DNA of 64,000 bases, from positions 806,001-870,000 of the forward strand of contig NZ_CP014854.1 in assembly GCF_002214365.1 (NCBI RefSeq), read 5' to 3'. A program made the translations under genes and the position numbers. This document shows positions 1-64,000 of the stretch, in pieces; positions within the stretch are counted from its first letter, which is position 1; the number at the start of each line of letters is the position of its first letter. This stretch comes from Thermococcus celer Vu 13 = JCM 8558. GTDB taxonomy: Archaea > Methanobacteriota_B > Thermococci > Thermococcales > Thermococcaceae. The notes under the pieces were generated by a model. It had not been told where the DNA came from and made no database searches. It was given only the letters and a program-made list of their open reading frames with translations.

Positions 1-400
1 ACATCGAAGTACTGATATTGGATACATTAAAAAGTTTACGCAACAGTGTTTCTTCCATTTATATACATTACAGTAATGTACATCTTTATGTAACATAAAG
101 AAGCCAACTCCGTTTCATAAATTTCAGCAAACGACACAATTCCTTAATGCCCGGTCACCCAAAACCATCAACGATGAACGATAAGCGCCCGTTTCAGCAG
201 TTAATTAGGACGATAAAAATATAACGTAGGGTAATGTTTGAAACCCACAAAGTTGGGGATAAGATGGTGAATATCGACATAATGGACATCAACCCGTGGC
301 TCGGAGGGGTCCAATTAACCCCATCCCTAAACGCGAAATTGTCATGAGGAGGTGTAACATTAAGCGGAAAAGCATTAAATACCAAAACATAGCATGGAAC
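1..400. other. Intergenic region upstream of TauE-like gene
   Basis: No recognisable protein gene is seen in these 400 bases. The region is A+T-rich and holds two adjacent perfect palindromes (listed separately), a possible leftward TATA element near 28-36 for a gene outside the window, and a TATA-like stretch near 210-222. A 27-codon reading frame runs from ATG 264 to a stop at 347 on the plus strand, but nothing recognisable is encoded. Confidence 0.5.
57..100. promoter_or_regulatory. TATA-like element with two tandem palindromes
   Basis: A TATA-like stretch at 57-66 is followed by a perfect inverted repeat at 64-80 (TACATTAC, one-base spacer, GTAATGTA) and a second at 84-100 (CTTTATG, three-base spacer, CATAAAG). 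Two dyads in tandem beside a TATA element look like operator sites for a dimeric regulator. The controlled gene is unclear: either the exporter gene starting at 401 or a leftward gene beyond the window edge. Confidence 0.4.
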
Positions 401-1129
401 ATGAGGACGCTCCTTATAGCACTTCTCTCTTTTGGAGGGGGATTCATAGGCTCCATGATGAGCGGAGGGAGTATGGTAATCCTTTCAATTCTCACCTTCG
501 CCGGGCTCCCCATAAAAGAAGCCGTTGGGATCCTGAAGGTCGTCATAGCGGCCCTAACCTTCGTATCCACACTCACCTACTTTAGAGGTGGAGCGCTCGA
601 TGTTAAGCTTGCGCCACTCTTGACGATCTCGTCAATTTTTGGCGCATTTATCGGGACCTCACTTTTTCTATCCCTTTCTCAGGAACTGGCTAATTTCATA
701 GCTGCTGCACTCCTGCTGGCGGGGATGTACTTCACCGTAAGATTCAAGCCGGGAAGTGAGGGCAAGCATGGAAGGAAGAGTAAAGCGGAGATCTCAATAG
801 TGGGGCTGCTCATAGGGGCCTACATTGGGATCCTCGGAATAGCATCCACCCTGGTGGTTATCTCAGCCCTGGAGATATTCTTCAGGCTGGACATACTCAA
901 GGCAAATGGAACCGCGAAAATGATAATCTTCCTGAATAATACAATGGCGGCACTCAACTATGGACTGAAGGGAAGCCTGGATTACTCCATGATGTGGCCC
1001 ATTCTGATCCCCGTGATGGTGGGTTCGTGGCTGGGGGCCAAAAGCGCTTTAAGGATGGGGAGCGAGAAGCTCAGGATCGTTTTTATCGCGATAGGAGCTC
1101 TAACGCTTTTGAGGATACTCTTTGGATGA
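401..1129 (+). CDS. TauE/SafE-family sulfite exporter-like membrane protein
   Basis: A 242-residue integral membrane protein of the TauE/SafE family (putative sulfite/organosulfonate or anion exporters). About eight hydrophobic helices are visible, arranged as the duplicated four-helix unit typical of the family. The N-terminal glycine-rich segment FGGGFIGSMMSGGS is characteristic. The reading frame is open further upstream, but ATG 401 fits best: a TATA-like ATTAAATA element lies about 25 bases before it, suggesting a leaderless transcript, and the first membrane helix begins right after this Met. Substrate cannot be told from sequence. It is a single gene, followed by the convergent flavodoxin gene. 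Confidence 0.8.
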   Translation: MRTLLIALLSFGGGFIGSMMSGGSMVILSILTFAGLPIKEAVGILKVVIAALTFVSTLTYFRGGALDVKLAPLLTISSIFGAFIGTSLFLSLSQELANFIAAALLLAGMYFTVRFKPGSEGKHGRKSKAEISIVGLLIGAYIGILGIASTLVVISALEIFFRLDILKANGTAKMIIFLNNTMAALNYGLKGSLDYSMMWPILIPVMVGSWLGAKSALRMGSEKLRIVFIAIGALTLLRILFG

Positions 1130-1223
1130 GGGAGGGTTTGAACCGGATTATCCGCCTAAAATCTTAAGTTTCACCGTCCCCCTCATGGGGTCGGCTGGAA
1201 GTTTAACCTGTCTTTCCCATGGT

Positions 1224-1682
1224 TTAACCAACGAGCTTTTTCAGACCCTCCGCGAACTCGCGTGCATCCCTCTCGAGGGACTTAACGTAAAAGATGCCCT
1301 CCTTCATCGGTTCCTTCCCGAGAATTTCCCTCATCTGGGCGAGACATCTTCTGGATCTCCCGGCACAGGTGGTGAAAAATGCGGCCCTCCCAATCTTCTC
1401 CCTGTTCTTTAGCAGGTACGTTCTGACCGCCGGAGTCACCCTGCCGTTCCACGTGGGCGTGCCTATCACGACGAGGTCGTATCCAGAGGGATCTTTATGA
1501 AACTCTATCTCCGTGGTCTTCCCGCGGGTGGCGTCGTAGCCGGCCCTGAGAAAGCCCAAAATCCCCCTCCGGTTCTTTTTATCGATTATCTCGTCCATTT
1601 CGGCGCCCAGGGTTTTGGCTATTATCCCGGCCGCCCTTTTGGTGTTGCCGCTACGCGAGTAAAAGGCCACGAGGATTTTCAT
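1224..1682 (-). CDS. Flavodoxin family protein
   Basis: A 152-residue flavodoxin-fold protein. The FMN phosphate-binding loop is visible near the N terminus as FYSRSGNT, and the isoalloxazine-binding loops are suggested by GTPTWNGRVTPAVRTYL and FTTCAGRS. Such proteins act as small cytoplasmic electron carriers or flavin reductases. The start ATG is preceded by a strong GGGGGTGG ribosome-binding sequence. The gene stands alone, convergent with the TauE-like gene. The partner reductase is not evident nearby. Confidence 0.85.
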   Translation of the reverse strand: MKILVAFYSRSGNTKRAAGIIAKTLGAEMDEIIDKKNRRGILGFLRAGYDATRGKTTEIEFHKDPSGYDLVVIGTPTWNGRVTPAVRTYLLKNREKIGRAAFFTTCAGRSRRCLAQMREILGKEPMKEGIFYVKSLERDAREFAEGLKKLVG

Positions 1683-1825
1683 TTGACCACCCCCCTATAA
1701 CCGTGTGCCCTCCATAGGTAACTTCTATTATCTCCATAAAGACACCTACAATAAGTTTTTGACTGGAAAATATCAACTTTGCGATGCAGTTTTTGGGTCC
1801 ACTGCCAACCGGTAGGCCAAGACGG

Positions 1826-1846
1826 GCCACCATATGTTTTGGTGGC
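1826..1846. other. Stem-loop in intergenic region
   Basis: A perfect 7-bp inverted repeat (GCCACCA / TGGTGGC) flanks a 7-base loop, in the 237-base gap between the tRNA pair and the flavodoxin gene. It could be a transcript end for the leftward tRNA unit or a structured leader. No U-tract follows it, so a terminator role is only a guess. Confidence 0.3.
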
Positions 1847-1919
1847 TCTATAATCAGAATCATCAACGCGTGCATAAAACTATAGGAGTCGGCTGAAGTA
1901 GCACTCCACCATATTAAAT

Positions 1920-1997
1920 TGGTGCGGTGGCCGGGATTCGAACCCGGGTCACCGGCTTGGAAGGCCGGTGTCCTAGACCAGGCTAGACTACCACCGC
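1920..1997 (-). tRNA. tRNA-Gly (anticodon TCC)
   Basis: The minus strand folds as a full cloverleaf: acceptor GCGGTGG pairs with CCACCGC, followed by discriminator A and a genome-encoded CCA. The anticodon stem CCGGC/GCCGG encloses loop CTTCCAA, giving anticodon UCC for glycine. The T arm has the usual TTCGAAT loop. No intron is seen. It lies 7 bases downstream of tRNA-Phe and is probably cotranscribed with it. Confidence 0.96.
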
Positions 1998-2004
1998 AGA
2001 GAAG

Positions 2005-2081
2005 TGGTGGGGCGAGGGGGATTTGAACCCCCGACACCCGGATCTTCAGTCCGGCGCTCTCCCAGGCTGAGCTACCGCCCC
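2005..2081 (-). tRNA. tRNA-Phe (anticodon GAA)
   Basis: The minus strand gives a complete cloverleaf with acceptor GGGGCGG pairing with TCGCCCC (one G-U pair), discriminator A and encoded CCA. The anticodon stem CCGGA/TCCGG holds loop CTGAAGA, anticodon GAA for phenylalanine. The T loop TTCAAAT is canonical. A TATA box lies about 30 bases upstream. It is the first gene of a two-tRNA unit with tRNA-Gly. Confidence 0.96.
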
Positions 2082-2108
2082 GCGCTCAAAATTAGGGGGG
2101 ACGGCGGA

Positions 2109-2117
2109 TTTATAAAT
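2109..2117 (-). promoter_or_regulatory. TATA box of tRNA-Phe/tRNA-Gly unit
   Basis: On the minus strand a clean TATA element (TTTATAAAT core) lies 28-36 bases upstream of the tRNA-Phe 5' end, the usual archaeal spacing. Confidence 0.75.
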
Positions 2118-2175
2118 CTTGCGGTGGGTGAAAACGGGCCCACCCCATGGCCACCCCGGAGGTAAATCGAAAGGC

Positions 2176-2891
2176 CTACAGCCTCGGTTCGACCGCGTAA
2201 ACCGTCCTGTCCTCTCCGATTCCCTCGATGAGACCCCTGTGACGCCGCACACAGCTCTCGCACTCCCCGCAGTGTATCGGCTTTCCGTCCTCGGTAAAAC
2301 CTTTGGGCATGTAGCAGGAGTTCGAGTACTCGTATCTGGCGTTTAGTTCCTTCAAAAGCCTCGCTATGCCCTTCTTGTCGAGGTCTATGAGCGGTGCCAC
2401 GACCCTGACCTCGGCCATCGTGCCGTAGCGGAGCATTTCGTTCATTCTCTCGACGAACTCGGGCCTGTTGTCCGGGAAGGTCGCCCCCTCCTCCGCGTTG
2501 AAGCCGACGATTATATCGCCGCCGCCGAGGGCGTCGAGGAGAGATGCGGCGACGCTTATGAGGACGACGTTACGCGCGGGAACCCAGACGCTCTTCGCGG
2601 TTTCCCTGGCAACATTCATGTTCTCCAGCTCCCGCGCCGTTACCCTTGGCGTCTCCCCACCGACGAGGGTCGTTCCCCTCAACCTGGAGAACTCCTCGAG
2701 GAAGTCGAGTTTTACGATCCTCAGCGGAACGTCGAGTTCCCTTGAGAAGAACTCCGCCACCCTGTTCGTAACCTTCTCCTCGTTGCTCCCGTAGTTCACC
2801 GTGAGCATCATGACCTCGTCGTAGTTCCTCTTGGCCCAGTAGAGGCAGGCCGTCGAGTCCAGTCCGCCCGAAAACAGCACCACAGCGCGCT

Positions 2892-2895
<4 letters not shown>
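2176..2895 (-). CDS. queC: 7-cyano-7-deazaguanine synthase QueC
   Basis: A 239-residue PP-loop ATPase that converts 7-carboxy-7-deazaguanine to preQ0 with ammonia and ATP. In archaea preQ0 is the precursor of archaeosine at position 15 of tRNA. The ATP-binding SGGLDS motif is at residues 9-14, and the C-terminal zinc site shows as CGECESC together with an upstream Cys in NSCYMPKG. Length fits the family. Its ATG overlaps the stop codon of the vapC gene (ATGA), so it is the third gene of a vapB-vapC-queC unit and is probably translationally coupled to the toxin. Confidence 0.95.
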
Positions 2896-3535
<640 letters not shown>

Positions 3536-3562
3536 TTAGTAGGATTTTCTCCTATAAATGGC

Positions 3563-4465
3563 TTACCCAAGCGCGAGGCCGACTATCTCCTCCACACTCG
3601 AAAAGCCCTCGCTCTCGAGGTAGGCCTCGATGCCCGTGCTTATCTCCCTGAAAACCCCCCAGCCGCGGAGCGAGACGGCTGTTCCTATCTGCAACGCCGA
3701 TGCTCCAGCTAAGAGGAACTCGACGGCGTCCCTCCAGGTCGTTATGCCGCCGATCCCTATGACCGGGATCTCGAGGGTTCTCGCAAGGTCGTAGACGGCC
3801 CTCAGCGCCACGGGCTTCACCCCGGGCCCGGAGTAGCCGCCGACCCGGTTGCTCAGTATCGGCCTCCTCGCGTAGACGTCTATCGCCACCGCCTTAAGCG
3901 TGTTTATTGCCGAGACCGCATCGGCGCCCGCCCTCTCCGCCGCCAGACCGAGCCTCGTGATGTCGTCCGTGTTGGGGGTGAGCTTCGCGATAACCGGTCT
4001 GTCCGTCGCCTCCTTGACCGCCCTGACTATCTCGTAGACGTTCTCCGGCTTCTGGCCGATCTCCATGCCGTAGCCCTTCGCATGGGGACAGCTGAGGTTC
4101 AGCTCGAAGGCATCCGCAACGTCGCTCAGTTTCTCGGCCAGGAAGGCGAACTCCTCCCCGCTTCCACCAAAGATGGAGACGATGAGCGGGAAGTCGAAGG
4201 TGTAACCTTCAACCATCTTTAGAAAGCCCTTCCAGCCGGGGTTCGGAAGGCCCATCGCGTTTATCAGGCCGTAGGGGAGCTCGACGATGGTGGGGTTGTC
4301 GTAGCCCTCCCTCGGCTCCACTCCGATGGACTTGGTTACCACGCCGCCCGCCCCTTCCTCGTGGGCCCTTATCCACTGCTCCGGCGTTTTGTCGTCGATT
4401 CCCGAGGCGAGGATGAGGGGGTTCTCGAAAGTTAAGCCGAGGAGCTTGACCCTGAGGCTCACCAT
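3563..4465 (-). CDS. pyrD: Dihydroorotate dehydrogenase
   Basis: A 300-residue FMN-dependent class 1 dihydroorotate dehydrogenase, catalysing oxidation of dihydroorotate to orotate in pyrimidine synthesis. The active-site loop NLSCPHAKG places the catalytic Cys at residue 126, the class 1B type. The FMN phosphate site appears as GIGGITTWRDAVEFLLAGAS and IGTA near the C terminus. The long upstream extension in frame is GC-rich and falls into the SRP RNA gene, so the start is set at ATG 4465 (MVSLRVKLLGL). Class 1B enzymes usually use a PyrK electron-transfer subunit; none is adjacent here. Confidence 0.92.
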   Translation of the reverse strand: MVSLRVKLLGLTFENPLILASGIDDKTPEQWIRAHEEGAGGVVTKSIGVEPREGYDNPTIVELPYGLINAMGLPNPGWKGFLKMVEGYTFDFPLIVSIFGGSGEEFAFLAEKLSDVADAFELNLSCPHAKGYGMEIGQKPENVYEIVRAVKEATDRPVIAKLTPNTDDITRLGLAAERAGADAVSAINTLKAVAIDVYARRPILSNRVGGYSGPGVKPVALRAVYDLARTLEIPVIGIGGITTWRDAVEFLLAGASALQIGTAVSLRGWGVFREISTGIEAYLESEGFSSVEEIVGLALG

Positions 4466-4520
4466 TTTGACGCACCGAAGGCAAAAGAGACCGTCTGTTA
4501 TTAAGGTTTTTGCCAGAATT

Positions 4521-4850
4521 CTAACGGCGGCGGGCGCGCCCGGGGGTGGGGACCCTCCACCGTCCCCTTCCACCGGGGCTCGCTCACCCCCGCTACCCCA
4601 CGAGCGCCGAACGTCCCGCCTACCGCTGCTCCCTTCCGGGCCTGACGGGGTTCGGCGGGCAAAGGGCGTTAGCCCGGCCCTCCAGCCGGACCCCGCCCAC
4701 CGCCGGCCCCGTGGGACGAGGGATCACCGTTGTGCCCCGGCTTCCGGGAACGGCTTCGGGAACCGCCCCCCGGGCTTCGGCCCCGGCGTATCGACGGTTT
4801 CCGGTTACAGGGGACGCCGAACCCCCCGGCCTAGCCCGCCGCCAGTTACT
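4521..4850 (-). ncRNA. Signal recognition particle (7S) RNA
   Basis: This extremely GC-rich segment on the minus strand contains the SRP helix 8 signature: GTCAGG, then CCCGGAAGGGAGCAGC (minus strand of 4627-4650), with the GGAA tetraloop that SRP54 recognises. The 5' end (AGTAACTGGCGGCGGGC from 4850) and the 3' end (GCCCGCCGCCGTTAG to 4521) are complementary and would form archaeal helix 1. A strong TATA box sits upstream at 4865-4874. Length of about 320 nt fits archaeal 7S RNA. Exact ends are approximate. Open frames on the plus strand here are artefacts of base composition. Confidence 0.93.
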
Positions 4851-4864
4851 CTATTCCCCCGTCG

Positions 4865-4874
4865 ATATATAAAG
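4865..4874 (-). promoter_or_regulatory. Promoter (BRE/TATA) of SRP RNA
   Basis: On the minus strand, CCAAAACTTTATATAT provides a purine-rich BRE followed by a strong TATA box centred near 4869. Initiation about 25 bases downstream (near 4844) agrees with the mature SRP RNA 5' end. Confidence 0.8.
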
Positions 4875-4960
4875 TTTTGGCACCTAACCAAAGGTTGCCC
4901 ACCATTGGATTGAAAAATTTTCATAAGTTGGTGCGCGAAGGGGTACACGGGTGACACGAC

Positions 4961-6397
4961 GTGCGCTTAACTGAGCACCCCCTTCTGCGTTTTGAGCGGG
5001 GGAGGGAGGTTACGATATATTTCAACGGTCGGCCGATAAAGGCGTACGAGGGGGAGACCATCGCGACGGCCCTGCACGCCGCCGGAATTCGAGCCCTCAA
5101 CTACTCCGTGAACAAAAAACGCCCGAGGGGCCTCTTCTGTGCCATAGGCAAGTGCTCTTCCTGCCTGATGGTCGTGAACGGGATCCCCAACGTCAGGGCC
5201 TGCATAACCCCAGTCGAGGACGGCATGAGGATACAGCCCCAGCACGGAAGGGCCAGATTACCCGAGAAGGCCAAACCGCCGGAGTTCAGGGACGCGAAGG
5301 TCGTAAGGGCGGACATCGTGATAATCGGCGGCGGTCCCGCGGGGCTCATGGCGGCCATCCACGCGGCCGATGCCGGTGCCAGTGTCGCTCTATTGGACGA
5401 GAACCCCCGCCTGGGCGGCCAGCTCATCAAGCAGACCCACAAGTTCTTCGGCAAGCGCGAGCAGTTCGCCGGAGTAAGGGGAGTGGAGATAGCAAAGATC
5501 CTCAGTGAGGAACTGCGGAAAAGGGAGAACGTCCAGGTCTTCCTTGAAACCTCCGCCGTCGGCATCTTCCAGGAAAAGGACGAAAAGCTCGTTTTTGCCG
5601 TCAGGAAAAACCGCGAACCGGTGGAATTCCGGGGGAGGGCGATAATCGTCGCCACCGGCGCGATGGAGAGGAGCATACCCTTCGAGAACAACGACCTGCC
5701 GGGGATCTACGGTGCCGGGGCCATCCAGACGCTCATGAACACCTACGGCGTAAAGCCCGGCGACAGGGTTTTGATAGTTGGTGCCGGAAACGTGGGGCTC
5801 ATCTTAGCTTATCAGCTCATCCAGGCGGGCGTGGAGGTGAAGGCGATAGTCGAGGCCATGCCTAAGGTCGGTGGCTACTTCGTCCACGCGGCCAAGGTCA
5901 GGCGCCTGGGCGTTCCGATTTTAACGAGGCACACCATCCTGCGCGCCGAGGGGAAGGAGAGGGTGGAGAGGGCGGTGGTGGCTCAACTCGACGGGAACTG
6001 GAAGCCAATTCCCGGAACGGAGGGGACCTTCGAGGTCGACGTCATAGCCCTCGCCGTCGGCCTGAGGCCCAGCATCGAGCTTCTTCAGCAGGCGGGCTGC
6101 GGGGTTCGCTACGTCCGCGAGCTCGGCGGTCACGTTGCCGTCAGGGACGGGTGGATGGAGACGACCGTGAGGGGGATCTTCGTAGCCGGCGATTCTGCTG
6201 GCATAGAGGAGGCCACCACGGCAATGCTCGAGGGCAAGATAGCGGGAATAGCCGCCGCCCTGAGGCTCGGGATAGCCGGGGAGGAGTGGCTCAAGGAGAT
6301 TGAGGGGGCCCAGAAAGCCCTGGACGAGTTCCGTTCGGGGCCCTTCGGACGGCACGTGCTGGAGGGCATAAAGAAGGCTATGGTGGTGGGAGGATGA
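4961..6397 (+). CDS. pdhA: L-proline dehydrogenase complex 1, alpha subunit (NADH dehydrogenase)
   Basis: A 478-residue flavoprotein matching the alpha subunit of the four-subunit dye-linked L-proline dehydrogenase complex of Thermococcus profundus and Pyrococcus, which carries NADH:acceptor activity. The N-terminal domain (about 15-95) is a [2Fe-2S] plant-ferredoxin-like fold with all four ligands, Cys60, Cys65, Cys68 and Cys81. Then come an FAD dinucleotide fold (IIGGGPAGLMAA), a second nucleotide fold (VLIVGAGNVGLILA) and the C-terminal FAD motif FVAGDSAGIEEA. The start is GTG 4961, after GGTGAC. It opens a pdhA-F-X-B operon; its stop overlaps the pdhF start (ATGA). HcnA/SoxA-like oxidases are the alternative family name. 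Confidence 0.88.
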   Translation: MRLTEHPLLRFERGREVTIYFNGRPIKAYEGETIATALHAAGIRALNYSVNKKRPRGLFCAIGKCSSCLMVVNGIPNVRACITPVEDGMRIQPQHGRARLPEKAKPPEFRDAKVVRADIVIIGGGPAGLMAAIHAADAGASVALLDENPRLGGQLIKQTHKFFGKREQFAGVRGVEIAKILSEELRKRENVQVFLETSAVGIFQEKDEKLVFAVRKNREPVEFRGRAIIVATGAMERSIPFENNDLPGIYGAGAIQTLMNTYGVKPGDRVLIVGAGNVGLILAYQLIQAGVEVKAIVEAMPKVGGYFVHAAKVRRLGVPILTRHTILRAEGKERVERAVVAQLDGNWKPIPGTEGTFEVDVIALAVGLRPSIELLQQAGCGVRYVRELGGHVAVRDGWMETTVRGIFVAGDSAGIEEATTAMLEGKIAGIAAALRLGIAGEEWLKEIEGAQKALDEFRSGPFGRHVLEGIKKAMVVGG

Positions 6398-6897
6398 GTG
6401 AGATTCCGGACTACCTTAAGAGGGGTTACATAACCCCCGGGGAACTCTTCTCGATAATCCCAAAGCCGAGCGAGGACAGGCTGAGGGAAAGGCCCGTCGC
6501 CGTTCCCGAGTGCCCGCAGGAGATTCCGTGCGCCCCGTGCAGGGAGGTATGCCCGACCGGGGCGATAAACATGCCCACCCCGAACGATCTGCCGGTTGTG
6601 GATTACGACAAGTGCATCGGCTGCTCCCTCTGCGTCCAGGTCTGCCCGGGACTGGCCTTCTTCATGGTGCAGTACGTCGGTGATAGGGCCAGGATAACGA
6701 TGCCCCACGAGCTTCTCCCGCTCCCGGAGAGGGGCGAAACCGTGGTTCTTCTCAACCGCGCTGGGGAGCCCGTCGGGAGGGGAAAAGTCGTCACGGTCGT
6801 CCCGAGGGAGAAGAGCCGGGGGGACACGCCGATAATCACCGTTGAGGTGCCGATGGAACTGGCCTGGGACGTCAGGGCCGTGAGGGTAGAGGGGTGA
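6394..6897 (+). CDS. pdhF: L-proline dehydrogenase complex 1, ferredoxin-like gamma subunit
   Basis: A 167-residue iron-sulfur protein. The second cluster motif is complete (CIGCSLCVQVCPG) and the first is formed by CPQEIPCAPCREVCPTGA, so it resembles a two-[4Fe-4S] ferredoxin domain (about residues 30-85) with an unusual first motif, followed by a beta-rich C-terminal part. In T. profundus the pdhF product is the roughly 20-kDa gamma subunit that carries electrons between the flavin subunits. It overlaps pdhA by 4 bases and is followed 5 bases later by the pdhX ATG. Confidence 0.85.
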   Translation: MSEIPDYLKRGYITPGELFSIIPKPSEDRLRERPVAVPECPQEIPCAPCREVCPTGAINMPTPNDLPVVDYDKCIGCSLCVQVCPGLAFFMVQYVGDRARITMPHELLPLPERGETVVLLNRAGEPVGRGKVVTVVPREKSRGDTPIITVEVPMELAWDVRAVRVEG

Positions 6898-6902
6898 GGA
6901 GG

Positions 6903-7167
6903 ATGGCGGGAAAGAGGATAGTCTGCCGCTGTAACGACGTCACCGCCGAGGAAATCGAGGCGCTCATCGATTCCGGCGTCACGGACATCGAGGAGATCAA
7001 GAGGCTCCTTCGCGTTGGGATGGGGCCCTGCCAGGGGAGGACCTGTCTCCCCATCGTCATCGGAATACTCGCCAGAAAGACAGGGAAAAGGCTGGAGGAG
7101 ATACCGCTACCCAAAGCGAGGGTTCCCGTCCGGCCGGTTCGCGTGGAGGCCATAACGGGTGGTGCCG

Positions 7168-7175
<8 letters not shown>
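6903..7175 (+). CDS. pdhX: L-proline dehydrogenase complex 1, small [2Fe-2S] delta subunit
   Basis: A 90-residue BFD-like [2Fe-2S]-binding protein. The CRC pair near the N terminus and the later CQGRTC pair are the four cluster ligands, and RLLRVGMGPCQGRTC is the typical BFD-type signature. ATG 6903 is preferred over GTG 6894 because GGTGA just upstream serves as ribosome-binding site. It corresponds to the delta subunit (pdhX) of the T. profundus complex. In the second proline dehydrogenase of this window (13942-15429) the same domain is fused to the alpha subunit. It overlaps pdhB by 8 bases. Confidence 0.85.
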
Positions 7176-9097
<1,922 letters not shown>

Positions 9098-9161
9098 GGT
9101 TCCCTTCGAGGGCCCGGGTGCCCTTTTCGATTTTGTCCCGTAACGTTTGTATCTTCTGTCA

Positions 9162-9171
9162 GACTATAGTC
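9162..9171. promoter_or_regulatory. Perfect 10-bp palindrome upstream of RHH antitoxin
   Basis: GACTATAGTC lies 14 bases before the antitoxin start. Ribbon-helix-helix antitoxins usually bind short palindromes overlapping their own promoter, so this is a plausible autoregulatory operator. It is short enough to occur by chance. Confidence 0.35.
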
Positions 9172-9184
9172 CTACGGTGAGGGT

Positions 9185-9451
9185 ATGTCCGCCACCGAGA
9201 AGGTTTCGGTCCGCTTTCCGCCGGCCATCATGAGGGAGATCGACGAGCTCGTGGAGAGCGGCGGGTTCTCAAGTCGGAGCGAGCTCATCAAAGAGGCCGT
9301 GAGGTTCTTTCTCATGCACTACGAATCGCCGCAGGAACTCTGGGAGTCCTACAAACTCCTCGCGAGGGTGAGAAAGCTTCCGTCCGAGAAGGAACTCGAA
9401 AAGCTCCTCGAGGAAGTGGACAGGAAATGGAAGCGCTCAAGGTCGTCTTAG
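9185..9451 (+). CDS. Ribbon-helix-helix (CopG-like) antitoxin
   Basis: An 88-residue protein beginning with a ribbon-helix-helix fold (about residues 4-45; VSVRFPPAIMREIDELVESG, then FSSRSELIKEAVRFFL), the DNA-binding type used by many antitoxins. The charged C-terminal half would contact the toxin. It overlaps the next gene, a PIN-domain protein, by 25 bases. A short palindrome lies just upstream of the start. Likely the antitoxin and autorepressor of the pair. Confidence 0.85.
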   Translation: MSATEKVSVRFPPAIMREIDELVESGGFSSRSELIKEAVRFFLMHYESPQELWESYKLLARVRKLPSEKELEKLLEEVDRKWKRSRSS

Positions 9452-9897
9452 ACACCAAAGTCGTCATAGCGGCCGCAATAAACCCCTTCAGAAGCTCCGG
9501 TAAGGTTATGGATCTTGTGGTTCGGGGAGAGGTTCTGTCCTACACCTCAGAGGCAATACTCGAGGAGCTTCGCTTCAAGCTGACGAGCGAGAAGGTTCTC
9601 AGATACCTTGAGAGCAGGGTCTACGCCCTCTGGGTTTATAGAATATTCCGCGCCTCTTCAATCCCTGTTGAGCCGGACGGGCATTTCGACCTTTCGCCCG
9701 AGCCGGACGACGACAGGTTCTTTGACGCGGTTTACGCGGCCAAAGCCAACTTTCTGGTGAGTCTCAATAAACGGCACGTGCCGAGGCTGAGGGACGGGGG
9801 GAGGAAATTCTCCCTGGCGGGACACGAGTTCCTCATCCTGACGCCCGCCGAGTTCCTCGAGTTGGTTGGAGAGGATAAGAACGCGAGCGCAGTTTAA
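9427..9897 (+). CDS. PIN-domain toxin of RHH-PIN pair
   Basis: A 156-residue PIN-domain protein of the group annotated as putative toxin component (PF13470-like). The first acidic residue is in VVLDTKVVIAAAINP near residue 9; other candidate active-site acids lie in SEAILEEL and PDDDRFFDAVYAAKA. It overlaps the RHH antitoxin gene by 25 bases, the usual arrangement. Probably an endoribonuclease toxin. The motif reads DTK where most relatives have DTN; this may be harmless. Confidence 0.8.
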   Translation: MEALKVVLDTKVVIAAAINPFRSSGKVMDLVVRGEVLSYTSEAILEELRFKLTSEKVLRYLESRVYALWVYRIFRASSIPVEPDGHFDLSPEPDDDRFFDAVYAAKANFLVSLNKRHVPRLRDGGRKFSLAGHEFLILTPAEFLELVGEDKNASAV

Positions 9898-10002
9898 AAC
9901 TTTCGTGGAACCATTTGGGTAGCTCAGGATAGCTGAATACTCGAACGAACGTAACCCTTTTCAGGGCCCACCTTTTTATACCTCACCACCCTTCTTTCTC
10001 CG

Positions 10003-11331
10003 GTGGTGCAAGTGAAGGTCGTCGTCATCGGTTCCGGAACCGCCGGAAGCAACTTCGCGCTCTTCATGCGCAAGCTCGATAGAAGGGCCGAGATAACCGT
10101 CATAGGAAAGGAACCCACTATGCAGTACTCCCCCTGCGCCCTGCCGCACGTGGTGAGCGGAACAATAGAGAAGCCCGAGGACGTCATCGTCTTCCCGAAC
10201 GAGTTCTACGAGAGGCAGAAAATAAACCTCATGCTCAACACCGAGGCGAAGGAGATAGACCGCGAGAGGAAGGTCGTCGTAACCGATAGGGGCGAGGTGC
10301 CCTACGACAGGCTCGTTCTGGCGACCGGCTCCAGGGCCTTTGTCCCGCCGATAAAGGGCGTCGAGAAGGAAGGAGTCTTCACCCTCAAGAGCCTCAACGA
10401 TGTGAGGAGGATCAAATCGTACATAGCGGAGAGGAAGCCGAAGAGGGCCGTCGTTGTGGGGGCCGGCTTAATCGGCCTCGAGGGGGCGGAGGCCTTCGCG
10501 AAGCTTGGCATGGAGGTCCTCGTCGTCGAGCTGATGGATCACCTCATGCCGACGATGCTTGACAGAGACACGGCCAACCTCGTCCAGAGGGAGATGGAGC
10601 AACACGGCGTTTCCTTCCGCTTCGGCGTCGCGGTGAGCGAGATAGTCGGGGACCCTGTCAGGGCCGTTAAGGTGGGCGACGAGGAGGTCCCGGCCGAGCT
10701 GGTTCTCATCGCCACGGGCGTAAGGGCCAACGTCGATCTGGCCATAAAGGCGGGCCTCGAGGTGAACCGGGGTATTATAGTCAACGAGCACCTGCAGACG
10801 AGCGACCCGGATGTATACGCGGTGGGCGACTGCGCCGAGGTCATAGACGCGGTAACCGGGGAGAGGACCCTCAGCCAGCTCGGGACTTCCGCGGTGAGGA
10901 TGGCGAAGGTCGCGGCCGAGCACATCGCCGGGAAAGAGGCTACGTTTAAGCCCGTCTTCAACACGGCCATAACCGAGCTCTTCGGCCTCGAGATCGGAAC
11001 CTTCGGGATAACCGAGGAGAGGGCGAGGAAGGCGGGAATTGAGGTGGTCGTCGGAAAGTTCAGGGGGAGCACGAAGCCCGAGTACTACCCGGGTGGAAAG
11101 CCGATAACCGTCAAGGCCATTTTCAGAAAAGCCGATGGGAGGCTCGTGGGCGCCCAGATAGTCGGCGGAGAGAGGGTCTGGGGCAGGGTAATGACGCTCT
11201 CGGCCTTAGCCCAGAAGGGGGCCACCGCCGAGGACGTCGCCTACCTCGAGACGGCCTACGCACCGCCGATAAGCCCGACGATAGACCCCATCGCCGTGGC
11301 CGGGGAGATGGCCCTGAGGAGGTTCCGGTGA
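10003..11331 (+). CDS. CoA-disulfide-reductase/NADH-oxidase-like flavoprotein
   Basis: A 442-residue FAD/NAD-dependent oxidoreductase of the CoA disulfide reductase, NADH oxidase and NAD(P)H sulfur oxidoreductase group. Visible parts: FAD fold (VVIGSGTAGSNFALF), a single redox Cys in YSPCALPHVVSG near residue 47 as in CoADR, NAD fold (VVVGAGLIGLEGAEAF), FAD segment VYAVGDCAE, and the C-terminal dimerisation domain. A TATA box near 9972-9980 places initiation close to the first of three clustered GTG codons (10003, 10006, 10012), so the transcript is nearly leaderless and the exact start is uncertain by three residues. Substrate (CoA disulfide, oxygen, sulfur) cannot be decided from sequence. 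Confidence 0.82.
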   Translation: MVQVKVVVIGSGTAGSNFALFMRKLDRRAEITVIGKEPTMQYSPCALPHVVSGTIEKPEDVIVFPNEFYERQKINLMLNTEAKEIDRERKVVVTDRGEVPYDRLVLATGSRAFVPPIKGVEKEGVFTLKSLNDVRRIKSYIAERKPKRAVVVGAGLIGLEGAEAFAKLGMEVLVVELMDHLMPTMLDRDTANLVQREMEQHGVSFRFGVAVSEIVGDPVRAVKVGDEEVPAELVLIATGVRANVDLAIKAGLEVNRGIIVNEHLQTSDPDVYAVGDCAEVIDAVTGERTLSQLGTSAVRMAKVAAEHIAGKEATFKPVFNTAITELFGLEIGTFGITEERARKAGIEVVVGKFRGSTKPEYYPGGKPITVKAIFRKADGRLVGAQIVGGERVWGRVMTLSALAQKGATAEDVAYLETAYAPPISPTIDPIAVAGEMALRRFR

Positions 11332-11452
11332 GCTTTGCCATTTCTTTCATGTTTTTACAACAGAGAAATGGATTGCAGTTATTTCTCTAAAGCATTAACC
11401 CCAATGAATTCGGTTTCAACTGGCGGGTTCTCCAATCATAGAGAGCGGTCCA

Positions 11453-12688
11453 TCACTCCGGCAGCCCAAGGGTCAGGACGAAGGCGAGGCCGAGGGGAAT
11501 CAGGGTTGAGAGGAAATTCACGGAGAAGCCTATCCCCGAGAGGTATCCACCTATCAAAGGCCCCACCACCCAGCCGAGGCTCATCATCGCGTTGAGCAAC
11601 CCCATGGCCTGACCGCGTTCGTTCGCCCTGACCCTTTCGGCGACGTAGGTCGAGGTTGCGTTCAGCGTCATGGACCACTTGAGGCCGGATAACAGGGCCA
11701 CCGCGAGCATCAGGTAAGGGCTCCCAGCGAGCGCATAGCCCGCGAAGGTGGCGCCGTAGCCGGCTATAGCCGCGAGGTAGAACCTCTTGGCCCCGTACCT
11801 GTCGATGAGCTTTCCTATGTGGTAACCGCTGACGGCCGCGGCAAGGGAATCCACGCCGAATATGATTCCAACCCACTCCTGGCCAAACTTCTCCCCAAAG
11901 TAAACCGACACCACGGAGTACACCTGACCGCTCGCCAGCATGACCACGAACACCGTCAGGTAGAATAGGCCGAGGGAACCGCGGGTGAGCCTCCTGAAGG
12001 CCGCCCCGCTGAATATCACCCTCTCACTCTCCCTGCCTTCCTGAGGGAGGAGCGGAAGCCTCGGCGCCCGTCTTGGCCTCGGTCTCTCCCTTATGAACAG
12101 CACCATCATGGAGGAGAGGGCAAGGAGGGCAGCAGCGAGCAGAAATATCCCCCTTATCCCCACCCTTCCAACGAGGAAACCGCCGAGGAAGTTGCCGACC
12201 ATGTAACCGGCGTTCTCAACGGTCGAAAAGAGACCGTAGGCCGAGCCTATCCTCGACGAGAGCTCGGCTATCAGGGCCGATTTCGCAGGCATCATCGCCG
12301 AGCCGAGCGCCCCCTGCGCCGTTCTGAGTGCGAGGAGCGTGAGGGGGGTCGATACGAGGGCCATCGTCGCATAAAAGAAGCCCGTGGAGAAGAAACCCAG
12401 GGCGATAAAGGCCTTCCTGTTTCTGGTTGAGTCGGAGAGGTAGCCGAAGGGGTACTGGAAGATGGTAGAGGTCAGGTTGAAGGCGACGCTCAAAAGCCCG
12501 ACCATCATCATGGTTCCGCCGATGAGGCGCATGTAGACGCTCAGATAGGGGAAGGCCATGCCGAAGGCGGCGTTCGCGAGGAACGCGGAGACACCTAACA
12601 GGAAAACGTTTTTCCGCTTTATCCTGAGCCTCCTGAACTTCCCCGCCTTTTCCCGGTTCCCCTGGAGGAGTGCCCGTTCCCGCCTCAT
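11453..12688 (-). CDS. MFS transporter
   Basis: A 411-residue major facilitator superfamily membrane protein with about twelve hydrophobic segments and the inter-helix 2-3 motif in the form GYLSDSTRNRKAF. A long basic stretch (REKAGKFRRLRIKRKN) precedes the first helix. A TATA box (AGTTTTATAAGC, about 12710-12721 on the minus strand) lies 25 bases or so before ATG 12688, implying a leaderless mRNA and supporting this start. The substrate is unknown; multidrug or sugar efflux-type MFS are the nearest general match. It follows the second proline dehydrogenase pair but has its own promoter. Confidence 0.82.
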   Translation of the reverse strand: MRRERALLQGNREKAGKFRRLRIKRKNVFLLGVSAFLANAAFGMAFPYLSVYMRLIGGTMMMVGLLSVAFNLTSTIFQYPFGYLSDSTRNRKAFIALGFFSTGFFYATMALVSTPLTLLALRTAQGALGSAMMPAKSALIAELSSRIGSAYGLFSTVENAGYMVGNFLGGFLVGRVGIRGIFLLAAALLALSSMMVLFIRERPRPRRAPRLPLLPQEGRESERVIFSGAAFRRLTRGSLGLFYLTVFVVMLASGQVYSVVSVYFGEKFGQEWVGIIFGVDSLAAAVSGYHIGKLIDRYGAKRFYLAAIAGYGATFAGYALAGSPYLMLAVALLSGLKWSMTLNATSTYVAERVRANERGQAMGLLNAMMSLGWVVGPLIGGYLSGIGFSVNFLSTLIPLGLAFVLTLGLPE

Positions 12689-12779
12689 CGTTCAGCCGTA
12701 CAGGGAGGCGCTTATAAAACTTCTCCCGATGGAAGGCAGATAAAACGGAAAAAGACGCAAAAACGATAGAGAAAAACCG

Positions 12780-13949
12780 TCAGCCCATCTGCAACGCCTT
12801 TCCGCGCAGTTCGCCGCGCTCGAAGCGGTAGGGGTCGTACCACTCCACCGGGAGGTCGGTTCTCCCCTTGGTGATGAGGTCGGCGACCATCTCCGCCACC
12901 GCGGGGGCCATCATGAAGCCGTGCCCGGAGAAACCAGCGGCAATGTAGTAGTCGCTCAGCTCCTCTATCTTCCCTATGGCCGGGTTGCTGTCGGGCGTTT
13001 TCGCGTAGTAGCCGGCCCACGTCCTGAGTATGAGGAGCTCCCTCAAAGCCGGGATTATCCGGGTAAAGTAACGGCTCACCTCGCGCATGAACTCGTAGGT
13101 CGGGTTGAGGTCGTAGGTTGGCCCGAGCTCGTAACCGACGCCGCCGACGACGCCGCCGTGGGCGGTCTGGGTGAGGTAGGCGTGGCCATACTTGAAGGAG
13201 ATGACCATCGGCTTAATGGCGCCCTTCCTGATGGGCTGGGTTATGACCGCCTGATGCTTGTAGGGCTCTATCGGGATGTTAACCCTTATCCCGGCCATCG
13301 CGTTGGTGAGCTTGGCCCAGGCGTTGGTGGCGTTCACCACGATGCCGGTCTTTATCGTCCCCCTGTTCGTCTTGAGCCCCCTTATCTCCCCGTTCTCCGT
13401 TACGAAGTCCTTGACCTCGGTGTACTCCACGAGTTTTGCCCCGAGCCTCTCGGCGTTTATGGCGAAGGCGGACGTGGCGTGGAAGGGGTCAGCCTTTCCG
13501 TCCGTCGGGTTCCAGGAGGCGGCCACGACCTCGCTTATATCGAGGAGGGGGACTATCTCCTTCGCCTCCTCGGGAGTTATCAGCCTCGTGGGGACGCCGA
13601 AGCGGTTCTGGATCTCTATGTTACGCTTGAACTCCTCCACCTCGTCGTCATCGTAGAGCAGGAAGAGGTAGCCCGTCTGCTCGAAGGAAAAGCCGTACTC
13701 CTCACTATAGCGCTTCCACAGTTCGACGGAGCGCTTCATGACCTGGACGTTGGCCTCATCGCTGAACTGCTGCCTTATTCCCGTCCCGCACCGGAAGGTC
13801 GAGCCCGAGCCGATGAAGCGCTTCTCGATCACCGTAACCTCCTCGCCGCGCTTCGCCAGCTCGTGGGCGAGGGTCACACCGATTATTCCCCCGCCGATGA
13901 TGACTATCTCGCTCCTCTCCGGGAGTTCCCTGCTCGGCATCTCACTCAC
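12780..13949 (-). CDS. Proline dehydrogenase 2, beta subunit (DAO family)
   Basis: A 389-residue FAD-dependent amine oxidase, clearly paralogous to pdhB at 7168-8334 along its length: IIGGGIIGVTLAHELAKRGE, FIGSGSTFRCGTGIRQQF and [18 protein letters not shown]. It overlaps the upstream alpha-subunit gene by 8 bases and is probably the catalytic half of a second, two-gene dye-linked L-proline dehydrogenase, comparable to the heteromeric PDH2 type of Pyrococcus horikoshii. The neighbouring PutP-like symporter supports proline, although related oxidases of sarcosine or other N-alkyl amino acids cannot be ruled out. Confidence 0.8.
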   Translation of the reverse strand: MSEMPSRELPERSEIVIIGGGIIGVTLAHELAKRGEEVTVIEKRFIGSGSTFRCGTGIRQQFSDEANVQVMKRSVELWKRYSEEYGFSFEQTGYLFLLYDDDEVEEFKRNIEIQNRFGVPTRLITPEEAKEIVPLLDISEVVAASWNPTDGKADPFHATSAFAINAERLGAKLVEYTEVKDFVTENGEIRGLKTNRGTIKTGIVVNATNAWAKLTNAMAGIRVNIPIEPYKHQAVITQPIRKGAIKPMVISFKYGHAYLTQTAHGGVVGGVGYELGPTYDLNPTYEFMREVSRYFTRIIPALRELLILRTWAGYYAKTPDSNPAIGKIEELSDYYIAAGFSGHGFMMAPAVAEMVADLITKGRTDLPVEWYDPYRFERGELRGKALQMG

Positions 13950-15429
13950 CCCCCGCGGGAACCTTCATCCTGACGTTCTTCAGCGGCGGTCTCGCCACCG
14001 GGAGGTCGATGTGGCTTAAATCGGAGCCCGTTCTCTGGGCGACGACCACCGCGCCGTTGAAGAGGCAGAACCTGCCCTGGCAGAAGCCCATCGCGAGGTG
14101 GGTCAGCCTCTTGATTATCTGCAGGTCCGTTATCCCCTTCCTGACGACGTCGTCGACCTTCTTCAGGGAGACGCCGCAGCCGCATATGTGGACGTCCTCG
14201 AGGTTGAGGCTCTCGAAGGGTATGCTCTGGATGGTCATCGGAATCGGTTCGTACTCCCTAAGCCTCTCCTCGTAGACGCAGGGGGTCGCGTCAAAGCCGA
14301 ACTCCTGCAGAAGGTACGCTCCAACGAGCCTTCCCTCGAGGTAGTTCGCGTAGTGGGGCTTTATCGAGACCGCGCTTCCGGCGACGTATATCCCGTCCCG
14401 TATCCTGTGCTGCGAGTCGAGAACGGGCATGTAGTAGCCCCTCTTGAAGACCAGCTTTCCCCCCGCCTGGGTTACCGGGTTGATGTCGGGCCTCCTTCCC
14501 TCGGCGGTTATAACGGCGTCGACCTCGTAGGTGTTCCCGTTCATGTCGATGAGCCTCTCCACCTTCTCCCTACCCTCGGCGCGCTTGGGGTTGGGCACGA
14601 TGATGTAATCGATGCCCCAGCGCTCCAGCTCTGGAACGATATCCTCCGGCCTGCTCCCGACGACGGCCACCTTCCTGCCCGGGGCGACGCCCCAGATGTT
14701 CATGACCTCGAGGGCGAAGTCCCTCCTGAAGACCCCCGGGAGCTCGTTGTTCTCGAACAGGACGATGTTGTCAACGGCGCCGGTTGCAAGAACCACGCGC
14801 TTGGCCATTATCTCGATGAGCCGGTCCCCCTTCACAACCGGAACGAGGAAGTATTCACCCTCCTCAAAGACTCCGAGGGCCACCGTCCCCTTAAAGAGCC
14901 GCACGTTCCCGTTGAACCTTGAGGTCATCTCCTCCACGACTTCGTGGGGGCTCTTCTCCCCGAACCCCTCCTGCGGCAGGCCCTTCAGCCAGAGGTCCCC
15001 GCCGAGCCATCCTCTCTCCTCGATTAACGCCACAGTCAGGTGTTCCTGAACCTCGAGCACCGCCCCTATGCCGGCTGGTCCACCACCTATGACCGCCACG
15101 TCGACGACGACCCTCTCAACGGGCTTGCCCTCGTCTATCTCCACCGTCTCCTGAAACTCATCGTACCTCTGGCGCTCTATCCTCATGCCGTCCTTAACCC
15201 GCGTCTTCCGTCCGTTGACGTTCCTGACACCGTTGAGAACCATCGGAACGGGACCGAAGGTGAACGCCCCGCGCTTTCTGCCCTCCGTGCTGGTCGTCAG
15301 CCAGTATATCCCGTTGGCGAGGAGTGCAACCGGGAGTTTCTCCCCCTCGTAGGCCTCCAGGGGTTGACCCTCGAAGTAAATCGTGACCTTCTTAGAAGGA
15401 TCCTTTTCGGTAAGGTCGAGCGGTCTCAT
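13942..15429 (-). CDS. Proline dehydrogenase 2, alpha subunit with fused BFD domain and degenerate Fe-S domain
   Basis: A 495-residue flavoprotein paralogous to pdhA but with two changes. At the N terminus (about 14-85) the ferredoxin-like domain is recognisable (VTIYFEGQPLEAYEGEKLP, then VLNGVRNVNG) yet contains no Cys where pdhA has four ligands. At the C terminus a BFD-like [2Fe-2S] domain is fused, with ligands Cys416, Cys418, Cys450 and Cys455; this replaces the separate pdhX. The central FAD fold is VIGGGPAGIGAVLEV. A TATA box at about 15479-15485 and a 14-bp palindrome upstream indicate its own promoter. Confidence 0.82.
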   Translation of the reverse strand: MRPLDLTEKDPSKKVTIYFEGQPLEAYEGEKLPVALLANGIYWLTTSTEGRKRGAFTFGPVPMVLNGVRNVNGRKTRVKDGMRIERQRYDEFQETVEIDEGKPVERVVVDVAVIGGGPAGIGAVLEVQEHLTVALIEERGWLGGDLWLKGLPQEGFGEKSPHEVVEEMTSRFNGNVRLFKGTVALGVFEEGEYFLVPVVKGDRLIEIMAKRVVLATGAVDNIVLFENNELPGVFRRDFALEVMNIWGVAPGRKVAVVGSRPEDIVPELERWGIDYIIVPNPKRAEGREKVERLIDMNGNTYEVDAVITAEGRRPDINPVTQAGGKLVFKRGYYMPVLDSQHRIRDGIYVAGSAVSIKPHYANYLEGRLVGAYLLQEFGFDATPCVYEERLREYEPIPMTIQSIPFESLNLEDVHICGCGVSLKKVDDVVRKGITDLQIIKRLTHLAMGFCQGRFCLFNGAVVVAQRTGSDLSHIDLPVARPPLKNVRMKVPAGGE

Positions 15430-15502
15430 GCTACCACCTCGAGAAATCCAGTGTTCGTTCGAAGGTGTACCTCGGTGCTTATAAACGTTAGGATGACCAA
15501 AA

Positions 15503-15516
15503 ATGGTTTAAACCAT
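15503..15516. promoter_or_regulatory. 14-bp perfect palindrome upstream of proline dehydrogenase 2
   Basis: ATGGTTTAAACCAT is fully self-complementary and lies just upstream of the TATA box of the leftward alpha/beta operon, between it and the end of putP. The position, behind BRE/TATA, would suit an activator or a substrate-responsive regulator. Confidence 0.4.
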
Positions 15517-15571
15517 AGGCTGCTCATTTGAGTTTGGAGCAACAGGGGAAATAGCAGAAAAAAGGAGGAAC

Positions 15572-17188
15572 TCAGGCCAGTCCCCTGCCAAGAACGAACT
15601 CGGCAACGTTCTCGACCTGGCTCTTGGCCCTGGCCTCGGCGAGGGTCTTCCCGCCGGCCTCAACCGGGACCTTTCTGAATATCTCCTCGTGGAGCTTCAC
15701 GACGTCCTCAGGCGGCCTGGTTAGGAGGCTGACGATTATTATGACAAGCAGCGTAACGAAGAAGTTTACGAAGAACACGGGCACGTCCTGGAACCAGCCG
15801 CCTATCGTCCCCCAGATTCCGGGGGCCTTGCTGGTGAACGCCCAGCCGTATATCTTCGCCTCGAAGATGACCTCGCTGATCAGACCGTAGGCCATGCCGA
15901 CTATCGCGCCCTCCTTCGTGGTTCTCTTCCACCAGAGGCTCAGCGTGAGTATCGGGCCGAAGCCGACCGCCAGGCCGCCCCATGCGGTAGCCACCATCTG
16001 GTAAATGACCTTGGGCCCGCTGATTGCGAACCACAGGCCGACGATTGCGACACCGAAGACGACCAGCCTTGAGATGTTGACCATCTGCTTCTTGCCCACC
16101 TCCTGTCCGAGGACCTTGTGGTAGAGGTCCCTCGCTATAGCCGAGGAAGCGACGAGCAGCTGGGAATCCGCGGTGCTCATAACGGCGGAGATTATTCCAG
16201 CTATGACGAAGCCGGCCAGCCAGCCCGGCATCAGCTCCACGGCCATCGCAGGAATCACCTTCTCGGGGTCGCTGACCTGCAGTATCCCAGCTTTGACCAT
16301 AGCGAAGCCGAGGAAGCCGGCGAAGAACGCCCCCCAGAGGACGAGGATCGTCCACGTGCCGCTGATGAAGATACCCGGTCTCCTGAGCTTCCGCGGGTCC
16401 TCAACGCTCATGTAACGCGTAACGATGTGCGGCTGTCCGAGGTAGCCGACTATCCACGAAGCGTAACCTATGGCGAAGATCACCGCGGCGAGTCCGGTCG
16501 CTCCCCCGAAGGGGTGGAGCTTCGTCGGGTCAGCCGAGGCTATTATCTCCGTCGCCCTCTCGAAGCCCCCTATCTTCGACAGCGCGAGGAAGGGGACTAT
16601 GATCAGTGTCAGCAGCATGAAGAGAGCCTGAACGACGTCCGTCCAGACAACGGCGAAGAAGCCACCGGTGATGACGTAGGCCGTCAGTATGATGACCGTT
16701 ATCAGGATGCCCGCGTTGTCGCTTATCCCGAAGCCCTCGGCGAAGGTTTTGCCGCCGGCCGTGAACTGTGCCGCGACGTAGGCCGTCATGAAGATGATGA
16801 TTATCAGCGCGCTCAGGATCCTTATCAGTTTGGTATCGTCCTTCAAGCGGGCCTCGAGGTAGTCGGGAACGGTTATGGCCCTGAACTTGCCCGCGTAGAT
16901 CCTAAGCCTCGGCCCTATCAGGACGTAATCGGAGAGGGTCCCGAACAGGCATCCTATCGCGGCCCAGAAGGCTCCGAGACCGCTCTTAAAGGCCGCCCCG
17001 GGATAGCCCAGCATCAGCCAGCCGGAGAAGTCGCTCGCCTTGTCCGATAGGGTCGCGGCGAGGACGTGCACCCTCCTGCCGCCGACGAAGTACTGGTCCT
17101 CGGTTTTCGTGTAGCGGTTGGCCCACCAGCCTATGTAGGCGAGCAGGGCGAGGTACACAAGGAACCCGAAGAGTATCCCGCCGTTCAT
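15572..17188 (-). CDS. putP: Sodium/proline symporter (PutP-like, SSS family)
   Basis: A 538-residue sodium:solute symporter with about thirteen membrane helices. Segments typical of PutP are present: SDKASDFSGWLMLGYPGAAF in helix 2, YVAAQFTAGGKTF, and GYLGQPHIVTRYMS. It imports proline with sodium in the best-studied relatives. Its start overlaps the stop codon of a 59-residue membrane protein gene (GTATGA), so the two are coupled. It lies directly upstream of the second proline dehydrogenase pair on the same strand, which supports proline as substrate. Confidence 0.88.
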   Translation of the reverse strand: MNGGILFGFLVYLALLAYIGWWANRYTKTEDQYFVGGRRVHVLAATLSDKASDFSGWLMLGYPGAAFKSGLGAFWAAIGCLFGTLSDYVLIGPRLRIYAGKFRAITVPDYLEARLKDDTKLIRILSALIIIIFMTAYVAAQFTAGGKTFAEGFGISDNAGILITVIILTAYVITGGFFAVVWTDVVQALFMLLTLIIVPFLALSKIGGFERATEIIASADPTKLHPFGGATGLAAVIFAIGYASWIVGYLGQPHIVTRYMSVEDPRKLRRPGIFISGTWTILVLWGAFFAGFLGFAMVKAGILQVSDPEKVIPAMAVELMPGWLAGFVIAGIISAVMSTADSQLLVASSAIARDLYHKVLGQEVGKKQMVNISRLVVFGVAIVGLWFAISGPKVIYQMVATAWGGLAVGFGPILTLSLWWKRTTKEGAIVGMAYGLISEVIFEAKIYGWAFTSKAPGIWGTIGGWFQDVPVFFVNFFVTLLVIIIVSLLTRPPEDVVKLHEEIFRKVPVEAGGKTLAEARAKSQVENVAEFVLGRGLA

Positions 17189-17364
17189 ACCTTACCCTCC
17201 CCCTTGAGCGTTTCGATAAGGTCCTCGTCGTAGGCCAGAATCTCGTCGTCCACGTAGTACTCCTTGCCGGTTATTCTGTCCCAGTAGCCGTACAGCAGCA
17301 TCGTCAGAATTCCCAGAAGGGTTGGCACAAGCAGGGTTGCCCAGGCCGAACCACTCAAGCCCAT
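17185..17364 (-). CDS. Symporter small accessory membrane protein
   Basis: A 59-residue protein with one membrane helix (about residues 7-26, WATLLVPTLLGILTMLLYGY) and an acidic cytoplasmic tail (YYVDDEILAYDEDLIE). The gene ends in a 4-base overlap with putP, which matches the family of small accessory proteins found beside archaeal SSS symporters. A ribosome-binding sequence GAGGTGA precedes the ATG and lies inside the 3' end of the RelE-like remnant. Role in assembly or regulation of the symporter is inferred from position only. Confidence 0.75.
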   Translation of the reverse strand: MGLSGSAWATLLVPTLLGILTMLLYGYWDRITGKEYYVDDEILAYDEDLIETLKGEGKV

Positions 17365-17365
17365 T

Positions 17366-17512
17366 TCACTTCACCTCGATACATCGATGTGAATTAAAGG
17401 ACATCAATCTCCTCTCATTCCAGTTCACGGTGTAGATAACGCGGTACCCGCCAATTCGAACCCGATAGACTCTCTTCTTTGTAATGGTGCCGTAGTTAAT
17501 TGCTTCCGCCAT
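17366..17512 (-). pseudogene. RelE/ParE-type toxin remnant (C-terminal half)
   Basis: The 48-residue frame contains VYRVRIGGYRVIYTVNW, the hallmark central strand pair of RelE-family mRNA interferases, followed by a short basic tail with HR. Full RelE proteins are about 85-90 residues; the N-terminal helices are absent and no antitoxin gene is adjacent. GGGTGAT upstream of ATG 17512 could still drive translation. It ends one base before the symporter accessory gene. Most likely a decayed toxin. Confidence 0.6.
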
Positions 17513-17603
17513 GATATCACCCTTCAATGAAGTTCGCCACAGAAGTTGTTTATTGATTTTCTGAGAGGTGTGAAAGGTGGGGAGGAACCCGTTAAACCGG
17601 CCT

Positions 17604-18770
17604 TTACCTCGCGTGTATCTCCACGATGTCCCCGTCCTCGAGAACGTGGTCGGCGCCGACCCTCTGACCCGGGAACTTGACGCTCTTGCCCCAGACGCGG
17701 GCGTAGCGGAAGTTCTTCGCGAAGTCCTTGTGTATCCTCTCTGCCAAATCCATGACCGTTGAGCCCCTCTTGAGCGGTACCGGCGGGTAGGCCGGCTCCT
17801 CGCCCGGGCTCTTCGTGAAGACCCTTATTATCCCCGCCAGCTCGTAGAGCTCGTCCTTGAGCTTATCCAGCTGGATCTTCCTCTTCGCCGAGACCGGGAT
17901 TATCTTAAATCTCTCACCGTACTCCCTGACCAGTCTCTCGTAGTTCTCCCTGCTCCCGGGGGCGTCGCCCTTGTTGGCTATTATTATCGCCCTCTTCCAG
18001 ACGAGGCTCTCGTCGAGGGCGTCCGCGAACTCCTCAAGCGTCACCGGTTCTTTGACGGTTATCTCGGCCGAGTGGATCCGCTCCTCGCGGAGCATCTTCA
18101 TGACTTCCCCGATGTCCCCCCTGATGTTCTCCCCCCCGTTGATGACGATCCCGCCCATGGCGGTCCTCTTTATCTCCACCCTCGGGCGGCGTTTGTTCAG
18201 CTTTATCCCCGCCCTCTCGAACTCCTTGAGCAGGGTCTCCATCTGCTTTATAGGGTCCCGCGAGAGGTCCACCACGATGGCCACCGCATCGGCGTTCCTT
18301 ATAACGCTCAAAAGCTGTGGCCCCATCCCCTTTCCGAGGGCGGCTCCTTCGACGAGGCCGGGAACCTCTACGAGCTGTATCTGCACGTCCTTGTGGTGCA
18401 TCATCCCCGGGATAGGCTCAACCGTGGTGAAGGCGTAGTCCGCGACGTCGATGTCAACGTTGGTGAGGGCCTTCAGAAGGGAGCTCTTCCCGACGTTTGG
18501 GAGGCCAGCGAGGGCTATCTGGGCCGCACCCTCCTTCCTCACCGCCATCGAGGGCCCGCCGCCACCCTTCTTCATCTGCCTCTGCTTCTCAAGCTCCTTC
18601 CTCAGCTCGGAGAGCTTCCTCTTTATCTGGAGCCTGAGCTTCTCCGTCCCCTTGTGCTTCGGAACCGTGGAGTACATCTTCTCGAGGGCCCTTATCTTCT
18701 CTGGAATGGTCCTGGCGTTCCTGTACTCCTCCTCGGCCGCAAGGTACTCCGCCGTCACGTTGGTTGGCAT
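17604..18770 (-). CDS. DRG/OBG-type GTPase with TGS domain
   Basis: A 388-residue translation-associated GTPase of the DRG subgroup. Order: basic helical N terminus (1-65), G domain with Walker A GLPNVGKSSLL, switch II EVPGLVEGAA, NKGD and VSAK motifs, and a C-terminal TGS domain (about 315-388). DRG proteins bind ribosomes or nucleic acid. ATG 18770 is chosen because GGGGTCAGCG precedes it and MPTNVTAEYLAAEEEY is the family start; the 29 in-frame codons upstream are non-conserved promoter sequence. Confidence 0.9.
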   Translation of the reverse strand: MPTNVTAEYLAAEEEYRNARTIPEKIRALEKMYSTVPKHKGTEKLRLQIKRKLSELRKELEKQRQMKKGGGGPSMAVRKEGAAQIALAGLPNVGKSSLLKALTNVDIDVADYAFTTVEPIPGMMHHKDVQIQLVEVPGLVEGAALGKGMGPQLLSVIRNADAVAIVVDLSRDPIKQMETLLKEFERAGIKLNKRRPRVEIKRTAMGGIVINGGENIRGDIGEVMKMLREERIHSAEITVKEPVTLEEFADALDESLVWKRAIIIANKGDAPGSRENYERLVREYGERFKIIPVSAKRKIQLDKLKDELYELAGIIRVFTKSPGEEPAYPPVPLKRGSTVMDLAERIHKDFAKNFRYARVWGKSVKFPGQRVGADHVLEDGDIVEIHAR

Positions 18771-18872
18771 CGCTGACCCCCCAGAATTCCTGAGATAAAA
18801 GGTGAGCGGCATTTTATAAAAGCTATGGTTTCGTGGATGTGGTTCAGAAATCGGCAAGTTTATAAGACCATC

Positions 18873-18886
18873 CGAAAATTTTTTCA
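18873..18886. promoter_or_regulatory. Possible FL11-type self-operator
   Basis: CGAAAATTTTTTCA lies at the predicted transcription start of the Lrp-family gene, about 10-25 bases after its TATA box (AGTTTATAAG, 18858-18867). It resembles the reported FL11 site TGAAA-WWW-TTTCA with one mismatch and one inserted base. FL11 is known to act on its own promoter, so autoregulation is plausible. Confidence 0.4.
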
Positions 18887-18901
18887 GGGACGGTGATGCT
18901 C

Positions 18902-19354
18902 ATGCGAACGGGTTTGGACGACGTTGACAGGAAGATCCTCTCCATCCTCCAGAAGAACAGCAGAACTCCCCTGAGGGAGATATCCAGGGAGGTTAACCTC
19001 GCCGAATCCACGATTTATGAGAGGATTAAAAAGCTGAAGGAGAGGGGCGTAATAAAGAAGTTCACCGTTATACTCGACCCGGATTCTCTGGGCTTCGGCA
19101 TCCTGGCGTTCATACTGATAAAGGCGAAGGCCGGGAAGTACTCCACCGTCGCCTCTGAGCTCAAGAAGTACCCCGAGATAGTTGAGGTATACGAGACCAC
19201 CGGGGACTACGACATGCTCGTGAAGATAAGAACCCGGGGAAGCGAGGAACTGAACGATTTCCTCGACAGGATAGGGGAGATAGAGGGCGTTGAGGCCACC
19301 CACACCATGGTCGTCCTCAAGGTTCACAGGGAGACCACCGAGCTTCCAATCTGA
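18902..19354 (+). CDS. Lrp/AsnC-family regulator, FL11-like
   Basis: A 150-residue feast/famine regulatory protein: N-terminal helix-turn-helix (about 5-60, ISREVNLAESTIYERIKKL) and C-terminal RAM ligand-binding domain (about 65-145). It matches Pyrococcus OT3 FL11 closely along its length, including VYETTGDYDMLVKIRT, THTMVVLK and the C-terminal TTELPI. FL11 senses lysine and represses many genes under rich conditions. ATG 18902 is taken as start, aligning with FL11, with GGTGAT four bases upstream; GTG and ATG codons just before it fall in that sequence. Confidence 0.88.
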   Translation: MRTGLDDVDRKILSILQKNSRTPLREISREVNLAESTIYERIKKLKERGVIKKFTVILDPDSLGFGILAFILIKAKAGKYSTVASELKKYPEIVEVYETTGDYDMLVKIRTRGSEELNDFLDRIGEIEGVEATHTMVVLKVHRETTELPI

Positions 19355-19427
19355 CCATTTATGTCCAAAAAGGTTTATAAGTGTGCCATTTCCATTTCTC
19401 TCTGATCGTTACTATGGGGGTGTTGCT

Positions 19428-19928
19428 ATGAAGGTGCTGTTTCTCAGCGCGGACGGTTTTGAGGACCTGGAGCTTATCTACCCCCTCCACAGGCTGAAGG
19501 AGGAGGGCCACGAGGTCTACGTCGCGAGCTTCGAGCGTGGAAAGATAACGGGAAAGCACGGCTACTCCGTGGAGGTTCAGCTCTCCTTCGATGAGGTTGA
19601 CCCGGACGAGTTCGATGCCCTCGTTCTGCCCGGCGGTAGGGCGCCCGAGGTGGTCAGGCTCAACGAGAAGGCGGTTGCGATAGTCAGGGCTATGTTCGAG
19701 GCCGGAAAGCCGGTTGCGAGCATCTGCCACGGGCCGCAGGTTCTCATCTCCGCGGGAGTGCTGAAGGGGAGGAAGGGAACGAGTACGATAACCATCAGGG
19801 ACGACGTCATCAACGCCGGCGCGGAGTGGGTCAACGAGGAGGTAGTGGTGGACGGTAACTGGGTTAGCTCGAGGCACCCCGGGGACCTCCACGCCTGGAT
19901 GAGGGAGTTCGTGAGGCTCCTCCGCTGA
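19428..19928 (+). CDS. pfpI: Intracellular protease/glyoxalase PfpI (DJ-1 superfamily)
   Basis: A 166-residue DJ-1/PfpI protein almost colinear with P. furiosus PfpI. The nucleophile Cys100 sits in the SICHGP elbow with His101 beside it, and Glu74 is in GGRAPE. Family members form hexameric intracellular proteases or act as deglycase/glyoxalase III. ATG 19428 follows GGGGGTG. A TATA box (GGTTTATAAG, near 19371-19380) supports a separate promoter. Downstream of residue 118 the sequence STITIRDD differs from the tyrosine-containing loop of P. furiosus, so the nearby accessory active-site Tyr appears absent. Confidence 0.92.
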   Translation: MKVLFLSADGFEDLELIYPLHRLKEEGHEVYVASFERGKITGKHGYSVEVQLSFDEVDPDEFDALVLPGGRAPEVVRLNEKAVAIVRAMFEAGKPVASICHGPQVLISAGVLKGRKGTSTITIRDDVINAGAEWVNEEVVVDGNWVSSRHPGDLHAWMREFVRLLR

Positions 19929-19996
19929 CCTCTAACCATTTATTTTTGGCTCCCGTTTTGAGGCGTCGACCCCTCTGTGAAGATTTGGTGGTGTGA

Positions 19997-20923
19997 ATGA
20001 ACCGCTGGAAGATCGTGAGGGCGTTCACCCTGGGGCCGTTGCTCGAGGCGACCGTTCCGAAGCCGGGCAACGTGAACCGCCACCGGGACTTCGAGGACCT
20101 GACGCTCTACAACTTCCTGTTCGCCGATACCGCCGTCGTCGGGGTTTACTACGAGGCCGTGAAGACGGCGGAGCTGTTAAGGAAGGGGGTTCTGTCCTTC
20201 AACGAGGCCGGTCTTGGGGAGCTGATAAAGAGGGCCGTTGCGGCGTCGCGCGAGGCCCAGGACGCGAACCCGAACTTCGGGGTTGTAGCCCTCTCCGTTC
20301 CGCTCGTAATGGGGCTGGCCCTCGGCAGGAACATGCTCGATGCCCGGGAGAAGGCGAGGCTCCTGATAGAGGAATCGACCGTCCGCGACAGCATGGAACT
20401 CTACCGGGCGATAAGACTGGCCAGCCCGAAGGGGATTCCGGGCGGCGTTAAGTACGACGTTTACAGCGAGGAATCCTTCAAGGAGCTTTTCCGGGATGGC
20501 ATCAACCTCGCGAGGCTCGCGGAGATGAGCTGCGAGCGGGAGTTGATATTCTGCGAGTGGCTCAACGGCTACGAGCTTAGCTACTCCACCTTCGGGCGGC
20601 TCTACGAGCTGATAAAGGAGCTTCCCCTTGAGGAAGCCGTCGTGAGGGCCTTCATCGAGCTCCTGAGCGAGAACCTCGACACGCTGATAGTCAGGAAGGC
20701 CGGCGTTGAAGAGGCCAGGCTCGTTCGGGAGAAGGCGAGGGGAGTCCTCAGCGGGGAGCTCGGCATCGAGGAGTTCGACTCCTTCATGTACGAGAAAGGT
20801 GATCTAAGAAACCCCGGCAGTCTCGCGGATATTATGGCGGTCGCGCTCAGTCTCCTCGTTCTGCGGGGGCTGAGGATGGAGGTGAGAAACGGAAGGGCCT
20901 GGGGGGTTATAGGACGACCCTGA
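19997..20923 (+). CDS. CitG/MdcB-like triphosphoribosyl-dephospho-CoA synthase family protein
   Basis: A 308-residue all-helical protein of the CitG family (ATP:dephospho-CoA triphosphoribosyltransferase). Diagnostic segments are EATVPKPGNVNRHRDF near the N terminus and RNPGSLADIMAVAL near the C terminus. In bacteria the enzyme makes the prosthetic group precursor for citrate lyase or malonate decarboxylase; neither is in this window, so the archaeal role is open and may be a different triphosphoribosyl transfer. Its 3' end overlaps the convergent DUF1884-like gene by 17 bases. Confidence 0.8.
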   Translation: MNRWKIVRAFTLGPLLEATVPKPGNVNRHRDFEDLTLYNFLFADTAVVGVYYEAVKTAELLRKGVLSFNEAGLGELIKRAVAASREAQDANPNFGVVALSVPLVMGLALGRNMLDAREKARLLIEESTVRDSMELYRAIRLASPKGIPGGVKYDVYSEESFKELFRDGINLARLAEMSCERELIFCEWLNGYELSYSTFGRLYELIKELPLEEAVVRAFIELLSENLDTLIVRKAGVEEARLVREKARGVLSGELGIEEFDSFMYEKGDLRNPGSLADIMAVALSLLVLRGLRMEVRNGRAWGVIGRP

Positions 20924-21203
20924 ACCTCTTCGCGCCCCCAGGACCGAGACCGATGGCTTTGCTGTCTATCACCACCGCATCGCCCCCGAGCTCTTCAACA
21001 ACCCTCACCCTAAGCCCGGACAGCTCGGAGACCTCCTCCTCACCACCGAACTCTTCGTTGACCTGCTCCCTGACGAACTCGTAGGCCTCCCTTCCGAAGA
21101 GCACCACGTCGGGCTCGTAGCCGTCGAGCCTCAGCTCGTTCGCCTTCTCCTCCACCGAACTCAGGACACGAATCAGGTCGCCGCGCACCTTGAACACCAC
21201 CAT
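20907..21203 (-). CDS. DUF1884-family protein (PF0899-like)
   Basis: A 98-residue protein resembling the structurally solved but uncharacterised P. furiosus PF0899: RGDLIRVLSSVEEKANEL, then VVLFGREAY and LGGDAVVIDSKAIGLGPG. No catalytic motif is apparent. The start ATG at 21203 begins MVVFKVRGDL. It is convergent with, and overlaps, the CitG-like gene. Function unknown; restricted mainly to Thermococcales as far as is known. Confidence 0.72.
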   Translation of the reverse strand: MVVFKVRGDLIRVLSSVEEKANELRLDGYEPDVVLFGREAYEFVREQVNEEFGGEEEVSELSGLRVRVVEELGGDAVVIDSKAIGLGPGGAKRFRVVL

Positions 21204-21233
21204 TCGTTGGATTGGATGGATATTAAACTTTCC

Positions 21234-21875
21234 CTAAAGCCCGAAGGCACCTTTTATGCCGTTTATCATCATCTGAACGGCCATCGAGGTAAGTATGAGG
21301 CCCATCATCCTGGTCATGGCTTTGATCCCGACCCTGCCGAGCCTCCGCTGTATTCTTCCAGAGGAGCAGAGGACGAGCCAGACAGTAACGCCTATCGCGA
21401 GGATGCTCGCTATCACCGTGGCCTTCCCGGGGATGTCCGTGCTCCGGGCCATGTAGAGCATGACGGTGGTTATCGCACCGGGGCCGGAGATGAGGGGTAT
21501 GGCGAGGGGGATTATGGCCACCTCCTCGAGGGTTACCGCCTCCCCACCGAACTCCTCCGTCTCCTCCCTGCTTATCTTCACCGTGGAGATACTGCCGGAG
21601 AGCATCTCCATGGCCATCTTGAAGAGCAGTACCCCGCCGGCTATCGCGAAGGCGTTCACGCTCGACCCGAAGAACTCAAATATCCACTCCCCCACGAGGG
21701 CGAAGAGAACGAGGGTTACGACGACGGTCAACGCGGTCTTCCTCGCTATCTCGCGTCTTTCCTCCCTGCCCAGGTCGTGGGTAACGCCGAGAAAAACCGG
21801 AACGGCCCCGATGGGGTTGGTTATGGCGAAGAGGCCACCGTAGAGCAGAACGAAGTACTTGAGATACCAGAGCAA
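21234..21875 (-). CDS. snatA: MarC/SnatA-family amino acid transporter-like membrane protein
   Basis: A 213-residue membrane protein with six hydrophobic helices in two repeats. ITNPIGAVPVFLG near the N terminus and IPLAIPLISGPGAITTVMLY in the second half are the MarC family signatures. A Thermococcus relative, SnatA, transports neutral amino acids such as glycine. Start ATG 21875 is followed directly by the first helix. It is upstream of the DUF1884-like gene on the same strand, 31 bases apart. Confidence 0.88.
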   Translation of the reverse strand: MLWYLKYFVLLYGGLFAITNPIGAVPVFLGVTHDLGREERREIARKTALTVVVTLVLFALVGEWIFEFFGSSVNAFAIAGGVLLFKMAMEMLSGSISTVKISREETEEFGGEAVTLEEVAIIPLAIPLISGPGAITTVMLYMARSTDIPGKATVIASILAIGVTVWLVLCSSGRIQRRLGRVGIKAMTRMMGLILTSMAVQMMINGIKGAFGL

Positions 21876-21914
21876 GGTATCACCCCGAACGATAGGTAAA
21901 GGGAAGCTAAAAGG

Positions 21915-22331
21915 TTATCCCCTGACCACCTCGAAGGAGTAGGTGAGCTCGGCGCCGCTGAGCTTTACGTGGGCCGAGGCGGAGCAGTACTTGTCCTGGC
22001 TCAGCTCTATCGCCCTCCTGGCCTTCTCCTCGTTCACGTCACCGTATATCCTGTAGTGAATGTGAACCTTCCTGTATATCCTCGGGTGCTCCTCCCGCCT
22101 CTCCCCGCTTATCTCGACCTCGAGGTTCTCTATAGGCTCGCGCATCTTCTGGAGTATCATGACGACGTCGTAGGCGGTGCACCCGGCGACGCTCATGAGG
22201 AGGAGCCTCATCGGACTTATCCCGCCGTCCCCGAGGATCACGGCGCAGTTATCACCATCTATCCTCCCGATGAACTGGGTTCCCCCGGTCCACTTCACCC
22301 TTCCCTTTATCTCGTCCCCCACCTGCTTCAC
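21915..22331 (-). CDS. OsmC family protein
   Basis: A 138-residue OsmC/Ohr-fold protein. The two conserved cysteines of the family are present in SVAGCTAYDVVMIL (about residue 51) and KYCSASAHVKLSG. Related proteins reduce organic hydroperoxides with dithiols. Here the archaeal subgroup's substrate is not known. The gene is leftward, 40 bases before the SnatA-like gene, and its start region abuts the divergent radical SAM gene. Confidence 0.87.
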   Translation of the reverse strand: MKQVGDEIKGRVKWTGGTQFIGRIDGDNCAVILGDGGISPMRLLLMSVAGCTAYDVVMILQKMREPIENLEVEISGERREEHPRIYRKVHIHYRIYGDVNEEKARRAIELSQDKYCSASAHVKLSGAELTYSFEVVRG

Positions 22332-22375
22332 CTCTCAGGGGGAAGGGCAATCCCTTTTAAGGCCTTTTCGTAGGA

Positions 22376-23224
22376 ATGAACATGTACATCCGGCCCTTCG
22401 ACCCCTGGAAGTCGAAGCTCTGCACCTGCCCCTTCAAGTACACGCTGAACGTCTACACCGGCTGCGACCACGCCTGCGTCTACTGCTACATAACGGCCTA
22501 CATCCCCAACGCCTTCAGGGTCAGAACCAAGGAGGGCCTTCTGCCGAAGCTTGAGGGGGAACTCAGGAGGTTCGATAAGCGCTACATAATAGCCCTCTCC
22601 TACTCCTCCGACCCGTATCCGACGGTGGAGCGCGAGCTGGGGATAACGCGGAGCGTTCTCGAGCTGTTCAGGAGGCATGATGTCAGGTGCATGATACTCA
22701 CGAAGTCCGACGTATTCGAGCGCGATATAGACCTCCTGAGCGAACTCAGGTGCGCCGTCGGGATAACCGTGACCACGGTGGACGAGCGGAAGGCAAAGCT
22801 TCTGGAGCCGAACGCACCCTCACCCAGAGCAAGGATAAGGGCCCTGAAGAAGGCGAAGGAGGCCGGCATTCCGGTTTACACCCGAATAGACCCGATAATC
22901 CCTTTCTACACGTGGGAGGATTTTGACGAGACGCTCGAGGCCCTCGACTTCGTAGAGCACGTAACCGTCTCCACGCTGAAGCTCAGACCTGACTCAAAGA
23001 AGCGCATGTTCGCCAAGTTCCCGGAACTCATGAAAAGGCTGTGGCCGCTCTACGGGAGGGGTGAGCGGATAGGCGGCTATTACTACCTGCCGCGCGAGCT
23101 CAGATTTGAGATCCTTAGGGAGGCCGAGAAAAAGATACTGGAGAGGGACATCACGTTTGGCTCGTGTCGGGAGGGCTATCACTCGTTTCCAACGTGTGAC
23201 GGTTCTCATCTCGTTCCCCTGTGA
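22376..23224 (+). CDS. Radical SAM protein (SPL-like)
   Basis: A 282-residue radical SAM protein with the cluster motif CDHACVYCY near residues 35-43, preceded by NVYTGC, typical of the spore-photoproduct-lyase-like archaeal group. GITVTTVDERKAKLLEPNAPSP and YTRIDPIIPF are conserved in that group. The product is unknown; a DNA or tRNA repair/modification role is only a family guess. Its last 74 bases overlap the convergent GATase-like gene on the opposite strand. Confidence 0.85.
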   Translation: MNMYIRPFDPWKSKLCTCPFKYTLNVYTGCDHACVYCYITAYIPNAFRVRTKEGLLPKLEGELRRFDKRYIIALSYSSDPYPTVERELGITRSVLELFRRHDVRCMILTKSDVFERDIDLLSELRCAVGITVTTVDERKAKLLEPNAPSPRARIRALKKAKEAGIPVYTRIDPIIPFYTWEDFDETLEALDFVEHVTVSTLKLRPDSKKRMFAKFPELMKRLWPLYGRGERIGGYYYLPRELRFEILREAEKKILERDITFGSCREGYHSFPTCDGSHLVPL

Positions 23225-23996
23225 GCCCCTCCCTGAGTTCGGCATCTACCTCGAGCTTCTCCATCTCGAGCTTCTTCATACGGTAGTCGGCGGCGGCCCT
23301 CACGAACGCCTCGAAGACCCTCCTCATCTCGGACAGGTACTCGGGCTGCCACTGGAGACCGAGCACGAAACCCTCCGTTCCCTCGATGGCTTCTATAAGG
23401 CCGTCCACGGCGTAGGCCACTGGTTTTATCCCCTCACCGACCTTCTTTACTGCCTGGTGGTGGAAGCTGTTGACCTGGAGGTAGACCTCGTTCGTCCCGT
23501 TGATGTCCAGTTCCTCCTTAAGTATCTCGTAGAGCCTCGAGCTGGTCTTTATCCTGATCCCGTGAACCCTCTGACTCGGCCCCACCAGTTTGATGTCCCA
23601 ATCGTGCTTTATCGCCTTCGGGATGTCCTTCAGATCCTGGTAGAGCGTCCCACCGAGGGCCACGTTTATCACGTGCATCCCGCGGGAGATGCCGAGTACG
23701 GGAACCCCCATCTCAACGGCCTTCCTGACGAGGCTTATCTCGAACTCGTCCCTCTCCACGTCAACGTACTTTATGGCGCTTGAGGGATCCTCGCCGTAGA
23801 AGTATGGATGAACGTCCGGGCCCTCTATCAGGAGCACCCCGTCCACGTGCTCGAGAACCTCCTCGGGGGAGGAACCAACCTTGAAAACCGCAGGCATGCC
23901 ACCGGCTTCGAGTATCTTTTCGACGTGCCGTCCGTCCAGAAAAAGCCTGTTCGTTGAGGGATCCATCTGTCCGATTATACCTATCAGTGGCCTCAT
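23151..23996 (-). CDS. GATase1-like (PuuD/peptidase C26) protein lacking catalytic Cys and His
   Basis: A 281-residue class I glutamine amidotransferase-like protein of the gamma-glutamyl-GABA hydrolase group. The nucleophile elbow reads PVLGISRGMH, with Ser104 where the family has Cys (codon TCC), and the usual WHPE reads WQPE, with Gln217 in place of His (codon CAG); only Glu219 remains of the triad. It is therefore probably not a Cys hydrolase and may be a binding or regulatory pseudoenzyme. The last 36 or so residues are charged and atypical, and their coding sequence overlaps the convergent radical SAM gene. Start ATG 23996 is clear. Confidence 0.82.
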   Translation of the reverse strand: MRPLIGIIGQMDPSTNRLFLDGRHVEKILEAGGMPAVFKVGSSPEEVLEHVDGVLLIEGPDVHPYFYGEDPSSAIKYVDVERDEFEISLVRKAVEMGVPVLGISRGMHVINVALGGTLYQDLKDIPKAIKHDWDIKLVGPSQRVHGIRIKTSSRLYEILKEELDINGTNEVYLQVNSFHHQAVKKVGEGIKPVAYAVDGLIEAIEGTEGFVLGLQWQPEYLSEMRRVFEAFVRAAADYRMKKLEMEKLEVDAELREGLTGERDENRHTLETSDSPPDTSQT

Positions 23997-24059
23997 GAGT
24001 ATTCACCACGTAGCGATACGCCCATAAGGATAAAAAGCTTTGCAAGAAGGGAAAAGAAG

Positions 24060-25331
24060 TCAGGCCTTAAGGGCCCTTATCTCTTCCTCGATGACCTCCG
24101 CGAGCCTCTTAACGCCCTCGCGTATGGTCTCCTCCGGCACGTAGGTGAAGTTGAGGCGCATGGTGTTCTTCACGTCGCGGTGGGCGAAGAACGCCTCACC
24201 CGGAACGTAGGCCACGCCTTTCTTTATGGCCTTTTCCGCCATGAGCTTGGTGTCTATCCCCTCGGGCAGGGTGACCCAGATGAACATTCCCCCATCGGGC
24301 TTCGTCCACTTAACCCCCTCGGGCATGTACTCCTCGAGGGCCTCGAGCATCGCGTCCCTCCTCGGCCTGTAGAACTCTATGACCTTCGGAAGGTGCCTGT
24401 CGAGGTGCCCATCGGCCACGTACTTCCAGGCCATGACCTGCCCGAAGGTGTTGGCGCAGAGGTCGACGGCCTGCTTGGCTATCTCTATCTTCCTGATGAA
24501 GTGCGGCTCTCCTGCTATCCATCCCAGCCTGAGCCCGGGGGCGAATATCTTCGAGAAGGTGCCGAGGTAAAGGACCCGTCCCTCGTCGTCGAAGTGCTTG
24601 ATGGGCGGTACCGGTTCCCCGGAGTAGCGGAGCTCGCTGTAGGGGTTGTCTTCAACGATGAGGAAGTCGTACTCGCTTGCGAGTTCCACAAGCCTCTTCC
24701 TCCTCTCGAGGCTCATCGTAACCCCCGCGGGGTTCTGGAAGGTGGAGACCGTGTAGACGAACTTGACCTTCTTCCCCTGCCTTCTGAGCTCCTCAAGCTT
24801 CTCCTCGAGGAGGTCAACCCTCATGCCGTCGTCGTCCATTGGTATGCTGATGAACTCGGGATCGTAGTACTTGAAGGCGTTGAGGGCCGCGAGGTAGGTG
24901 GGTCCCTCGACGACGACTACGTCGCCGGGGTTTATGAATACCCTGCCTATGAGGTCGAGGGCCTGCTGCGAACCTGCGACTATCATTATCTCGACCTTGC
25001 TGGTCGGGATGTCGTAGCGCTTCTTCATCCAGTCGGCCAGCGCGAGGCGGAGCGGGGTGAAGCCCTTCGTCGTTCCGTACTGGAGGGCCTTGTCCGCGTG
25101 GTGGGCCAGGACATCCTCGGTTATCTCCTTGATGATCTCAACCGGAAACGTCTCGGGGGCGGGGAGACCGCCGGCGAGGGATATGACGTCGCCGGCCTCG
25201 ACGAGCTTGAGGAGCTCCCTTACCTCCGATGCCTTCATATCCAGCGCCTTTTCCGAGAAGTACGACTCGAAATCCAGCGAACCTGAACCCAGCTTGCGCA
25301 TGAGTTTCTCCTCCAATTCCGTTCCCCCCAT
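24060..25331 (-). CDS. PLP-dependent aminotransferase (aromatic/2-aminoadipate type, PH0207-like)
   Basis: A 423-residue fold-type I aminotransferase of the MocR/LysN subgroup. It closely follows P. horikoshii PH0207: KALDMKASEVRELLKLVE, ISLAGGLPAPETFP, the PLP lysine in GTFSKIFAPGLRLGW, and GGMFIWVTLPEGID. Relatives transaminate aromatic amino acids, 2-aminoadipate or branched-chain substrates to 2-oxo acids, which in this order feed ferredoxin oxidoreductases such as the IOR at 35943-38494. A leftward TATA-like CTTTAAGTGTATAGG lies in the 223-base region shared with the divergent R15P isomerase gene. Confidence 0.88.
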   Translation of the reverse strand: MGGTELEEKLMRKLGSGSLDFESYFSEKALDMKASEVRELLKLVEAGDVISLAGGLPAPETFPVEIIKEITEDVLAHHADKALQYGTTKGFTPLRLALADWMKKRYDIPTSKVEIMIVAGSQQALDLIGRVFINPGDVVVVEGPTYLAALNAFKYYDPEFISIPMDDDGMRVDLLEEKLEELRRQGKKVKFVYTVSTFQNPAGVTMSLERRKRLVELASEYDFLIVEDNPYSELRYSGEPVPPIKHFDDEGRVLYLGTFSKIFAPGLRLGWIAGEPHFIRKIEIAKQAVDLCANTFGQVMAWKYVADGHLDRHLPKVIEFYRPRRDAMLEALEEYMPEGVKWTKPDGGMFIWVTLPEGIDTKLMAEKAIKKGVAYVPGEAFFAHRDVKNTMRLNFTYVPEETIREGVKRLAEVIEEEIRALKA

Positions 25332-26523
<1,192 letters not shown>

Positions 26524-26825
26524 AGGAGCCCTTCGAGTCTCTTTCTTTCGTTTTCATCCTGAAGGTTGAGCAAGTACACAACCACCCCTCCCCGTTCCTC
26601 GCCTCCCTACCGCGATATGCATCCCGGGCAAACCTCAGAACAACATCCGAGGTCATCGGGAAAAACTCGGCGAGCTCGGACTGTAGCTTTGGGTGGGGGT
26701 GCATCTCCGAATTTTAGTCATGGTTCTCACTCTCATATCCTCCCGTCCGTGTGAGCGTGGTCGATGAACGTCCAGCGGGCACTAACCTTTTAAACCCCCG
26801 CCCGGAGCACCATTAGGTGAACCTA
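26524..26825. other. Intergenic region with unassigned minus-strand frame
   Basis: No recognised gene. A minus-strand frame from ATG 26704 encodes about 50 residues that look protein-like (PKLQSELAEFFPMTSD, then VVLRFARDAYRGRE) but resemble nothing I can name, and no ribosome-binding site is evident; it may be the remnant of a lost gene. A TATA-like CCTTTTAAACC near 26788-26798 probably serves the phosphoglycerate mutase-like gene. Confidence 0.4.
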
Positions 26826-27539
26826 ATGAGCAAACTCGTTTTGTTGAGGCACGGCGAGAGCATGTGGAACAAACTGAACCTCTTCACCGGATGGGTGGAC
26901 GTGCCGCTGAGCGACCGTGGTATAGAGGAAGCGCTTAGAGCTGGAGAGCTTTTGAAGGACTACAGGTTCGACGTCATATTCACGTCCGAGCTGATAAGGG
27001 CGATTCAGACGGCGATGCTCGTCATGAGCCGGAACCGCTCCGGAGTTCCGAAGGTAATCCACGAGGACGGGAAGATGAAGGAATGGGGCGTCGTTTACGG
27101 AGAACACGGGAAGAACTACGTTCCCGTCTACAAGAGCTGGCACCTGAACGAGCGTTACTACGGAAAGCTCCAGGGCTGGAACAAGGATCACGCGAGGAAA
27201 GTTTACGGGGAGGAGCAGGTCCACCTCTGGCGGAGAAGCTACGACGTAGCGCCGCCCGATGGTGAGAGCCTGAAGGACACCGCCGAGAGGACGGTTCCCT
27301 ACTTCAGGGAGCGGGTAATCCCGGAGCTCGAGAAGGGCAAGAACGTCCTCGTGAGCGCCCACGGGAACAGCCTGCGCTCCATAGTCATGCACATCGAAGG
27401 GCTGACGAAGGAGGAGGTTCTGAGGCTCAACATACCGACGGGGGTCCCACTCGTCTACGAGTACGAGAACGGGGCACTGAGGAGGATCGGCTACCTGAGG
27501 AAGAACGGTTTCGACGACGACCTTCACATCGGGCGATAA
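26826..27539 (+). CDS. dPGM-type phosphoglycerate mutase-like protein
   Basis: A 237-residue histidine phosphatase superfamily member with the features of cofactor-dependent phosphoglycerate mutase: LLRHGESMWN (phospho-acceptor His9), LFTGWVDVPLSDRG, LNERYYGKLQGWNK, and the second His in VSAHGNSLRSIV. It would interconvert 3- and 2-phosphoglycerate. Thermococcales normally use the cofactor-independent ApgM enzyme, so this may be an additional mutase or a phosphatase. ATG 26826 has AGGTGA six bases upstream; GTG 26817 overlaps that sequence. Confidence 0.85.
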   Translation: MSKLVLLRHGESMWNKLNLFTGWVDVPLSDRGIEEALRAGELLKDYRFDVIFTSELIRAIQTAMLVMSRNRSGVPKVIHEDGKMKEWGVVYGEHGKNYVPVYKSWHLNERYYGKLQGWNKDHARKVYGEEQVHLWRRSYDVAPPDGESLKDTAERTVPYFRERVIPELEKGKNVLVSAHGNSLRSIVMHIEGLTKEEVLRLNIPTGVPLVYEYENGALRRIGYLRKNGFDDDLHIGR

Positions 27540-27684
27540 CTTAGGTTTTCCGTGTGTTTCCAACTTTTCTGCTCCCCTTCACCTCCCGGATGAACACCAC
27601 AAAGAGGATTTCAATGGTGTGGCAAGGGTTTAAAACCGCTAACCCTTTTATACTTCCGGGACAAAAGCTGAGAGGGTGATGACG

Positions 27685-28962
27685 ATGAAGGCTTACCTGG
27701 CTGAGAACGTCATCGGCATCTACGCCTTTGACGGGGACGGTAATCTCATCGATAGAAAGGCTTTCTCCGAAAAACCGGAGGTGAGCATCGACAGGCTCCT
27801 GAAGGGCGAGCCGAGCGAGGAGCTGTTAGCGTTCCTCAACGAGCTCAAAGAGAAGGGCTACGACGAGTTCGTGGTTGAGGAGGCCGAGCTCGCCAGGAAA
27901 CTGAAGGAGATGGGTTACGTCGTCGCGGCGGAGTTCCCGAACGTGGCGGGGGAGACGCTCCGTTCGAGCCCTGAGGAGTTCGTGGGCGAGAACTGGTTCG
28001 AGGAGTACTACTCGGTCGGCGTTGCCCTGACGAGGCTCCGCATACAGGAGCAGAGCGGGGCGAGGGACAAGATGATAATCCAGGCCATTGAGGCGCTGGA
28101 CGACATCGACAAGATCACCAACCTCCTCGTTTCCCGCCTGAGGGAGTGGTACGGCCTGCACTTCCCCGAGTTAGACGAGCTCCTTCCGAAGCACGAGCAG
28201 TACGTGGCCTTCGTCAGGGAGATCGGCCCGAGGGAGAACGCGAGCGAGGAGAGGCTCAGGGCCCTGGGCTTCCCCGATAGTAAGGTCGAGAGGATCCTGA
28301 AGGCGGCCGAAGGATCGATGGGCGCCCCCCTCGGAAAGTTCGACGCCGAGATCATTATGAAGCTGGCACGCGAGATAAGCGACCTCTACAAACTGAGGAG
28401 CCAGATAGAGGACTACCTCGAGACGGCGATGGACGAAGTTGCTCCGAACCTGAAGGCCCTCGTTGGTGCGAAGCTGGCCGCAAGGCTCATGAGCCTGGCC
28501 GGTGGACTGAAGGAGCTCGCCATGATGCCGGCATCGACCATCCAGGTCCTCGGTGCCGAGAAGGCCCTCTTCAGGCACCTGAGGAGCGGTGCGAAGCCGC
28601 CCAAGCACGGCGTCATCTTCCAGTATCCTGCCATAAACCGCTCACCGTGGTGGCAGAGGGGTAAGATAGCGAGGGCCTTGGCCGGGAAGCTCGCGATAGC
28701 GGCGAGGGTCGACTACTTCTCGGGCGAGTACATAGCCGAGGAGCTGAAGCAGGAGCTCGAGAATCGCATCCGGGAGATAAAGGAGAAGTATCCGAATCCG
28801 CCGAAAAAGAAAGCAAAACCTGAGAAGAAAAAGGCGAAAAAGAAGAAGTTCCGGGGCAAGGAGAAGAAGGGCAAAGGTTTCTCCGGCAAGAAAAAGGAGA
28901 AAGCGGGGAAGGGACGGAAGGGTGAGAAAGGCGGGAAGAAAAAGAAGGGGAGCAAGAGGTGA
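27685..28962 (+). CDS. nop5: C/D box RNP protein Nop5 (Nop56/58)
   Basis: A 425-residue scaffold protein of archaeal box C/D ribonucleoproteins, which guide 2'-O-methylation of rRNA and tRNA. Layout: N-terminal fibrillarin-binding domain (about 1-120), coiled-coil dimerisation region (about 120-230), Nop domain (about 235-365, with GAKLAARLMSLAGGL and ASTIQVLGAEKALFRHL), and a very lysine-rich tail (about 372-425). ATG 27685 is chosen (MKAYLAENV); earlier GTG/ATG overlap the GAGGGTGATG ribosome-binding sequence. It is followed 5 bases later by fibrillarin, its partner. Confidence 0.95.
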   Translation: MKAYLAENVIGIYAFDGDGNLIDRKAFSEKPEVSIDRLLKGEPSEELLAFLNELKEKGYDEFVVEEAELARKLKEMGYVVAAEFPNVAGETLRSSPEEFVGENWFEEYYSVGVALTRLRIQEQSGARDKMIIQAIEALDDIDKITNLLVSRLREWYGLHFPELDELLPKHEQYVAFVREIGPRENASEERLRALGFPDSKVERILKAAEGSMGAPLGKFDAEIIMKLAREISDLYKLRSQIEDYLETAMDEVAPNLKALVGAKLAARLMSLAGGLKELAMMPASTIQVLGAEKALFRHLRSGAKPPKHGVIFQYPAINRSPWWQRGKIARALAGKLAIAARVDYFSGEYIAEELKQELENRIREIKEKYPNPPKKKAKPEKKKAKKKKFRGKEKKGKGFSGKKKEKAGKGRKGEKGGKKKKGSKR

Positions 28963-28967
28963 GGTAG

Positions 28968-29648
28968 ATGAAGATCAAGGCTTACAGGTTCCCGGGCGTT
29001 TACCTCTTCGTCGACGAGGAGGGTAACAAGAAGATCGCGACGAAGAACCTTGTTCCGGGCCAGAGGGTCTACGGCGAGAGGCTCGTCAAGTTCGAGGGTG
29101 AGGAGTATCGCGTCTGGAACCCGAGGCGCTCCAAGCTGGCCGCGGCCATACTCAACGGTCTCGAGAACTTCCCGATAAGGCCTGGATCGAGGGTGCTCTA
29201 CCTTGGTGTGGCGAGTGGAACCACCGCCTCCCACGTCAGCGACATTGTGGGCTGGGACGGGGCGGTGTTCGGTGTCGAGTTCTCGCCGAGGGTCCTGAGG
29301 GAACTCGTTCCGCTCGTTGACGAGCGCAGGAACCTCGTGCCCATACTCGGCGACGCGACGAAGCCCGAGGGCTACCGCGCGCTCGTCCCGAAGGTTGACG
29401 TCGTCTTCGAGGACGTCGCCCAGCCATCGCAGGCTAAGATACTCATCGACAACGCGAAGGTTTACCTCAGGAGCGGCGGCTACGGCATGATATCCGTCAA
29501 GAGCAGGAGCATCGACGTGACCAAGGAGCCCGAGCAGGTCTTCAACGAGGTCGAGAAGGAGCTCGCGACGTATTTCGAGGTCGTCGAACGCCTCAGTCTT
29601 GAGCCCTACGAGAAGGACCACGCGCTCTTCGTCGTCAGGAAGCCGTGA
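28968..29648 (+). CDS. flpA: Fibrillarin-like rRNA/tRNA 2'-O-methyltransferase
   Basis: A 226-residue AdoMet-dependent methyltransferase, the catalytic subunit of box C/D RNPs; length matches P. furiosus fibrillarin. The SAM-binding loop is [18 protein letters not shown], and the family signature [14 protein letters not shown] follows. GAGGTAG precedes the ATG. It lies directly after nop5, the conserved archaeal pair. A strong hairpin follows its stop codon. Confidence 0.96.
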
Positions 29649-29696
29649 CTCTTTTTAATCCCATGACACTTTCTTCTTAACTTCTCGGGTTTTCCC

Positions 29697-29720
29697 TTTG
29701 TCCGGCCCATACCGGACAAA
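29697..29720. terminator. Hairpin between convergent flpA and AIM24-like genes
   Basis: TTTGTCCGG and CCGGACAAA form a perfect 9-bp stem around a 6-base loop, placed between the 3' ends of two converging genes (stops at 29648 and 29735). A pyrimidine-rich tract (TTCTTCTTAACTTCTCGGG) precedes it. It could end transcription from both sides or stabilise the 3' ends. Confidence 0.45.
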
Positions 29721-29734
29721 AGTAAAGGGGCGGG

Positions 29735-30403
29735 TCAATCCTTCTTTGGGAGATACGGAACGAGCCAGCCCACGAAGTCGTCCATGCTCCTGGTTTGAAT
29801 GTAAAGCGTTCCGGTGCCGTAGAACTCCGCCACCAATCCCTCTCCGCTGAACAGGGTGCTCTTCAGCCCGCCAACGCGCTTTACTTTGAAGTTCAAACCC
29901 TCGCTGAAGGCCACCATGTGTCCGGTGTCCACGATGAACCTCTCGTTCCGGAGCTCCTTTCTGTATATCCCGCCGAAGCTCGAGAGGAAGACGGTTCCGC
30001 TCCCCGTCATCTTGAGCAGGAAGAGCCCCTCCCTCCCGAAGAAGCTCCTGGCCCCGCCCCACTTCGTGTTTATATCGACGTTCTCCGAACTGGCAAGGAA
30101 GGCCCCGCTCTGAGCGTACAGGGTGCCGTTCAGCTCGAAGGCCTCTATATCACCCATGTACGGCGGCGCGAACCCTATGACGCCCCTTCCGCCTTCCGCC
30201 CGGAACTTGTTTATGAAAAAGCTCTCACCGGCGAGTACGGAGCGCTTGAGGGCGCCGAAGATGCCGCCCTTGGCCTTCGTTTCGATGGCTATGTTCGGGC
30301 TCATGTGCACCATGGCCCCGGCTTCCGCCTGCACGGCCTCTCCATCCTCGAGCTCGACCTCGACGAGGCTGAAGCTCGGCCTGTTCAGAATCTGGTATCT
30401 CAC
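29735..30403 (-). CDS. AIM24/TIGR00266 family protein
   Basis: A 222-residue beta-rich protein of the AIM24 (DUF124, TIGR00266) family, seen in bacteria, archaea and mitochondria. Motifs: [26 protein letters not shown], and [15 protein letters not shown]. The fold resembles the TRAP beta-sandwich. Biochemical role unknown. The start is ATG 30403. It stands alone and converges on flpA. Confidence 0.85.
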
Positions 30404-30553
30404 ATGTGTTCACCTGTGGATATTTGCGAGCAGGACCTTTTAGACGTTCCTATCGTTAATCGCCGAATTTCCCTTTTACTTTTACCGAAAGACTTTTATA
30501 ACCCCCTCCGAACCTTATCCGAAGTTACGTTCAGCTTTTTGCAGGTGGTGCCC

Positions 30554-31606
30554 ATGAAGAAGCTCCTGAAACCAAGGCGCGAAGTCGGCATAGTCGGCTA
30601 CGGTGCCTACGTCCCGATGTATAGAATCAAGGCTGAGGAGATAGGGAGGGTCTGGGGGGTCTCCCGCTTTCCGGTCCAGGAGAAGTCCGTCCCCGGACTC
30701 GACGAGGACGCGCTCACGATAGGAATTGAAGCGGCGAGAAACGCCCTCCGGAGGGCAGGAATCGATCCCAAGCTCATCAGGGCGATATGGTTCGGCAGCG
30801 AGAGCAAGCCCTACGCGGTCAAGCCAACCGGAACCGTCATAGCCGAGGCGATAGGCGCGACCCCCGATGTGAGCGCCGCCGACTTCGAGTTCGCCTGCAA
30901 GGCCGGAACCGAGGCGCTCCAGACTGCGATAGGCTTCGTCGGCTCGGAGATGGCCGACTACGCGATGGCCATCGGCGTTGACACCTCTCAGGGAAGGCCC
31001 GGCGACCACCTCGAGTTCACCGCCGGCGCAGGGGGCGCGGCATACATAATCGGTCCGAAAAGCTCCGATACCGTGGCCTACTTTGAGGGTAGCTATTCCT
31101 ACGTCACGGACACGCCGGACTTCTGGAGGAGACAGCACGAGCACTACCCGAGGCACGGGAACCGCTTCACGGGCGAGCCGGCCTACTTCCACCACGTAAT
31201 CAACGCGGCGAAGACCCTCATGGAGGAACTCGGTTTAACCGCGGACGACTTCGACTATGCCGTCTTCCACCAGCCCAACGTCAAGTTCCCGCTCACGGCC
31301 GCCAAGATCCTCGGCATACCGAAGGAGAAGGTCCTGCCGGGGCTCCTCAGCAACTACATAGGGAACGCCTACAGCGGCGCCACCCTGACCGGCGTCTCCG
31401 CGGTTCTCGATATTGCCAAGCCCGGCGACAGGATCCTGTGGGTCTCCTTCGGTTCCGGAGCCGGAAGCGACGCCTTCAGCCTCGTCGTCCAGGATGCGAT
31501 AGAGGAGAAGCGCGACCTGGCGCCGAAGACGATGACCTACGTGAACAGGAAGAAGTACATCGATTACGCGCTCTACGCCAAGGCGAGGAGAAAGCTCATA
31601 ATGTGA
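30554..31606 (+). CDS. Hydroxymethylglutaryl-CoA synthase
   Basis: A 350-residue thiolase-fold enzyme condensing acetyl-CoA and acetoacetyl-CoA to HMG-CoA, the first committed step toward mevalonate and archaeal lipids. Active-site Cys115 is in [19 protein letters not shown] carries the catalytic His. The frame is open far upstream through non-coding sequence; ATG 30554 ([17 protein letters not shown]) with GGTGGTG just before it is the real start. It is the first gene of an operon with thiolase and a DUF35 protein, matching the known archaeal channelling complex. Confidence 0.94.
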
Positions 31607-31616
31607 GGTGGTCGAG

Positions 31617-32777
31617 ATGAGGAAGGCAGTCATAATAGGTGCGGGCATGACCCCGGTTGGCGAGCACTGGAAGCTCGGACTCAGGGATTTAGCCGTTGAG
31701 GCCCTCTTCAACGCGATGGAAGATGCCGGTGTTGACAAGGTCGACTCCCTCTACGTTGGTAACATGCTCTCGGGCTCTTTCGTCGAGCAGGAGAACCTCG
31801 GGGCGCTCATAGCGGACTGGGCGGGATTGGGCAACATCCCGGCGGTAAAGGTCGAGGCGGCCTGCGCCAGCGGCGGTGCCGCCGTTCAGGAGGGGGTTAA
31901 AGCCGTTCTCAGCGGTCTCGAGGACGTCGTTGCCGTCGTCGGCGTCGAGAAGATGACGGACGGCTGGCCGAGCGACGCCACGCGCTACCTGGCCTACGCG
32001 GCGGACGCCGAGTGGGAGCTCTTCCACGGGGCGAGCTTCGTGGCCCTCAACGCGCTCGTGATGCGCTACTACATGAAGACTTACGGCTACACCGAGGAGG
32101 ACCTCGCCCTGTTCTCGGTAAACGCCCACGCTAACGGCGCCAAAAACCCCTACGCCATGTTCAAGAGGCCGATTAAGGTTGACACCGTCCTCAACAGCCC
32201 GTACGTCGCCGATCCCATCAAGCTCTTCGACGCTTCACCGGTCTGCGACGGAGCGGCCTCGGTTATAATAACCACGCCGGAGAAGGCCAGGGAACTCGGG
32301 GTTCCGAAGGAGAGGTGGGTTGAGATCGCTGGAATGGGAAGGGCGATAGACACGATAAACCTCGCCAACAGGGAGGACCTGCTCACCCTGAGGGCGGCCA
32401 GGATCGCGGCCGAGAAGGCCTACAAGATGGCGGGCGTTGGGCCGGAGGACATCGACTTCTTCGAGATCCACGACGCCTTCACTATCATGGCGGCTTTAAG
32501 CCTGGAGGCCATTGGCGTGGCGAAGAAGGGTGAGGGTGCGAAACTCGCAAAGGAGGGCCAGATAGCCATCGACGCCGGCTACCCGATTCAGACCATGGGT
32601 GGGTTGAAGGCCCGCGGCCACCCCGTCGGTGCCACCGGGCTCTACCAGACCGTCGAGGCGGTTCTCCAGCTTCGCGGCGAGGCGCCGAGCCAGGTGCCCG
32701 ATGCGGAGGTCGGACTCACGCAGAACATAGGTGGAACAGGCTCAAACATAACAGTTAACATCTTCAGGAGGGTGTGA
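31617..32777 (+). CDS. Acetyl-CoA C-acetyltransferase (acetoacetyl-CoA thiolase)
   Basis: A 386-residue thiolase. The acyl-accepting Cys83 lies in EAACASGGAAV, and the C-terminal catalytic elements are EIHDAFT and GHPVGATGLYQ. In archaea this enzyme passes acetoacetyl-CoA directly to HMG-CoA synthase inside a complex bridged by the DUF35 protein. ATG 31617 follows GAGGTG; it starts 10 bases after the HMG-CoA synthase stop and its own end overlaps the signal before the DUF35 gene. Confidence 0.93.
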   Translation: MRKAVIIGAGMTPVGEHWKLGLRDLAVEALFNAMEDAGVDKVDSLYVGNMLSGSFVEQENLGALIADWAGLGNIPAVKVEAACASGGAAVQEGVKAVLSGLEDVVAVVGVEKMTDGWPSDATRYLAYAADAEWELFHGASFVALNALVMRYYMKTYGYTEEDLALFSVNAHANGAKNPYAMFKRPIKVDTVLNSPYVADPIKLFDASPVCDGAASVIITTPEKARELGVPKERWVEIAGMGRAIDTINLANREDLLTLRAARIAAEKAYKMAGVGPEDIDFFEIHDAFTIMAALSLEAIGVAKKGEGAKLAKEGQIAIDAGYPIQTMGGLKARGHPVGATGLYQTVEAVLQLRGEAPSQVPDAEVGLTQNIGGTGSNITVNIFRRV

Positions 32778-32779
32778 AG

Positions 32780-33184
32780 ATGGCCCGTCCCATGCAGGTT
32801 GCCCGCTACTGGAGGCACTTCAGCGAGAAGTACAGGCTCATCGGTGGGAAGTGCGAGAACGGACACGTTCACTTCCCCAAGAGGCCGGTCTGTCCCGTCT
32901 GCGGCTCAAAGAACATCGAGGAGGTCCAGCTTAGCGGAAAGGGCAAGGTCATCAGCTGGACCATAGTTAGAAACCCGCCGAGCGGCTTCGAGTACTACAA
33001 ACCCTATCCGCTGGCGCTGGTCGAGCTTGAGGAGGGACCGATAGTCCTGGCGCAACTCACCGACGTGGAGCCGGATGAGATAGACTTCGGCATGGAGGTC
33101 GAGGTCGTTACCAGAAAGTTAAGGGAGTTCGAGGAGGACGGAATAATCCTCTACGGCTACAAGTTCAGGCCGCCCGTGGAGTGA
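32780..33184 (+). CDS. DUF35 zinc-ribbon/OB-fold bridging protein
   Basis: A 134-residue protein with an N-terminal rubredoxin-like zinc ribbon (about 18-45) and an OB fold (about 50-130). In the archaeal thiolase/HMG-CoA synthase complex this protein holds the two enzymes together and shapes the shared CoA channel. The second metal knuckle is CPVCG (Cys38, Cys41); the first is altered, with Cys25 and then GHVH instead of a second Cys, so His29 or His31 may be the fourth ligand. It starts 2 bases after the thiolase stop codon. Confidence 0.9.
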   Translation: MARPMQVARYWRHFSEKYRLIGGKCENGHVHFPKRPVCPVCGSKNIEEVQLSGKGKVISWTIVRNPPSGFEYYKPYPLALVELEEGPIVLAQLTDVEPDEIDFGMEVEVVTRKLREFEEDGIILYGYKFRPPVE

Positions 33185-33209
33185 CGGCCTTTCCGGTTCT
33201 TTATTTCCC

Positions 33210-33503
33210 CTATGCTTTTTCGATGCGCATCCTGTCCCCGTTCTCGAATTCCATCTCGAGCCTTCCACGCTTCGCCCGGACCTTCACCCCGTCCACCACG
33301 GCGTCGATCTTTCCCTCCTTCACCTCGACCCCCAGCATCTCCGCCATCTCATCGACGCTCTTCAGGGAACCGCTGATGGTCGTTTCAATTTTCTCCCCTT
33401 CGCTTTCCACGATGATTTTCAGTCTCCCCTTGCCCTCGCGTATGAAACTCTCCTCGTTCAGGTCTCTAACGGTATCGGGGTTAGGGGCTTTTATGCACGG
33501 CAT
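33210..33503 (-). CDS. Conserved hypothetical protein, GNAT-coupled
   Basis: A 97-residue protein not recognised. After a short N-terminal arm (MPCIKAPNPDTVRDLNEE) it looks like a small alpha/beta domain: three to four charged strands around one helix (SVDEMAEMLGVEV). No signal peptide, membrane segment or metal motif. ATG 33503 is fixed by AAGGAGGTGG upstream; the start overlaps the stop codon of the GNAT gene (TGATG), so both are coupled and may act together. Confidence 0.6.
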   Translation of the reverse strand: MPCIKAPNPDTVRDLNEESFIREGKGRLKIIVESEGEKIETTISGSLKSVDEMAEMLGVEVKEGKIDAVVDGVKVRAKRGRLEMEFENGDRMRIEKA

Positions 33504-34018
33504 CAAACCACCTCCTTCATCTTCTCCGGCCCCGTATCCTCCTTCCGGACGTCTTTAACCATGCGTACCCATATCCCGCTCTGGCCGACCCTCCTGAAGC
33601 CGTATTCCTCGTAGAACTTCATCGCATTCTCGTTCTTCTCCCCGACCCACAGCTCTATCCGGTCGTTGTGCTTTTTTAGGTACTCCAGGCATTTCTCCAT
33701 GAGTCTGTGGCCTATCCCGTGTCCCTGGAAGCGCCTGTCCACCACGAACTCGTGGATGGCCCCGACGGTTCTTCCCTCGTACTTGCTGTACCAGTCGTCG
33801 TCGCAGACTATGAAACCCGCTATCTCGTCGCCGACCTTCGCGATGAAAAAGCCGTCCTTTGCTTTCTCCCAGCACCACCGGAGATAGCGCTTCGCGTAAC
33901 CCACTCCCTCGCCGCCGTACTCGCGCATGCCCTCGTAACCGCGCATGTATATCCCTATGAGTTTCTCCAGCGTCTCCTGGTCCAGCCTTTCGAGCCGCTC
34001 TATCGTTACCCTGGCCAT
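33503..34018 (-). CDS. GNAT family N-acetyltransferase
   Basis: A 171-residue GCN5-related acetyltransferase. The acetyl-CoA pyrophosphate loop is in the form RRFQGHGIGHRLM, after the strand AIHEFVVD, and ENAMKFYEEYGFRRVG is the typical C-terminal motif. The start ATG 34018 (MARVTIERLERL) is chosen over an in-frame upstream extension that runs antisense through the aMBF1 gene. Substrate unknown; protein N-terminal or small-molecule acetylation are both possible. It overlaps the downstream hypothetical gene by one base. Confidence 0.86.
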   Translation of the reverse strand: MARVTIERLERLDQETLEKLIGIYMRGYEGMREYGGEGVGYAKRYLRWCWEKAKDGFFIAKVGDEIAGFIVCDDDWYSKYEGRTVGAIHEFVVDRRFQGHGIGHRLMEKCLEYLKKHNDRIELWVGEKNENAMKFYEEYGFRRVGQSGIWVRMVKDVRKEDTGPEKMKEVV

Positions 34019-34088
34019 CAAGGTAAGTTCATCGAGGGGTTTAAAAATCCTGACTTCGAGCCTTGAGTGGAGCAGGAAGGTGATTGAG

Positions 34089-34625
34089 ATGGGAAAGGCC
34101 AAACCCAGATACTGCGAGATATGTGGGGCCCCAATACGCGGACCGGGCCACAAATTAAGGATAGAGGGGGCGGAAGTCCTCGTCTGCGACCGCTGTTATG
34201 AGAAGTACGGTGGAAAGAAGCCCGGAACGTTCAGTATCATGCCGACCGGGAGGCGACCCGCTCGGAGAACGTACCCGAGAACCTCGAAACCGAAACCATC
34301 GAAGCCGAGGGCGGAGAAACCCCTCTACACGGAGGAGATAGTCGAGGACTACGCCGAACGCGTCTATAAGGCCATCCAGCGCTCCGGGAAGAGCTATGAA
34401 GAGCTGTCTCACGAGATCGGCCTCTCGATGAACGATCTAAGGGCGATAGCACACGGCCACCGTGAGCCGACGGTGAAGGAGGCCCGGAAACTGGAGAAGT
34501 ACTTCGGAATAACCCTGATCGAGCGCGCCGAGCTCGATGTTGATAAAAAACCCGTGATCCCAAAGGATTACGAGCCGACGCTCGGCGACATGGCCAACGT
34601 TCGGATACGGAAGAGGAAGAAGTGA
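34089..34625 (+). CDS. Multiprotein bridging factor aMBF1
   Basis: A 178-residue archaeal MBF1 homologue: N-terminal zinc ribbon (CEIC ... CDRC, residues 9-38), a basic proline-rich linker, and a C-terminal helix-turn-helix (about 90-150, SYEELSHEIGLSMNDLRAIAHG). Archaeal MBF1 associates with ribosomes and translation and may bridge TBP in eukaryotes. ATG 34089 (MGKAKPRYCEIC) follows GGTGATTGAG. Its stop codon directly abuts the stop of the convergent DUF356 gene. Confidence 0.92.
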   Translation: MGKAKPRYCEICGAPIRGPGHKLRIEGAEVLVCDRCYEKYGGKKPGTFSIMPTGRRPARRTYPRTSKPKPSKPRAEKPLYTEEIVEDYAERVYKAIQRSGKSYEELSHEIGLSMNDLRAIAHGHREPTVKEARKLEKYFGITLIERAELDVDKKPVIPKDYEPTLGDMANVRIRKRKK

Positions 34626-35024
34626 CTAAAACTCCCCCTCTCCCTCCTTCTTTCCCCCTTCTCCCTTCCTCCTCTTGGGCGGGTGGAAACCTCTCAGCTT
34701 CTCGAACGTGTTCCAGAGGCGTATGAGCTCCTCCCAGACCTCGGAATCGGGGGGGATGACGAGGACGTGGGCGGGGGGGTGTATATCCGTGAGCCTGCCG
34801 ATGGCCTTGGCCGGAGGGAGATCCACCTGGGCGATTACGTGGGCCCTGAACTTTCTCCTCGGCTTCTCACCGCTTATCTTCTCGAAGGCCCAGTCGGAGA
34901 GCGCCGGCGGGATTATCCTCGGGTCGCCGCGGATCTCCATCCCCCCGTAGCGGACCAGATCCGCCAGCGCTACGCTCGCCTTCTGGAAGTTGTCCGTCCT
35001 TACCAGAACTATCGTGTTTCTCAT
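34626..35024 (-). CDS. DUF356 family protein
   Basis: A 132-residue protein resembling the DUF356 family of euryarchaea: VRTDNFQKASVALADLVRYGG, GDPRIIPPALSDWAFEKISGE and DIHPPAHVLVI are the recognisable blocks. The C-terminal 20 residues are a lysine/glycine/glutamate-rich tail. No known activity. Start ATG 35024. It converges with aMBF1 with no gap between the stop codons. Confidence 0.7.
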   Translation of the reverse strand: MRNTIVLVRTDNFQKASVALADLVRYGGMEIRGDPRIIPPALSDWAFEKISGEKPRRKFRAHVIAQVDLPPAKAIGRLTDIHPPAHVLVIPPDSEVWEELIRLWNTFEKLRGFHPPKRRKGEGGKKEGEGEF

Positions 35025-35130
35025 TCGATGTCACCGCCTTCCCGTAGTGCGAGCGCCTTTTAAGCCTTCACCCGATTCCAGTTTAAGCTTCACTTTTAGA
35101 ACCTAAACCTTTAAAAACTCCGCCAGCCCA

Positions 35131-35138
35131 TTTATAAA
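35131..35138 (+). promoter_or_regulatory. TATA box of TBP gene
   Basis: TTTATAAA lies about 25-30 bases upstream of the expected start near 35160, directly before the GGAGGTG ribosome-binding sequence of the TBP gene. Confidence 0.7.
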
Positions 35139-35172
35139 GGGTTTTTAAACCCACCATCCGGAGGTGTAAGCC

Positions 35173-35751
35173 TTGGTCGACATGAGCAATGTAAAGCTCA
35201 GAATAGAGAACATCGTCGCTTCTGTGGACCTCTTCACGCAGCTGAACCTTGAGAGGGTCATAGAGATGTGCCCCCACTCCAAGTACAACCCCGAGGAGTT
35301 CCCGGGGATAATATGCCGCTTCGACGAGCCGAAGGTGGCCCTGTTGATATTCAGCTCCGGAAAACTGGTCGTCACAGGCGCCAAGAGCGTCGAGGACATA
35401 GAGCGCGCCGTCAACAAGCTCATCCAGATGCTCAAGAAGATAGGGGCGAAGTTCAGCCGCGCCCCGCAGATAGACATCCAGAACATGGTCTTCAGCGGGG
35501 ACATCGGTATGGAGTTCAACCTCGATGCCGTTGCCCTGAGCCTCCCGAACTGTGAGTACGAACCCGAGCAGTTCCCTGGCGTCATCTACCGCGTTAAAGA
35601 GCCGAGGGCCGTTATACTGCTCTTCTCCTCCGGAAAGATAGTCTGTTCGGGAGCGAAGAGCGAACACGACGCCTGGGAGGCCGTCAGAAAGCTCCTCCGC
35701 GAGCTGGAGAAGTACGACCTCATCGGAGAAGGGGAAGAAGAGGAGTGGTGA
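35173..35751 (+). CDS. tbp: TATA-box-binding protein
   Basis: A 192-residue TBP made of two imperfect repeats (about 8-95 and 99-187), each ending in the FSSGK(L/I)V signature and the following GAKS. It nucleates transcription at archaeal promoters with TFB. The acidic tail EGEEEEW is typical of Thermococcales. The start is taken as TTG 35173 because GGAGGTG lies six bases upstream and the product then begins MVDMS like P. furiosus TBP; ATG 35182 would be 15 bases from the ribosome-binding site. Confidence 0.96.
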
Positions 35752-35824
35752 GCCTTTTTATCCTCGAACCTTTCAATCTTACCTGCTGTTACGCTTCTGA
35801 TAGGGGAACCTCGGCGGTGAAGGG

Positions 35825-35860
35825 ACTTACCCCACCGTAAGTTACTTACCCGGGGTAAGT
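35825..35860. repeat. Clustered inverted repeats of ACTTACCC
   Basis: In the 191-base gap between converging TBP and iorB genes, ACTTACCCC (35825-35833) is followed by TAAGT (35838-35842), ACTTACCC (35844-35851) and GGGTAAGT (35853-35860). The last two form a perfect 8-bp stem around one base. Alternative pairings between the copies are possible. It may be a bidirectional transcript-end structure or a multi-site operator. Confidence 0.4.
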
Positions 35861-35942
35861 TATCAAGGAAGGGGTCAGCGGGAAAACAGAAACGCCGCGA
35901 GGGGTTTTCAAAACTAAGAATAAAAGAAGGGCTCGCCGGGCT

Positions 35943-36557
35943 TCAAAGCCCCAGCACGTCCTTGGCGGCCTTAACGCCGAGGTCGAAGGCCCTCATGTTC
36001 ATGTCAACCGCCTTGGGCGGGACGCTGAGCCTTATAACTTCCCTGACGTGATCCTCGCCGAGCGGGAACTCGGGTATCTGGGTCAGGGCCCCGATGAGGA
36101 CGGTGTTGGTGGTTATGACGTGGCCGGCCTTAACCGCCAGCTCCTCTGCGTTGAAGCCTATCCACTTGGCCTTCCAGTCCTCCTCAAATACCCTCCTGAT
36201 CTCCTCTATCTCAGGGTAGCGGGCCTGACCCATCGACACCTGGACGGGAACTATCGGCTTGGTGTTCACCACCGCCATCCCGCCCTGCTTGAGGTAGTTT
36301 ACGTAGCGCAGGGCCTCCACCGGTTCGAAGCTGAGGATTACGTCGCCCTTCCCCTCGGGAACCATCGAACCGTAGACCTCCTCACCGAAGCGGACGTAGG
36401 AGACGACGCTTCCGAAGCGCTGGCTCATCCCGTGGACCTCTCCCATCCTCACCTTGTAGCCGGCGTGGAGGGCCGCCCAGCCGAGGATGCTCGCGGCGGT
36501 TAGGACGCCCTGGCCACCAACACCTGAGATGACTATGTTGTACTCCTTAACCTTCAT
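35943..36557 (-). CDS. iorB: Indolepyruvate:ferredoxin oxidoreductase, beta subunit
   Basis: A 204-residue gamma-type subunit of the 2-oxoacid ferredoxin oxidoreductase family ([21 protein letters not shown] is diagnostic). With IorA it oxidatively decarboxylates aryl pyruvates made by transamination of Trp, Phe and Tyr to aryl-acetyl-CoA, reducing ferredoxin. Its ATG overlaps the iorA stop codon by 4 bases. It closes an operon acdA-vapB-vapC-iorA-iorB. Confidence 0.93.
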
Positions 36558-38494
36558 TCCTCTCCCTCCTCAACGGGCTTGAAGGCGCCGAACGGACACA
36601 CCTGGGCGCATCCACCGCAGCCCCAGCACATACTGGGCTCTACCCTCGCCTGCTTCTTCTCCTCGTCCCAGTAGATGGCCGGACAGCCGTAGGCGTTGAT
36701 ACATATCTTACAGCCCGTACAGGCCTCCTCGTCCACGTAGTATATCGGCCACTTCTCGCCCCTTCTCCTCATCTGTCCTACCTTGTAGAGGGCGCAGACC
36801 TGCCTCGACACGACGACGCTGACCCCCTCGACCTCGAGGGCCTTCTTCATGACCTCGTAGGTTCTCTTTATGTCGTAGGGGTCGACGACCTCGACGAAGT
36901 CGGCTCCCATCGCCTTGGCCACGTCCTCTATCGGGATCCTCTTACCCATGCCGTGCGGCGTCCTCCCCGTGCTCGGGTTCGGCTGGTCGCCGGTCATGGC
37001 CGTGACGAGGTTGTCGAGAACGACTATAAGCACGTTGGAGCGGTTGTATATTGCGTTCGCGAGGGCCGGAAGGCCCGTGTGGAAGAACGTGGAGTCGCCT
37101 ATCGTCGCCACGATGACCTTCTTCTCCTTCTTCCGCTCCTTCTCGCTCAGGGAGCCGTGCTGGGCTATCTCCAGGCCGTGGGCTATGCCTATAGAGCCAC
37201 CCATGGCGACCGTCGTGTCAACCGTATTTAACGGCGGGAGCACGCCGAGGGTGTAACAGCCTATGTCGCTCGGGTAGATACCCCTCGCCCTCGTGGCCTT
37301 CTTTATGGCGTAGAAGCTGTTCCTGTGCGGGCACGCCGGACAGAGGCTCGGTGGCCTCGGCGGGACGAGCTCGAGGGCCTTTTTGTACTTGGCGTCGAGC
37401 TCCCCGTAGTCCAGCGGCGTCTCAATCCCGAGGAACCTTGCTATGGCTTCCACAGCCCTCCTCGTCGTCATCTCGTAGACCCGCGGAACGAGGTCCTTCC
37501 CGTGGATCGGTATCCTGAGGCCCTTGTCGTACGCCCAGGTCTTGACCTGCTCCTCAACGACCGGTTCGAGCTCCTCGACGATGAGGACCTTCTCGAGGCC
37601 GTCGAAGAACTTCTCGAGCAGGCCGTAGGGGACGGGGAACGGCGTTCCGAGCTTGAGGATCCTGACGTTCTCCACGCCGAGCCAGTGAAGGGCCTCCTTG
37701 ACGTAGGAATATGACAGACCCGGGGCGATTACGCCGACCTTCGCGTTCTCGTCGCCCTCTATCCAGTTGAACGGCACCTCGTTGAACTCCTCCCGGATCT
37801 TCTCTATCTTCTCGAGGACGAGCGGGTGGAACTTCCTGGCGTTCGAGGGCACATCGACGAACCTGCTCGGGTCCTTCTTGAACTTCCCGAACTTTCTCTT
37901 TCCGGCTTTTATCTCCTCTGGAAGCTCGCCGAGGACGACCTCCCCCCTCGCGTGGGAGCTCCTCGTTGTGGTTCTCAGGATAACGAAGTGCTTGAACTTC
38001 TCGCTCAGCTCGAAGGCGTACTTCGCCATGTCCTTGGCTTCCTGCGGCGAACTCGGCTCGAGGACGGGGACGTTGGCAAACTTCGCGTAAACCCTCGTGT
38101 CCTGCTCGTTCTGGCTGCTCCACATGCTCGGGTCGTCGGCCACCATGATCACGAAGCCGCCCTCAACGCCCATGCCGACCGAGCTGAGGAAGGTGTCCGC
38201 CGCGACGTTGAGGCCGACGTGCTTCATGGCCGTCATGGCCCTCAGACCGCTCCACGCGGCGGCCAGGGCCGTCTCAAAGGCGACCTTCTCGTTGGTGGAG
38301 TACTCCATGTAAACTCCTGCCCTCTCCGCCACAACCGCCATGGTGTCCGTCAGTTCGGAGCTCGGGGTTCCCGGGTAGGCCGCGTAGACCGCCACGTTGG
38401 CCTCCAGTGCCCCCCTCGCTATAGCTTGGTTGCCGAGGAGGAGCACCTTCTCCCCCGGCTTGTCCCACAAAACCATGTCCGTAACCTTCGCCAT
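36554..38494 (-). CDS. iorA: Indolepyruvate:ferredoxin oxidoreductase, alpha subunit
   Basis: A 646-residue catalytic subunit. It contains the pyrimidine-binding domain at the N terminus ([22 protein letters not shown]), a transketolase C-like middle part, a TPP-binding domain ([19 protein letters not shown], about 445-475), and a C-terminal ferredoxin domain with CTGCKIC and [12 protein letters not shown] motifs for two [4Fe-4S] clusters. It acts on indolepyruvate and other aryl pyruvates. GGAGGTG upstream of the ATG lies in the last codons of the small vapC-like gene. Operon with acdA suggests energy conservation from aromatic amino acid fermentation. Confidence 0.94.
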
Positions 38495-38812
38495 TCACAC
38501 ACCTCCAGGTAACTCCTTGTAAAACCTTTCAACATCCGTTTCGTCCAAAATGTAAAAAGCCCTCACACCTATCTTCCCGGCCCTCTTAACCATGTCTTTA
38601 TCGGATGAAAGAAGGATTGCGTTGAACTTTTTGGCTCCGGTTAGTCGTTTAATCAGGCTAACGGTTTCAACGACCCCCAGTCGGGGGATTACCAGAGGTT
38701 CTCTTCTGCTTTCCGCGGCGGAGATAACCCCTCTGGCCAGTTCGTTTCGTTTTTCCTTCCCCCTAACCGGAATCGTAGCGTCTATGAGGACAGACGTATC
38801 AACCACGAGCAT
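38495..38812 (-). CDS. VapC-like PIN protein with internal deletion
   Basis: A 105-residue PIN-domain relative. The N terminus (MLVVDTSVLIDATIPVRGK) and the E-containing helix (IPRLGVVETVSLIKRLTGA) are normal, but the sequence then jumps to KKFNAILLSSDKDMVKRAGK, the last strand and helix of the fold. About 35-45 residues, including the helix that normally carries the third active-site Asp, are missing without a frameshift. The protein is probably inactive as a nuclease. It lies between a small VapB-like gene and iorA, and its 3' end holds the iorA ribosome-binding site. Confidence 0.7.
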   Translation of the reverse strand: MLVVDTSVLIDATIPVRGKEKRNELARGVISAAESRREPLVIPRLGVVETVSLIKRLTGAKKFNAILLSSDKDMVKRAGKIGVRAFYILDETDVERFYKELPGGV

Positions 38813-38957
38813 CTCTCATCTCCCTGAGGACCTTGTGAGGGTCTTCCTCGATCTCCCCGATTAACTCTTTAACCTTCATGTAAACGTCGTCTATGGTGGG
38901 CGGCGAGGTCTCCTTCGGTTGTAACCCCTTCTTGACCCCCTCCGTTTTCACGGGCAT
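38799..38957 (-). CDS. Small VapB-like antitoxin
   Basis: A 52-residue charged protein (MPVKTEGVKKGLQPKET, then a helix VYMKVKELIGEIEEDPHKVL) with GGGGTGAGG before its ATG. It begins 2 bases after the acdA stop and overlaps the vapC-like gene by 14 bases, the usual antitoxin position. The helix would bind the toxin; no clear DNA-binding domain is seen. Assignment rests on position and size. Confidence 0.6.
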   Translation of the reverse strand: MPVKTEGVKKGLQPKETSPPTIDDVYMKVKELIGEIEEDPHKVLREMRDARG

Positions 38958-38959
38958 CC

Positions 38960-40333
38960 TCACCCCTTCAAAACTCCCCTTGCCTTCGCAAACTCGACGA
39001 GCGCGTATGCACCGGCGGCGACATCTTCTGGCCTCTCGTAGCTCGGGATCCCGTTCCTTTCGAGAAGCTCCTTGGCCTCCTCGCTCACGTAGCCTGCCAT
39101 GAACAGGCCGAGGACGGGCTTCCCGTTGTTCACCTCCTTGACTGCCCTGATGACCCCCTCCGCGTGCTCCGTCGGTGTCATGCCCGCGAAGGTGGGAACG
39201 ACGCAGATGCTTATCAGCAGGTCAACGTTTTTGTCCTCGAGGAGAGCCCTGGCGGTTCTGTAGTAATCCTCGCCACGGGCGCTCGCTATCATGTCCACGG
39301 GGTTTTTCACCGCAGCCATCGGCGGGAGGAACGAGCGGAGCTCCTCTATGGTTTCGTCCTCGAGGTCGGCGAGCTTGAGGCCGAGCCGGTCTATAGCGTC
39401 CGCCGTCAGAACCCCCGGGCCGCCGGCGTTGGTCATTATCGCGACGCGCTTGCCCTTGGGCAGTGGCTGGGTGAACGCCCTTGCCATGCTGAGCATGTCG
39501 TCTATCGTGTCGGCGATGATAACGCCGCTCTGCTTGAACGCCGCCTCGTATATCCTGTAGGAGCCGGCTAATGAACCTGTATGAGAAGAAGCCGCCCTCG
39601 CACCGCTCTCGCTCCTTCCGGCTTTTAAAACGATGACGGGTTTCTTCCGGGTGACCCTCCTGGCCACATCCATGAAGCGCCGCCCGTCCCTGAGACCCTC
39701 GATGTAGAGGGCGATGGCCCTGTCCTCCTCGGTGTCGGCCAAGTACTCCATGAACTCGGCGAAGTCCACGTCGGCCATGTTGCCTATGCTGACGAACTTG
39801 GAGAAACCTATCCCCTCCTTGACCGTCTTGTAGATTATGCCCGCCCCGAGGGCGCCGCTCTGACTTATGAAGGCTATGTCGCCCCTCTTCGCGTTCATGA
39901 CGAAGGTGGCGTTCATGTCGTTGTGGGTGTTCATTATCCCGACGCAGTTCGGTCCGACTATCCTCATGCCGTACCTACGGGCTATCTCGACGAGCTCGCG
40001 CTCCTCCCTCTTCCCTTCCTCCCCGACCTCGCCAAAGCCCGCGGTTATGAGGATTATCCCCTTAACGCCCTTCTCGCCGCAGTCCACTACCGTTTCCTTG
40101 ACGAAGCGCTTCGGAACGACGATGACCGCCAGGTCGACCTCGCCCGGAATCTCCTTCACGTTCCTGTAAGCCTTAACCCCCTGGACGACCTCGTCCTTGA
40201 CGTTCACTGGGTAAACCTTCCCTTCCTTATAGCCCTTCAGGTTCTTGAAGACCTCGTAGCCGAGTTTGAGCGGGTCGTTGGACGCCCCGATGACGGCTAT
40301 GCCCTTTGGCCTGAAGAAGTAATCGAACGTCAT
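38960..40333 (-). CDS. acdA: Acyl-CoA synthetase (ADP-forming), alpha subunit
   Basis: A 457-residue subunit of the archaeal ADP-forming acyl-CoA synthetase. It carries the CoA-binding Rossmann domain (IAVIGASNDPLKLGYEVFKN) and succinyl-CoA-synthetase-like domains with the phospho-His at residue 251 in ASSHTGSLAGS. Length equals the P. furiosus ACS II alpha subunit, which favours aryl-CoA such as phenylacetyl- and indoleacetyl-CoA. Placement upstream of iorAB supports that role: IOR makes aryl-acetyl-CoA and ACS recovers ATP from it. The ATP-grasp beta subunit is not in the window. Confidence 0.9.
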   Translation of the reverse strand: MTFDYFFRPKGIAVIGASNDPLKLGYEVFKNLKGYKEGKVYPVNVKDEVVQGVKAYRNVKEIPGEVDLAVIVVPKRFVKETVVDCGEKGVKGIILITAGFGEVGEEGKREERELVEIARRYGMRIVGPNCVGIMNTHNDMNATFVMNAKRGDIAFISQSGALGAGIIYKTVKEGIGFSKFVSIGNMADVDFAEFMEYLADTEEDRAIALYIEGLRDGRRFMDVARRVTRKKPVIVLKAGRSESGARAASSHTGSLAGSYRIYEAAFKQSGVIIADTIDDMLSMARAFTQPLPKGKRVAIMTNAGGPGVLTADAIDRLGLKLADLEDETIEELRSFLPPMAAVKNPVDMIASARGEDYYRTARALLEDKNVDLLISICVVPTFAGMTPTEHAEGVIRAVKEVNNGKPVLGLFMAGYVSEEAKELLERNGIPSYERPEDVAAGAYALVEFAKARGVLKG

Positions 40334-40517
40334 CGCATCACCGGTCTAAAGTCCACGGGATTCTATATAAGCTTTCCCAAAAAGGACAGCGAGACAAATA
40401 TGGGCACGGAAGAGAAAAAGTAAGGCTCCGATGGGCTAAAACAGACATTACTGAGCATAACTCCACCCCCCGAAAGACTTAAGTGAGCCATGGTTATTAT
40501 ATTCGCGGGGTGGTACC

Positions 40518-41192
40518 ATGGTGAAGGTGAGGTTCCTGGGCCACGCGGCGTTTCTGATAGAGGGGAGCAGGAGGATCCTGATAGACCCGTTCCTGACCGG
40601 GAATCCCGTGGCGGCCGTCAAGCCGGAAGAGGTGGACGCGGATCTCATACTCGTGACCCACGCCCACGGGGATCACATCGGTGATGCGCCGGAGATAGCC
40701 AGGAGAACCGGAGCGAAGATCGTCGCGATGTACGATATAGCCAACTACCTCGTTGAGAAGGAGAAGGGGATAACGACCATCGGCATGAACTACGGGCCGA
40801 CCGAGATCGATGGGGTCAAAATCGTTCAGGTCCCCGCCTGGCACTCCAGCAGCGACGGCAAGTACGGCATCGGAAACCCCTGCGGCTACATAGTCACCCT
40901 CGACGGCGTTACGGTGTACCACGCGGGCGACACCTTCATCTTCGGCGACATGAAACTCCTCTCCGAGCTCTACGGGCCCATCGATGTTGCCCTCCTTCCG
41001 ATAGGCGGACACTTCACGATGGGGGTTAAGGAGGCCGCCAAGGCCGTGGAGCTCCTCAGGCCGAGGAAGGTCGTCCCGATGCACTACAACACCTGGCCGC
41101 CGATCTCAGCGGACCCCGAGGAGTTCAGGAGGCTCGTGGGGGGCAAAGCCGAGGTTGTGATCCTCAAACCCGGCGAGACCCTGGAGCTTTGA
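40518..41192 (+). CDS. UPF0173 metallo-beta-lactamase-fold hydrolase
   Basis: A 224-residue MBL-fold protein of the UPF0173 group. Metal ligands appear in THAHGDHIGD (His48, His50, Asp52, His53), WHSSSDG, YHAGDTFIF and PMHYNTWP. Substrate unknown. GGGTGGTACC precedes the ATG, and a TATA-like TATTATATTC lies about 20-25 bases upstream. It is followed 45 bases later by the membrane-anchored regulator gene, which has its own ribosome-binding site. Confidence 0.88.
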   Translation: MVKVRFLGHAAFLIEGSRRILIDPFLTGNPVAAVKPEEVDADLILVTHAHGDHIGDAPEIARRTGAKIVAMYDIANYLVEKEKGITTIGMNYGPTEIDGVKIVQVPAWHSSSDGKYGIGNPCGYIVTLDGVTVYHAGDTFIFGDMKLLSELYGPIDVALLPIGGHFTMGVKEAAKAVELLRPRKVVPMHYNTWPPISADPEEFRRLVGGKAEVVILKPGETLEL

Positions 41193-41237
41193 AAAACCTT
41201 TTAAGGGGCTTTCCTTACCCTTTTTTCAGGTGGTGGA

Positions 41238-42245
41238 ATGGTCAAAAGGGCTCTGGCGTTGGTACTAATCTTCATAGCGTTCTCATCCTTCCTCATCCCC
41301 CTCTCCTCGGCCCAGGGAGGCGGGAACGAGGGTCCCAAGTACGATTTAATCATCGTCAGGAACGACGATCTGATCGATTACATCGTCGCGCTCCCCTACG
41401 CGAAGATGCTCGACGTCCCGATTCTTCCGGTTAACCCGAAGGAACTCGATCCCGGTACCATGGCCCAGCTCCAGAGCTACTCCCAGTTCGGGTGGAACCA
41501 CGTGCTCATAATAGGCGACTCCCAGGCGGTGAGTGACACCGTCCAGGACGAGCTACTCAGGATGGGCTTCACTGTCGAGAGGATAGGCGGTGCGGTTAGA
41601 ACGGAGACGGCCGCAAAGCTGGCGCTGTACTTCTATCCGAACGGTTACGATACCGTCGTCGTCGCCAGCTCCAGCGATTACGGCTCGGCCCTGGCGGCGG
41701 CGAGGTGGGCCATGATATACGGCTACCCCCTGCTTTTAACGCAGGAGGATGCGCTCTCCGATTCGACGGCCAGCGCGTTGAAGAAACTCCACCCGGATCT
41801 CGTCCTCCTGATGGGGGCGGGCATGTCAAAGGACGTCCAGACCAAAATAGAGAGCATGGGTTACCAAACCTACTGGGTCAAGGAGACCCTCAAGATAACT
41901 GTGCCCAAGCAGCCCAAGGAAACTAACTGGGTAACGGTGGTGGCCGCGGTGTTGCTCTCGCTCGCCGTTGCGGTTCCGGTCTCGCTCTACTACGCCAAGA
42001 AGAAGTGGTCCTCCAACAGGGTTCCCATCGAGGTCCTAACCGAGAAGGAGCGCATAGTTGTTAAGGCCATCCTCGAGAAGGGCGGCGTCGTCAAGCAGGA
42101 GGAACTGCCGGAGCTCACGGGCTATTCCCGGCCGACCATAAGCAGGATCATCCAGGAGCTCGAGAAGAAGCAGCTCATTGAGAGGAAGAAGGTCGGGAAG
42201 ACCTTCACCGTCAGGCTCACGAAGGAGATAGTCATGAGGGAGTGA
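41238..42245 (+). CDS. Membrane-tethered regulator: CWB2-like ectodomain, TM helix, cytoplasmic winged helix
   Basis: A 335-residue protein with a clear order of parts: signal peptide (1-25, cleavage after SSA), an extracellular alpha/beta region resembling cell-wall-binding repeat 2 (about 34-215, with repeated units such as HVLIIGDSQAVSD and LVLLMGAGMSKDV), a single membrane helix (231-252), and a cytoplasmic winged helix (about 262-333, EELPELTGYSRPTISRIIQELEKKQLI). It looks like a one-component sensor whose DNA-binding domain is anchored at the membrane. GGTGGTGG precedes the ATG. Ligand and targets unknown. Confidence 0.8.
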   Translation: MVKRALALVLIFIAFSSFLIPLSSAQGGGNEGPKYDLIIVRNDDLIDYIVALPYAKMLDVPILPVNPKELDPGTMAQLQSYSQFGWNHVLIIGDSQAVSDTVQDELLRMGFTVERIGGAVRTETAAKLALYFYPNGYDTVVVASSSDYGSALAAARWAMIYGYPLLLTQEDALSDSTASALKKLHPDLVLLMGAGMSKDVQTKIESMGYQTYWVKETLKITVPKQPKETNWVTVVAAVLLSLAVAVPVSLYYAKKKWSSNRVPIEVLTEKERIVVKAILEKGGVVKQEELPELTGYSRPTISRIIQELEKKQLIERKKVGKTFTVRLTKEIVMRE

Positions 42246-42317
42246 CGGTCGGTAAGCCCGAAACCGTTCATCACCTTTCAGGCCTGGCCGTCCTCCTCAT
42301 CCCAAAGAAAAAAGGGG

Positions 42318-42461
42318 TTATTTCTTGAAGAGGTGGCCGTGGGACTTGCTCACGTGTCTCGCGTAGTCTCTGGACTTTCTAAACAGCATGCCACAGCGCG
42401 GGCAGCGGTAGTAGCGGGTTCCGTCGCGGTCGTAGAACACAACCGCCTTCAGCTCCGCCAT
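42318..42461 (-). CDS. Small C2H2 zinc-finger protein
   Basis: A 47-residue protein that is essentially one classical zinc finger: Cys20 and Cys23 (CPRC), then His36 and His41 (HVSKSH), spacing C-x2-C-x12-H-x4-H. The N terminus is [28 protein letters not shown] precedes the ATG. It is encoded alone, convergent with the membrane regulator gene. It may bind DNA, RNA or protein; no experimentally known role can be given. Confidence 0.78.
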
Positions 42462-42527
42462 CGCCACCACCCGGCCGCTATATGGGGAGGGCCCTTTTTA
42501 AAATTTTACGGGGGTAAGTCGGGTGGA

Positions 42528-43349
42528 TCAGACCCACACCCTGTTGCCCTTGATTTTCAGGTAACCGAGCCTCTGGAGCTCTTTGAGAAAGTCCTCCACT
42601 GCGTCCTCGTCGAAGTAAACGTTGAGCCTCCCACCTCCGCTCTCCACGACGATGGGTTCCCTCTCGAGAAGGGCCTCTATCAGCTCTTTCTTCTTCCCGT
42701 GCTTCTCCGCCAGCTTCACGACCACTCCCGCCAGAACGGAGCGCGCTATGCCGTCGAACATCGCCTCCGTTACGCTTTCCTCCGTGGCGTACTCCCCGGC
42801 TATCTCAAGGGCGGTTTCAATGAGCTCCCTATCCACCTCCACCACCTCAACGAAGTACCTCTTCTCCATGACGTATTCGGTTATCATCCTCGTTTCGAAG
42901 TGCTTCTCGAGTTCCTCAATGTACTCCTCGACCACCTCTATGGGAAAGCGGAGCTCCACCTTCAGGTTATCCAGAACCGGTTCCTTCACGAGCACGAGTT
43001 TTCCGTCCTCCTCGACCACCTGACCGCTCTCCATCAGGGCCTTGAGCACCAGGAGCCTTCCGAGGTCGGACTCATCGAGGAGCTCATCCAGTTCTTTCTC
43101 CTGCCCCGGCTCCCAGTTCTCCATTATCTCCTGGAAGGACAGCTTTAACTCGTCGAGGTTCTCCCCCAGGGGGCCTATCCCCGCGGCCTTTTCAACGAGT
43201 TCGGCGTACGTACCTTCCACAACTACGTAGTGGGAGATATCGGGCGTTACCTCCTCGCGGGTTCGGTTCATTATACCCGCCCGGCTCAGCTCCCTCGAGA
43301 GTGCGTTCATGTCCTCCTTCCTCAGAACTTCGAACCTCAAATCCCTCAC
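42528..43349 (-). CDS. Conserved hypothetical protein (alpha-rich, 273 residues)
   Basis: Not recognised. Mostly charged helices with several glutamate-rich stretches; a possible C-terminal winged-helix-like end (FLKELQRLGYLKIKGNRVWV). No Cys, no membrane segment, no signal peptide. A TATA box (GTTATAAC, about 43371-43378) lies 25-26 bases before GTG 43349, suggesting a leaderless mRNA starting there; a TTG four codons earlier is less likely. It is downstream of a membrane protein and a creatininase-like gene on the same strand but has this separate promoter. Confidence 0.6.
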   Translation of the reverse strand: MRDLRFEVLRKEDMNALSRELSRAGIMNRTREEVTPDISHYVVVEGTYAELVEKAAGIGPLGENLDELKLSFQEIMENWEPGQEKELDELLDESDLGRLLVLKALMESGQVVEEDGKLVLVKEPVLDNLKVELRFPIEVVEEYIEELEKHFETRMITEYVMEKRYFVEVVEVDRELIETALEIAGEYATEESVTEAMFDGIARSVLAGVVVKLAEKHGKKKELIEALLEREPIVVESGGGRLNVYFDEDAVEDFLKELQRLGYLKIKGNRVWV

Positions 43350-43380
43350 CCGATAAAACAACGCGTCATTTGTTATAACC

Positions 43381-44022
43381 TTAGCCCTCGATGAGCCCGG
43401 ACAGGAGAGCCCTCATGGGTCCATTGCCGAGGCTTGAGAGGGCCTCCCTCACCTCCCCCTCCAGCTCGGGGCGGAATCTGGTGTAGAGGTACAGGGAGTA
43501 GGCCATAACCTTTGGGTCGCCCTCCCCCATCCTCTCAACCGCCCCGGCGAGCAGGGAATCGTTGAGTAGCTCCTCCGCCAGAGCCTCCATCGCCTCCCTG
43601 TCATCCTTCTCGACGGCCTCGCGCAGGGGCTTGTAGAAGCGGGAAAGCACGAGCCTCGCGAGCCTCTCCCTTTCCTCGAGCTCGTCCATGGGTGTTTTTG
43701 GTTCCGCCCTCCTGCCGAGCCAGTAGTAGGCAACGGATAGCACGATTACAACGAGGGTTACGAGAAGGTACGGGAGCACGGGAAGGTTGAAACTGTAGGG
43801 GAGGCGGTGCCCGACGGCGATGAGTGAGAGAAACCCGAGAAGGATCCAGATGCCCATGAGAACGAGGTAGTAAAGAGAATAATCGTCCCTCCTGATGACG
43901 TTGTACCTTGACGGGGAACCCACCTCCTCAAGGTAGCGGAGCCTCTCCTCGGCTATATCGATCTCAGCCTGCAGGCGTTTTATGCGCCTGTCTATCTCAT
44001 CGAGAACCGCATCACGTCCCAT
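43381..44022 (-). CDS. Hypothetical membrane protein with N-terminal coiled coil
   Basis: A 213-residue protein. Residues 5-35 form a likely coiled coil (IDRRIKRLQAEIDIAEERLRYLEEV written over two heptads or so), followed by two membrane helices (about 50-70 and 80-102) and a cytoplasmic helical domain of about 100 residues. Function unknown. Its start overlaps the end of the creatininase-like gene by 11 bases, so the two are cotranscribed. Confidence 0.65.
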   Translation of the reverse strand: MGRDAVLDEIDRRIKRLQAEIDIAEERLRYLEEVGSPSRYNVIRRDDYSLYYLVLMGIWILLGFLSLIAVGHRLPYSFNLPVLPYLLVTLVVIVLSVAYYWLGRRAEPKTPMDELEERERLARLVLSRFYKPLREAVEKDDREAMEALAEELLNDSLLAGAVERMGEGDPKVMAYSLYLYTRFRPELEGEVREALSSLGNGPMRALLSGLIEG

Positions 44023-44737
44023 CGTTCTCCCCCGCTATCAGGCGGGCTATCTTCTCGCTGACGACGCTCAGAATGGCCTCCCCCTTCTCGGCCGTCGCCC
44101 CGGATGGGTCATCGTTCACACCGTCCGGGAACAGCTCTCTCCCTACGTCCCTCTTGATTACCCTGACCTTCGAGCGTCTCTTCCTTCCCCTTGCCTCTTC
44201 CATCCTCACGAGCCCGGGTCTTATCGCGAGCATCACGGACGTTTCGTCCTCTCCGGCGTGCCCCTGGCTTGAGCATACGCTGAGGATGTCCTCTCGGAAG
44301 TCCAGCCACCAGTTTACGAGCCATACCTCCGTTTCGGGAAACTCCTGGGCCACTTCCTCGGCCGCCAGGACCAGCGGGGAGTAGTTTCCGCCGTGTCCGT
44401 TGAGGAGGACTATTCGCCTGAAGCCCTCAACCGCGAACTCCCTCATTATCTCCCGGACGTAGGCCATGAACGCCCCTCCACCCACGTTCACGGTTCCGGG
44501 GTAGGCGTTGAGGACGAAGGTGTGCCCGTACCACACGGGCGGGGCCACGAGGACACCAAAGCCGAGCTCTTGGAGTCTCTCCTCGACCCGCTTCGCTATC
44601 TCGAGGGGGGCGAAGGTATCGGTTCCGAGCGGGAGGTGCCGCCCGTGGGCCTCGACGCTCCCAACGGGGAGTATCACGGTGTCAACGCTCCCCTTCAGTT
44701 TCTCAAACTCCGGCCAGGTTAACTCTTCCATGCGCAT
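44012..44737 (-). CDS. Creatininase family amidohydrolase
   Basis: A 241-residue creatininase-fold protein. Metal-binding residues are recognisable in PVGSVEAHGRHLPLGTDT, LNGHGGN and HAGEDETS. Archaeal relatives include ArfB, the formamide hydrolase of riboflavin and F420 synthesis, and other uncharacterised amidohydrolases. Several Met codons are clustered at the start; ATG 44737 (MRMEELTW) is preferred because GTGATG lies just upstream. It overlaps the coiled-coil membrane protein gene and is the last gene before the island. Confidence 0.82.
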   Translation of the reverse strand: MRMEELTWPEFEKLKGSVDTVILPVGSVEAHGRHLPLGTDTFAPLEIAKRVEERLQELGFGVLVAPPVWYGHTFVLNAYPGTVNVGGGAFMAYVREIMREFAVEGFRRIVLLNGHGGNYSPLVLAAEEVAQEFPETEVWLVNWWLDFREDILSVCSSQGHAGEDETSVMLAIRPGLVRMEEARGRKRRSKVRVIKRDVGRELFPDGVNDDPSGATAEKGEAILSVVSEKIARLIAGENDGT

Positions 44738-44801
44738 GGTCATCACGGGGGTTGGTGGGCGCGGGACCTAATAAGAATTTTCTATGGTTTATGGGAGACC
44801 G

Positions 44802-45105
44802 TTAAGATAAGTTGGGCATCATTTCCAGAGAATTATAAAGCGCAAAAACCAGCCAGCTTTGAACTGAAGTAAAAGAAGACCTGTACGGGAACCTGTTCCA
44901 AAACCTCTCAGTCCTCATCTTCAGCAAAGAAAAAACAGACTCAACAACACTCCGCTCACTAAACTGCTTAAACCTCAACCCTAACCTCTGAAAAGCCCAC
45001 AAACCCTTTATCAATCACAAACTCAGGCTCACCCCCAGTACTTAAGAACCCTATGCAAGAACAGGTAAGCGTCCAGACTAATCCTCCCCTGGAGAGGTGA
45101 ACAGA
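44802..45105 (-). mobile_element. IS relic A: C-terminal part of DDE transposase
   Basis: On the minus strand this encodes, with one frameshift near 45010-45035, the C-terminal half of a transposase: SLDAYLFLHRVLKYWG, then EPEFVIDKG, then LRFKQFSERSVVESVFSLLK and WNRFPYRSSFTSVQSW to a stop at 44802. It resembles the IS6-like elements common in Pyrococcus and Thermococcus. No terminal inverted repeats are evident. Bases 44912-45080 are identical to the right-hand relic. Its upstream side runs into a truncated aspartokinase gene. Confidence 0.75.
44912..45080. repeat. 169-bp direct repeat, left copy
   Basis: Identical base for base, in the same orientation, to 62487-62655. The repeat is transposase coding sequence, and includes the same frameshift in both copies. 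Flanking sequences differ immediately outside it on both sides. The copies are 17,575 bases apart. Confidence 0.97.
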
Positions 45106-45270
45106 TGTGACCCCTTCGAGTGCTGAAAGCACAACCATAACCTCATTGTTTTCATAAAGTCTCAAAACAAACTCTAAAGCCTCATTAAAAGAGTCTCTAA
45201 TAGAGCTTCCTCCAAATTTAACAACTATCCTTCTGTTGGAGAGAGTTTGTAAATCACCTATTTGAATCAC
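45106..45270 (-). pseudogene. Aspartokinase, 5' fragment only
   Basis: The minus strand encodes about 55 residues of an aspartate kinase N terminus (IVVKFGGSSIRDSFNEAL is the ATP-binding start; MVVLSALEGVT follows) before the reading runs into transposase sequence. A full enzyme has about 450 residues. Promoter and signal remain: a TATA-like CTTATATTTG near 45297-45306 and AAGGAGAG before the GTG start at 45270. The gene is therefore cut at its 3' side by the IS relic. Confidence 0.75.
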
Positions 45271-45575
45271 CTCTCCTTGGGCTTTTCCTTCTCAAATATA
45301 AGGTTTTACAAAAATTTTTTGAATCCCTGATGACCTTTACTTGAATTCAGGCCCCGATGTTGCCACTTTAAACAAATAAACTTTAGTTAATACATACCAG
45401 TAAAGCGGAAAAGGAGAAGAGAGGCTTGGATTTTCAATCTAGGATGATTCTAACCTGATATACACAACTGATGGTAACTGGGGTGAAAAAAAGGCATTCT
45501 ACTGTTGTCAGCTGAGCTAATACAGCATCTTTTTACGTGTGATTCACGTGGGCAGTTTAAGTTTACAGGAAAGTT
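45271..45575. other. Intergenic region between trpA and aspartokinase fragment
   Basis: Three hundred and five bases, A+T-rich. The right end follows trpA, and the left end holds the TATA and ribosome-binding sequences of the aspartokinase fragment. A small dyad CACGTGTGATTCACGTG (about 45534-45550) is present. No gene or gene remnant was recognised. Confidence 0.5.
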
Positions 45576-46331
45576 CTAACCATCCACTCCTATTTTTAGC
45601 TCTTTGACTTTTTCTTCAAGCTTTTCCGTAGCGTCTTCCCCGTACTTTTCTATAATTTTCACCAGAGCGCTACCAACGACAACCCCATCAGCCCCGGCGT
45701 TTATCAATTCTGAAACGTGTTCGGGTTTTGAAACACCAAAACCCACAGCTAAAGGCTTATTGCAAACTTCTTTCGCTCTTCTAATCAGATCGAAAGCAGA
45801 CTCCGAAACTCGCTCCCTTGCTCCAGTTGTCCCATAGAGAGAGACCAAATACACGAAGGCTGAGCTTGCCTCATCTATCAGCCTTAACCTCTCTTTAGAA
45901 GTGTTTGGAGCAGCTAAAAATATCGTCTCCATTTTGTATCTCCTGCAGATGTTCAAGTATTCTCTCGCCTCCTCCACCGGGAGATCCACAACTATCAATC
46001 CGTCAACACCCACTTCCTTGGCCTCTTTCACAAAGTTCTCAACACCTCTCCTGTAGACGGGATTGTAGTATGTCATGAGCACCACTGGAGTCTCTGACTG
46101 ATCCTTGAATTTTTTGACAGTTTTAAACACATCCCTGACTTTTGTTCCATTTTTCAGTGCCCTTTCATTTGCCAGCTGTATCGTTCTCCCATCAGCCATC
46201 GGATCGCTGAAGGGTATGCCAAGTTCGATTACATCCGTATATTTGGATAGGGAGGACATAAAATCGAGAGTTGCGGTTATATTTGGGTCTCCAGCTGTTA
46301 TAAACGTTATCAGGGCAGGTTTTCTTATCAT
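45576..46331 (-). CDS. trpA: Tryptophan synthase alpha subunit
   Basis: A 251-residue TIM-barrel enzyme cleaving indole-3-glycerol phosphate to indole. Catalytic Glu and Asp are in [15 protein letters not shown], and the phosphate site is [10 protein letters not shown] with [10 protein letters not shown]. Slightly shorter than bacterial TrpA, as usual in Thermococcales. Its ATG overlaps the trpB stop by 4 bases. It is the last gene of trpCDEGFBA. Confidence 0.96.
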
Positions 46332-47485
46332 CCTAACGCCCCCCTAACAATCCCAAGATCCTTGTCTCCCCTACCGGATAAATTAACCACTATTATCTCA
46401 TCCCGGCTCATTTCCTTAGCAAGCTCCATGGCATGAGCTAAAGCGTGAGAGGATTCCAATGCTGGTAAGATTCCCTCAGTCTTTGAGAGTTCGATAAAAG
46501 CTCTTAAAGCCTGCTTATCATCCACAGCCACGTATTCAGCCCTACCACTCTCCTTGAGCCAGGCATGTTCAGGTCCAACACCCGAATAATCCAAACCCGC
46601 AGCAATGCTGTGGGTTGTAGCTATCTGCCCGTCCTCATCCTGCAAGAAATAGGATAGCATTCCATGCAGAACACCCCTCTTTCCGGCGGAGAGTGATGCC
46701 GAATGCTTACCGGTACTCAAACCTTTTCCGGCAGCTTCAACACCGATGAGTCTCACAGGGTCTTTTATGAAGGGGTGAAATATCCCCATAGCATTGCTGC
46801 CTCCCCCAACACAGGCAACGATGGCATCCGGCAAAACTCCTTCGATTTCAAGAATTTGCTTTTTAACCTCTTTACCGATAACGGACTGGAAGTCCCTGAC
46901 TATTGTTGGATAAGGATGTGGGCCCACAACGGAGCCAATCAGGTAATGGGTGTATTCAAAGCTCGAAACCCAGTCTCTCAGAGCTTCATTTATTGCATCT
47001 TTCAGTGTTTTTGAACCGATTTCCACTGGAATGACGTTTGCCCCAAGCAATTGCATGCGGAAGACATTCACTTTCTGCCTCTCCACGTCTTCAGAACCCA
47101 TGTAAACATCCACTTCCATGTTGAAGAGTGCTCCCGCCATCGCCGTAGCCACTCCATGCTGTCCTGCACCAGTTTCTGCTATAACCCTGTTTTTTCCCAT
47201 AAACTTCGCCAGCAAAGCCTGTCCAATTGTGTTGTTGATTTTGTGTGCCCCTCCGTGCAACAGGTCCTCACGCTTCAGATATATCCTTGCCCCCCCGAGC
47301 TTTTTGGTTAGATTTTCAGCATAGTAGAGCGGTGTTGGTCTGCCTGCGTAGTTTTTAAGGTAGTAATCCAGCCTCTCCTTAAACTCCTCGTCATCCTTAA
47401 ATTTGCTGTAAGCCCTCTCCAGCTCTTCAAGCGGTGGAACAAGGACTTCGGGCACAAATCTTCCGCCAAACTCACCAAACCTCAT
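46328..47485 (-). CDS. trpB: Tryptophan synthase beta subunit (TrpB1)
   Basis: A 385-residue PLP enzyme joining indole and serine. His81-Lys82 carries the PLP Schiff base in [28 protein letters not shown] and the glycine loop [12 protein letters not shown] bind substrate and cofactor phosphate. It is of the TrpB1 type that pairs with TrpA and is very similar to P. furiosus TrpB. Its start overlaps trpF by 14 bases and its end overlaps trpA by 4, consistent with coupled translation. Confidence 0.97.
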
Positions 47486-48071
47486 TTTTCGCCCTCCTTA
47501 CAAATTCCCTAACAAGTTCCTCATCCTTTAAGCCATCTCTCTCAACCCCGGATGAAACGTCCACACCCACAGGCTTAACGATGTTTATTGCCTCCACAAC
47601 GTTTTCCACATTCAGCCCACCAGCGAGAAAAACTTCATACTTTCTTGCTACCTCCCTGCTTATTCTCCAGTCATGCACTTCCCCGCTCCCATATCCCGAG
47701 TCGAGCAGTATGAGATGGGGAGAGTAAATTTCAATCAGTCCTGATATCTCATCCGCGGGTTTATCAACAATAAAAGCCTTCATAACCTTAACAATACCCT
47801 TCAGCTTCTCAAACTCCTCTACAGGCATATCTGAATGAACCTGAACCATGTTACATTCGGTTTTGGCTATTATTTCCTCCCACTCCTCATAGCTTCTGGC
47901 TGTTGAGACGGCAAAAACCGGGATCGTGGACGAATCAATAATCTCCTTTGCTTTATCCAGATCAACGCGTCTCCTCGAGTTGCTTTTAACAACAACCCCC
48001 GTTGCATCGGCATACCTCTCAACAATCTCAAGCTCTTCAAGACTTTTTATGCCACAAACCTTAACGATCAT
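47472..48071 (-). CDS. trpF: Phosphoribosylanthranilate isomerase
   Basis: A 199-residue TIM-barrel isomerase in tryptophan synthesis. The catalytic Cys is in [13 protein letters not shown], and [14 protein letters not shown] and [10 protein letters not shown] form the phosphate-binding C-terminal part. It overlaps trpG upstream by 11 bases and trpB downstream by 14. Confidence 0.95.
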
Positions 48072-48597
48072 GGCAGATCCCCACGAAATTTCTGATAATT
48101 TTCAATCCATCCTCAGTAAGAACGCTCTCCGGGTGGAACTGAACTCCGAAAATATTCCCTCTCTTTATCCCCATAATCACCCCATCTTCAGTCCTTGCAT
48201 TAACCTCAAACCCCTCGGGCGGCTTTAATACGGCAAGAGAATGGTATCTACCAGCCCTAAATGGATTTCTAACTCCCCTGAAAATATCCTTCCCATCATG
48301 TTTTACAAGTGAGGTCTTTCCGTGAACGGGCTTAACCTTCCCCACTTCTCCACCAAAAACCTCTGCGATAATCTGATGGCCAAGACACACTCCCAGAACC
48401 GGAACGTTATAATCAAAAACAAATTCGAGACTTCTGTCGGGTTTTCCAGGACCGGGGGAGATCACAATACCATCAAAATCCAGTCCTTCAATATCTCTTG
48501 CATTGTCCCTGTCAACCACCTTTACTCTGTCAAATAACGAAATGTATTCAACCAGATTGTAAACGAAGGAATCTTTACAGTCTATAACCACAATCAT
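48061..48597 (-). CDS. trpG: Anthranilate synthase glutamine amidotransferase
   Basis: A 178-residue class I GATase supplying ammonia to TrpE. The triad is intact: Cys in [11 protein letters not shown], His and Glu in [10 protein letters not shown]. The start overlaps the trpE stop by 4 bases. Separate rather than fused to TrpD, as in other Thermococcales. Confidence 0.95.
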
Positions 48598-49829
48598 AAT
48601 CCCACCGCCCTCAGAACCCTCACAATCTTATTTTCGGTCTCATAGAACTCCTTTTCCGGATTCGAGTCTGCAACTATCCCTGCTCCAGCCCTTACCCGTG
48701 CTTTGCCATCAAACTCAATCATTCTTATTGCTATTGCCAGATCAGAGAGGTTCTCGGAAAAGTATCCCACCGCCCCGGCATAAACCCCTCTGTTATCTCT
48801 TTCAATTTCATCAATAAGTTCTATCGCCCTCAGTTTTGGTGCTCCCGTAACTGTCCCAGCAGGAAAAGCAGCCTTCATTGCATCGAAGTGGGTCATACCA
48901 GCCCTTAGTTCTCCAACAACCTCGCTCTCAATGTGAAGAACACTCGGATAGCTTATGACATCCATGAACTTGGACACCCTTACACTCCCGGATCTGGAGA
49001 CCTTCCTTACATCATTCCTCGCTAAATCAACGAGCATGACGTGCTCTGCCCTCTCCTTCTCATCGTTGAGTAATCTATCTGCTATTTCTGCCTCTCTGCC
49101 CTTTTCTCTCTTTGCTGTTCCCGCTATGGGGTTGATTATGAAGTTCCTTCCCTCAACCCTTCCCATCGTTTCAGGGCTTGAACCTATCAAAGCCCTGTCA
49201 AATTCAAGCAAGAACATGTACGGGCTTGGATTTGCCTCCCTCAAATTAAGATACATCTGAAATGGATTGAGATCTGTCTCAATCACGTATTCTCTTGACA
49301 GTACAATCTGGTAGACCTCACCCTCAAAAATCTGCTCTTTTCCCTTTTCAACCATCTCCATAAACTTCTCTTTACTTCCTGCCTTTACAATGCTTGAATT
49401 TCCTTTTCCTCCCTCAATCTCCACCCTCTTTGCCCTCTCAACAAGCCTGTCTGCATTATCTACATTAACGCTGAAGAGCTTTTTCAGGTAGTGGTCATAG
49501 ACAAAGTAGCTGTCATAGCAACCAAATACCGATGGCGTTTCTGGTTTTTTGCCAATATAGTTTTTCGCAGCATCATATGCTATATATCCCACAAGAAGCC
49601 CCTTTACGTGAATTTCTTTAAGTGCATCAAAGGGATCAGAGATTTTTGAAACAACACTACCGTCCACCTCTGTTCTGCTACCCACCTTCACAGTGTAAAG
49701 CGGGTTGAAGGAGATGTAGGTGTACCTTGCTCTGCCACTCTTTTCGGCAGATTCAAGGATGAAGGGATAGCTTTCATCCCTGATGACAGCGTAGAGCTTT
49801 ACCGGACTGACATACTCGTGCTTTTGCAT
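48594..49829 (-). CDS. trpE: Anthranilate synthase component I
   Basis: A 411-residue chorismate-utilising enzyme. The tryptophan feedback site is suggested by ILESAEKSGRARYT near residue 26, and the catalytic domain shows GEVYQIVLSR, SSPETMGRV, GTAKREKGREAE, and AGTVTGAPK. It makes anthranilate with TrpG. Its first 31 bases overlap the end of trpD in another frame, the largest overlap in the operon; no other in-frame Met is suitable. Confidence 0.95.
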   Translation of the reverse strand: MQKHEYVSPVKLYAVIRDESYPFILESAEKSGRARYTYISFNPLYTVKVGSRTEVDGSVVSKISDPFDALKEIHVKGLLVGYIAYDAAKNYIGKKPETPSVFGCYDSYFVYDHYLKKLFSVNVDNADRLVERAKRVEIEGGKGNSSIVKAGSKEKFMEMVEKGKEQIFEGEVYQIVLSREYVIETDLNPFQMYLNLREANPSPYMFLLEFDRALIGSSPETMGRVEGRNFIINPIAGTAKREKGREAEIADRLLNDEKERAEHVMLVDLARNDVRKVSRSGSVRVSKFMDVISYPSVLHIESEVVGELRAGMTHFDAMKAAFPAGTVTGAPKLRAIELIDEIERDNRGVYAGAVGYFSENLSDLAIAIRMIEFDGKARVRAGAGIVADSNPEKEFYETENKIVRVLRAVGL

Positions 49830-50773
49830 ACGATCTCCTCCAGCTTTTTTGAAAAAGCTCCGCTTTCAAGCTTTTCCTTAAAAATCTCCATGTTCTCCTT
49901 CAGGTCTTCGTAGCCAATGGCGTAAAGGGCTGCGGCGAAGTTGATGCCTATGAACGTTCGGTCCTCCTCGTGACCTTTGCCGTTGAAAACCGCCCTGATC
50001 CTCTCCGCTGATTCCTCTTTGCCATAGCATGGGATGACCTTTGTTCTCTTAACCCCAAAATCTTCTGGCAGCAGTATGATCCTTTCAATGCTACCGTTAT
50101 CCACTAGTAAAGCTGTTGTTTTATCCGAGGGACTTACCTCATCCATACCGCTTCCGTGAACGACCAAAGCCCTTCTGTTGAGCAGTGAAAGGGTCTCCGC
50201 GACCTTTGAAAGCAAGCTCTCATTCGCAACACCAACAATCTGCATTTCAGGATTTGCAGGATTGGTTAAAGGTCCGAGGATGTTGAATATCGTCCTGATT
50301 CCGAGCTTCCTTCTAACAGAAACAACCCTTGCAAAGCTTTTGTGATAGAGCGGAGCGAAGAGGAAGGCGAAACCGACATCTTTAACCATCTTCTTCGCCA
50401 TGCTCTCATCCATCTCGATGTTGATGCCCATTGCCTCAAGCACGTCTGCAGAACCGCTCTTGGAGCTCATGGCCCTGTTACCATGCTTTGCCACAGGATG
50501 GATCGTGGAGAGGGCCAAGGCAACGGCGGTGCTTACATTTATTGTGGCGGAGCCATCTCCACCGGTCCCGCAGGTATCAGCAACTCTGCCAAGATCAATC
50601 CTCGATTTCTCCACGATTCCTTTGGCAAATCCTGCTATAATCTCCGCATCATATCCCCTACCTTCCATCGCCCCAAGTATGGCTGCTATCTGTATCTCAT
50701 CAAGCTCAGGTAAGCTGCGGGATAACTCGTAGGCTTTTTCAAAATCAAGGCCTTTAATGACCTCTCCAATCAT
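49799..50773 (-). CDS. trpD: Anthranilate phosphoribosyltransferase
   Basis: A 324-residue enzyme attaching phosphoribose from PRPP to anthranilate. PRPP/Mg binding motif CGTGGDGSATINVST and KHGNRAMSSKSGSADVLEA are intact. It overlaps trpC by 4 bases and trpE by 31. Confidence 0.96.
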   Translation of the reverse strand: MIGEVIKGLDFEKAYELSRSLPELDEIQIAAILGAMEGRGYDAEIIAGFAKGIVEKSRIDLGRVADTCGTGGDGSATINVSTAVALALSTIHPVAKHGNRAMSSKSGSADVLEAMGINIEMDESMAKKMVKDVGFAFLFAPLYHKSFARVVSVRRKLGIRTIFNILGPLTNPANPEMQIVGVANESLLSKVAETLSLLNRRALVVHGSGMDEVSPSDKTTALLVDNGSIERIILLPEDFGVKRTKVIPCYGKEESAERIRAVFNGKGHEEDRTFIGINFAAALYAIGYEDLKENMEIFKEKLESGAFSKKLEEIVCKSTSMSVR

Positions 50774-51453
50774 CTTCCCGCCTCCACAAATGCCCTAACA
50801 AACTCCTCGGTGTTTTCAGCCATCATGAAGGCTGTTCCGATTAAGGCCGCATCTGCGCACTTTAATGCCCGCTTAAGATCATCAATACTTCTTATTCCGC
50901 TCTCGCTGACTCTCACAACGTCCCCTCTCACGTGTCTGCACAGCCGCTCCGTAAGCTCAACGTTCCCGTCATCCCTTTCAAGGATCGCTATATCCCTATT
51001 GTTTATCCCTATCATAGTCGTGTTGGTTTCGTTTGCGATCCTCGCCTCTTCGATACTATGGACCTCGACAAGTGTATCGAGTCCATGGTCCAAGGCGTAA
51101 TCAACGAATTCAGCAGTCTTTTCCCCGAGAATCCTTGTAATGAGTAGAATCGCCGACGCTCCAACCTCAGCCGTCCTTTCAATTTCCCCCTTACTCGTTA
51201 TAAAGTCCTTCCTCAGCACGGGAAGGTCCGTTTCGTTGCATATCTGCCTTAGCGTGTCAAAGTTCCCCTTGAATTCATTCGCGGTTATATACGAAATTCC
51301 CGCGACCCCGGATCGTTCATAGATCCTCAGTATATCGAGGGGGTCTCTACCCCTGAGTAAATCGCCATGCTTTGGAGAGTAGACCTTTATCTCAGCTATC
51401 ACCGGGTTCGCTCCTTCCTTTTTTCGAAGCTTTACCATATTGCTAAGGTTCAT
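50770..51453 (-). CDS. trpC: Indole-3-glycerol phosphate synthase
   Basis: A 227-residue TIM-barrel enzyme, shorter than bacterial TrpC as usual in archaea. Catalytic residues appear in IAEIKVYSPKHGDL, PVLRKDFI and GINNRDI, and SESGIRS binds phosphate. ATG 51453 is preferred over ATG 51471 because GGTGGGGGTG lies six bases before it. A TATA-like TTTTTATGTAA (about 51492-51503) lies upstream, next to the Tar palindrome. It is the first gene of the trp operon. Confidence 0.95.
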   Translation of the reverse strand: MNLSNMVKLRKKEGANPVIAEIKVYSPKHGDLLRGRDPLDILRIYERSGVAGISYITANEFKGNFDTLRQICNETDLPVLRKDFITSKGEIERTAEVGASAILLITRILGEKTAEFVDYALDHGLDTLVEVHSIEEARIANETNTTMIGINNRDIAILERDDGNVELTERLCRHVRGDVVRVSESGIRSIDDLKRALKCADAALIGTAFMMAENTEEFVRAFVEAGR

Positions 51454-51505
51454 GTAGTACACCCCCACCATTATGCCCGAATCTTGGAATTTACATAAAA
51501 ATATT

Positions 51506-51525
51506 TGGACAGCTTACCCTGGCCA
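51506..51525. promoter_or_regulatory. Tar-type operator between divergent trp and aro promoters
   Basis: TGGACA, eight bases, then TGGCCA. This matches the palindrome TGGACA-N8-TGTCCA reported for the T. kodakarensis activator Tar with a single mismatch. It sits just upstream of the trp TATA box on one side and of the regulator/aro TATA box (TTTAAATATC, about 51530-51539) on the other, so one site could serve both operons. Confidence 0.8.
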
Positions 51526-51580
51526 AAGGTTTAAATATCAATTTTACACTGTAAACTCCGGTGATGGTGATGTCCCGCCA

Positions 51581-51907
51581 ATGGGTGATGCCCTGCCAAT
51601 ATCTGTAACCCAAAACGTGGAGATTAGAAGAGATGGGTTAATGGTGGTCAAAAGGCTCCTCTTAAGGGCTTTGAATGGAAATCAGGTATTGATTTTACGG
51701 AGAATAAACGGGAAGCATCGCTCCCTGAATGCCCTTTTGGAGGATATAAGCAGGAGCACCGGAAAGCCCATCTCTACGTTAAAGCTCAACGCCAGGATTC
51801 TGAAAGAGCTTGGACTGATAGACTACGGCGAAAAGAACATTCCAAAGCCCGTGGAATTGACGGAGCATGGGAAGCTCGTTCTAAAAATTCTTGAGGTGGT
51901 AGAATGA
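51581..51907 (+). CDS. tar: Aromatic amino acid regulator Tar-like HTH protein
   Basis: A 108-residue protein with a winged helix-turn-helix (about 20-100; LRRINGKHRSLNALLEDISRS, LKLNARILKELGLIDYG, then a wing VELTEHGKLVLKIL). By size and location at the head of the aro operon it corresponds to TK0271 (Tar), which activates trp, aro and tyr-phe operons in T. kodakarensis when aromatic amino acids are scarce. The frame is open back to 51473, but the TATA box near 51530 puts initiation near 51560, and GGTGATGGTGAT precedes ATG 51581. Its stop overlaps the next start (ATGA). Confidence 0.82.
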   Translation: MGDALPISVTQNVEIRRDGLMVVKRLLLRALNGNQVLILRRINGKHRSLNALLEDISRSTGKPISTLKLNARILKELGLIDYGEKNIPKPVELTEHGKLVLKILEVVE

Positions 51908-52566
51908 GCTCATCCATACAATATAAGCTCAGGGAAATGCTCTCGGAAGTGAACAACTTCCACCTCGGCTCTTCCATAACATGCCTTGAGATCCTAAAGG
52001 CGGTGATGGCAAAGAAGGGAGAAAACGATGTGATAATACTGAGCAAAGGACATTCGGCGCCGGCGTTTTACGTAATACTCTCGGAGCTCGGCTTTTTAAG
52101 TGATGAGGAACTTTGGAGTTTCGCAGATCTAAATGGGCTACCAAGCCACGTCATCAGGGGTTTGCCCTTCGTTGAGGTCTCAAGCGGTTCGTTGGGACAG
52201 GGGCTGTCGATTGCCAACGGAATAGCACTGGCATCGAAGATGGAAAGGAAAATCTATGTGATTTTGGGCGATGGGGAGCTTGACGAGGGGCAGATCTGGG
52301 AAGCGGCGATGACCTCTTCGCATTATAAACTTGACAATGTCATAGCAATCATTGACAGGAATTTCAGACAGCTTACCGGGAAAACAGAGGAAACCATGTC
52401 AAAAGAGCCCCTGAGGGAGAAGTGGGAAGCCTTTGGCTGGGAAGTGTTTGAAGTTGAAAACAGAGCCGGGAAAATCCTTGAGCTACTGTTCGAGCTTGAT
52501 GAAGTAAAGGGAAAACCGAAGGTAATAATAGCAAAGGCGAAGGCGGTGGGAATTGATGGTAGGTAA
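51904..52566 (+). CDS. Transketolase, N-terminal subunit
   Basis: A 220-residue TPP-binding half of a split transketolase. LSKGHSAPAFYVIL, SGSLGQGLSIANGIAL and the TPP/Mg motif GDGELDEGQIWEA are intact. With the next gene it supplies erythrose 4-phosphate for DAHP synthase, since Thermococcales lack a full oxidative pentose phosphate pathway. Its ATG overlaps the stop of the regulator gene. Confidence 0.92.
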   Translation: MSSSIQYKLREMLSEVNNFHLGSSITCLEILKAVMAKKGENDVIILSKGHSAPAFYVILSELGFLSDEELWSFADLNGLPSHVIRGLPFVEVSSGSLGQGLSIANGIALASKMERKIYVILGDGELDEGQIWEAAMTSSHYKLDNVIAIIDRNFRQLTGKTEETMSKEPLREKWEAFGWEVFEVENRAGKILELLFELDEVKGKPKVIIAKAKAVGIDGR

Positions 52567-53485
52567 AACCATCGAAAGCTTCAGGGAGGCCTTTGGAAGA
52601 GCCCTTGTTGAAATAGGAAAAGAGAACGAAAACGTCGTGGTCCTTGATGCGGATGTAAAGAGTTCAACGAAAACGATATACTTTGAAAAAGCGTTCCCAG
52701 ATAGGTTCTTCCAACTCGGCATAAGCGAGCAGGATTTAGTTTCAACGGCTGCCGGCTTTGCGATAGCAGGCAGGGTCCCAGTGGCCTCCGCTTTTGCAGC
52801 CTTCATGATGAGGGCCTGGGAGCAGATAAGAAACACCATAGCAAGGGACAATCTGAACGTAAAGATCGTTACAACCCACTCGGGATTTTCGGACTTCATG
52901 GACGGCTCATCGCATCAATGCTTGGAGGACATAGCTTTAATGAGGACTCTACCGAACATGGGGGTTATCGTGCCGGCGGATGCTTATGCAACCAGGACGT
53001 TACTCCGGCAGATTATCGAAAATGAGGGGCCCTTTTACATGCGCCTGGGAAGGGATCACGCTGTAAGGGTTTATGACGATGAAGAACTTGAAATCGGAAA
53101 GGCAGAAATCCTGAGGGAAGGGGAGGACATTTTTTTAATTGCCTGTGGACCCACGGTCCCGATAGCCTTGGAAGCTGCTGAAAGGCTCAGGGATCTGAGC
53201 GTTGGGGTGGCGGATTTTCACACGATAAAGCCCATGGACGAGGGGACGCTTCTCAAAATAGCAAAAAAGGCCAACTTAATAGTCACGCTGGAAGAGCACA
53301 GCATTTTTGGGGGGCTTGGGGGAGCTGTGGCAGAGGTTTTGGGTGAGAAGATGCCAAAAAGAGTCATCAGGATTGGAACAAGGGATTTTGGAAGAAGCTC
53401 GAGGAGCTACCTAAAGTTACTGGACTTCTACGGCTTAAGTGCGGAAAAAGTTGTGAAGAGGGTAGCTGAGGCAGTTGGGAGGTGA
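52556..53485 (+). CDS. Transketolase, C-terminal subunit
   Basis: A 309-residue subunit with the pyrimidine-binding domain ([28 protein letters not shown]) and the transketolase C-terminal domain ([18 protein letters not shown]). It completes the heteromeric transketolase. ATG 52556 (MVGKTIESF) is used; a TTG immediately before it is less likely. It overlaps the N-terminal subunit gene by 11 bases. Confidence 0.92.
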
Positions 53486-53489
53486 TTTA

Positions 53490-54275
53490 ATGTTTAAATT
53501 CAGCAGGGAGTACAAAGCTAAAACCGTTGTTAAGGTTAAGGGGGTTAAATTCGGAAAGGGGTTTACGGTAATAGCCGGCCCGTGTTCCGTTGAAACAGAG
53601 GAGCAGATAATGAAAACCGCGGAATTTTTGAGTGAGCTTGGGGTCAAGGTCCTAAGGGGTGGGGCTTTTAAGCCCCGCACAAGCCCCTACTCCTTCCAGG
53701 GGCATGGAGAGAAAGCCCTGAGATGGCTCAAAAAAGCCGGAGAAGAGTTCGGGTTGGTCACGGTCAGTGAGGTCATGGATACAAGGAAGGTTGAGCTCGT
53801 GTCCAAATACGTTGATATCCTCCAAATCGGGACGAGAAATGCTCAGAACTTTGATCTCCTCAGGGGAGTCGGCAAAACGGACAAACCCGTTATTCTAAAG
53901 AGGGGATTTGCCAGCACGATTCAGGAGTGGCTCTATTCGGCGGAATATATCTTATCCGGGGGAAATGAAAATGTAATCCTCTGCGAGAGGGGCATTAGAA
54001 CGTTTGAAACCTCAACGCGCTTCACCCTTGACATCTCAGCGGTTCCGGTCGTTAAAGAGCTGTCCCATCTTCCGATAATAGTTGACCCCTCTCACGCAGC
54101 CGGAAGGAGGAGTTTGGTTAAGCCTTTAGCCAGGGCTGCCCTTACCGTCGGGGCGGATGGAGTTATGGTTGAGGTTCACCCGGAGCCCGAAAAGGCGCTC
54201 TCGGACTCAAAGCAACAGCTGGACTTTGATGGATTCAAAGAGCTCATGGAGGATCTGAGAAAATGGGGGTTGTAA
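53490..54275 (+). CDS. aroF: 3-deoxy-7-phosphoheptulonate (DAHP) synthase
   Basis: A 261-residue type I-beta DAHP synthase without a regulatory domain, almost identical in length to the P. furiosus enzyme. [35 protein letters not shown] and DPSHAAGRR contain the PEP- and metal-binding residues. It condenses PEP and erythrose 4-phosphate. ATG 53490 follows GGGAGGTGA. Confidence 0.95.
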
Positions 54276-55261
54276 TCGGAAAAGGCAGCATTAAGAAGCT
54301 GAAAAGTTTTGTCGATGAGCTTTCCCCCTATAAAACAGCGATAATAACGAATACAACCCTTGAAAAGCTCTGGCTTGGGAAAATCCTGGAGCAAGTAAGT
54401 GCTACTCCAATCGTTATTCCCGATGGCGAGGAATTCAAAAGCCTTGAAACCGCCCGGCAGATATGGAAAGAGCTACTTGAGATTGGTTTCACAAGAAAGT
54501 CCTTGATAATTGGGCTTGGAGGCGGAGTTGTAACTGATCTGGCGGCTTTCGTCGCCTCTACCTTTATGAGGGGAACGTATCTGGGTCTGATTCCCACAAC
54601 GCTCTTAGCTCAGGTTGATGCCGCCATAGGGGGGAAGACGGGGATAAATTTCGAGGGCAAAAACATCATCGGAACCTTCTATCTTCCAGAATTCGTTATA
54701 ACCGACCCGGAAACACTGAAAACTCTCCCGGAGGTTGAAATCCTGAACGGACTCGGTGAAGTCGTCAAGTATGGGATTCTTGATTCAGGGGTTTACAGGA
54801 AGCTCAAATTCTTTAGAGGAATCGATGAAGGGTTAATTGGGGAATGCGTAAACGTGAAGCTAAGAATCGTTGAGAAGGATATGAGGGAAAGGGGAAGGAG
54901 GAGAATTTTGAATCTCGGTCACACCGTTGGGCATGCGATGGAAAAGGTTTCGGGTTACAGGATAAAGCACGGCTTTGCTGTCTCCATCGGCTTGATGGCA
55001 AGTGCACTGATAGCGGAAAAAATCAACGGCTTCGATTCTGGAAAAGTCGAAGAGTTGTTGGACAGATTTAATCTCCCAAAGAAGCACAGCTTTGAACCAA
55101 AAGAACTTCTGAAAGTCATGAAAATGGACAAAAAAGCCTGGTATGGGAGATTGGTTTTCGTCCTTCCGGAGGACATCGGAAAAGTTGCCGTAAGGGAAGT
55201 TGATGAGAAAACAGTTTCAACCGTTCTCGAGGCGATGAGGGATGATAGCGGGCACAATTAA
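54263..55261 (+). CDS. aroB: 3-dehydroquinate synthase
   Basis: A 332-residue NAD- and metal-dependent enzyme converting DAHP to 3-dehydroquinate. [37 protein letters not shown], and [14 protein letters not shown] are the family motifs. It overlaps the DAHP synthase gene by 13 bases and aroD by 20. Confidence 0.96.
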
Positions 55262-55892
55262 AGCAGAAAGCATCGATGAAGCAATTAGACTCATCGAAAC
55301 CGGTACGGCTGACCTCTATGAGCTCAGAGTCGATGCCCTGAAAAGCCCTGAAGGAATTGAAAAACTTGCGCCCTTCTCTGAGAGGCTTATAATCACCGTG
55401 CGCTCAAAGGAAGAGGGAGGGTTCAGGGAGATCGATGATGAAGAGAGGCTGATGCTCTTCAAGGAGTTAATGGACATAAAACCGGCGTTCGTTGATGTTG
55501 AGTTTAAATCAAGCATCGTGAGGGATGTTATTGAACTGGCAGGGAAGATGGGAGTTGGGATCATCGTTTCATACCACGGTTTTGAGGGAACCCCGAGCTT
55601 CGAAAGACTCAAAGCACTGTTGGATGAAATGAGAGAGCTCAAGGGGGATATCATAAAAATAGTAACCTTTGCGGAGCACTACATCGATAACATAAGGGTT
55701 GTGAGGCTCTACGAATACGAAAAAAACCTCATCGCCTTCTGCATGGGTGAAAAGGGAAAGATTTCACGGGTCTTTAGCTTGGTTTTAAGCCCTTTTACGT
55801 ACGCCTCCCTGGGTGAGGCAGCCGCACCTGGACAGCTGAGCGTTGAAGAAATGAGGCTTCTCTCGGAGATGATAGGTGGTGGAGATGATTAA
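55242..55892 (+). CDS. aroD: 3-dehydroquinate dehydratase (type I)
   Basis: A 216-residue type I (Schiff base) dehydroquinase. Recognisable blocks: DLYELRVDAL, IITVRSKEEGG, and VSYHGFEGTPS with the catalytic His; the Schiff-base Lys is in DIIKIVTFAEH. It forms 3-dehydroshikimate. Overlaps aroB and aroE on either side. Confidence 0.94.
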   Translation: MIAGTIKAESIDEAIRLIETGTADLYELRVDALKSPEGIEKLAPFSERLIITVRSKEEGGFREIDDEERLMLFKELMDIKPAFVDVEFKSSIVRDVIELAGKMGVGIIVSYHGFEGTPSFERLKALLDEMRELKGDIIKIVTFAEHYIDNIRVVRLYEYEKNLIAFCMGEKGKISRVFSLVLSPFTYASLGEAAAPGQLSVEEMRLLSEMIGGGDD

Positions 55893-56697
55893 CACCCAAC
55901 TTTATGGATTAATCGGAAAGCCCGTTGAGCACTCCCTGAGTCCGGCAATTCACAACGCCTTATTCAAGAAACACAAAATCAACGCTGTTTATCTGCCCTT
56001 TGAAGTTGATGATTTAGAGTCGGCGGTTAAAGGGGCAAGGGCTTTGGGGATTCAGGGACTAAACGTTACGATGCCCTACAAAGAGCGAATTCTGGAGTTT
56101 TTGGATGGAATTTCCGACGATGCCAAGGTGATTGGGAGCGTGAACACAATAGTGAATAGAGAGGGGAAGTTCGTTGGATACAACACAGATGGCATCGGGG
56201 CATTAAAAGCCCTAAAGCGCTTTGTGGAAATTAAGAACAAGCGCATCTTAGTTTTGGGAGCTGGAGGGGCGGGGAGGGCAATAGCTTATACTCTCTCAAA
56301 GCTAACGGAAGTTGTGGTGCTTAACAGAACGGAGAGGAAAGCGAAAGAGCTTGAAAAGTTCGGTGTCAAAGGGGAGAAGCTGAGCAAGGGGAGACTGGAA
56401 TACTACTCGAGCTGGGCAGATATCGTGATAAATGCCACACCCATTGGGATGAACGAGGATAGGAGTCCAGTCCCCGGGGAACTTTTGAAGAAAAACCAGG
56501 TTGCCTTTGATATCGTCTACTCCCCCCTGGAAACCAGACTGTTAATGGAAGCAAGAGAAGCCGGCTGTTTGACCATTGACGGATTGTGGATGCTGGTATA
56601 CCAGGGAGCCGAGAGCTTCAGGCTATGGACCGGAATAAAACCAGACGTTGAATTCATGCGTAATGTTGCCCTTGAGGTGCTTAAAAATGTGCAATAG
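55885..56697 (+). CDS. aroE: Shikimate dehydrogenase
   Basis: A 270-residue NADP-dependent reductase. Shikimate-binding [16 protein letters not shown], catalytic Lys in [10 protein letters not shown], and the NADP loop [12 protein letters not shown] are intact; NATPIGM is typical. ATG 55885 (MINTQLYG) follows GGTGGTGGAG; upstream GTG codons overlap it. Confidence 0.95.
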
Positions 56698-57493
56698 CGC
56701 GGTAACGGTAGTCAATGCCTTTGCCACTGGAAAGGGGGGCGCGGTTGGGATAGATTTAAGGGTCAGTGCCAAGGTTAAGCTGATCGATGAAGGGGTTGGC
56801 GGTGAAATCCGGGTTAGAAGGGAGAGATTTGAGGATTTTTCACTTGTTAAAGCAGTTGTGGAGACGATCAAAGATAAATTCGGTTTGGATTTCGGTGTTA
56901 AGGTTAGAATAGACTCAGAAATACCGGTGGGGAAGGGGTTAAAGAGCAGTTCAGCCGTGGCTAACGCTTTGACAGGGGCGATTTTGGGGGAGCTTAAAAT
57001 TGAGCTGCCCGATATTGAGGTTGTTAAGCTCGGCGTTGAAGCTGCCAAGAGGGCCGGTGTAACTTTAACGGGGGCGTTTGATGATGCCTGTGCTTCCTAT
57101 TTCGGGGATCTATGCCTGACGGACAATCGAAAGCTCGAACTCCTGAAAAGAGAAGAAGTCGAGAAAAAATCCGTGGTTTTGCTGATTCCCGAAGAAACCG
57201 TTCTGACGTCAAGTTTAAAGAACAAAAACTTCAAAGTCCTCGCCCCATACGTTGAGGAAGCCTTTAGGCTGGCATTAATGGGAGAATGGGAAAAAGCCCT
57301 GGTTTTGAACGGACTGGTGTACGGATCTTTCTTGGGGTACGACCTTGAGCCCGTTGCCAAAGCCCTGGAAGCCGGAGCAATTGCCGGACTTTCTGGGAAG
57401 GGTCCCGCAATGTTTGCCATAACTGAGGAGCCCGAAAAAGTCGCGGATGTTTGGGAGGATCATGGGGAGGTTTTAATAACAACGCTGAGGTGA
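56687..57493 (+). CDS. aroK: Shikimate kinase, archaeal GHMP type
   Basis: A 268-residue GHMP-family kinase, the archaeal non-homologous replacement of bacterial AroK. The phosphate loop is [16 protein letters not shown], preceded by [14 protein letters not shown] and followed by [16 protein letters not shown] 56687 (MCNSAVTVV) with GAGGTGC upstream is chosen; it overlaps aroE by 11 bases. Confidence 0.94.
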
Positions 57494-57497
57494 GCAG

Positions 57498-58730
57498 ATG
57501 ATAGAGATCACGCCGATAGAAACCATAGACGGAAAAATCAGGGCTCCCCCCTCAAAGAGCTATACCCATAGGGCACTGTTTCTGGGATTGCTCTCGGAGG
57601 GGAAAACGAAAATAGAGAACCCGCTGATATGCAAGGATACCCTCGCAACGCTAAACGCCATAAGGAAGTTTGGATCAGAGGCAGAATGGAACCTTGTCGA
57701 AAGTTCGGGGAAAGTTAAGCCGGCTGAGATCAACGCCCTTGAATCGGGAACAACCGCGAGGTTATCCATAGGGATCAGTGCCCTGGCGAATGGAGAGAGC
57801 GTGATAGATGGAGAGGGATCCTTAAGAAGGCGCCCCATGGGCCCTTTGCTCAAAGCTCTGAACGATTTGGGAATAAAAACTAAAACTAAATCAAGTGGTT
57901 TTTTGCCGGTGAGGGTTTTTGGTGGAGAAATAAAAAGGGATTACGTGAGGGTTGATGGGGGCATTTCGTCACAGTTCATCACCGCCCTTCTCCTTTTGGG
58001 GGCCAGGATTGGGCTCAGCATAGAAGTTCTAAACCCCGTCTCAAAACCCTACATTGAGGTAACGCTCAGAACACTAAAGCGGGCCAACGTTAAGGTTAGA
58101 AGGGACGGTGGAGTGTTCCACGTTATCCAGGGAATAAAAGCCAGACATTTCTCGGTTCCCGGTGATTATTCATCGGCATCATTCTTTTTGGTGGCCGGGG
58201 CGATATTCGGCAAAATCAGAGTTGAAGGACTTGATAGGAATGACGTTCAGCCTGATAAGGCTATCCTTGACCTCTTGAGGGATTTTGGGGCCAAAGTGAA
58301 AGTTGCCCGGGGTTACGTTGAGGTTGAAAGGGATGAGCTGGTCGGTCAGGAAGTTGACTGCAGGGACTTTCCCGACCTCTTCCCCATCTTGGCGGTTTTA
58401 GGAGCTTACTCCGAAGGAAGGACGGTTTTGAGGGCGAAACATTTGCGCTACAAAGAGAGCGACAGGGTAAGGGCTATGGCCCTAAATCTGACAAATATGG
58501 GTGCAAAATTAAAAGAGCTCGACGATGGTCTAATGATAAGCAAGAGCGAGCTTAGAGGCGCTGTATTAAATCCACAAAATGACCACAGGATTGCGATGGC
58601 GCTGACAATTGCCGCCCTGGGTGCAAAGGGAAGAAGCCTCATCTTGAACGAGGGATGCGTCAAAAAGTCTTACCCGAAGTTCTTTGAGGATTTAAAGGGG
58701 TTGATTGGCGATGATGGGAAAAATGCTTAG
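57498..58730 (+). CDS. aroA: 3-phosphoshikimate 1-carboxyvinyltransferase (EPSP synthase)
   Basis: A 410-residue enzyme adding PEP to shikimate 3-phosphate. PPSKSYTHRALFLGLLSEG at the N terminus, ESGTTARLSIGI, SSQFITALLL, and RYKESDRVRAMALNL plus NDHRIAMAL near the C terminus are diagnostic. It follows aroK by 4 bases and overlaps aroC by 17. Confidence 0.96.
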   Translation: MIEITPIETIDGKIRAPPSKSYTHRALFLGLLSEGKTKIENPLICKDTLATLNAIRKFGSEAEWNLVESSGKVKPAEINALESGTTARLSIGISALANGESVIDGEGSLRRRPMGPLLKALNDLGIKTKTKSSGFLPVRVFGGEIKRDYVRVDGGISSQFITALLLLGARIGLSIEVLNPVSKPYIEVTLRTLKRANVKVRRDGGVFHVIQGIKARHFSVPGDYSSASFFLVAGAIFGKIRVEGLDRNDVQPDKAILDLLRDFGAKVKVARGYVEVERDELVGQEVDCRDFPDLFPILAVLGAYSEGRTVLRAKHLRYKESDRVRAMALNLTNMGAKLKELDDGLMISKSELRGAVLNPQNDHRIAMALTIAALGAKGRSLILNEGCVKKSYPKFFEDLKGLIGDDGKNA

Positions 58731-59787
58731 ATTTTCGCTCTTCGGCGAGAGCCATGGAAAGGCCGTCGGCGTCTTGGTTGAGGGAGTTCCACCGGGGATT
58801 AAAGTTGATATTGGAAAGATGAAGGCCGAGCTTGAGAGGAGAAGGGGTATTGAGAGGTTCTCAACCAAGAGGAAAGAGAAGGACGAGCCGGTGATTCTCT
58901 CGGGCGTTTTCAACGGTTTTACAACTGGCTCGCCCATAGCCGTAATCATTGAGAACCGGGATGTTGATTCGTCTTATTACGAAAAAATAAAAAACACCCC
59001 AAGGCCCGGACACAGTGATTATACGGCCGGAATCAGGTATTTTGGATTTAACGATTACAGGGGCGGGGGATTTTTCTCCGGCAGATTGACGGCGGGGATG
59101 ATGATAGCCGGCTACTTCGCGAAGGAAATTTTATCAAAAGCCGGGATAGGGGTGAGAGCATACATAAAATCCATTGGAAAGGTAAAGGCAAAGGATTTGA
59201 GTGTCGAAGAGGTTTTTAGCTCAAAACTTTGTCCGGATGAGGAAGCTTTCCAAAAAATGCTCGAAGAAATGGAAAGGGCAAGGAATGAAGGAGACAGCGT
59301 TGGGGGCGTTGTGGAGGTTATTGCTATAAACGTCCCCCCCGGCATTGGCGGTCCTTACGACGAAGACTTAGAGGGAGACTTGGCCAAAGCCTTCTTTGCA
59401 ATTCCAGCTGTGAAAGGGGTTGAATTTGGTCTGGGATTTAGAATAGCCGAGCTTAGGGGAAGTGAAGCAAACGATCCCTTTGTTATCAAAGACGGGAAAA
59501 TCATGACGAAGACCAACAACTGTGGCGGCATTTTGGGCGGGATAAGCAACGGAATGCCTATAGTTGCGAGAATTGCCTTTAAGCCGGTCCCTTCAATTTA
59601 CAAGCCACAAAAAACAGTTGACATAGAGCGGATGGAGGAGACCGAAATAAAGCTCACCGGGAGGTTTGATTCCTGCATAGTTCCAAAGGCTCTGCCTGTT
59701 GTTGAAGCCATGATGGCTTTTGTTCTGGCAGACCATTTGCTGAGGTGGTTGGGTTGGAAAGGATTCATGAGCTTAGGAAAGAGATAG
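58714..59787 (+). CDS. aroC: Chorismate synthase
   Basis: A 357-residue FMN-dependent enzyme making chorismate. FSLFGESHGKAVGVLVEG, RPGHSDYTAGIRYFGFNDYRGGG (split here into its conserved halves) and NNCGGILGGISNGMPI are family signatures. Start taken at ATG 58714 (MGKMLRFSLFG); the ATG one codon earlier is equally possible. Overlaps aroA and the chorismate mutase gene. Confidence 0.95.
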   Translation: MGKMLRFSLFGESHGKAVGVLVEGVPPGIKVDIGKMKAELERRRGIERFSTKRKEKDEPVILSGVFNGFTTGSPIAVIIENRDVDSSYYEKIKNTPRPGHSDYTAGIRYFGFNDYRGGGFFSGRLTAGMMIAGYFAKEILSKAGIGVRAYIKSIGKVKAKDLSVEEVFSSKLCPDEEAFQKMLEEMERARNEGDSVGGVVEVIAINVPPGIGGPYDEDLEGDLAKAFFAIPAVKGVEFGLGFRIAELRGSEANDPFVIKDGKIMTKTNNCGGILGGISNGMPIVARIAFKPVPSIYKPQKTVDIERMEETEIKLTGRFDSCIVPKALPVVEAMMAFVLADHLLRWLGWKGFMSLGKR

Positions 59788-59984
59788 ATGAGATTGATAA
59801 ACAAATAGCCGAGCTCTTGGAGGAGAGGGTCAGGGTTGTCACGGAGATTGGGAAAATAAAGAGGGAGCTGGGTTTGCCCATAAGGGATGAGAAAAGAGAG
59901 GAGGAATTACTCAAGAGAGCCGGCAGATTTAAAGAGGTTTTCGAGAAGATACTGGAGGCTTGCAGGGATGTTCAACGTGTATGA
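59754..59984 (+). CDS. aroQ: Chorismate mutase (AroQ type)
   Basis: A 76-residue monofunctional AroQ-class mutase converting chorismate to prephenate. ELRKEIDEIDKQIAELLEER, then VVTEIGKIKRELGLPIRD, are the helices that carry the active-site Arg and Lys. TTG 59754 is favoured because GAGGTG lies six bases upstream; GTG 59745 sits inside that sequence. It overlaps aroC by 34 bases. Confidence 0.9.
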   Translation: MERIHELRKEIDEIDKQIAELLEERVRVVTEIGKIKRELGLPIRDEKREEELLKRAGRFKEVFEKILEACRDVQRV

Positions 59985-60996
59985 GTTTTTTAACAAAATC
60001 TCCTCCCTCAAGCCCGGGATAAGGCTGGATGCGGGTCAGCCGGATATAAGTGTGGATAAAAGGATAATAGAAGAGGCAGTGGGTTCTTTAAGAAGGGGTG
60101 AAACGAGCTATACGAAAACCCCCGGATTGGACGAGCTCAGGGAGAAGATAGCAGAGGTTGAGGGTGTTGGGAAGGATGATATAATAGTAGGGAACGGCTC
60201 GAAGATTTTAATCGCTTCCCAAATTTTAAGGGCTAAGCGGGTTGGTATAATCTCCCCCCACTGGCAGGCCTATGAGAGCATAGCCAGGGAGTTTGGAAAA
60301 GATGTCAAAATTTTCAAAACTTCCTTTGAAGATGGCTGGGAGCCGGAAATGGAAAGACTGGATGTTGACCTGCTCGTTCTAAACTATCCAAACAACCCAA
60401 CCGGAAAAATTCTTCCAAAAGATAAACTCAGAGAAATTCTTGAAATGGCTGAAGAGGAGAAAGTTAAAGTTCTTTCCGACGAGATTTATTCTGATATAGC
60501 CTTTAAACCCTTCACACCGGCGAGGGAACTTTATGATAATGTTGTAACCGTTAAGGGCTTCTCAAAGCTCTTCGCCATGACAGGATTTAGACTGGGATAT
60601 GCGATAGCACAGAGAGAGGAAATTAATGCCATGAGGAGGTTTCTTGAGGCAACAACTACCTGTGTTCCAGTCTTTGTTCAAAGGGCAGGTGTTAAAGCGC
60701 TGGAGATTAGAGAAGAGGTCAAAAAAAGAGTTGTCAAGATCTACAAAGAAAGGGTGAGGCTCGCTTCAAGGATACTGAGAGATTTTAAATTTTACGAGCC
60801 CGATGGAGCCTTTTACCTTTTCGTTAAGACGGAGGTTGATGGGCTTAGCTTCGCTGAAAGGCTCTTGGAAAGGGGCGTTTCCGTCTTCCCGGGGGTGGCC
60901 TTTGGTGGCTACAGGAATTTCATCAGGATCTCTCTCGTTGACCCAAGGCTCGGGGAGGGGCTTAGAATAATCAGGGAGGTTAAGGAATGCGCATAG
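59968..60996 (+). CDS. aspC: Aromatic/aspartate-type aminotransferase
   Basis: A 342-residue PLP-dependent fold-type I aminotransferase. It is short for the family. Motifs: LNYPNNPTGKIL, SDEIYSDIAF, and the PLP Lys in VKGFSKLFAMTGFRLGYA. Position between chorismate mutase and tyrA indicates transamination of prephenate or of 4-hydroxyphenylpyruvate/phenylpyruvate. ATG 59968 is chosen; the upstream in-frame codons lie within aroQ. Confidence 0.9.
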   Translation: MFNVYEFFNKISSLKPGIRLDAGQPDISVDKRIIEEAVGSLRRGETSYTKTPGLDELREKIAEVEGVGKDDIIVGNGSKILIASQILRAKRVGIISPHWQAYESIAREFGKDVKIFKTSFEDGWEPEMERLDVDLLVLNYPNNPTGKILPKDKLREILEMAEEEKVKVLSDEIYSDIAFKPFTPARELYDNVVTVKGFSKLFAMTGFRLGYAIAQREEINAMRRFLEATTTCVPVFVQRAGVKALEIREEVKKRVVKIYKERVRLASRILRDFKFYEPDGAFYLFVKTEVDGLSFAERLLERGVSVFPGVAFGGYRNFIRISLVDPRLGEGLRIIREVKECA

Positions 60997-61766
60997 GAAT
61001 AGTAGGCTATGGAAAAATGGGAAAACTGTTTGCCAGAGAGTTCGGTAAAAAACATGAAGTTGGAATATACTCGAGACATGCGGGCGGGTTTAAGTTCTTT
61101 GGCTCGATTGAGGAACTTTTTAAGTGGGCCGAGGTGATTGTAGTTGCCAGATCCCTCGAAGAGACACCACGGGTTTTGGAAAAGCTTGCGGAATTGAGTG
61201 AAAAAAGCGAAGGGAAGGTTATTTTCGATATCTCAACATTCAAAAGGGATGTGATGGAGACCTACAAAAGATTTCCGGAGGGGGTTAAGGTCTGCAGCGT
61301 TCATCCGATGTTCGGTGCCGGGGCTAAGAGCTTCGAGGGGATGAGGTTTATAGTGGTTCCGGTCGAGGGCAGGGAAGAAGATGTTAATCCCGTGATAAAG
61401 ATTTTCAAGGAGTTCAATGCCGAGGTTTTCACCGCGGATGCAAAAATCCACGATGATATGATGAAAGCAGTCATCGGACTTCCCTACTTCATTGGTATCT
61501 CCTTCCTAAGCTTTGTTTCGGAATTTGAAGGAATCGAGAATTTCGGAGGTACATCCTTTGAATATTTGACCACTTACGCAAAAGCCCTTCTCAACGACTC
61601 TCCGGAGTTCATCAATGAGATTTTGGAGCTCTCAAAGGACAAAATTGAAGAATTTCTCAGATTCGCTGAAAAAGGAGAATTTGATATTGAAAAGCTTAGA
61701 GAGAAGTTTGAACATGAAATTGGGAAGAGCTATGAGGAGTTTTACAAAGTACTAAACAAAACATAA
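60987..61766 (+). CDS. tyrA: Prephenate (or arogenate) dehydrogenase
   Basis: A 259-residue TyrA-family NAD(P)-dependent dehydrogenase: nucleotide fold IGIVGYGKMGKLFAREF, then CSVHPMFGAGAKSF with the catalytic His region, and an all-helical C-terminal domain. It makes 4-hydroxyphenylpyruvate (or tyrosine). It overlaps aspC by 10 bases and ends the rightward operon. No pheA (prephenate dehydratase) accompanies it. Confidence 0.92.
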   Translation: MRIGIVGYGKMGKLFAREFGKKHEVGIYSRHAGGFKFFGSIEELFKWAEVIVVARSLEETPRVLEKLAELSEKSEGKVIFDISTFKRDVMETYKRFPEGVKVCSVHPMFGAGAKSFEGMRFIVVPVEGREEDVNPVIKIFKEFNAEVFTADAKIHDDMMKAVIGLPYFIGISFLSFVSEFEGIENFGGTSFEYLTTYAKALLNDSPEFINEILELSKDKIEEFLRFAEKGEFDIEKLREKFEHEIGKSYEEFYKVLNKT

Positions 61767-61795
61767 TTGGAATCCCTGAATACCCTATTAAAGGA

Positions 61796-62482
61796 TTAGA
61801 AGGTATCTAAGAGATTTTCTATGACATCGTTAACATCCTTGGCATCCCTCCCTATCATTATGAACTCAAAATCAGCACCATATTCTTTTTTGTAACCATC
61901 CACCATAAGGCCGTCGTTTACTGTATCGCCGATATAAACTCCGTTCTCTCCTTTAGCAAGGTGCCAGAGTGCCAGGGGGCCCGGCTTTACATAAAGCTCC
62001 CTTGTTACGGCGTTCTCAAAGTGAAACTCCATGAGCTCCTCGGCTAACTTAAGCTCAAGTTTGCTCCTTCCCGTTATGACGCCGAGCTTAAACCTCTCTT
62101 TAGCCTTTTCAAGGAGCTCTCTCCTTACGATGGGTCTCTCCCTCTTCCAGAGGCCGTCGAAATTAAAGGCCCTCCCTTTATAATGCTCGCCCAGGTAGAA
62201 GGTGTTGGATATTCTTTCGATTTCCTCCGGTTCAACAATGGTTCCAAACTTTTTCCTGACCCATTTTATTCCCTTTCCTTCCGGAAAGCGCTCGACGAGT
62301 CCTTTCACATCGCCGCTCATTGCGAATGCGATTAGGGCCTCGCTGACCTTAAAGTCATCTCCAAAAGCGCCTTTTCTTCTCAACGTCCTTATACTCTCCA
62401 CGTCGATTTCCATTTCCCTACCGAGCTCCTTTAGGAAGTATTCAGCGGTCAGCTTTGTCGCCAGGTCGTAACTCTCGCTCAC
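61796..62482 (-). pseudogene. HAD-superfamily phosphatase, N terminus missing
   Basis: About 228 residues of a HAD hydrolase of the TIGR01548-like group. The reading picks up at DVSESYDLATKLTAEYFL, which in relatives directly follows the catalytic loop DxDGVLVDVSESY; the nucleophile Asp motif itself is absent. Later motifs survive: GVITGRSKLELKL and VYIGDTVNDGLM. Immediately upstream lies the transposase repeat (junction about 62483-62487). The gene is therefore 5'-truncated, probably inactive, and convergent with tyrA. Confidence 0.75.
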
Positions 62483-62486
62483 ATCT

Positions 62487-62655
62487 TCCTCATCTTCAGC
62501 AAAGAAAAAACAGACTCAACAACACTCCGCTCACTAAACTGCTTAAACCTCAACCCTAACCTCTGAAAAGCCCACAAACCCTTTATCAATCACAAACTCA
62601 GGCTCACCCCCAGTACTTAAGAACCCTATGCAAGAACAGGTAAGCGTCCAGACTA
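62487..62655. repeat. 169-bp direct repeat, right copy
   Basis: Identical and codirectional to 44912-45080. It joins HAD sequence on its left and the N-terminal transposase relic on its right. Confidence 0.97.
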
Positions 62656-62850
62656 TCCAGCCTGCTCACACCTCATGACTCATTGTCTGGAATACTCATG
62701 AACTTTTTTCTGAGGGAGATTCCAAGGTAGTACAGAATTGCGGCCAGAACTTTTAATCTGATGTCTTTCTTATTTCGCTTGAAGATTCTTCTACCCTTAA
62801 TCCCCCCAATTAATACTTCACTGTTATCTTGACAGTCTCGTTTATGGAAA
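62487..62850 (-). mobile_element. IS relic B: N-terminal and middle part of DDE transposase
   Basis: On the minus strand, from about 62850, a transposase N terminus is readable: SEVLIGGIKGRRIFKRN, then RLKVLAAILYYLGISLRKK, ending in a stop near 62690. After an internal deletion the middle part resumes as SLDAYLFLHRVLKYWG with the same frameshift as relic A, and stops at the HAD junction. It lacks the C-terminal part found in relic A. The two relics together would make one element. Confidence 0.72.
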
Positions 62851-62865
62851 GGAAGAAAGAGAACC

Positions 62866-63714
62866 TCAGGCCCTCTCGAGGAGTTCCCTGACGTACCTCG
62901 GCATCTGGAAGAGTGTCTCGTGCCTCTCCGGGTCGTAGTAGTGAAGCTTCAGTTTCCCGGCCCTCTCCCCCTTCACCTTCGTGAAGTCAACGTCGCCCTT
63001 AACCCCCACCAGAAAGCTCCAGGGGGAGGCGTAGCCGATGACGGGGAAGCTGAAGTAGTAGACCTTATCGAAGACCTTCTTCATGGCCCTGTAGGCGTCG
63101 AGGAGCTCGTTGGTGAAGAGGTAAACGCTTCCCGCCTGGGTGACGTAGAGGCCCCTCCCGTTCAGCTTCTCGTACGCCGAGCGGTAAAACTCCTCGCTGA
63201 AGAGGAGCTTCGCCGGGCCGACGGGATCCGTGGAGTCCACGATTATGACATCAAAACGTTCATCGGTTTCTTTTAGGTACTTCACGCCGTCATCGACCTT
63301 AACGTCGGCCCTTGGGTCCTCGAAGGCCCCCTTTGCGACGTCGAGGTAGAGCTTCGAGACCTCTATGACTTTCTCGTCTATCTCGACCATCGTGGCCTTC
63401 TCAACGGTCTCGTGCCTCAACACTTCCCTGAGCGTCCCGCCGTCGCCACCGCCGATTATGAGAACGTTCCTCGGATTTGGGTGGGCCAGCATGACCGGGT
63501 GAACGAGCGGCTCGTGGTAGCTCTCCTCCCCCCTCTCAACGAGCTGAACGGTACCGTCCAGAACGAGGAGCTTGCCGAAGCCCTCCGTCTCGTACAGCTC
63601 AAGCTTCTGATACTCCGTTTGGACCTCAAACAGCTTCCTTTTGACCTTAAAGCCGACACCGTAGCCGCGGGGATACCACTCTACGAAGGCTCTCTCCCTT
63701 TCGTTGAATCCCAT
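62866..63714 (-). CDS. speE: Spermidine synthase-like aminopropyltransferase
   Basis: A 282-residue aminopropyltransferase. It transfers aminopropyl groups from decarboxylated AdoMet to agmatine or other polyamines, needed for the long and branched polyamines of hyperthermophiles. Motifs: [37 protein letters not shown], and [22 protein letters not shown] 63714 ([17 protein letters not shown]) is preferred; nine upstream codons are not conserved. It is the first GC-rich gene to the right of the island. Confidence 0.93.
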
Positions 63715-63810
63715 CGCTCTCACCGCCCTTAGGTACGGCAAGGGGTTTTAAACCTTGAGGTCTCTATCGTTTCGAAAGTTTTTTAATATAATTTCCCATT
63801 AAGTTACCTA

Positions 63811-64000
63811 ATGATGAACTGGAAGAAAATAGATAAGGATTTGCTGAGGTTCCTCGAAGACGCCGTACCGAGGACATACGAGGATACAAGATACGGAGTC
63901 CCACACCTCGTGGGCGAGATAGAACTTTCGAACGATGACCCCCGGGTTGATCTCTCCACCGTGATTTTCAACGGGAGCAGGTACCCCTTGGCCTTCCTTG
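63811..64000 (+). CDS. Unidentified protein, 5' part (runs off window)
   Basis: An open frame begins at ATG 63811 (MMNWKKIDKDLLRFLED) and continues to the window end, giving 63 residues; not recognised. A TATA box (TTTTTTAATATAA, 63779-63791) lies 20-32 bases before the ATG, suggesting a leaderless transcript. The gene is divergent from speE. Confidence 0.6.
   Translation, partial: MMNWKKIDKDLLRFLEDAVPRTYEDTRYGVPHLVGEIELSNDDPRVDLSTVIFNGSRYPLAFL

Follow-up and report, generated by a model that had tools for sequence, protein, structure and literature searches.

A putative ancient pseudoenzyme of the Peptidase_C26/PuuD family in Thermococcaceae, lacking the catalytic triad and retained under purifying selection

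Among proteins of known structure, the nearest folds to the protein described here are those of Lin1909, PuuD and SpuA. PuuD of E. coli (PDB 6vtv) is a gamma-glutamyl-gamma-aminobutyrate hydrolase, and SpuA (PDB 7d4r, 7d50 and 7d53), the source of which we take to be P. aeruginosa, has both the catalytic Cys and the catalytic His in its native form. Lin1909 (PDB 3fij), which also carries both residues, is uncharacterised, and its entry title names no function. In such proteins the NSFHHQ motif presumably binds the ligand at its amino-acid end, after class I glutamine amidotransferase (GATase) structures, and an oxyanion role is assumed for the GGxD-loop Gly. Judging by entry titles, several proteins with one of the catalytic residues mutated have been solved with ligand, a precedent for binding after such losses, namely SpuA H221N with Glu and with a glutamyl-thioester, a gamma-glutamyl hydrolase C108A with MTX, and the zebrafish enzyme H218N with MTX polyglutamate. 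Natural losses are also on record. Human CPS1 retains an inactive GATase-like domain, in which Ser (Ser294) replaces the catalytic Cys (available part of PMC4655335), and a paralogue of a plant tryptophan synthase subunit, with two key residues lost, is described, in the accessible portion of PMC12727527, as still activating its partner.

The window, a stretch of 64,000 nucleotides from Thermococcus celer, contains a gene for a 281-residue protein at positions 23151 to 23996. The original prediction had placed the protein in this span, and the coordinates hold, but the gene lies on the minus strand: the open frame runs from 23996 to 23151, and the plus strand is interrupted by stops. The protein matches Pfam Peptidase_C26 (PF07722) over residues 3-219 (E 7.6e-53; 179.9 bits against a cut-off of 20.5) and, at 2e-08, the class I GATase family. 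Its score against the PuuD-type equivalog NF008471 (gamma-glutamyl-gamma-aminobutyrate hydrolase) is 94.2 bits, below the curated cut-off of 266. An AlphaFold2 model, computed from an alignment of 53 sequences (the window protein and 52 of the best 80 of 108 relatives), has a mean pLDDT of 92.1 and a pTM of 0.88. Lin1909 is the nearest relative of known structure (Z 32.6, rmsd 1.3, 40% identity over 215 residues); PuuD shares the Peptidase_C26-type fold with model residues 1-245 (Z 32.6, rmsd 1.7, 235 aligned residues) at 29% identity, and the fold of SpuA is likewise shared. The predicted fold, together with descent as judged by sequence, places the protein in the Peptidase_C26/PuuD family.

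Unlike these relatives, the window protein has lost the triad. As originally proposed, Ser104 (codon TCC, 23685-23687, minus strand) replaces the nucleophile Cys and Gln217 (CAG, 23346-23348, minus strand) replaces the catalytic His; both codons were confirmed, and phmmer alignments pair the two residues with the catalytic Cys and His in Lin1909 and in native SpuA (7d4r). The catalytic Glu, two residues past the His position, is present as Glu219. Two further changes in the active-site region had gone unremarked, namely Gly58 to Glu (GAG, 23823-23825, minus strand), at the family-invariant Gly of the GGxD loop, and Gln108 to His. The NSFHHQ motif (residues 176-181; 23454-23471, minus strand) is intact. 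Ser in the nucleophile position recalls the CPS1 domain, although the latter is part of a large synthetase and the window protein stands alone.

The gene was matched in 74 of 94 genomes of the family (62 of 74 high-quality genomes) and had no match in the remaining 20, of which 12 are high-quality; in one group, g3, it was found in none of nine genomes. His217 is absent from 71 of the 74 orthologues, which goes beyond chance, while three, in two other genera (g2 and g6), carry Cys-His-Glu. At positions 104, 217 and 219 the 71 derived orthologues display GQE (18), GLE (14), CQE (10), SQE (9), GWE (4), SRE (4), GRE (3), GNQ (3), AQE (2), GGE (2), GCE (1) and CNQ (1). The nucleophile position is thus occupied by Gly, Ser or Ala in 60 of the 71, and Cys without His occurs in the other 11. 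The suggested check, that Ser and Gln be conserved among orthologues in Thermococcales, fails if taken literally, since the pair itself occurs in only 9 of the 71; the conserved feature to which the alignments point is the missing working triad. The finding named beforehand as a refutation, orthologues carrying Cys and His, was encountered (3 of 74, in two other genera), but the loss restricted to this strain that it was to imply was not, as 71 of 74 lack the His.

Among the best 80 of 108 relatives, 78 are bacterial; of these 78, 76 have both Cys and His, and 77 have Cys. The two others are L146, the sequence of which ends before the His position, and L107 (4986-5705), a homologue in a Chromatiaceae MAG with Ser for Cys and with His and Glu kept, an independent change of the nucleophile. 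In another family of the same class, Cys is found in 4 of 4 homologues, and His in all 3 that reach that region. Cys-His-Glu is taken as the older state, because the bacterial homologues, those of the other family and the three orthologues carry Cys and His. The loss of the triad is old, since Cys-His-Glu is kept by the three orthologues from the other genera and by 76 of the 78 homologues from bacteria (among the best 80 of 108 relatives). In native SpuA the residues are in place; in the Thermococcus protein, their loss is natural and clade-wide.

The locus itself connects the two types. A convergent gene of the radical SAM family (Pfam Radical_SAM; 22376-23224, plus strand) shares 74 bases (23151-23224) with the 3' end of the pseudoenzyme gene, and such an overlap is present at 68 of 72 orthologue loci. 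Of 74 orthologue loci, 72 have the radical SAM gene on the downstream side (73-100% identity), including all three with Cys-His-Glu; of the exceptions, L030 is at a contig that ends at the gene and L055 has no radical SAM gene. From this shared neighbour it follows that the active-type and derived genes are one orthologous gene.

Conservation was compared between the derived orthologues and the 76 bacterial rows with Cys and His, which were picked for both residues, L107 and L146 being left out; the complete identity of these rows at the Cys and His columns is therefore by construction. One derived orthologue (L074), which is frameshifted, is counted among the 71, but is absent from the tree and from all counts on 70 rows. 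Another, L064, has one stop in its tail, past the part used for the tree, and was translated across it. In the 76 bacterial rows (from the best 80 of 108 relatives), 28 columns are at least 95% fixed, and 21 of them, NSFHHQ included, are identical in all 70 derived rows. The family residue is retained at the departing columns in 0 (H217), 2 (G58), 4 (Q174), 11 (C104), 46 (P218), 63 (G115) and 66 (E219) of the 70 rows, Gln occupying position 219 in the other four. Gly58 is present in all 76 of the bacteria with Cys and His (best 80 of 108 relatives) versus 2 of 70 derived rows, and replaced in 68. Q174 and P218 are no markers of the loss of catalysis, because the three orthologues with Cys-His-Glu already have other residues at both. 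The loss of Gln174, which adjoins NSFHHQ, in the derived rows and in these three orthologues does suggest that any ligand may differ from that of PuuD. Position 108 is His in 28 and Gln in 42 of the derived rows, with Gln in 70 of 76 bacteria (best 80 of 108 relatives). At four columns (P60, I125, P140 and R148), fixation is new in the derived rows. Pro60, found in 70 of 70, was considered as a means of removing the oxyanion backbone NH, and the idea was dropped, given that 7 of the 76 Cys/His bacteria (best 80 of 108 relatives) also have Pro and that SpuA aligns a Pro there.

A tree was built of 85 rows, including 12 of the 78 bacterial homologues, with columns 58, 60, 104 and 217 blanked. 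By parsimony, at least 8 changes at position 104 and at least 10 at position 217 are needed among the 70 derived rows, compared with a median of 6 per column and with 0 changes in 45 of 247 columns, those of NSFHHQ among them. Both catalytic positions thus behave like ordinary free positions. At position 217, His is one base away in 51 of the 70 rows, yet none has it. Ten of the rows with Cys and no His fall inside a 30-row group, whose earliest branches have Gly; Cys was accordingly either regained or lost many times, and parsimony fits either course. The best tree splits the 70 derived rows, but a topology constrained to keep them together is not rejected (p-AU 0.4), so that His may have been lost once or twice.

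The rest of the protein is under purifying selection. For 22 hand-chosen pairs, compared over residues 1-245 to avoid the 3' overlap, dN/dS was 0.008-0.187 by NG86 (21 pairs, one being saturated) and 0.012-0.283 by YN00 (18 pairs). The gene is dispensable in some lineages, as indicated by the 20 genomes of 94 without a match, by one frameshifted copy and by empty sites in all four of the gene-less genomes that were fetched. At these four sites, in genomes of the same genus (L222, L223, L224 and L225), the ends of the aminotransferase and radical SAM genes are at most about 30 bases apart, and the best protein match had an E value of 0.53. The frameshifted copy (L074, genome G080) is split near residue 70, by either decay or a sequencing error. 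Across the genus, the pattern is that of a gene that is useful yet non-essential.

Upstream of the start codon, a ribosome-binding-site-like GGTGA (24003-24007, minus strand) is preceded by a promoter-like element, AAAGCTTTTTA (24031-24041, minus strand), which we recognise as a BRE/TATA element. Of 72 orthologue loci, 57 have a TATA-like motif between -53 and -33, and 71 have an RBS-like motif; by eye, 12 of the 15 loci outside that range have TTTTTA slightly closer to the start codon. The control for the promoter count was coding sequence, in which 0.57 of 72 would be expected, a contrast that is overstated because the coding control is likely richer in G+C.

The gene next upstream (24060-25331, minus strand; Pfam Aminotran_1_2) encodes a class I aminotransferase, close to PH0207 chains and to the multiple-substrate aminotransferase of PDB 1wst. 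A ribose-1,5-bisphosphate isomerase gene adjoins it in the window, and the next genes past the isomerase are, as we take them, Nop56 and fibrillarin; in T. kodakarensis, the isomerase is presumably TK0185. TK0184 is given as aNOP56 in the available part of PMC4247193. By this gene order the aminotransferase should be TK0186 of T. kodakarensis, in which case the pseudoenzyme gene would be TK0187. In the accessible text of PMC11921379, TK0186 takes a wide range of amino acids as substrates, glyoxylate being the acceptor, and its disruption, one of the T. kodakarensis gene disruptions that provide the genus with a genetic system, lowered the yield of cells in one medium by about 30%. In one open-access library no paper on the window protein was found, TK0187 matching only one unrelated insect paper, and nothing usable turned up there on the structures of SpuA and PuuD.

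Taken together, the data are best explained, with a probability of about 0.6, by an ancient, selected Peptidase_C26/PuuD pseudoenzyme that most likely binds a glutamyl-type or amino-acid ligand without hydrolysing it. The ancestor would have been of the active type, with the Cys-His-Glu that two other genera still carry at this locus. Loss of the His, of the nucleophile and of the GGxD-loop Gly would have followed while NSFHHQ and the greater part of the family core remained fixed, leaving a pocket for a glutamyl-type or amino-acid ligand without the parts that cut. Binding without hydrolysis would allow the protein to serve in sensing, in storage or as a regulatory partner. Since the cutting residues are lost and most else is strongly selected, the protein probably binds rather than cuts, although some of the residues behind this proposal may serve the fold. 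We infer the absence of hydrolysis, the binding of a ligand and the existence of any partner from sequence. The suggestion of a selected pseudoenzyme rather than random decay was well founded, given the old, clade-wide loss of the triad, the 45 of 247 unchanged columns, the low dN/dS and the retained promoter-like element; with at least three altered positions in the active-site region and a clade-wide distribution, the case is real and stronger than first stated.

The alternatives differ mainly in what the conserved residues are held to do. In a repurposed enzyme, the Cys mechanism would be gone and other conserved polar residues would perform different chemistry on a related substrate. His131, His145, His179, His180, Glu202, Glu205 and Asp61 would be candidates, with 0 changes in 70 derived rows, as would position 58, which is Glu or Asp in 67 of the 70; the four newly fixed columns fit this explanation as well, and a review of pseudoenzymes cites, in its available part, an active site turned to other catalysis (PMC10211241). 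Most of the candidates are, however, equally fixed in Cys/His homologues among the best 80 of 108 relatives, so that no new role is needed, and we consider the explanation unlikely. To our knowledge, no Cys-free mechanism is known in the GATase fold. Retained hydrolysis, with His179/His180 or Ser/Cys104 substituting for the lost residues, is hardly credible: Ser and Cys occur at position 104 in 13 and 11 of the 71 derived orthologues, and His179 and His180 are invariant, but Gly or Ala in 47 of the 71 leaves no nucleophile there, and the two His residues are no less invariant among homologues that have Cys and His (best 80 of 108 relatives). A functionless, slowly decaying relic would account for the changes at positions 104 and 217, the four empty sites and the frameshifted copy. 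It is very improbable in view of dN/dS far below 1, the columns unchanged in all 70 rows and the promoter-like and RBS-like sites retained.

The protein might instead serve another protein, perhaps the adjacent TK0186-type aminotransferase, as a subunit with a structural or regulatory role and a pocket that matters little. The inactive domain of CPS1 provides a precedent, and the aminotransferase is directly upstream on the same strand, at a gap of about 45-142 bases, in 54 of 55 same-genus loci. Against such a role, the gene has its own promoter-like element, and the aminotransferase is upstream in none of the 15 testable loci of two other derived genera (the sequence of a 16th is cut 97 bases upstream). 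Moreover, 17 of the 20 gene-less genomes keep the aminotransferase at 70% identity or more, and the aminotransferase upstream in g6 is only 42% identical, a paralogue. A subunit role is therefore rather improbable. An operon with the aminotransferase was likewise considered, and is weakened by the promoter-like element and by the persistence of the gene elsewhere without that neighbour; the link between the two genes is positional and serves as a lead only.

A more ambitious reading, a non-catalytic glutamyl or amino-acid sensor derived from a gamma-glutamyl hydrolase, or bolder still a new kind of enzyme with the GATase fold that works without the Cys, is a doubtful but conceivable outcome. 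If the sensor form were true, Glu58 and Pro60 would re-tune the pocket, amino-acid or polyamine status would be linked to metabolism, and a major archaeal lineage would have made a sensor with a dedicated role. The orthologues constitute a natural series within one lineage, with Cys-His-Glu, Cys-without-His, Ser, Ala and Gly forms that have NSFHHQ in common, which makes the fate of a hydrolase fold after the loss of catalysis testable in a genetically tractable genus. The label gamma-glutamyl-GABA hydrolase would mislead if transferred to the Thermococcus lineage.

Other Peptidase_C26 proteins were noted in the course of the comparison. An intact paralogue was sought in the source genome (G000), in which there are four PF07722 matches; the best besides this gene, at 4.1e-12, covers profile positions 96-219 only and is probably an ordinary class I GATase. 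In genus g4, a second C26 protein is encoded at other loci in L075, L076 and L077, all three being Cys-His-Glu paralogues; in L076 an AtuA-family gene comes next, possibly a sign of a different substrate. In a Bacteroides MAG (L088, 5001-6725), a Cys-His-Glu Peptidase_C26 domain is fused to a Peptidase_M19 dipeptidase domain, and other Bacteroidota homologues, of 566-594 residues, resemble this fusion in length.

Follow-up and report, generated by a model that had tools for sequence, protein, structure and literature searches.

A widely conserved archaeal membrane protein predicted to join CWB2 modules outside the cell to a winged helix inside it

The heat-loving archaeon Thermococcus celer encodes a protein that we believe is probably a single-pass transmembrane transcription regulator, one that would read the state of the cell envelope and act from the membrane; DNA binding, a dimer, signal transfer, and an envelope ligand would be its presumed parts. 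The architecture, topology, fold, and conservation of this regulator are established by prediction and comparison. The preliminary description of this DNA had called it a one-component regulator: the single-chain membrane protein with CWB2 outside and a winged helix inside has held up, and its binding to DNA is something that we infer. The gene lies within a 64,000-nucleotide stretch of the T. celer Vu 13 genome (the window), and positions refer to this stretch unless a locus is named (Table 1).

Results

The regulator has just two hydrophobic peaks, at residues 1-27 and 228-254. The first is the predicted signal peptide, whose hydrophobicity reaches 2.45 (at residues 5-23) and whose cleavage site, A-Q or equivalent, is retained in most orthologs. 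An AlphaFold2 model that was built on 34 orthologs (mean pLDDT 87.8, pTM 0.59) contains a helix at residues 2-26, an eight-stranded alpha/beta region at 37-214, a transmembrane helix at 231-259, and a winged helix at 262-332. Because the pTM is moderate, the placement of the inside part relative to the outside part is unreliable in this model. Pfam, AlphaFold2, and hydrophobicity agree that a signal peptide, an ectodomain, one membrane helix, and a C-terminal winged helix occur in one chain of 335 residues, as had been proposed, and the limits proposed earlier for the two main domains (residues 34-215 and 262-335) are essentially correct. An assembly artefact or a chance fusion can be ruled out because dozens of orthologs have the identical domain order.

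The ectodomain is matched in two stretches by the Pfam family CW_binding_2 (PF04122; E = 1.8e-14, 54.5 bits versus a cut-off of 24.9). Also, residues 33-134 align to residues 135-222 in a profile-profile comparison (E = 1.8e-14, probability 98%), which makes what had been described as an extracellular repeat region a pair of CWB2 modules. Each module has a PILL-type motif once; the two motifs are 103 residues apart, and their prolines (P61 and P164) are invariant in 34 orthologs. The motif of module 2 is PLLL or PILL in most orthologs, while module 1 has PILP in Thermococcus, the fourth residue of which deviates from the pattern P[ILV][ILV][LV]. When the model was compared to the PDB with Foldseek, ranks 1-11 were Cwp6, SlpA/SlpH, and Cwp8 from Clostridioides difficile (E = 7e-9 to 1e-6, probability 1.00), and both phmmer and the ortholog profile lead to Cwp6, Cwp8, and SlpA as the solved relatives (E = 1.7e-37 for the profile against Cwp6). 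Structure prediction for residues 34-215, which had been suggested as a check, gives the CWB2 fold of these proteins.

The winged helix matches DUF7343, a winged helix-turn-helix family, at residues 267-327 (E = 1.9e-10) and also matches MarR_2 (2.3e-6). The Pfam families that match this domain are mostly transcription regulators, and its Foldseek matches are mostly of the MarR or TFE type (including the MarR family, TFE-alpha, and others). The most conserved part of the regulator is the recognition helix together with the GKT wing. Within Thermococcus, the recognition helix is 98% identical, as compared to 74-81% for the CWB2 modules; its identity to other families is 55%, and S297, R298, and P299 are invariant.

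Across the 34 orthologs, the 14 residues after the membrane helix have a mean net charge of +3.3, versus -0.9 before it, and the inside is more positively charged than the outside in 33 of them. This charge pattern and the N-terminal signal peptide predict that the N terminus is outside and the C terminus is inside, which would put the winged helix in the cytoplasm. A missing winged helix or a reversed topology had been named as grounds for giving up the original reading. As judged from AlphaFold2, Pfam, and the charge pattern, the winged helix is present and the topology is not reversed, so this test does not refute it.

Table 1. Features of the regulator gene and its product, and the paralog TTR2
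Feature	Residues	Position	Strand	Basis
Promoter of the regulator gene, BRE/TATA-like AAAAACCTTTTAAG, right at the stop codon of the metallo-hydrolase gene that precedes it		41192..41205	+	Ortholog conservation
Ribosome-binding site GGTGGTGG		41229..41236	+	Conserved in orthologs
Open reading frame of the CWB2 regulator, 335 amino acids		41238-42245	+	ATG to TGA
Predicted signal peptide, SSA-Q-type cleavage site	1-25	41238..41312	+	Hydrophobic peak, orthologs, model
CWB2 module 1	35-132	41340..41633	+	Pfam, AlphaFold2, Foldseek, profile, internal alignment
PILP motif of module 1	61-64	41418-41429	+
CWB2 module 2	133-216	41634..41885	+	Pfam, AlphaFold2, Foldseek, profile, internal alignment
PLLL motif of module 2	164-167	41727-41738	+
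Single membrane helix, running into basic KKKW	231-256	41928..42005	+	AlphaFold2, hydrophobicity, charge
Cytoplasmic winged helix (DUF7343 / MarR-like), predicted	262-335	42021..42242	+	Pfam, AlphaFold2, Foldseek
Recognition helix SRPTISRIIQELEK	297-310	42126..42167	+	Ortholog conservation
TTR2, paralog in the same genome		L063:9413-10360 (G000 C1:597412-598359)

The architecture is not the oddity of one genome. A survey across archaea, as the preliminary description had recommended, found a widely conserved gene that is usually present in a single copy: it is in 98 of 115 genomes from the phylum of T. celer (E <= 1e-100) and also in Methanofastidiosa, Theionarchaea, and Hydrothermarchaeota. 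A second phylum yielded matches in 18 of its 23 genomes (E <= 1e-50), and there are scattered copies in genome bins that are labelled Aenigmatarchaeota and Thermoproteota. When we checked four distant loci against Pfam, DUF7343 was found at all four and CW_binding_2 exceeded its cut-off at three; at the Thermoproteota locus, it fell below (20.7 bits versus 24.9). The regulator is an old gene that several groups of archaea have retained. Close pairs of orthologs have dN of 0.04-0.08 versus dS of about 1. The gene is under strong purifying selection, which extends to both domains.

On the other side of the ledger, the regulator was not found in 12 genomes of T. celer's own genus, several of them complete. 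Eight of these 12 contain the gene for the hydrolase that is otherwise upstream, with no trace of the regulator gene beside it. Several support values are weak in the tree of c3 and c5 proteins that we used for counting losses, and this tree at most suggests that the gene was lost more than once.

In Thermococcus, the gene upstream of the regulator encodes a hydrolase of the metallo-beta-lactamase fold, and this gene and two unnamed downstream genes are conserved. Among 18 Thermococcus orthologs, the BRE/TATA-like block and the ribosome-binding site are all that is conserved upstream of the regulator, and the remainder of the gap of about 45 bp drifts: we found no conserved palindrome or operator in it. 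We rejected self-regulation on this basis. The neighbors are also uninformative as to function, as the downstream gene c1 is kept where the regulator is absent, and in Methanofastidiosa the downstream position is taken by an aEF-1beta-like gene. The downstream genes at 42528-43361 and 43381-44022 (both on the minus strand) are conserved in Thermococcus and have no match in Pfam; for the former, most genomes also encode a distant paralog. A frame of 47 residues at 42318-42461 (minus strand) has a zinc-finger-like pattern (CxxC...HxxxxH) that we read by eye.

The T. celer genome also encodes a paralog, TTR2, with the same layout: a signal peptide, an ectodomain, one membrane helix, and a DUF7343 winged helix. 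The two proteins have the module of membrane helix and winged helix in common, but the ectodomain of TTR2 has no CWB2 match, and its phyletic range differs from that of the regulator. Combining one such module with different ectodomains within a genome would be the usual modularity of one-component regulators.

CWB2 domains also occur in secreted proteins of about 400 residues (sCWB2). The 12 genomes that lack the regulator have no CWB2 domain whatsoever (at E <= 1e-3), and sCWB2 is found only alongside the regulator; the exceptions are G100 and G106, which also lack the two genes that otherwise flank it. Within the Thermococcus group that lacks TTR2, the association of regulator and sCWB2 has p = 0.0026 (Fisher's test, uncorrected for phylogeny). 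Joint absence thus suggests a loose tie between the regulator and CWB2 surface proteins, with few independent losses behind it. In the phylum of G058, we also noticed CWB2 domains in frames of about 1,750-2,480 residues, which may encode giant surface proteins (G137:C170:13274, G137:C35:38740, and G127:C9:1783002).

Genes for sCWB2 are preceded by as many as four WWAACG units, repeated every 10 bp, and then by a conserved BRE/TATA region; the whole arrangement is strongly conserved. A search of 115 genomes for such arrays gave about 97 matches, as compared to roughly 20 for a reversed control. The arrays are from Thermococcales (L064:8634-8790, which is G000 C1:1518633-1518789; L136-L164; and L167-L184). 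For all 35 of the matches that we tabulated by hand, from 18 genomes, an sCWB2 gene follows at a distance of 145-231 bp; the tabulation was selective, and this proportion should not be taken as unbiased. The phyletic range of TTR2 matches that of the WWAACG form, and in genomes without TTR2 the array takes a GGAACG or GAAAC form. We also saw pairs of GGAACG 75-90 bp before genes for secreted proteins other than sCWB2 (L207, L234, L211, and L217), including in some genomes without the regulator.

Discussion

In the model that we propose, the signal peptide sends the N-terminal portion of the regulator out of the cell, where the two CWB2 modules would lie under the S-layer. By homology to other CWB2 domains, they may bind a surface polymer, a glycan, or a CWB2-type surface protein. 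As the predictions and the charge pattern indicate, one helix would cross the membrane, and the winged helix just inside it would bind DNA, probably as a dimer. Gain or loss of a ligand outside would alter the geometry of the dimer, and a small set of promoters would be switched from the membrane. The regulator would be transcribed from its own promoter, and envelope and surface-protein genes are its likeliest targets. This model is supported by the domain matches and fold, by the two-module repeat, by the predicted topology, by the conservation of both halves together, by the conservation of the recognition helix and wing, by the purifying selection on both domains, by the modularity seen in TTR2, and by the joint absence of the regulator and CWB2 domains from 12 genomes. 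It is weakened by the number of modules (two rather than three, as discussed below), by the lack of an operator at the regulator's own promoter, by the uninformative neighbors, and by the small number of independent losses.

Which genes might be controlled? Perhaps the regulator directly controls sCWB2 by binding the phased AACG arrays, in a feedback loop whose sensor and product share the CWB2 domain. The position of the tabulated arrays and the co-occurrence of the two genes suggest this, and most sCWB2 promoters in the group without TTR2 retain a GGAACG version of the array, so something that binds the array probably exists there. We doubt it, however, as no array is found at the regulator's own promoter, and GGAACG pairs precede secreted-protein genes in G036 and G003, neither of which has the regulator. 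Furthermore, it is TTR2-like genes, and not the regulator, that adjoin sCWB2 (L068:3212-5307 and L166:5722-7871) or stand near it (L165:4845-7983). These three loci are from two genomes of T. celer's class and one of another phylum, and in L068 the units GGAACG-TGAACG-GAAACA, spaced by 10 bp, lie upstream. Because the WWAACG form follows TTR2, because GGAACG occurs without the regulator, and because TTR2-like genes are near sCWB2, the phased array is better attributed to TTR2 or another factor than to the CWB2 regulator. A broader idea is an old archaeal circuit for envelope sensing, in which winged-helix regulators anchored in the membrane, including one that shares its CWB2 domain with the surface proteins, would control a set of CWB2 and other secreted surface proteins via AACG arrays with 10-bp phasing; we consider this rather improbable too.

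Single-pass regulators can in principle act by regulated proteolysis. If so, an envelope signal would free the winged helix from the membrane to act as a free transcription factor. This seems quite unlikely to us: the membrane helix of the Thermococcus orthologs does carry a conserved proline, but only about 10 residues separate that helix from the winged helix (in orthologs and in the model), and we recognized no protease gene in the immediate neighborhood. Some winged helices bind proteins, and this one has just a slight positive net charge in Thermococcus (+1 to +4), as might be expected if the regulator were instead a surface-anchoring protein whose winged helix makes protein-protein contacts. 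Given that conservation peaks at the recognition helix and wing and that the matching Pfam families are mostly regulators of transcription, we think this very improbable.

How archaea sense the state of their S-layer and envelope is largely an open question. The regulator is a candidate sensor that is widely conserved, is usually single copy, and has an outside domain of known fold, which makes its ligand, regulon, and mechanism accessible to direct tests in the genetically tractable Thermococcus.

In C. difficile, a protein needs three CWB2 modules to stay attached to the wall polymer PSII, an attachment in which the PILL motif is important (PMC4973711). The regulator's ectodomain has the fold of Cwp6 (5j72), Cwp8 (5j6q), and SlpA/SlpH (7acx, 7acy), and its motifs are of the type found in them. 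In contrast to these proteins, it does not have the three tandem modules of the clostridial anchor, as the model and the internal alignment contain two only, and its CWB2 part is joined to a membrane helix and a winged helix. It is therefore not warranted to transfer the clostridial function directly. Also, no archaea are known to make PSII. The regulator would extend CWB2 from clostridial wall anchoring towards signalling.

Transmembrane transcription regulators (TTRs) have been surveyed in bacteria and archaea: there are 1,384 archaeal TTRs, 367 archaeal species have at least one, and the Thermococci are among the enriched groups (PMC10269533). The regulator has a predicted membrane helix and a predicted DNA-binding domain in one chain, as TTRs do, and it crosses the membrane once, as most TTRs do (PMC10269533). 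What sets it apart from the surveyed TTRs is that a signal peptide and a CWB2 ectodomain come first and the DNA-binding domain stands at the C terminus. We found no mention of CW_binding_2 in the survey's main text. Among open-licence papers, we found none on a CWB2 sensor in a transmembrane regulator and nothing specific on CWB2 with archaeal regulators, on DUF7343, or on winged-helix membrane proteins of Thermococcales. The membrane-bound one-component regulators ArnR and ArnR1 of Sulfolobus acidocaldarius have been studied experimentally, and in ArnR the helix-turn-helix is N-terminal, the two membrane helices are C-terminal, and there are also HAMP-like and sensor regions (PMC6396743). In the regulator, this order is reversed, and one membrane helix follows the signal peptide, which is not the ArnR layout. 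The suggestion that such a design is poorly described in archaea therefore applies to the CWB2 ectodomain and not to the design itself, given the survey of TTRs and the work on ArnR and ArnR1: the class is already documented in archaea, and the CWB2 sensor appears to be the new element.
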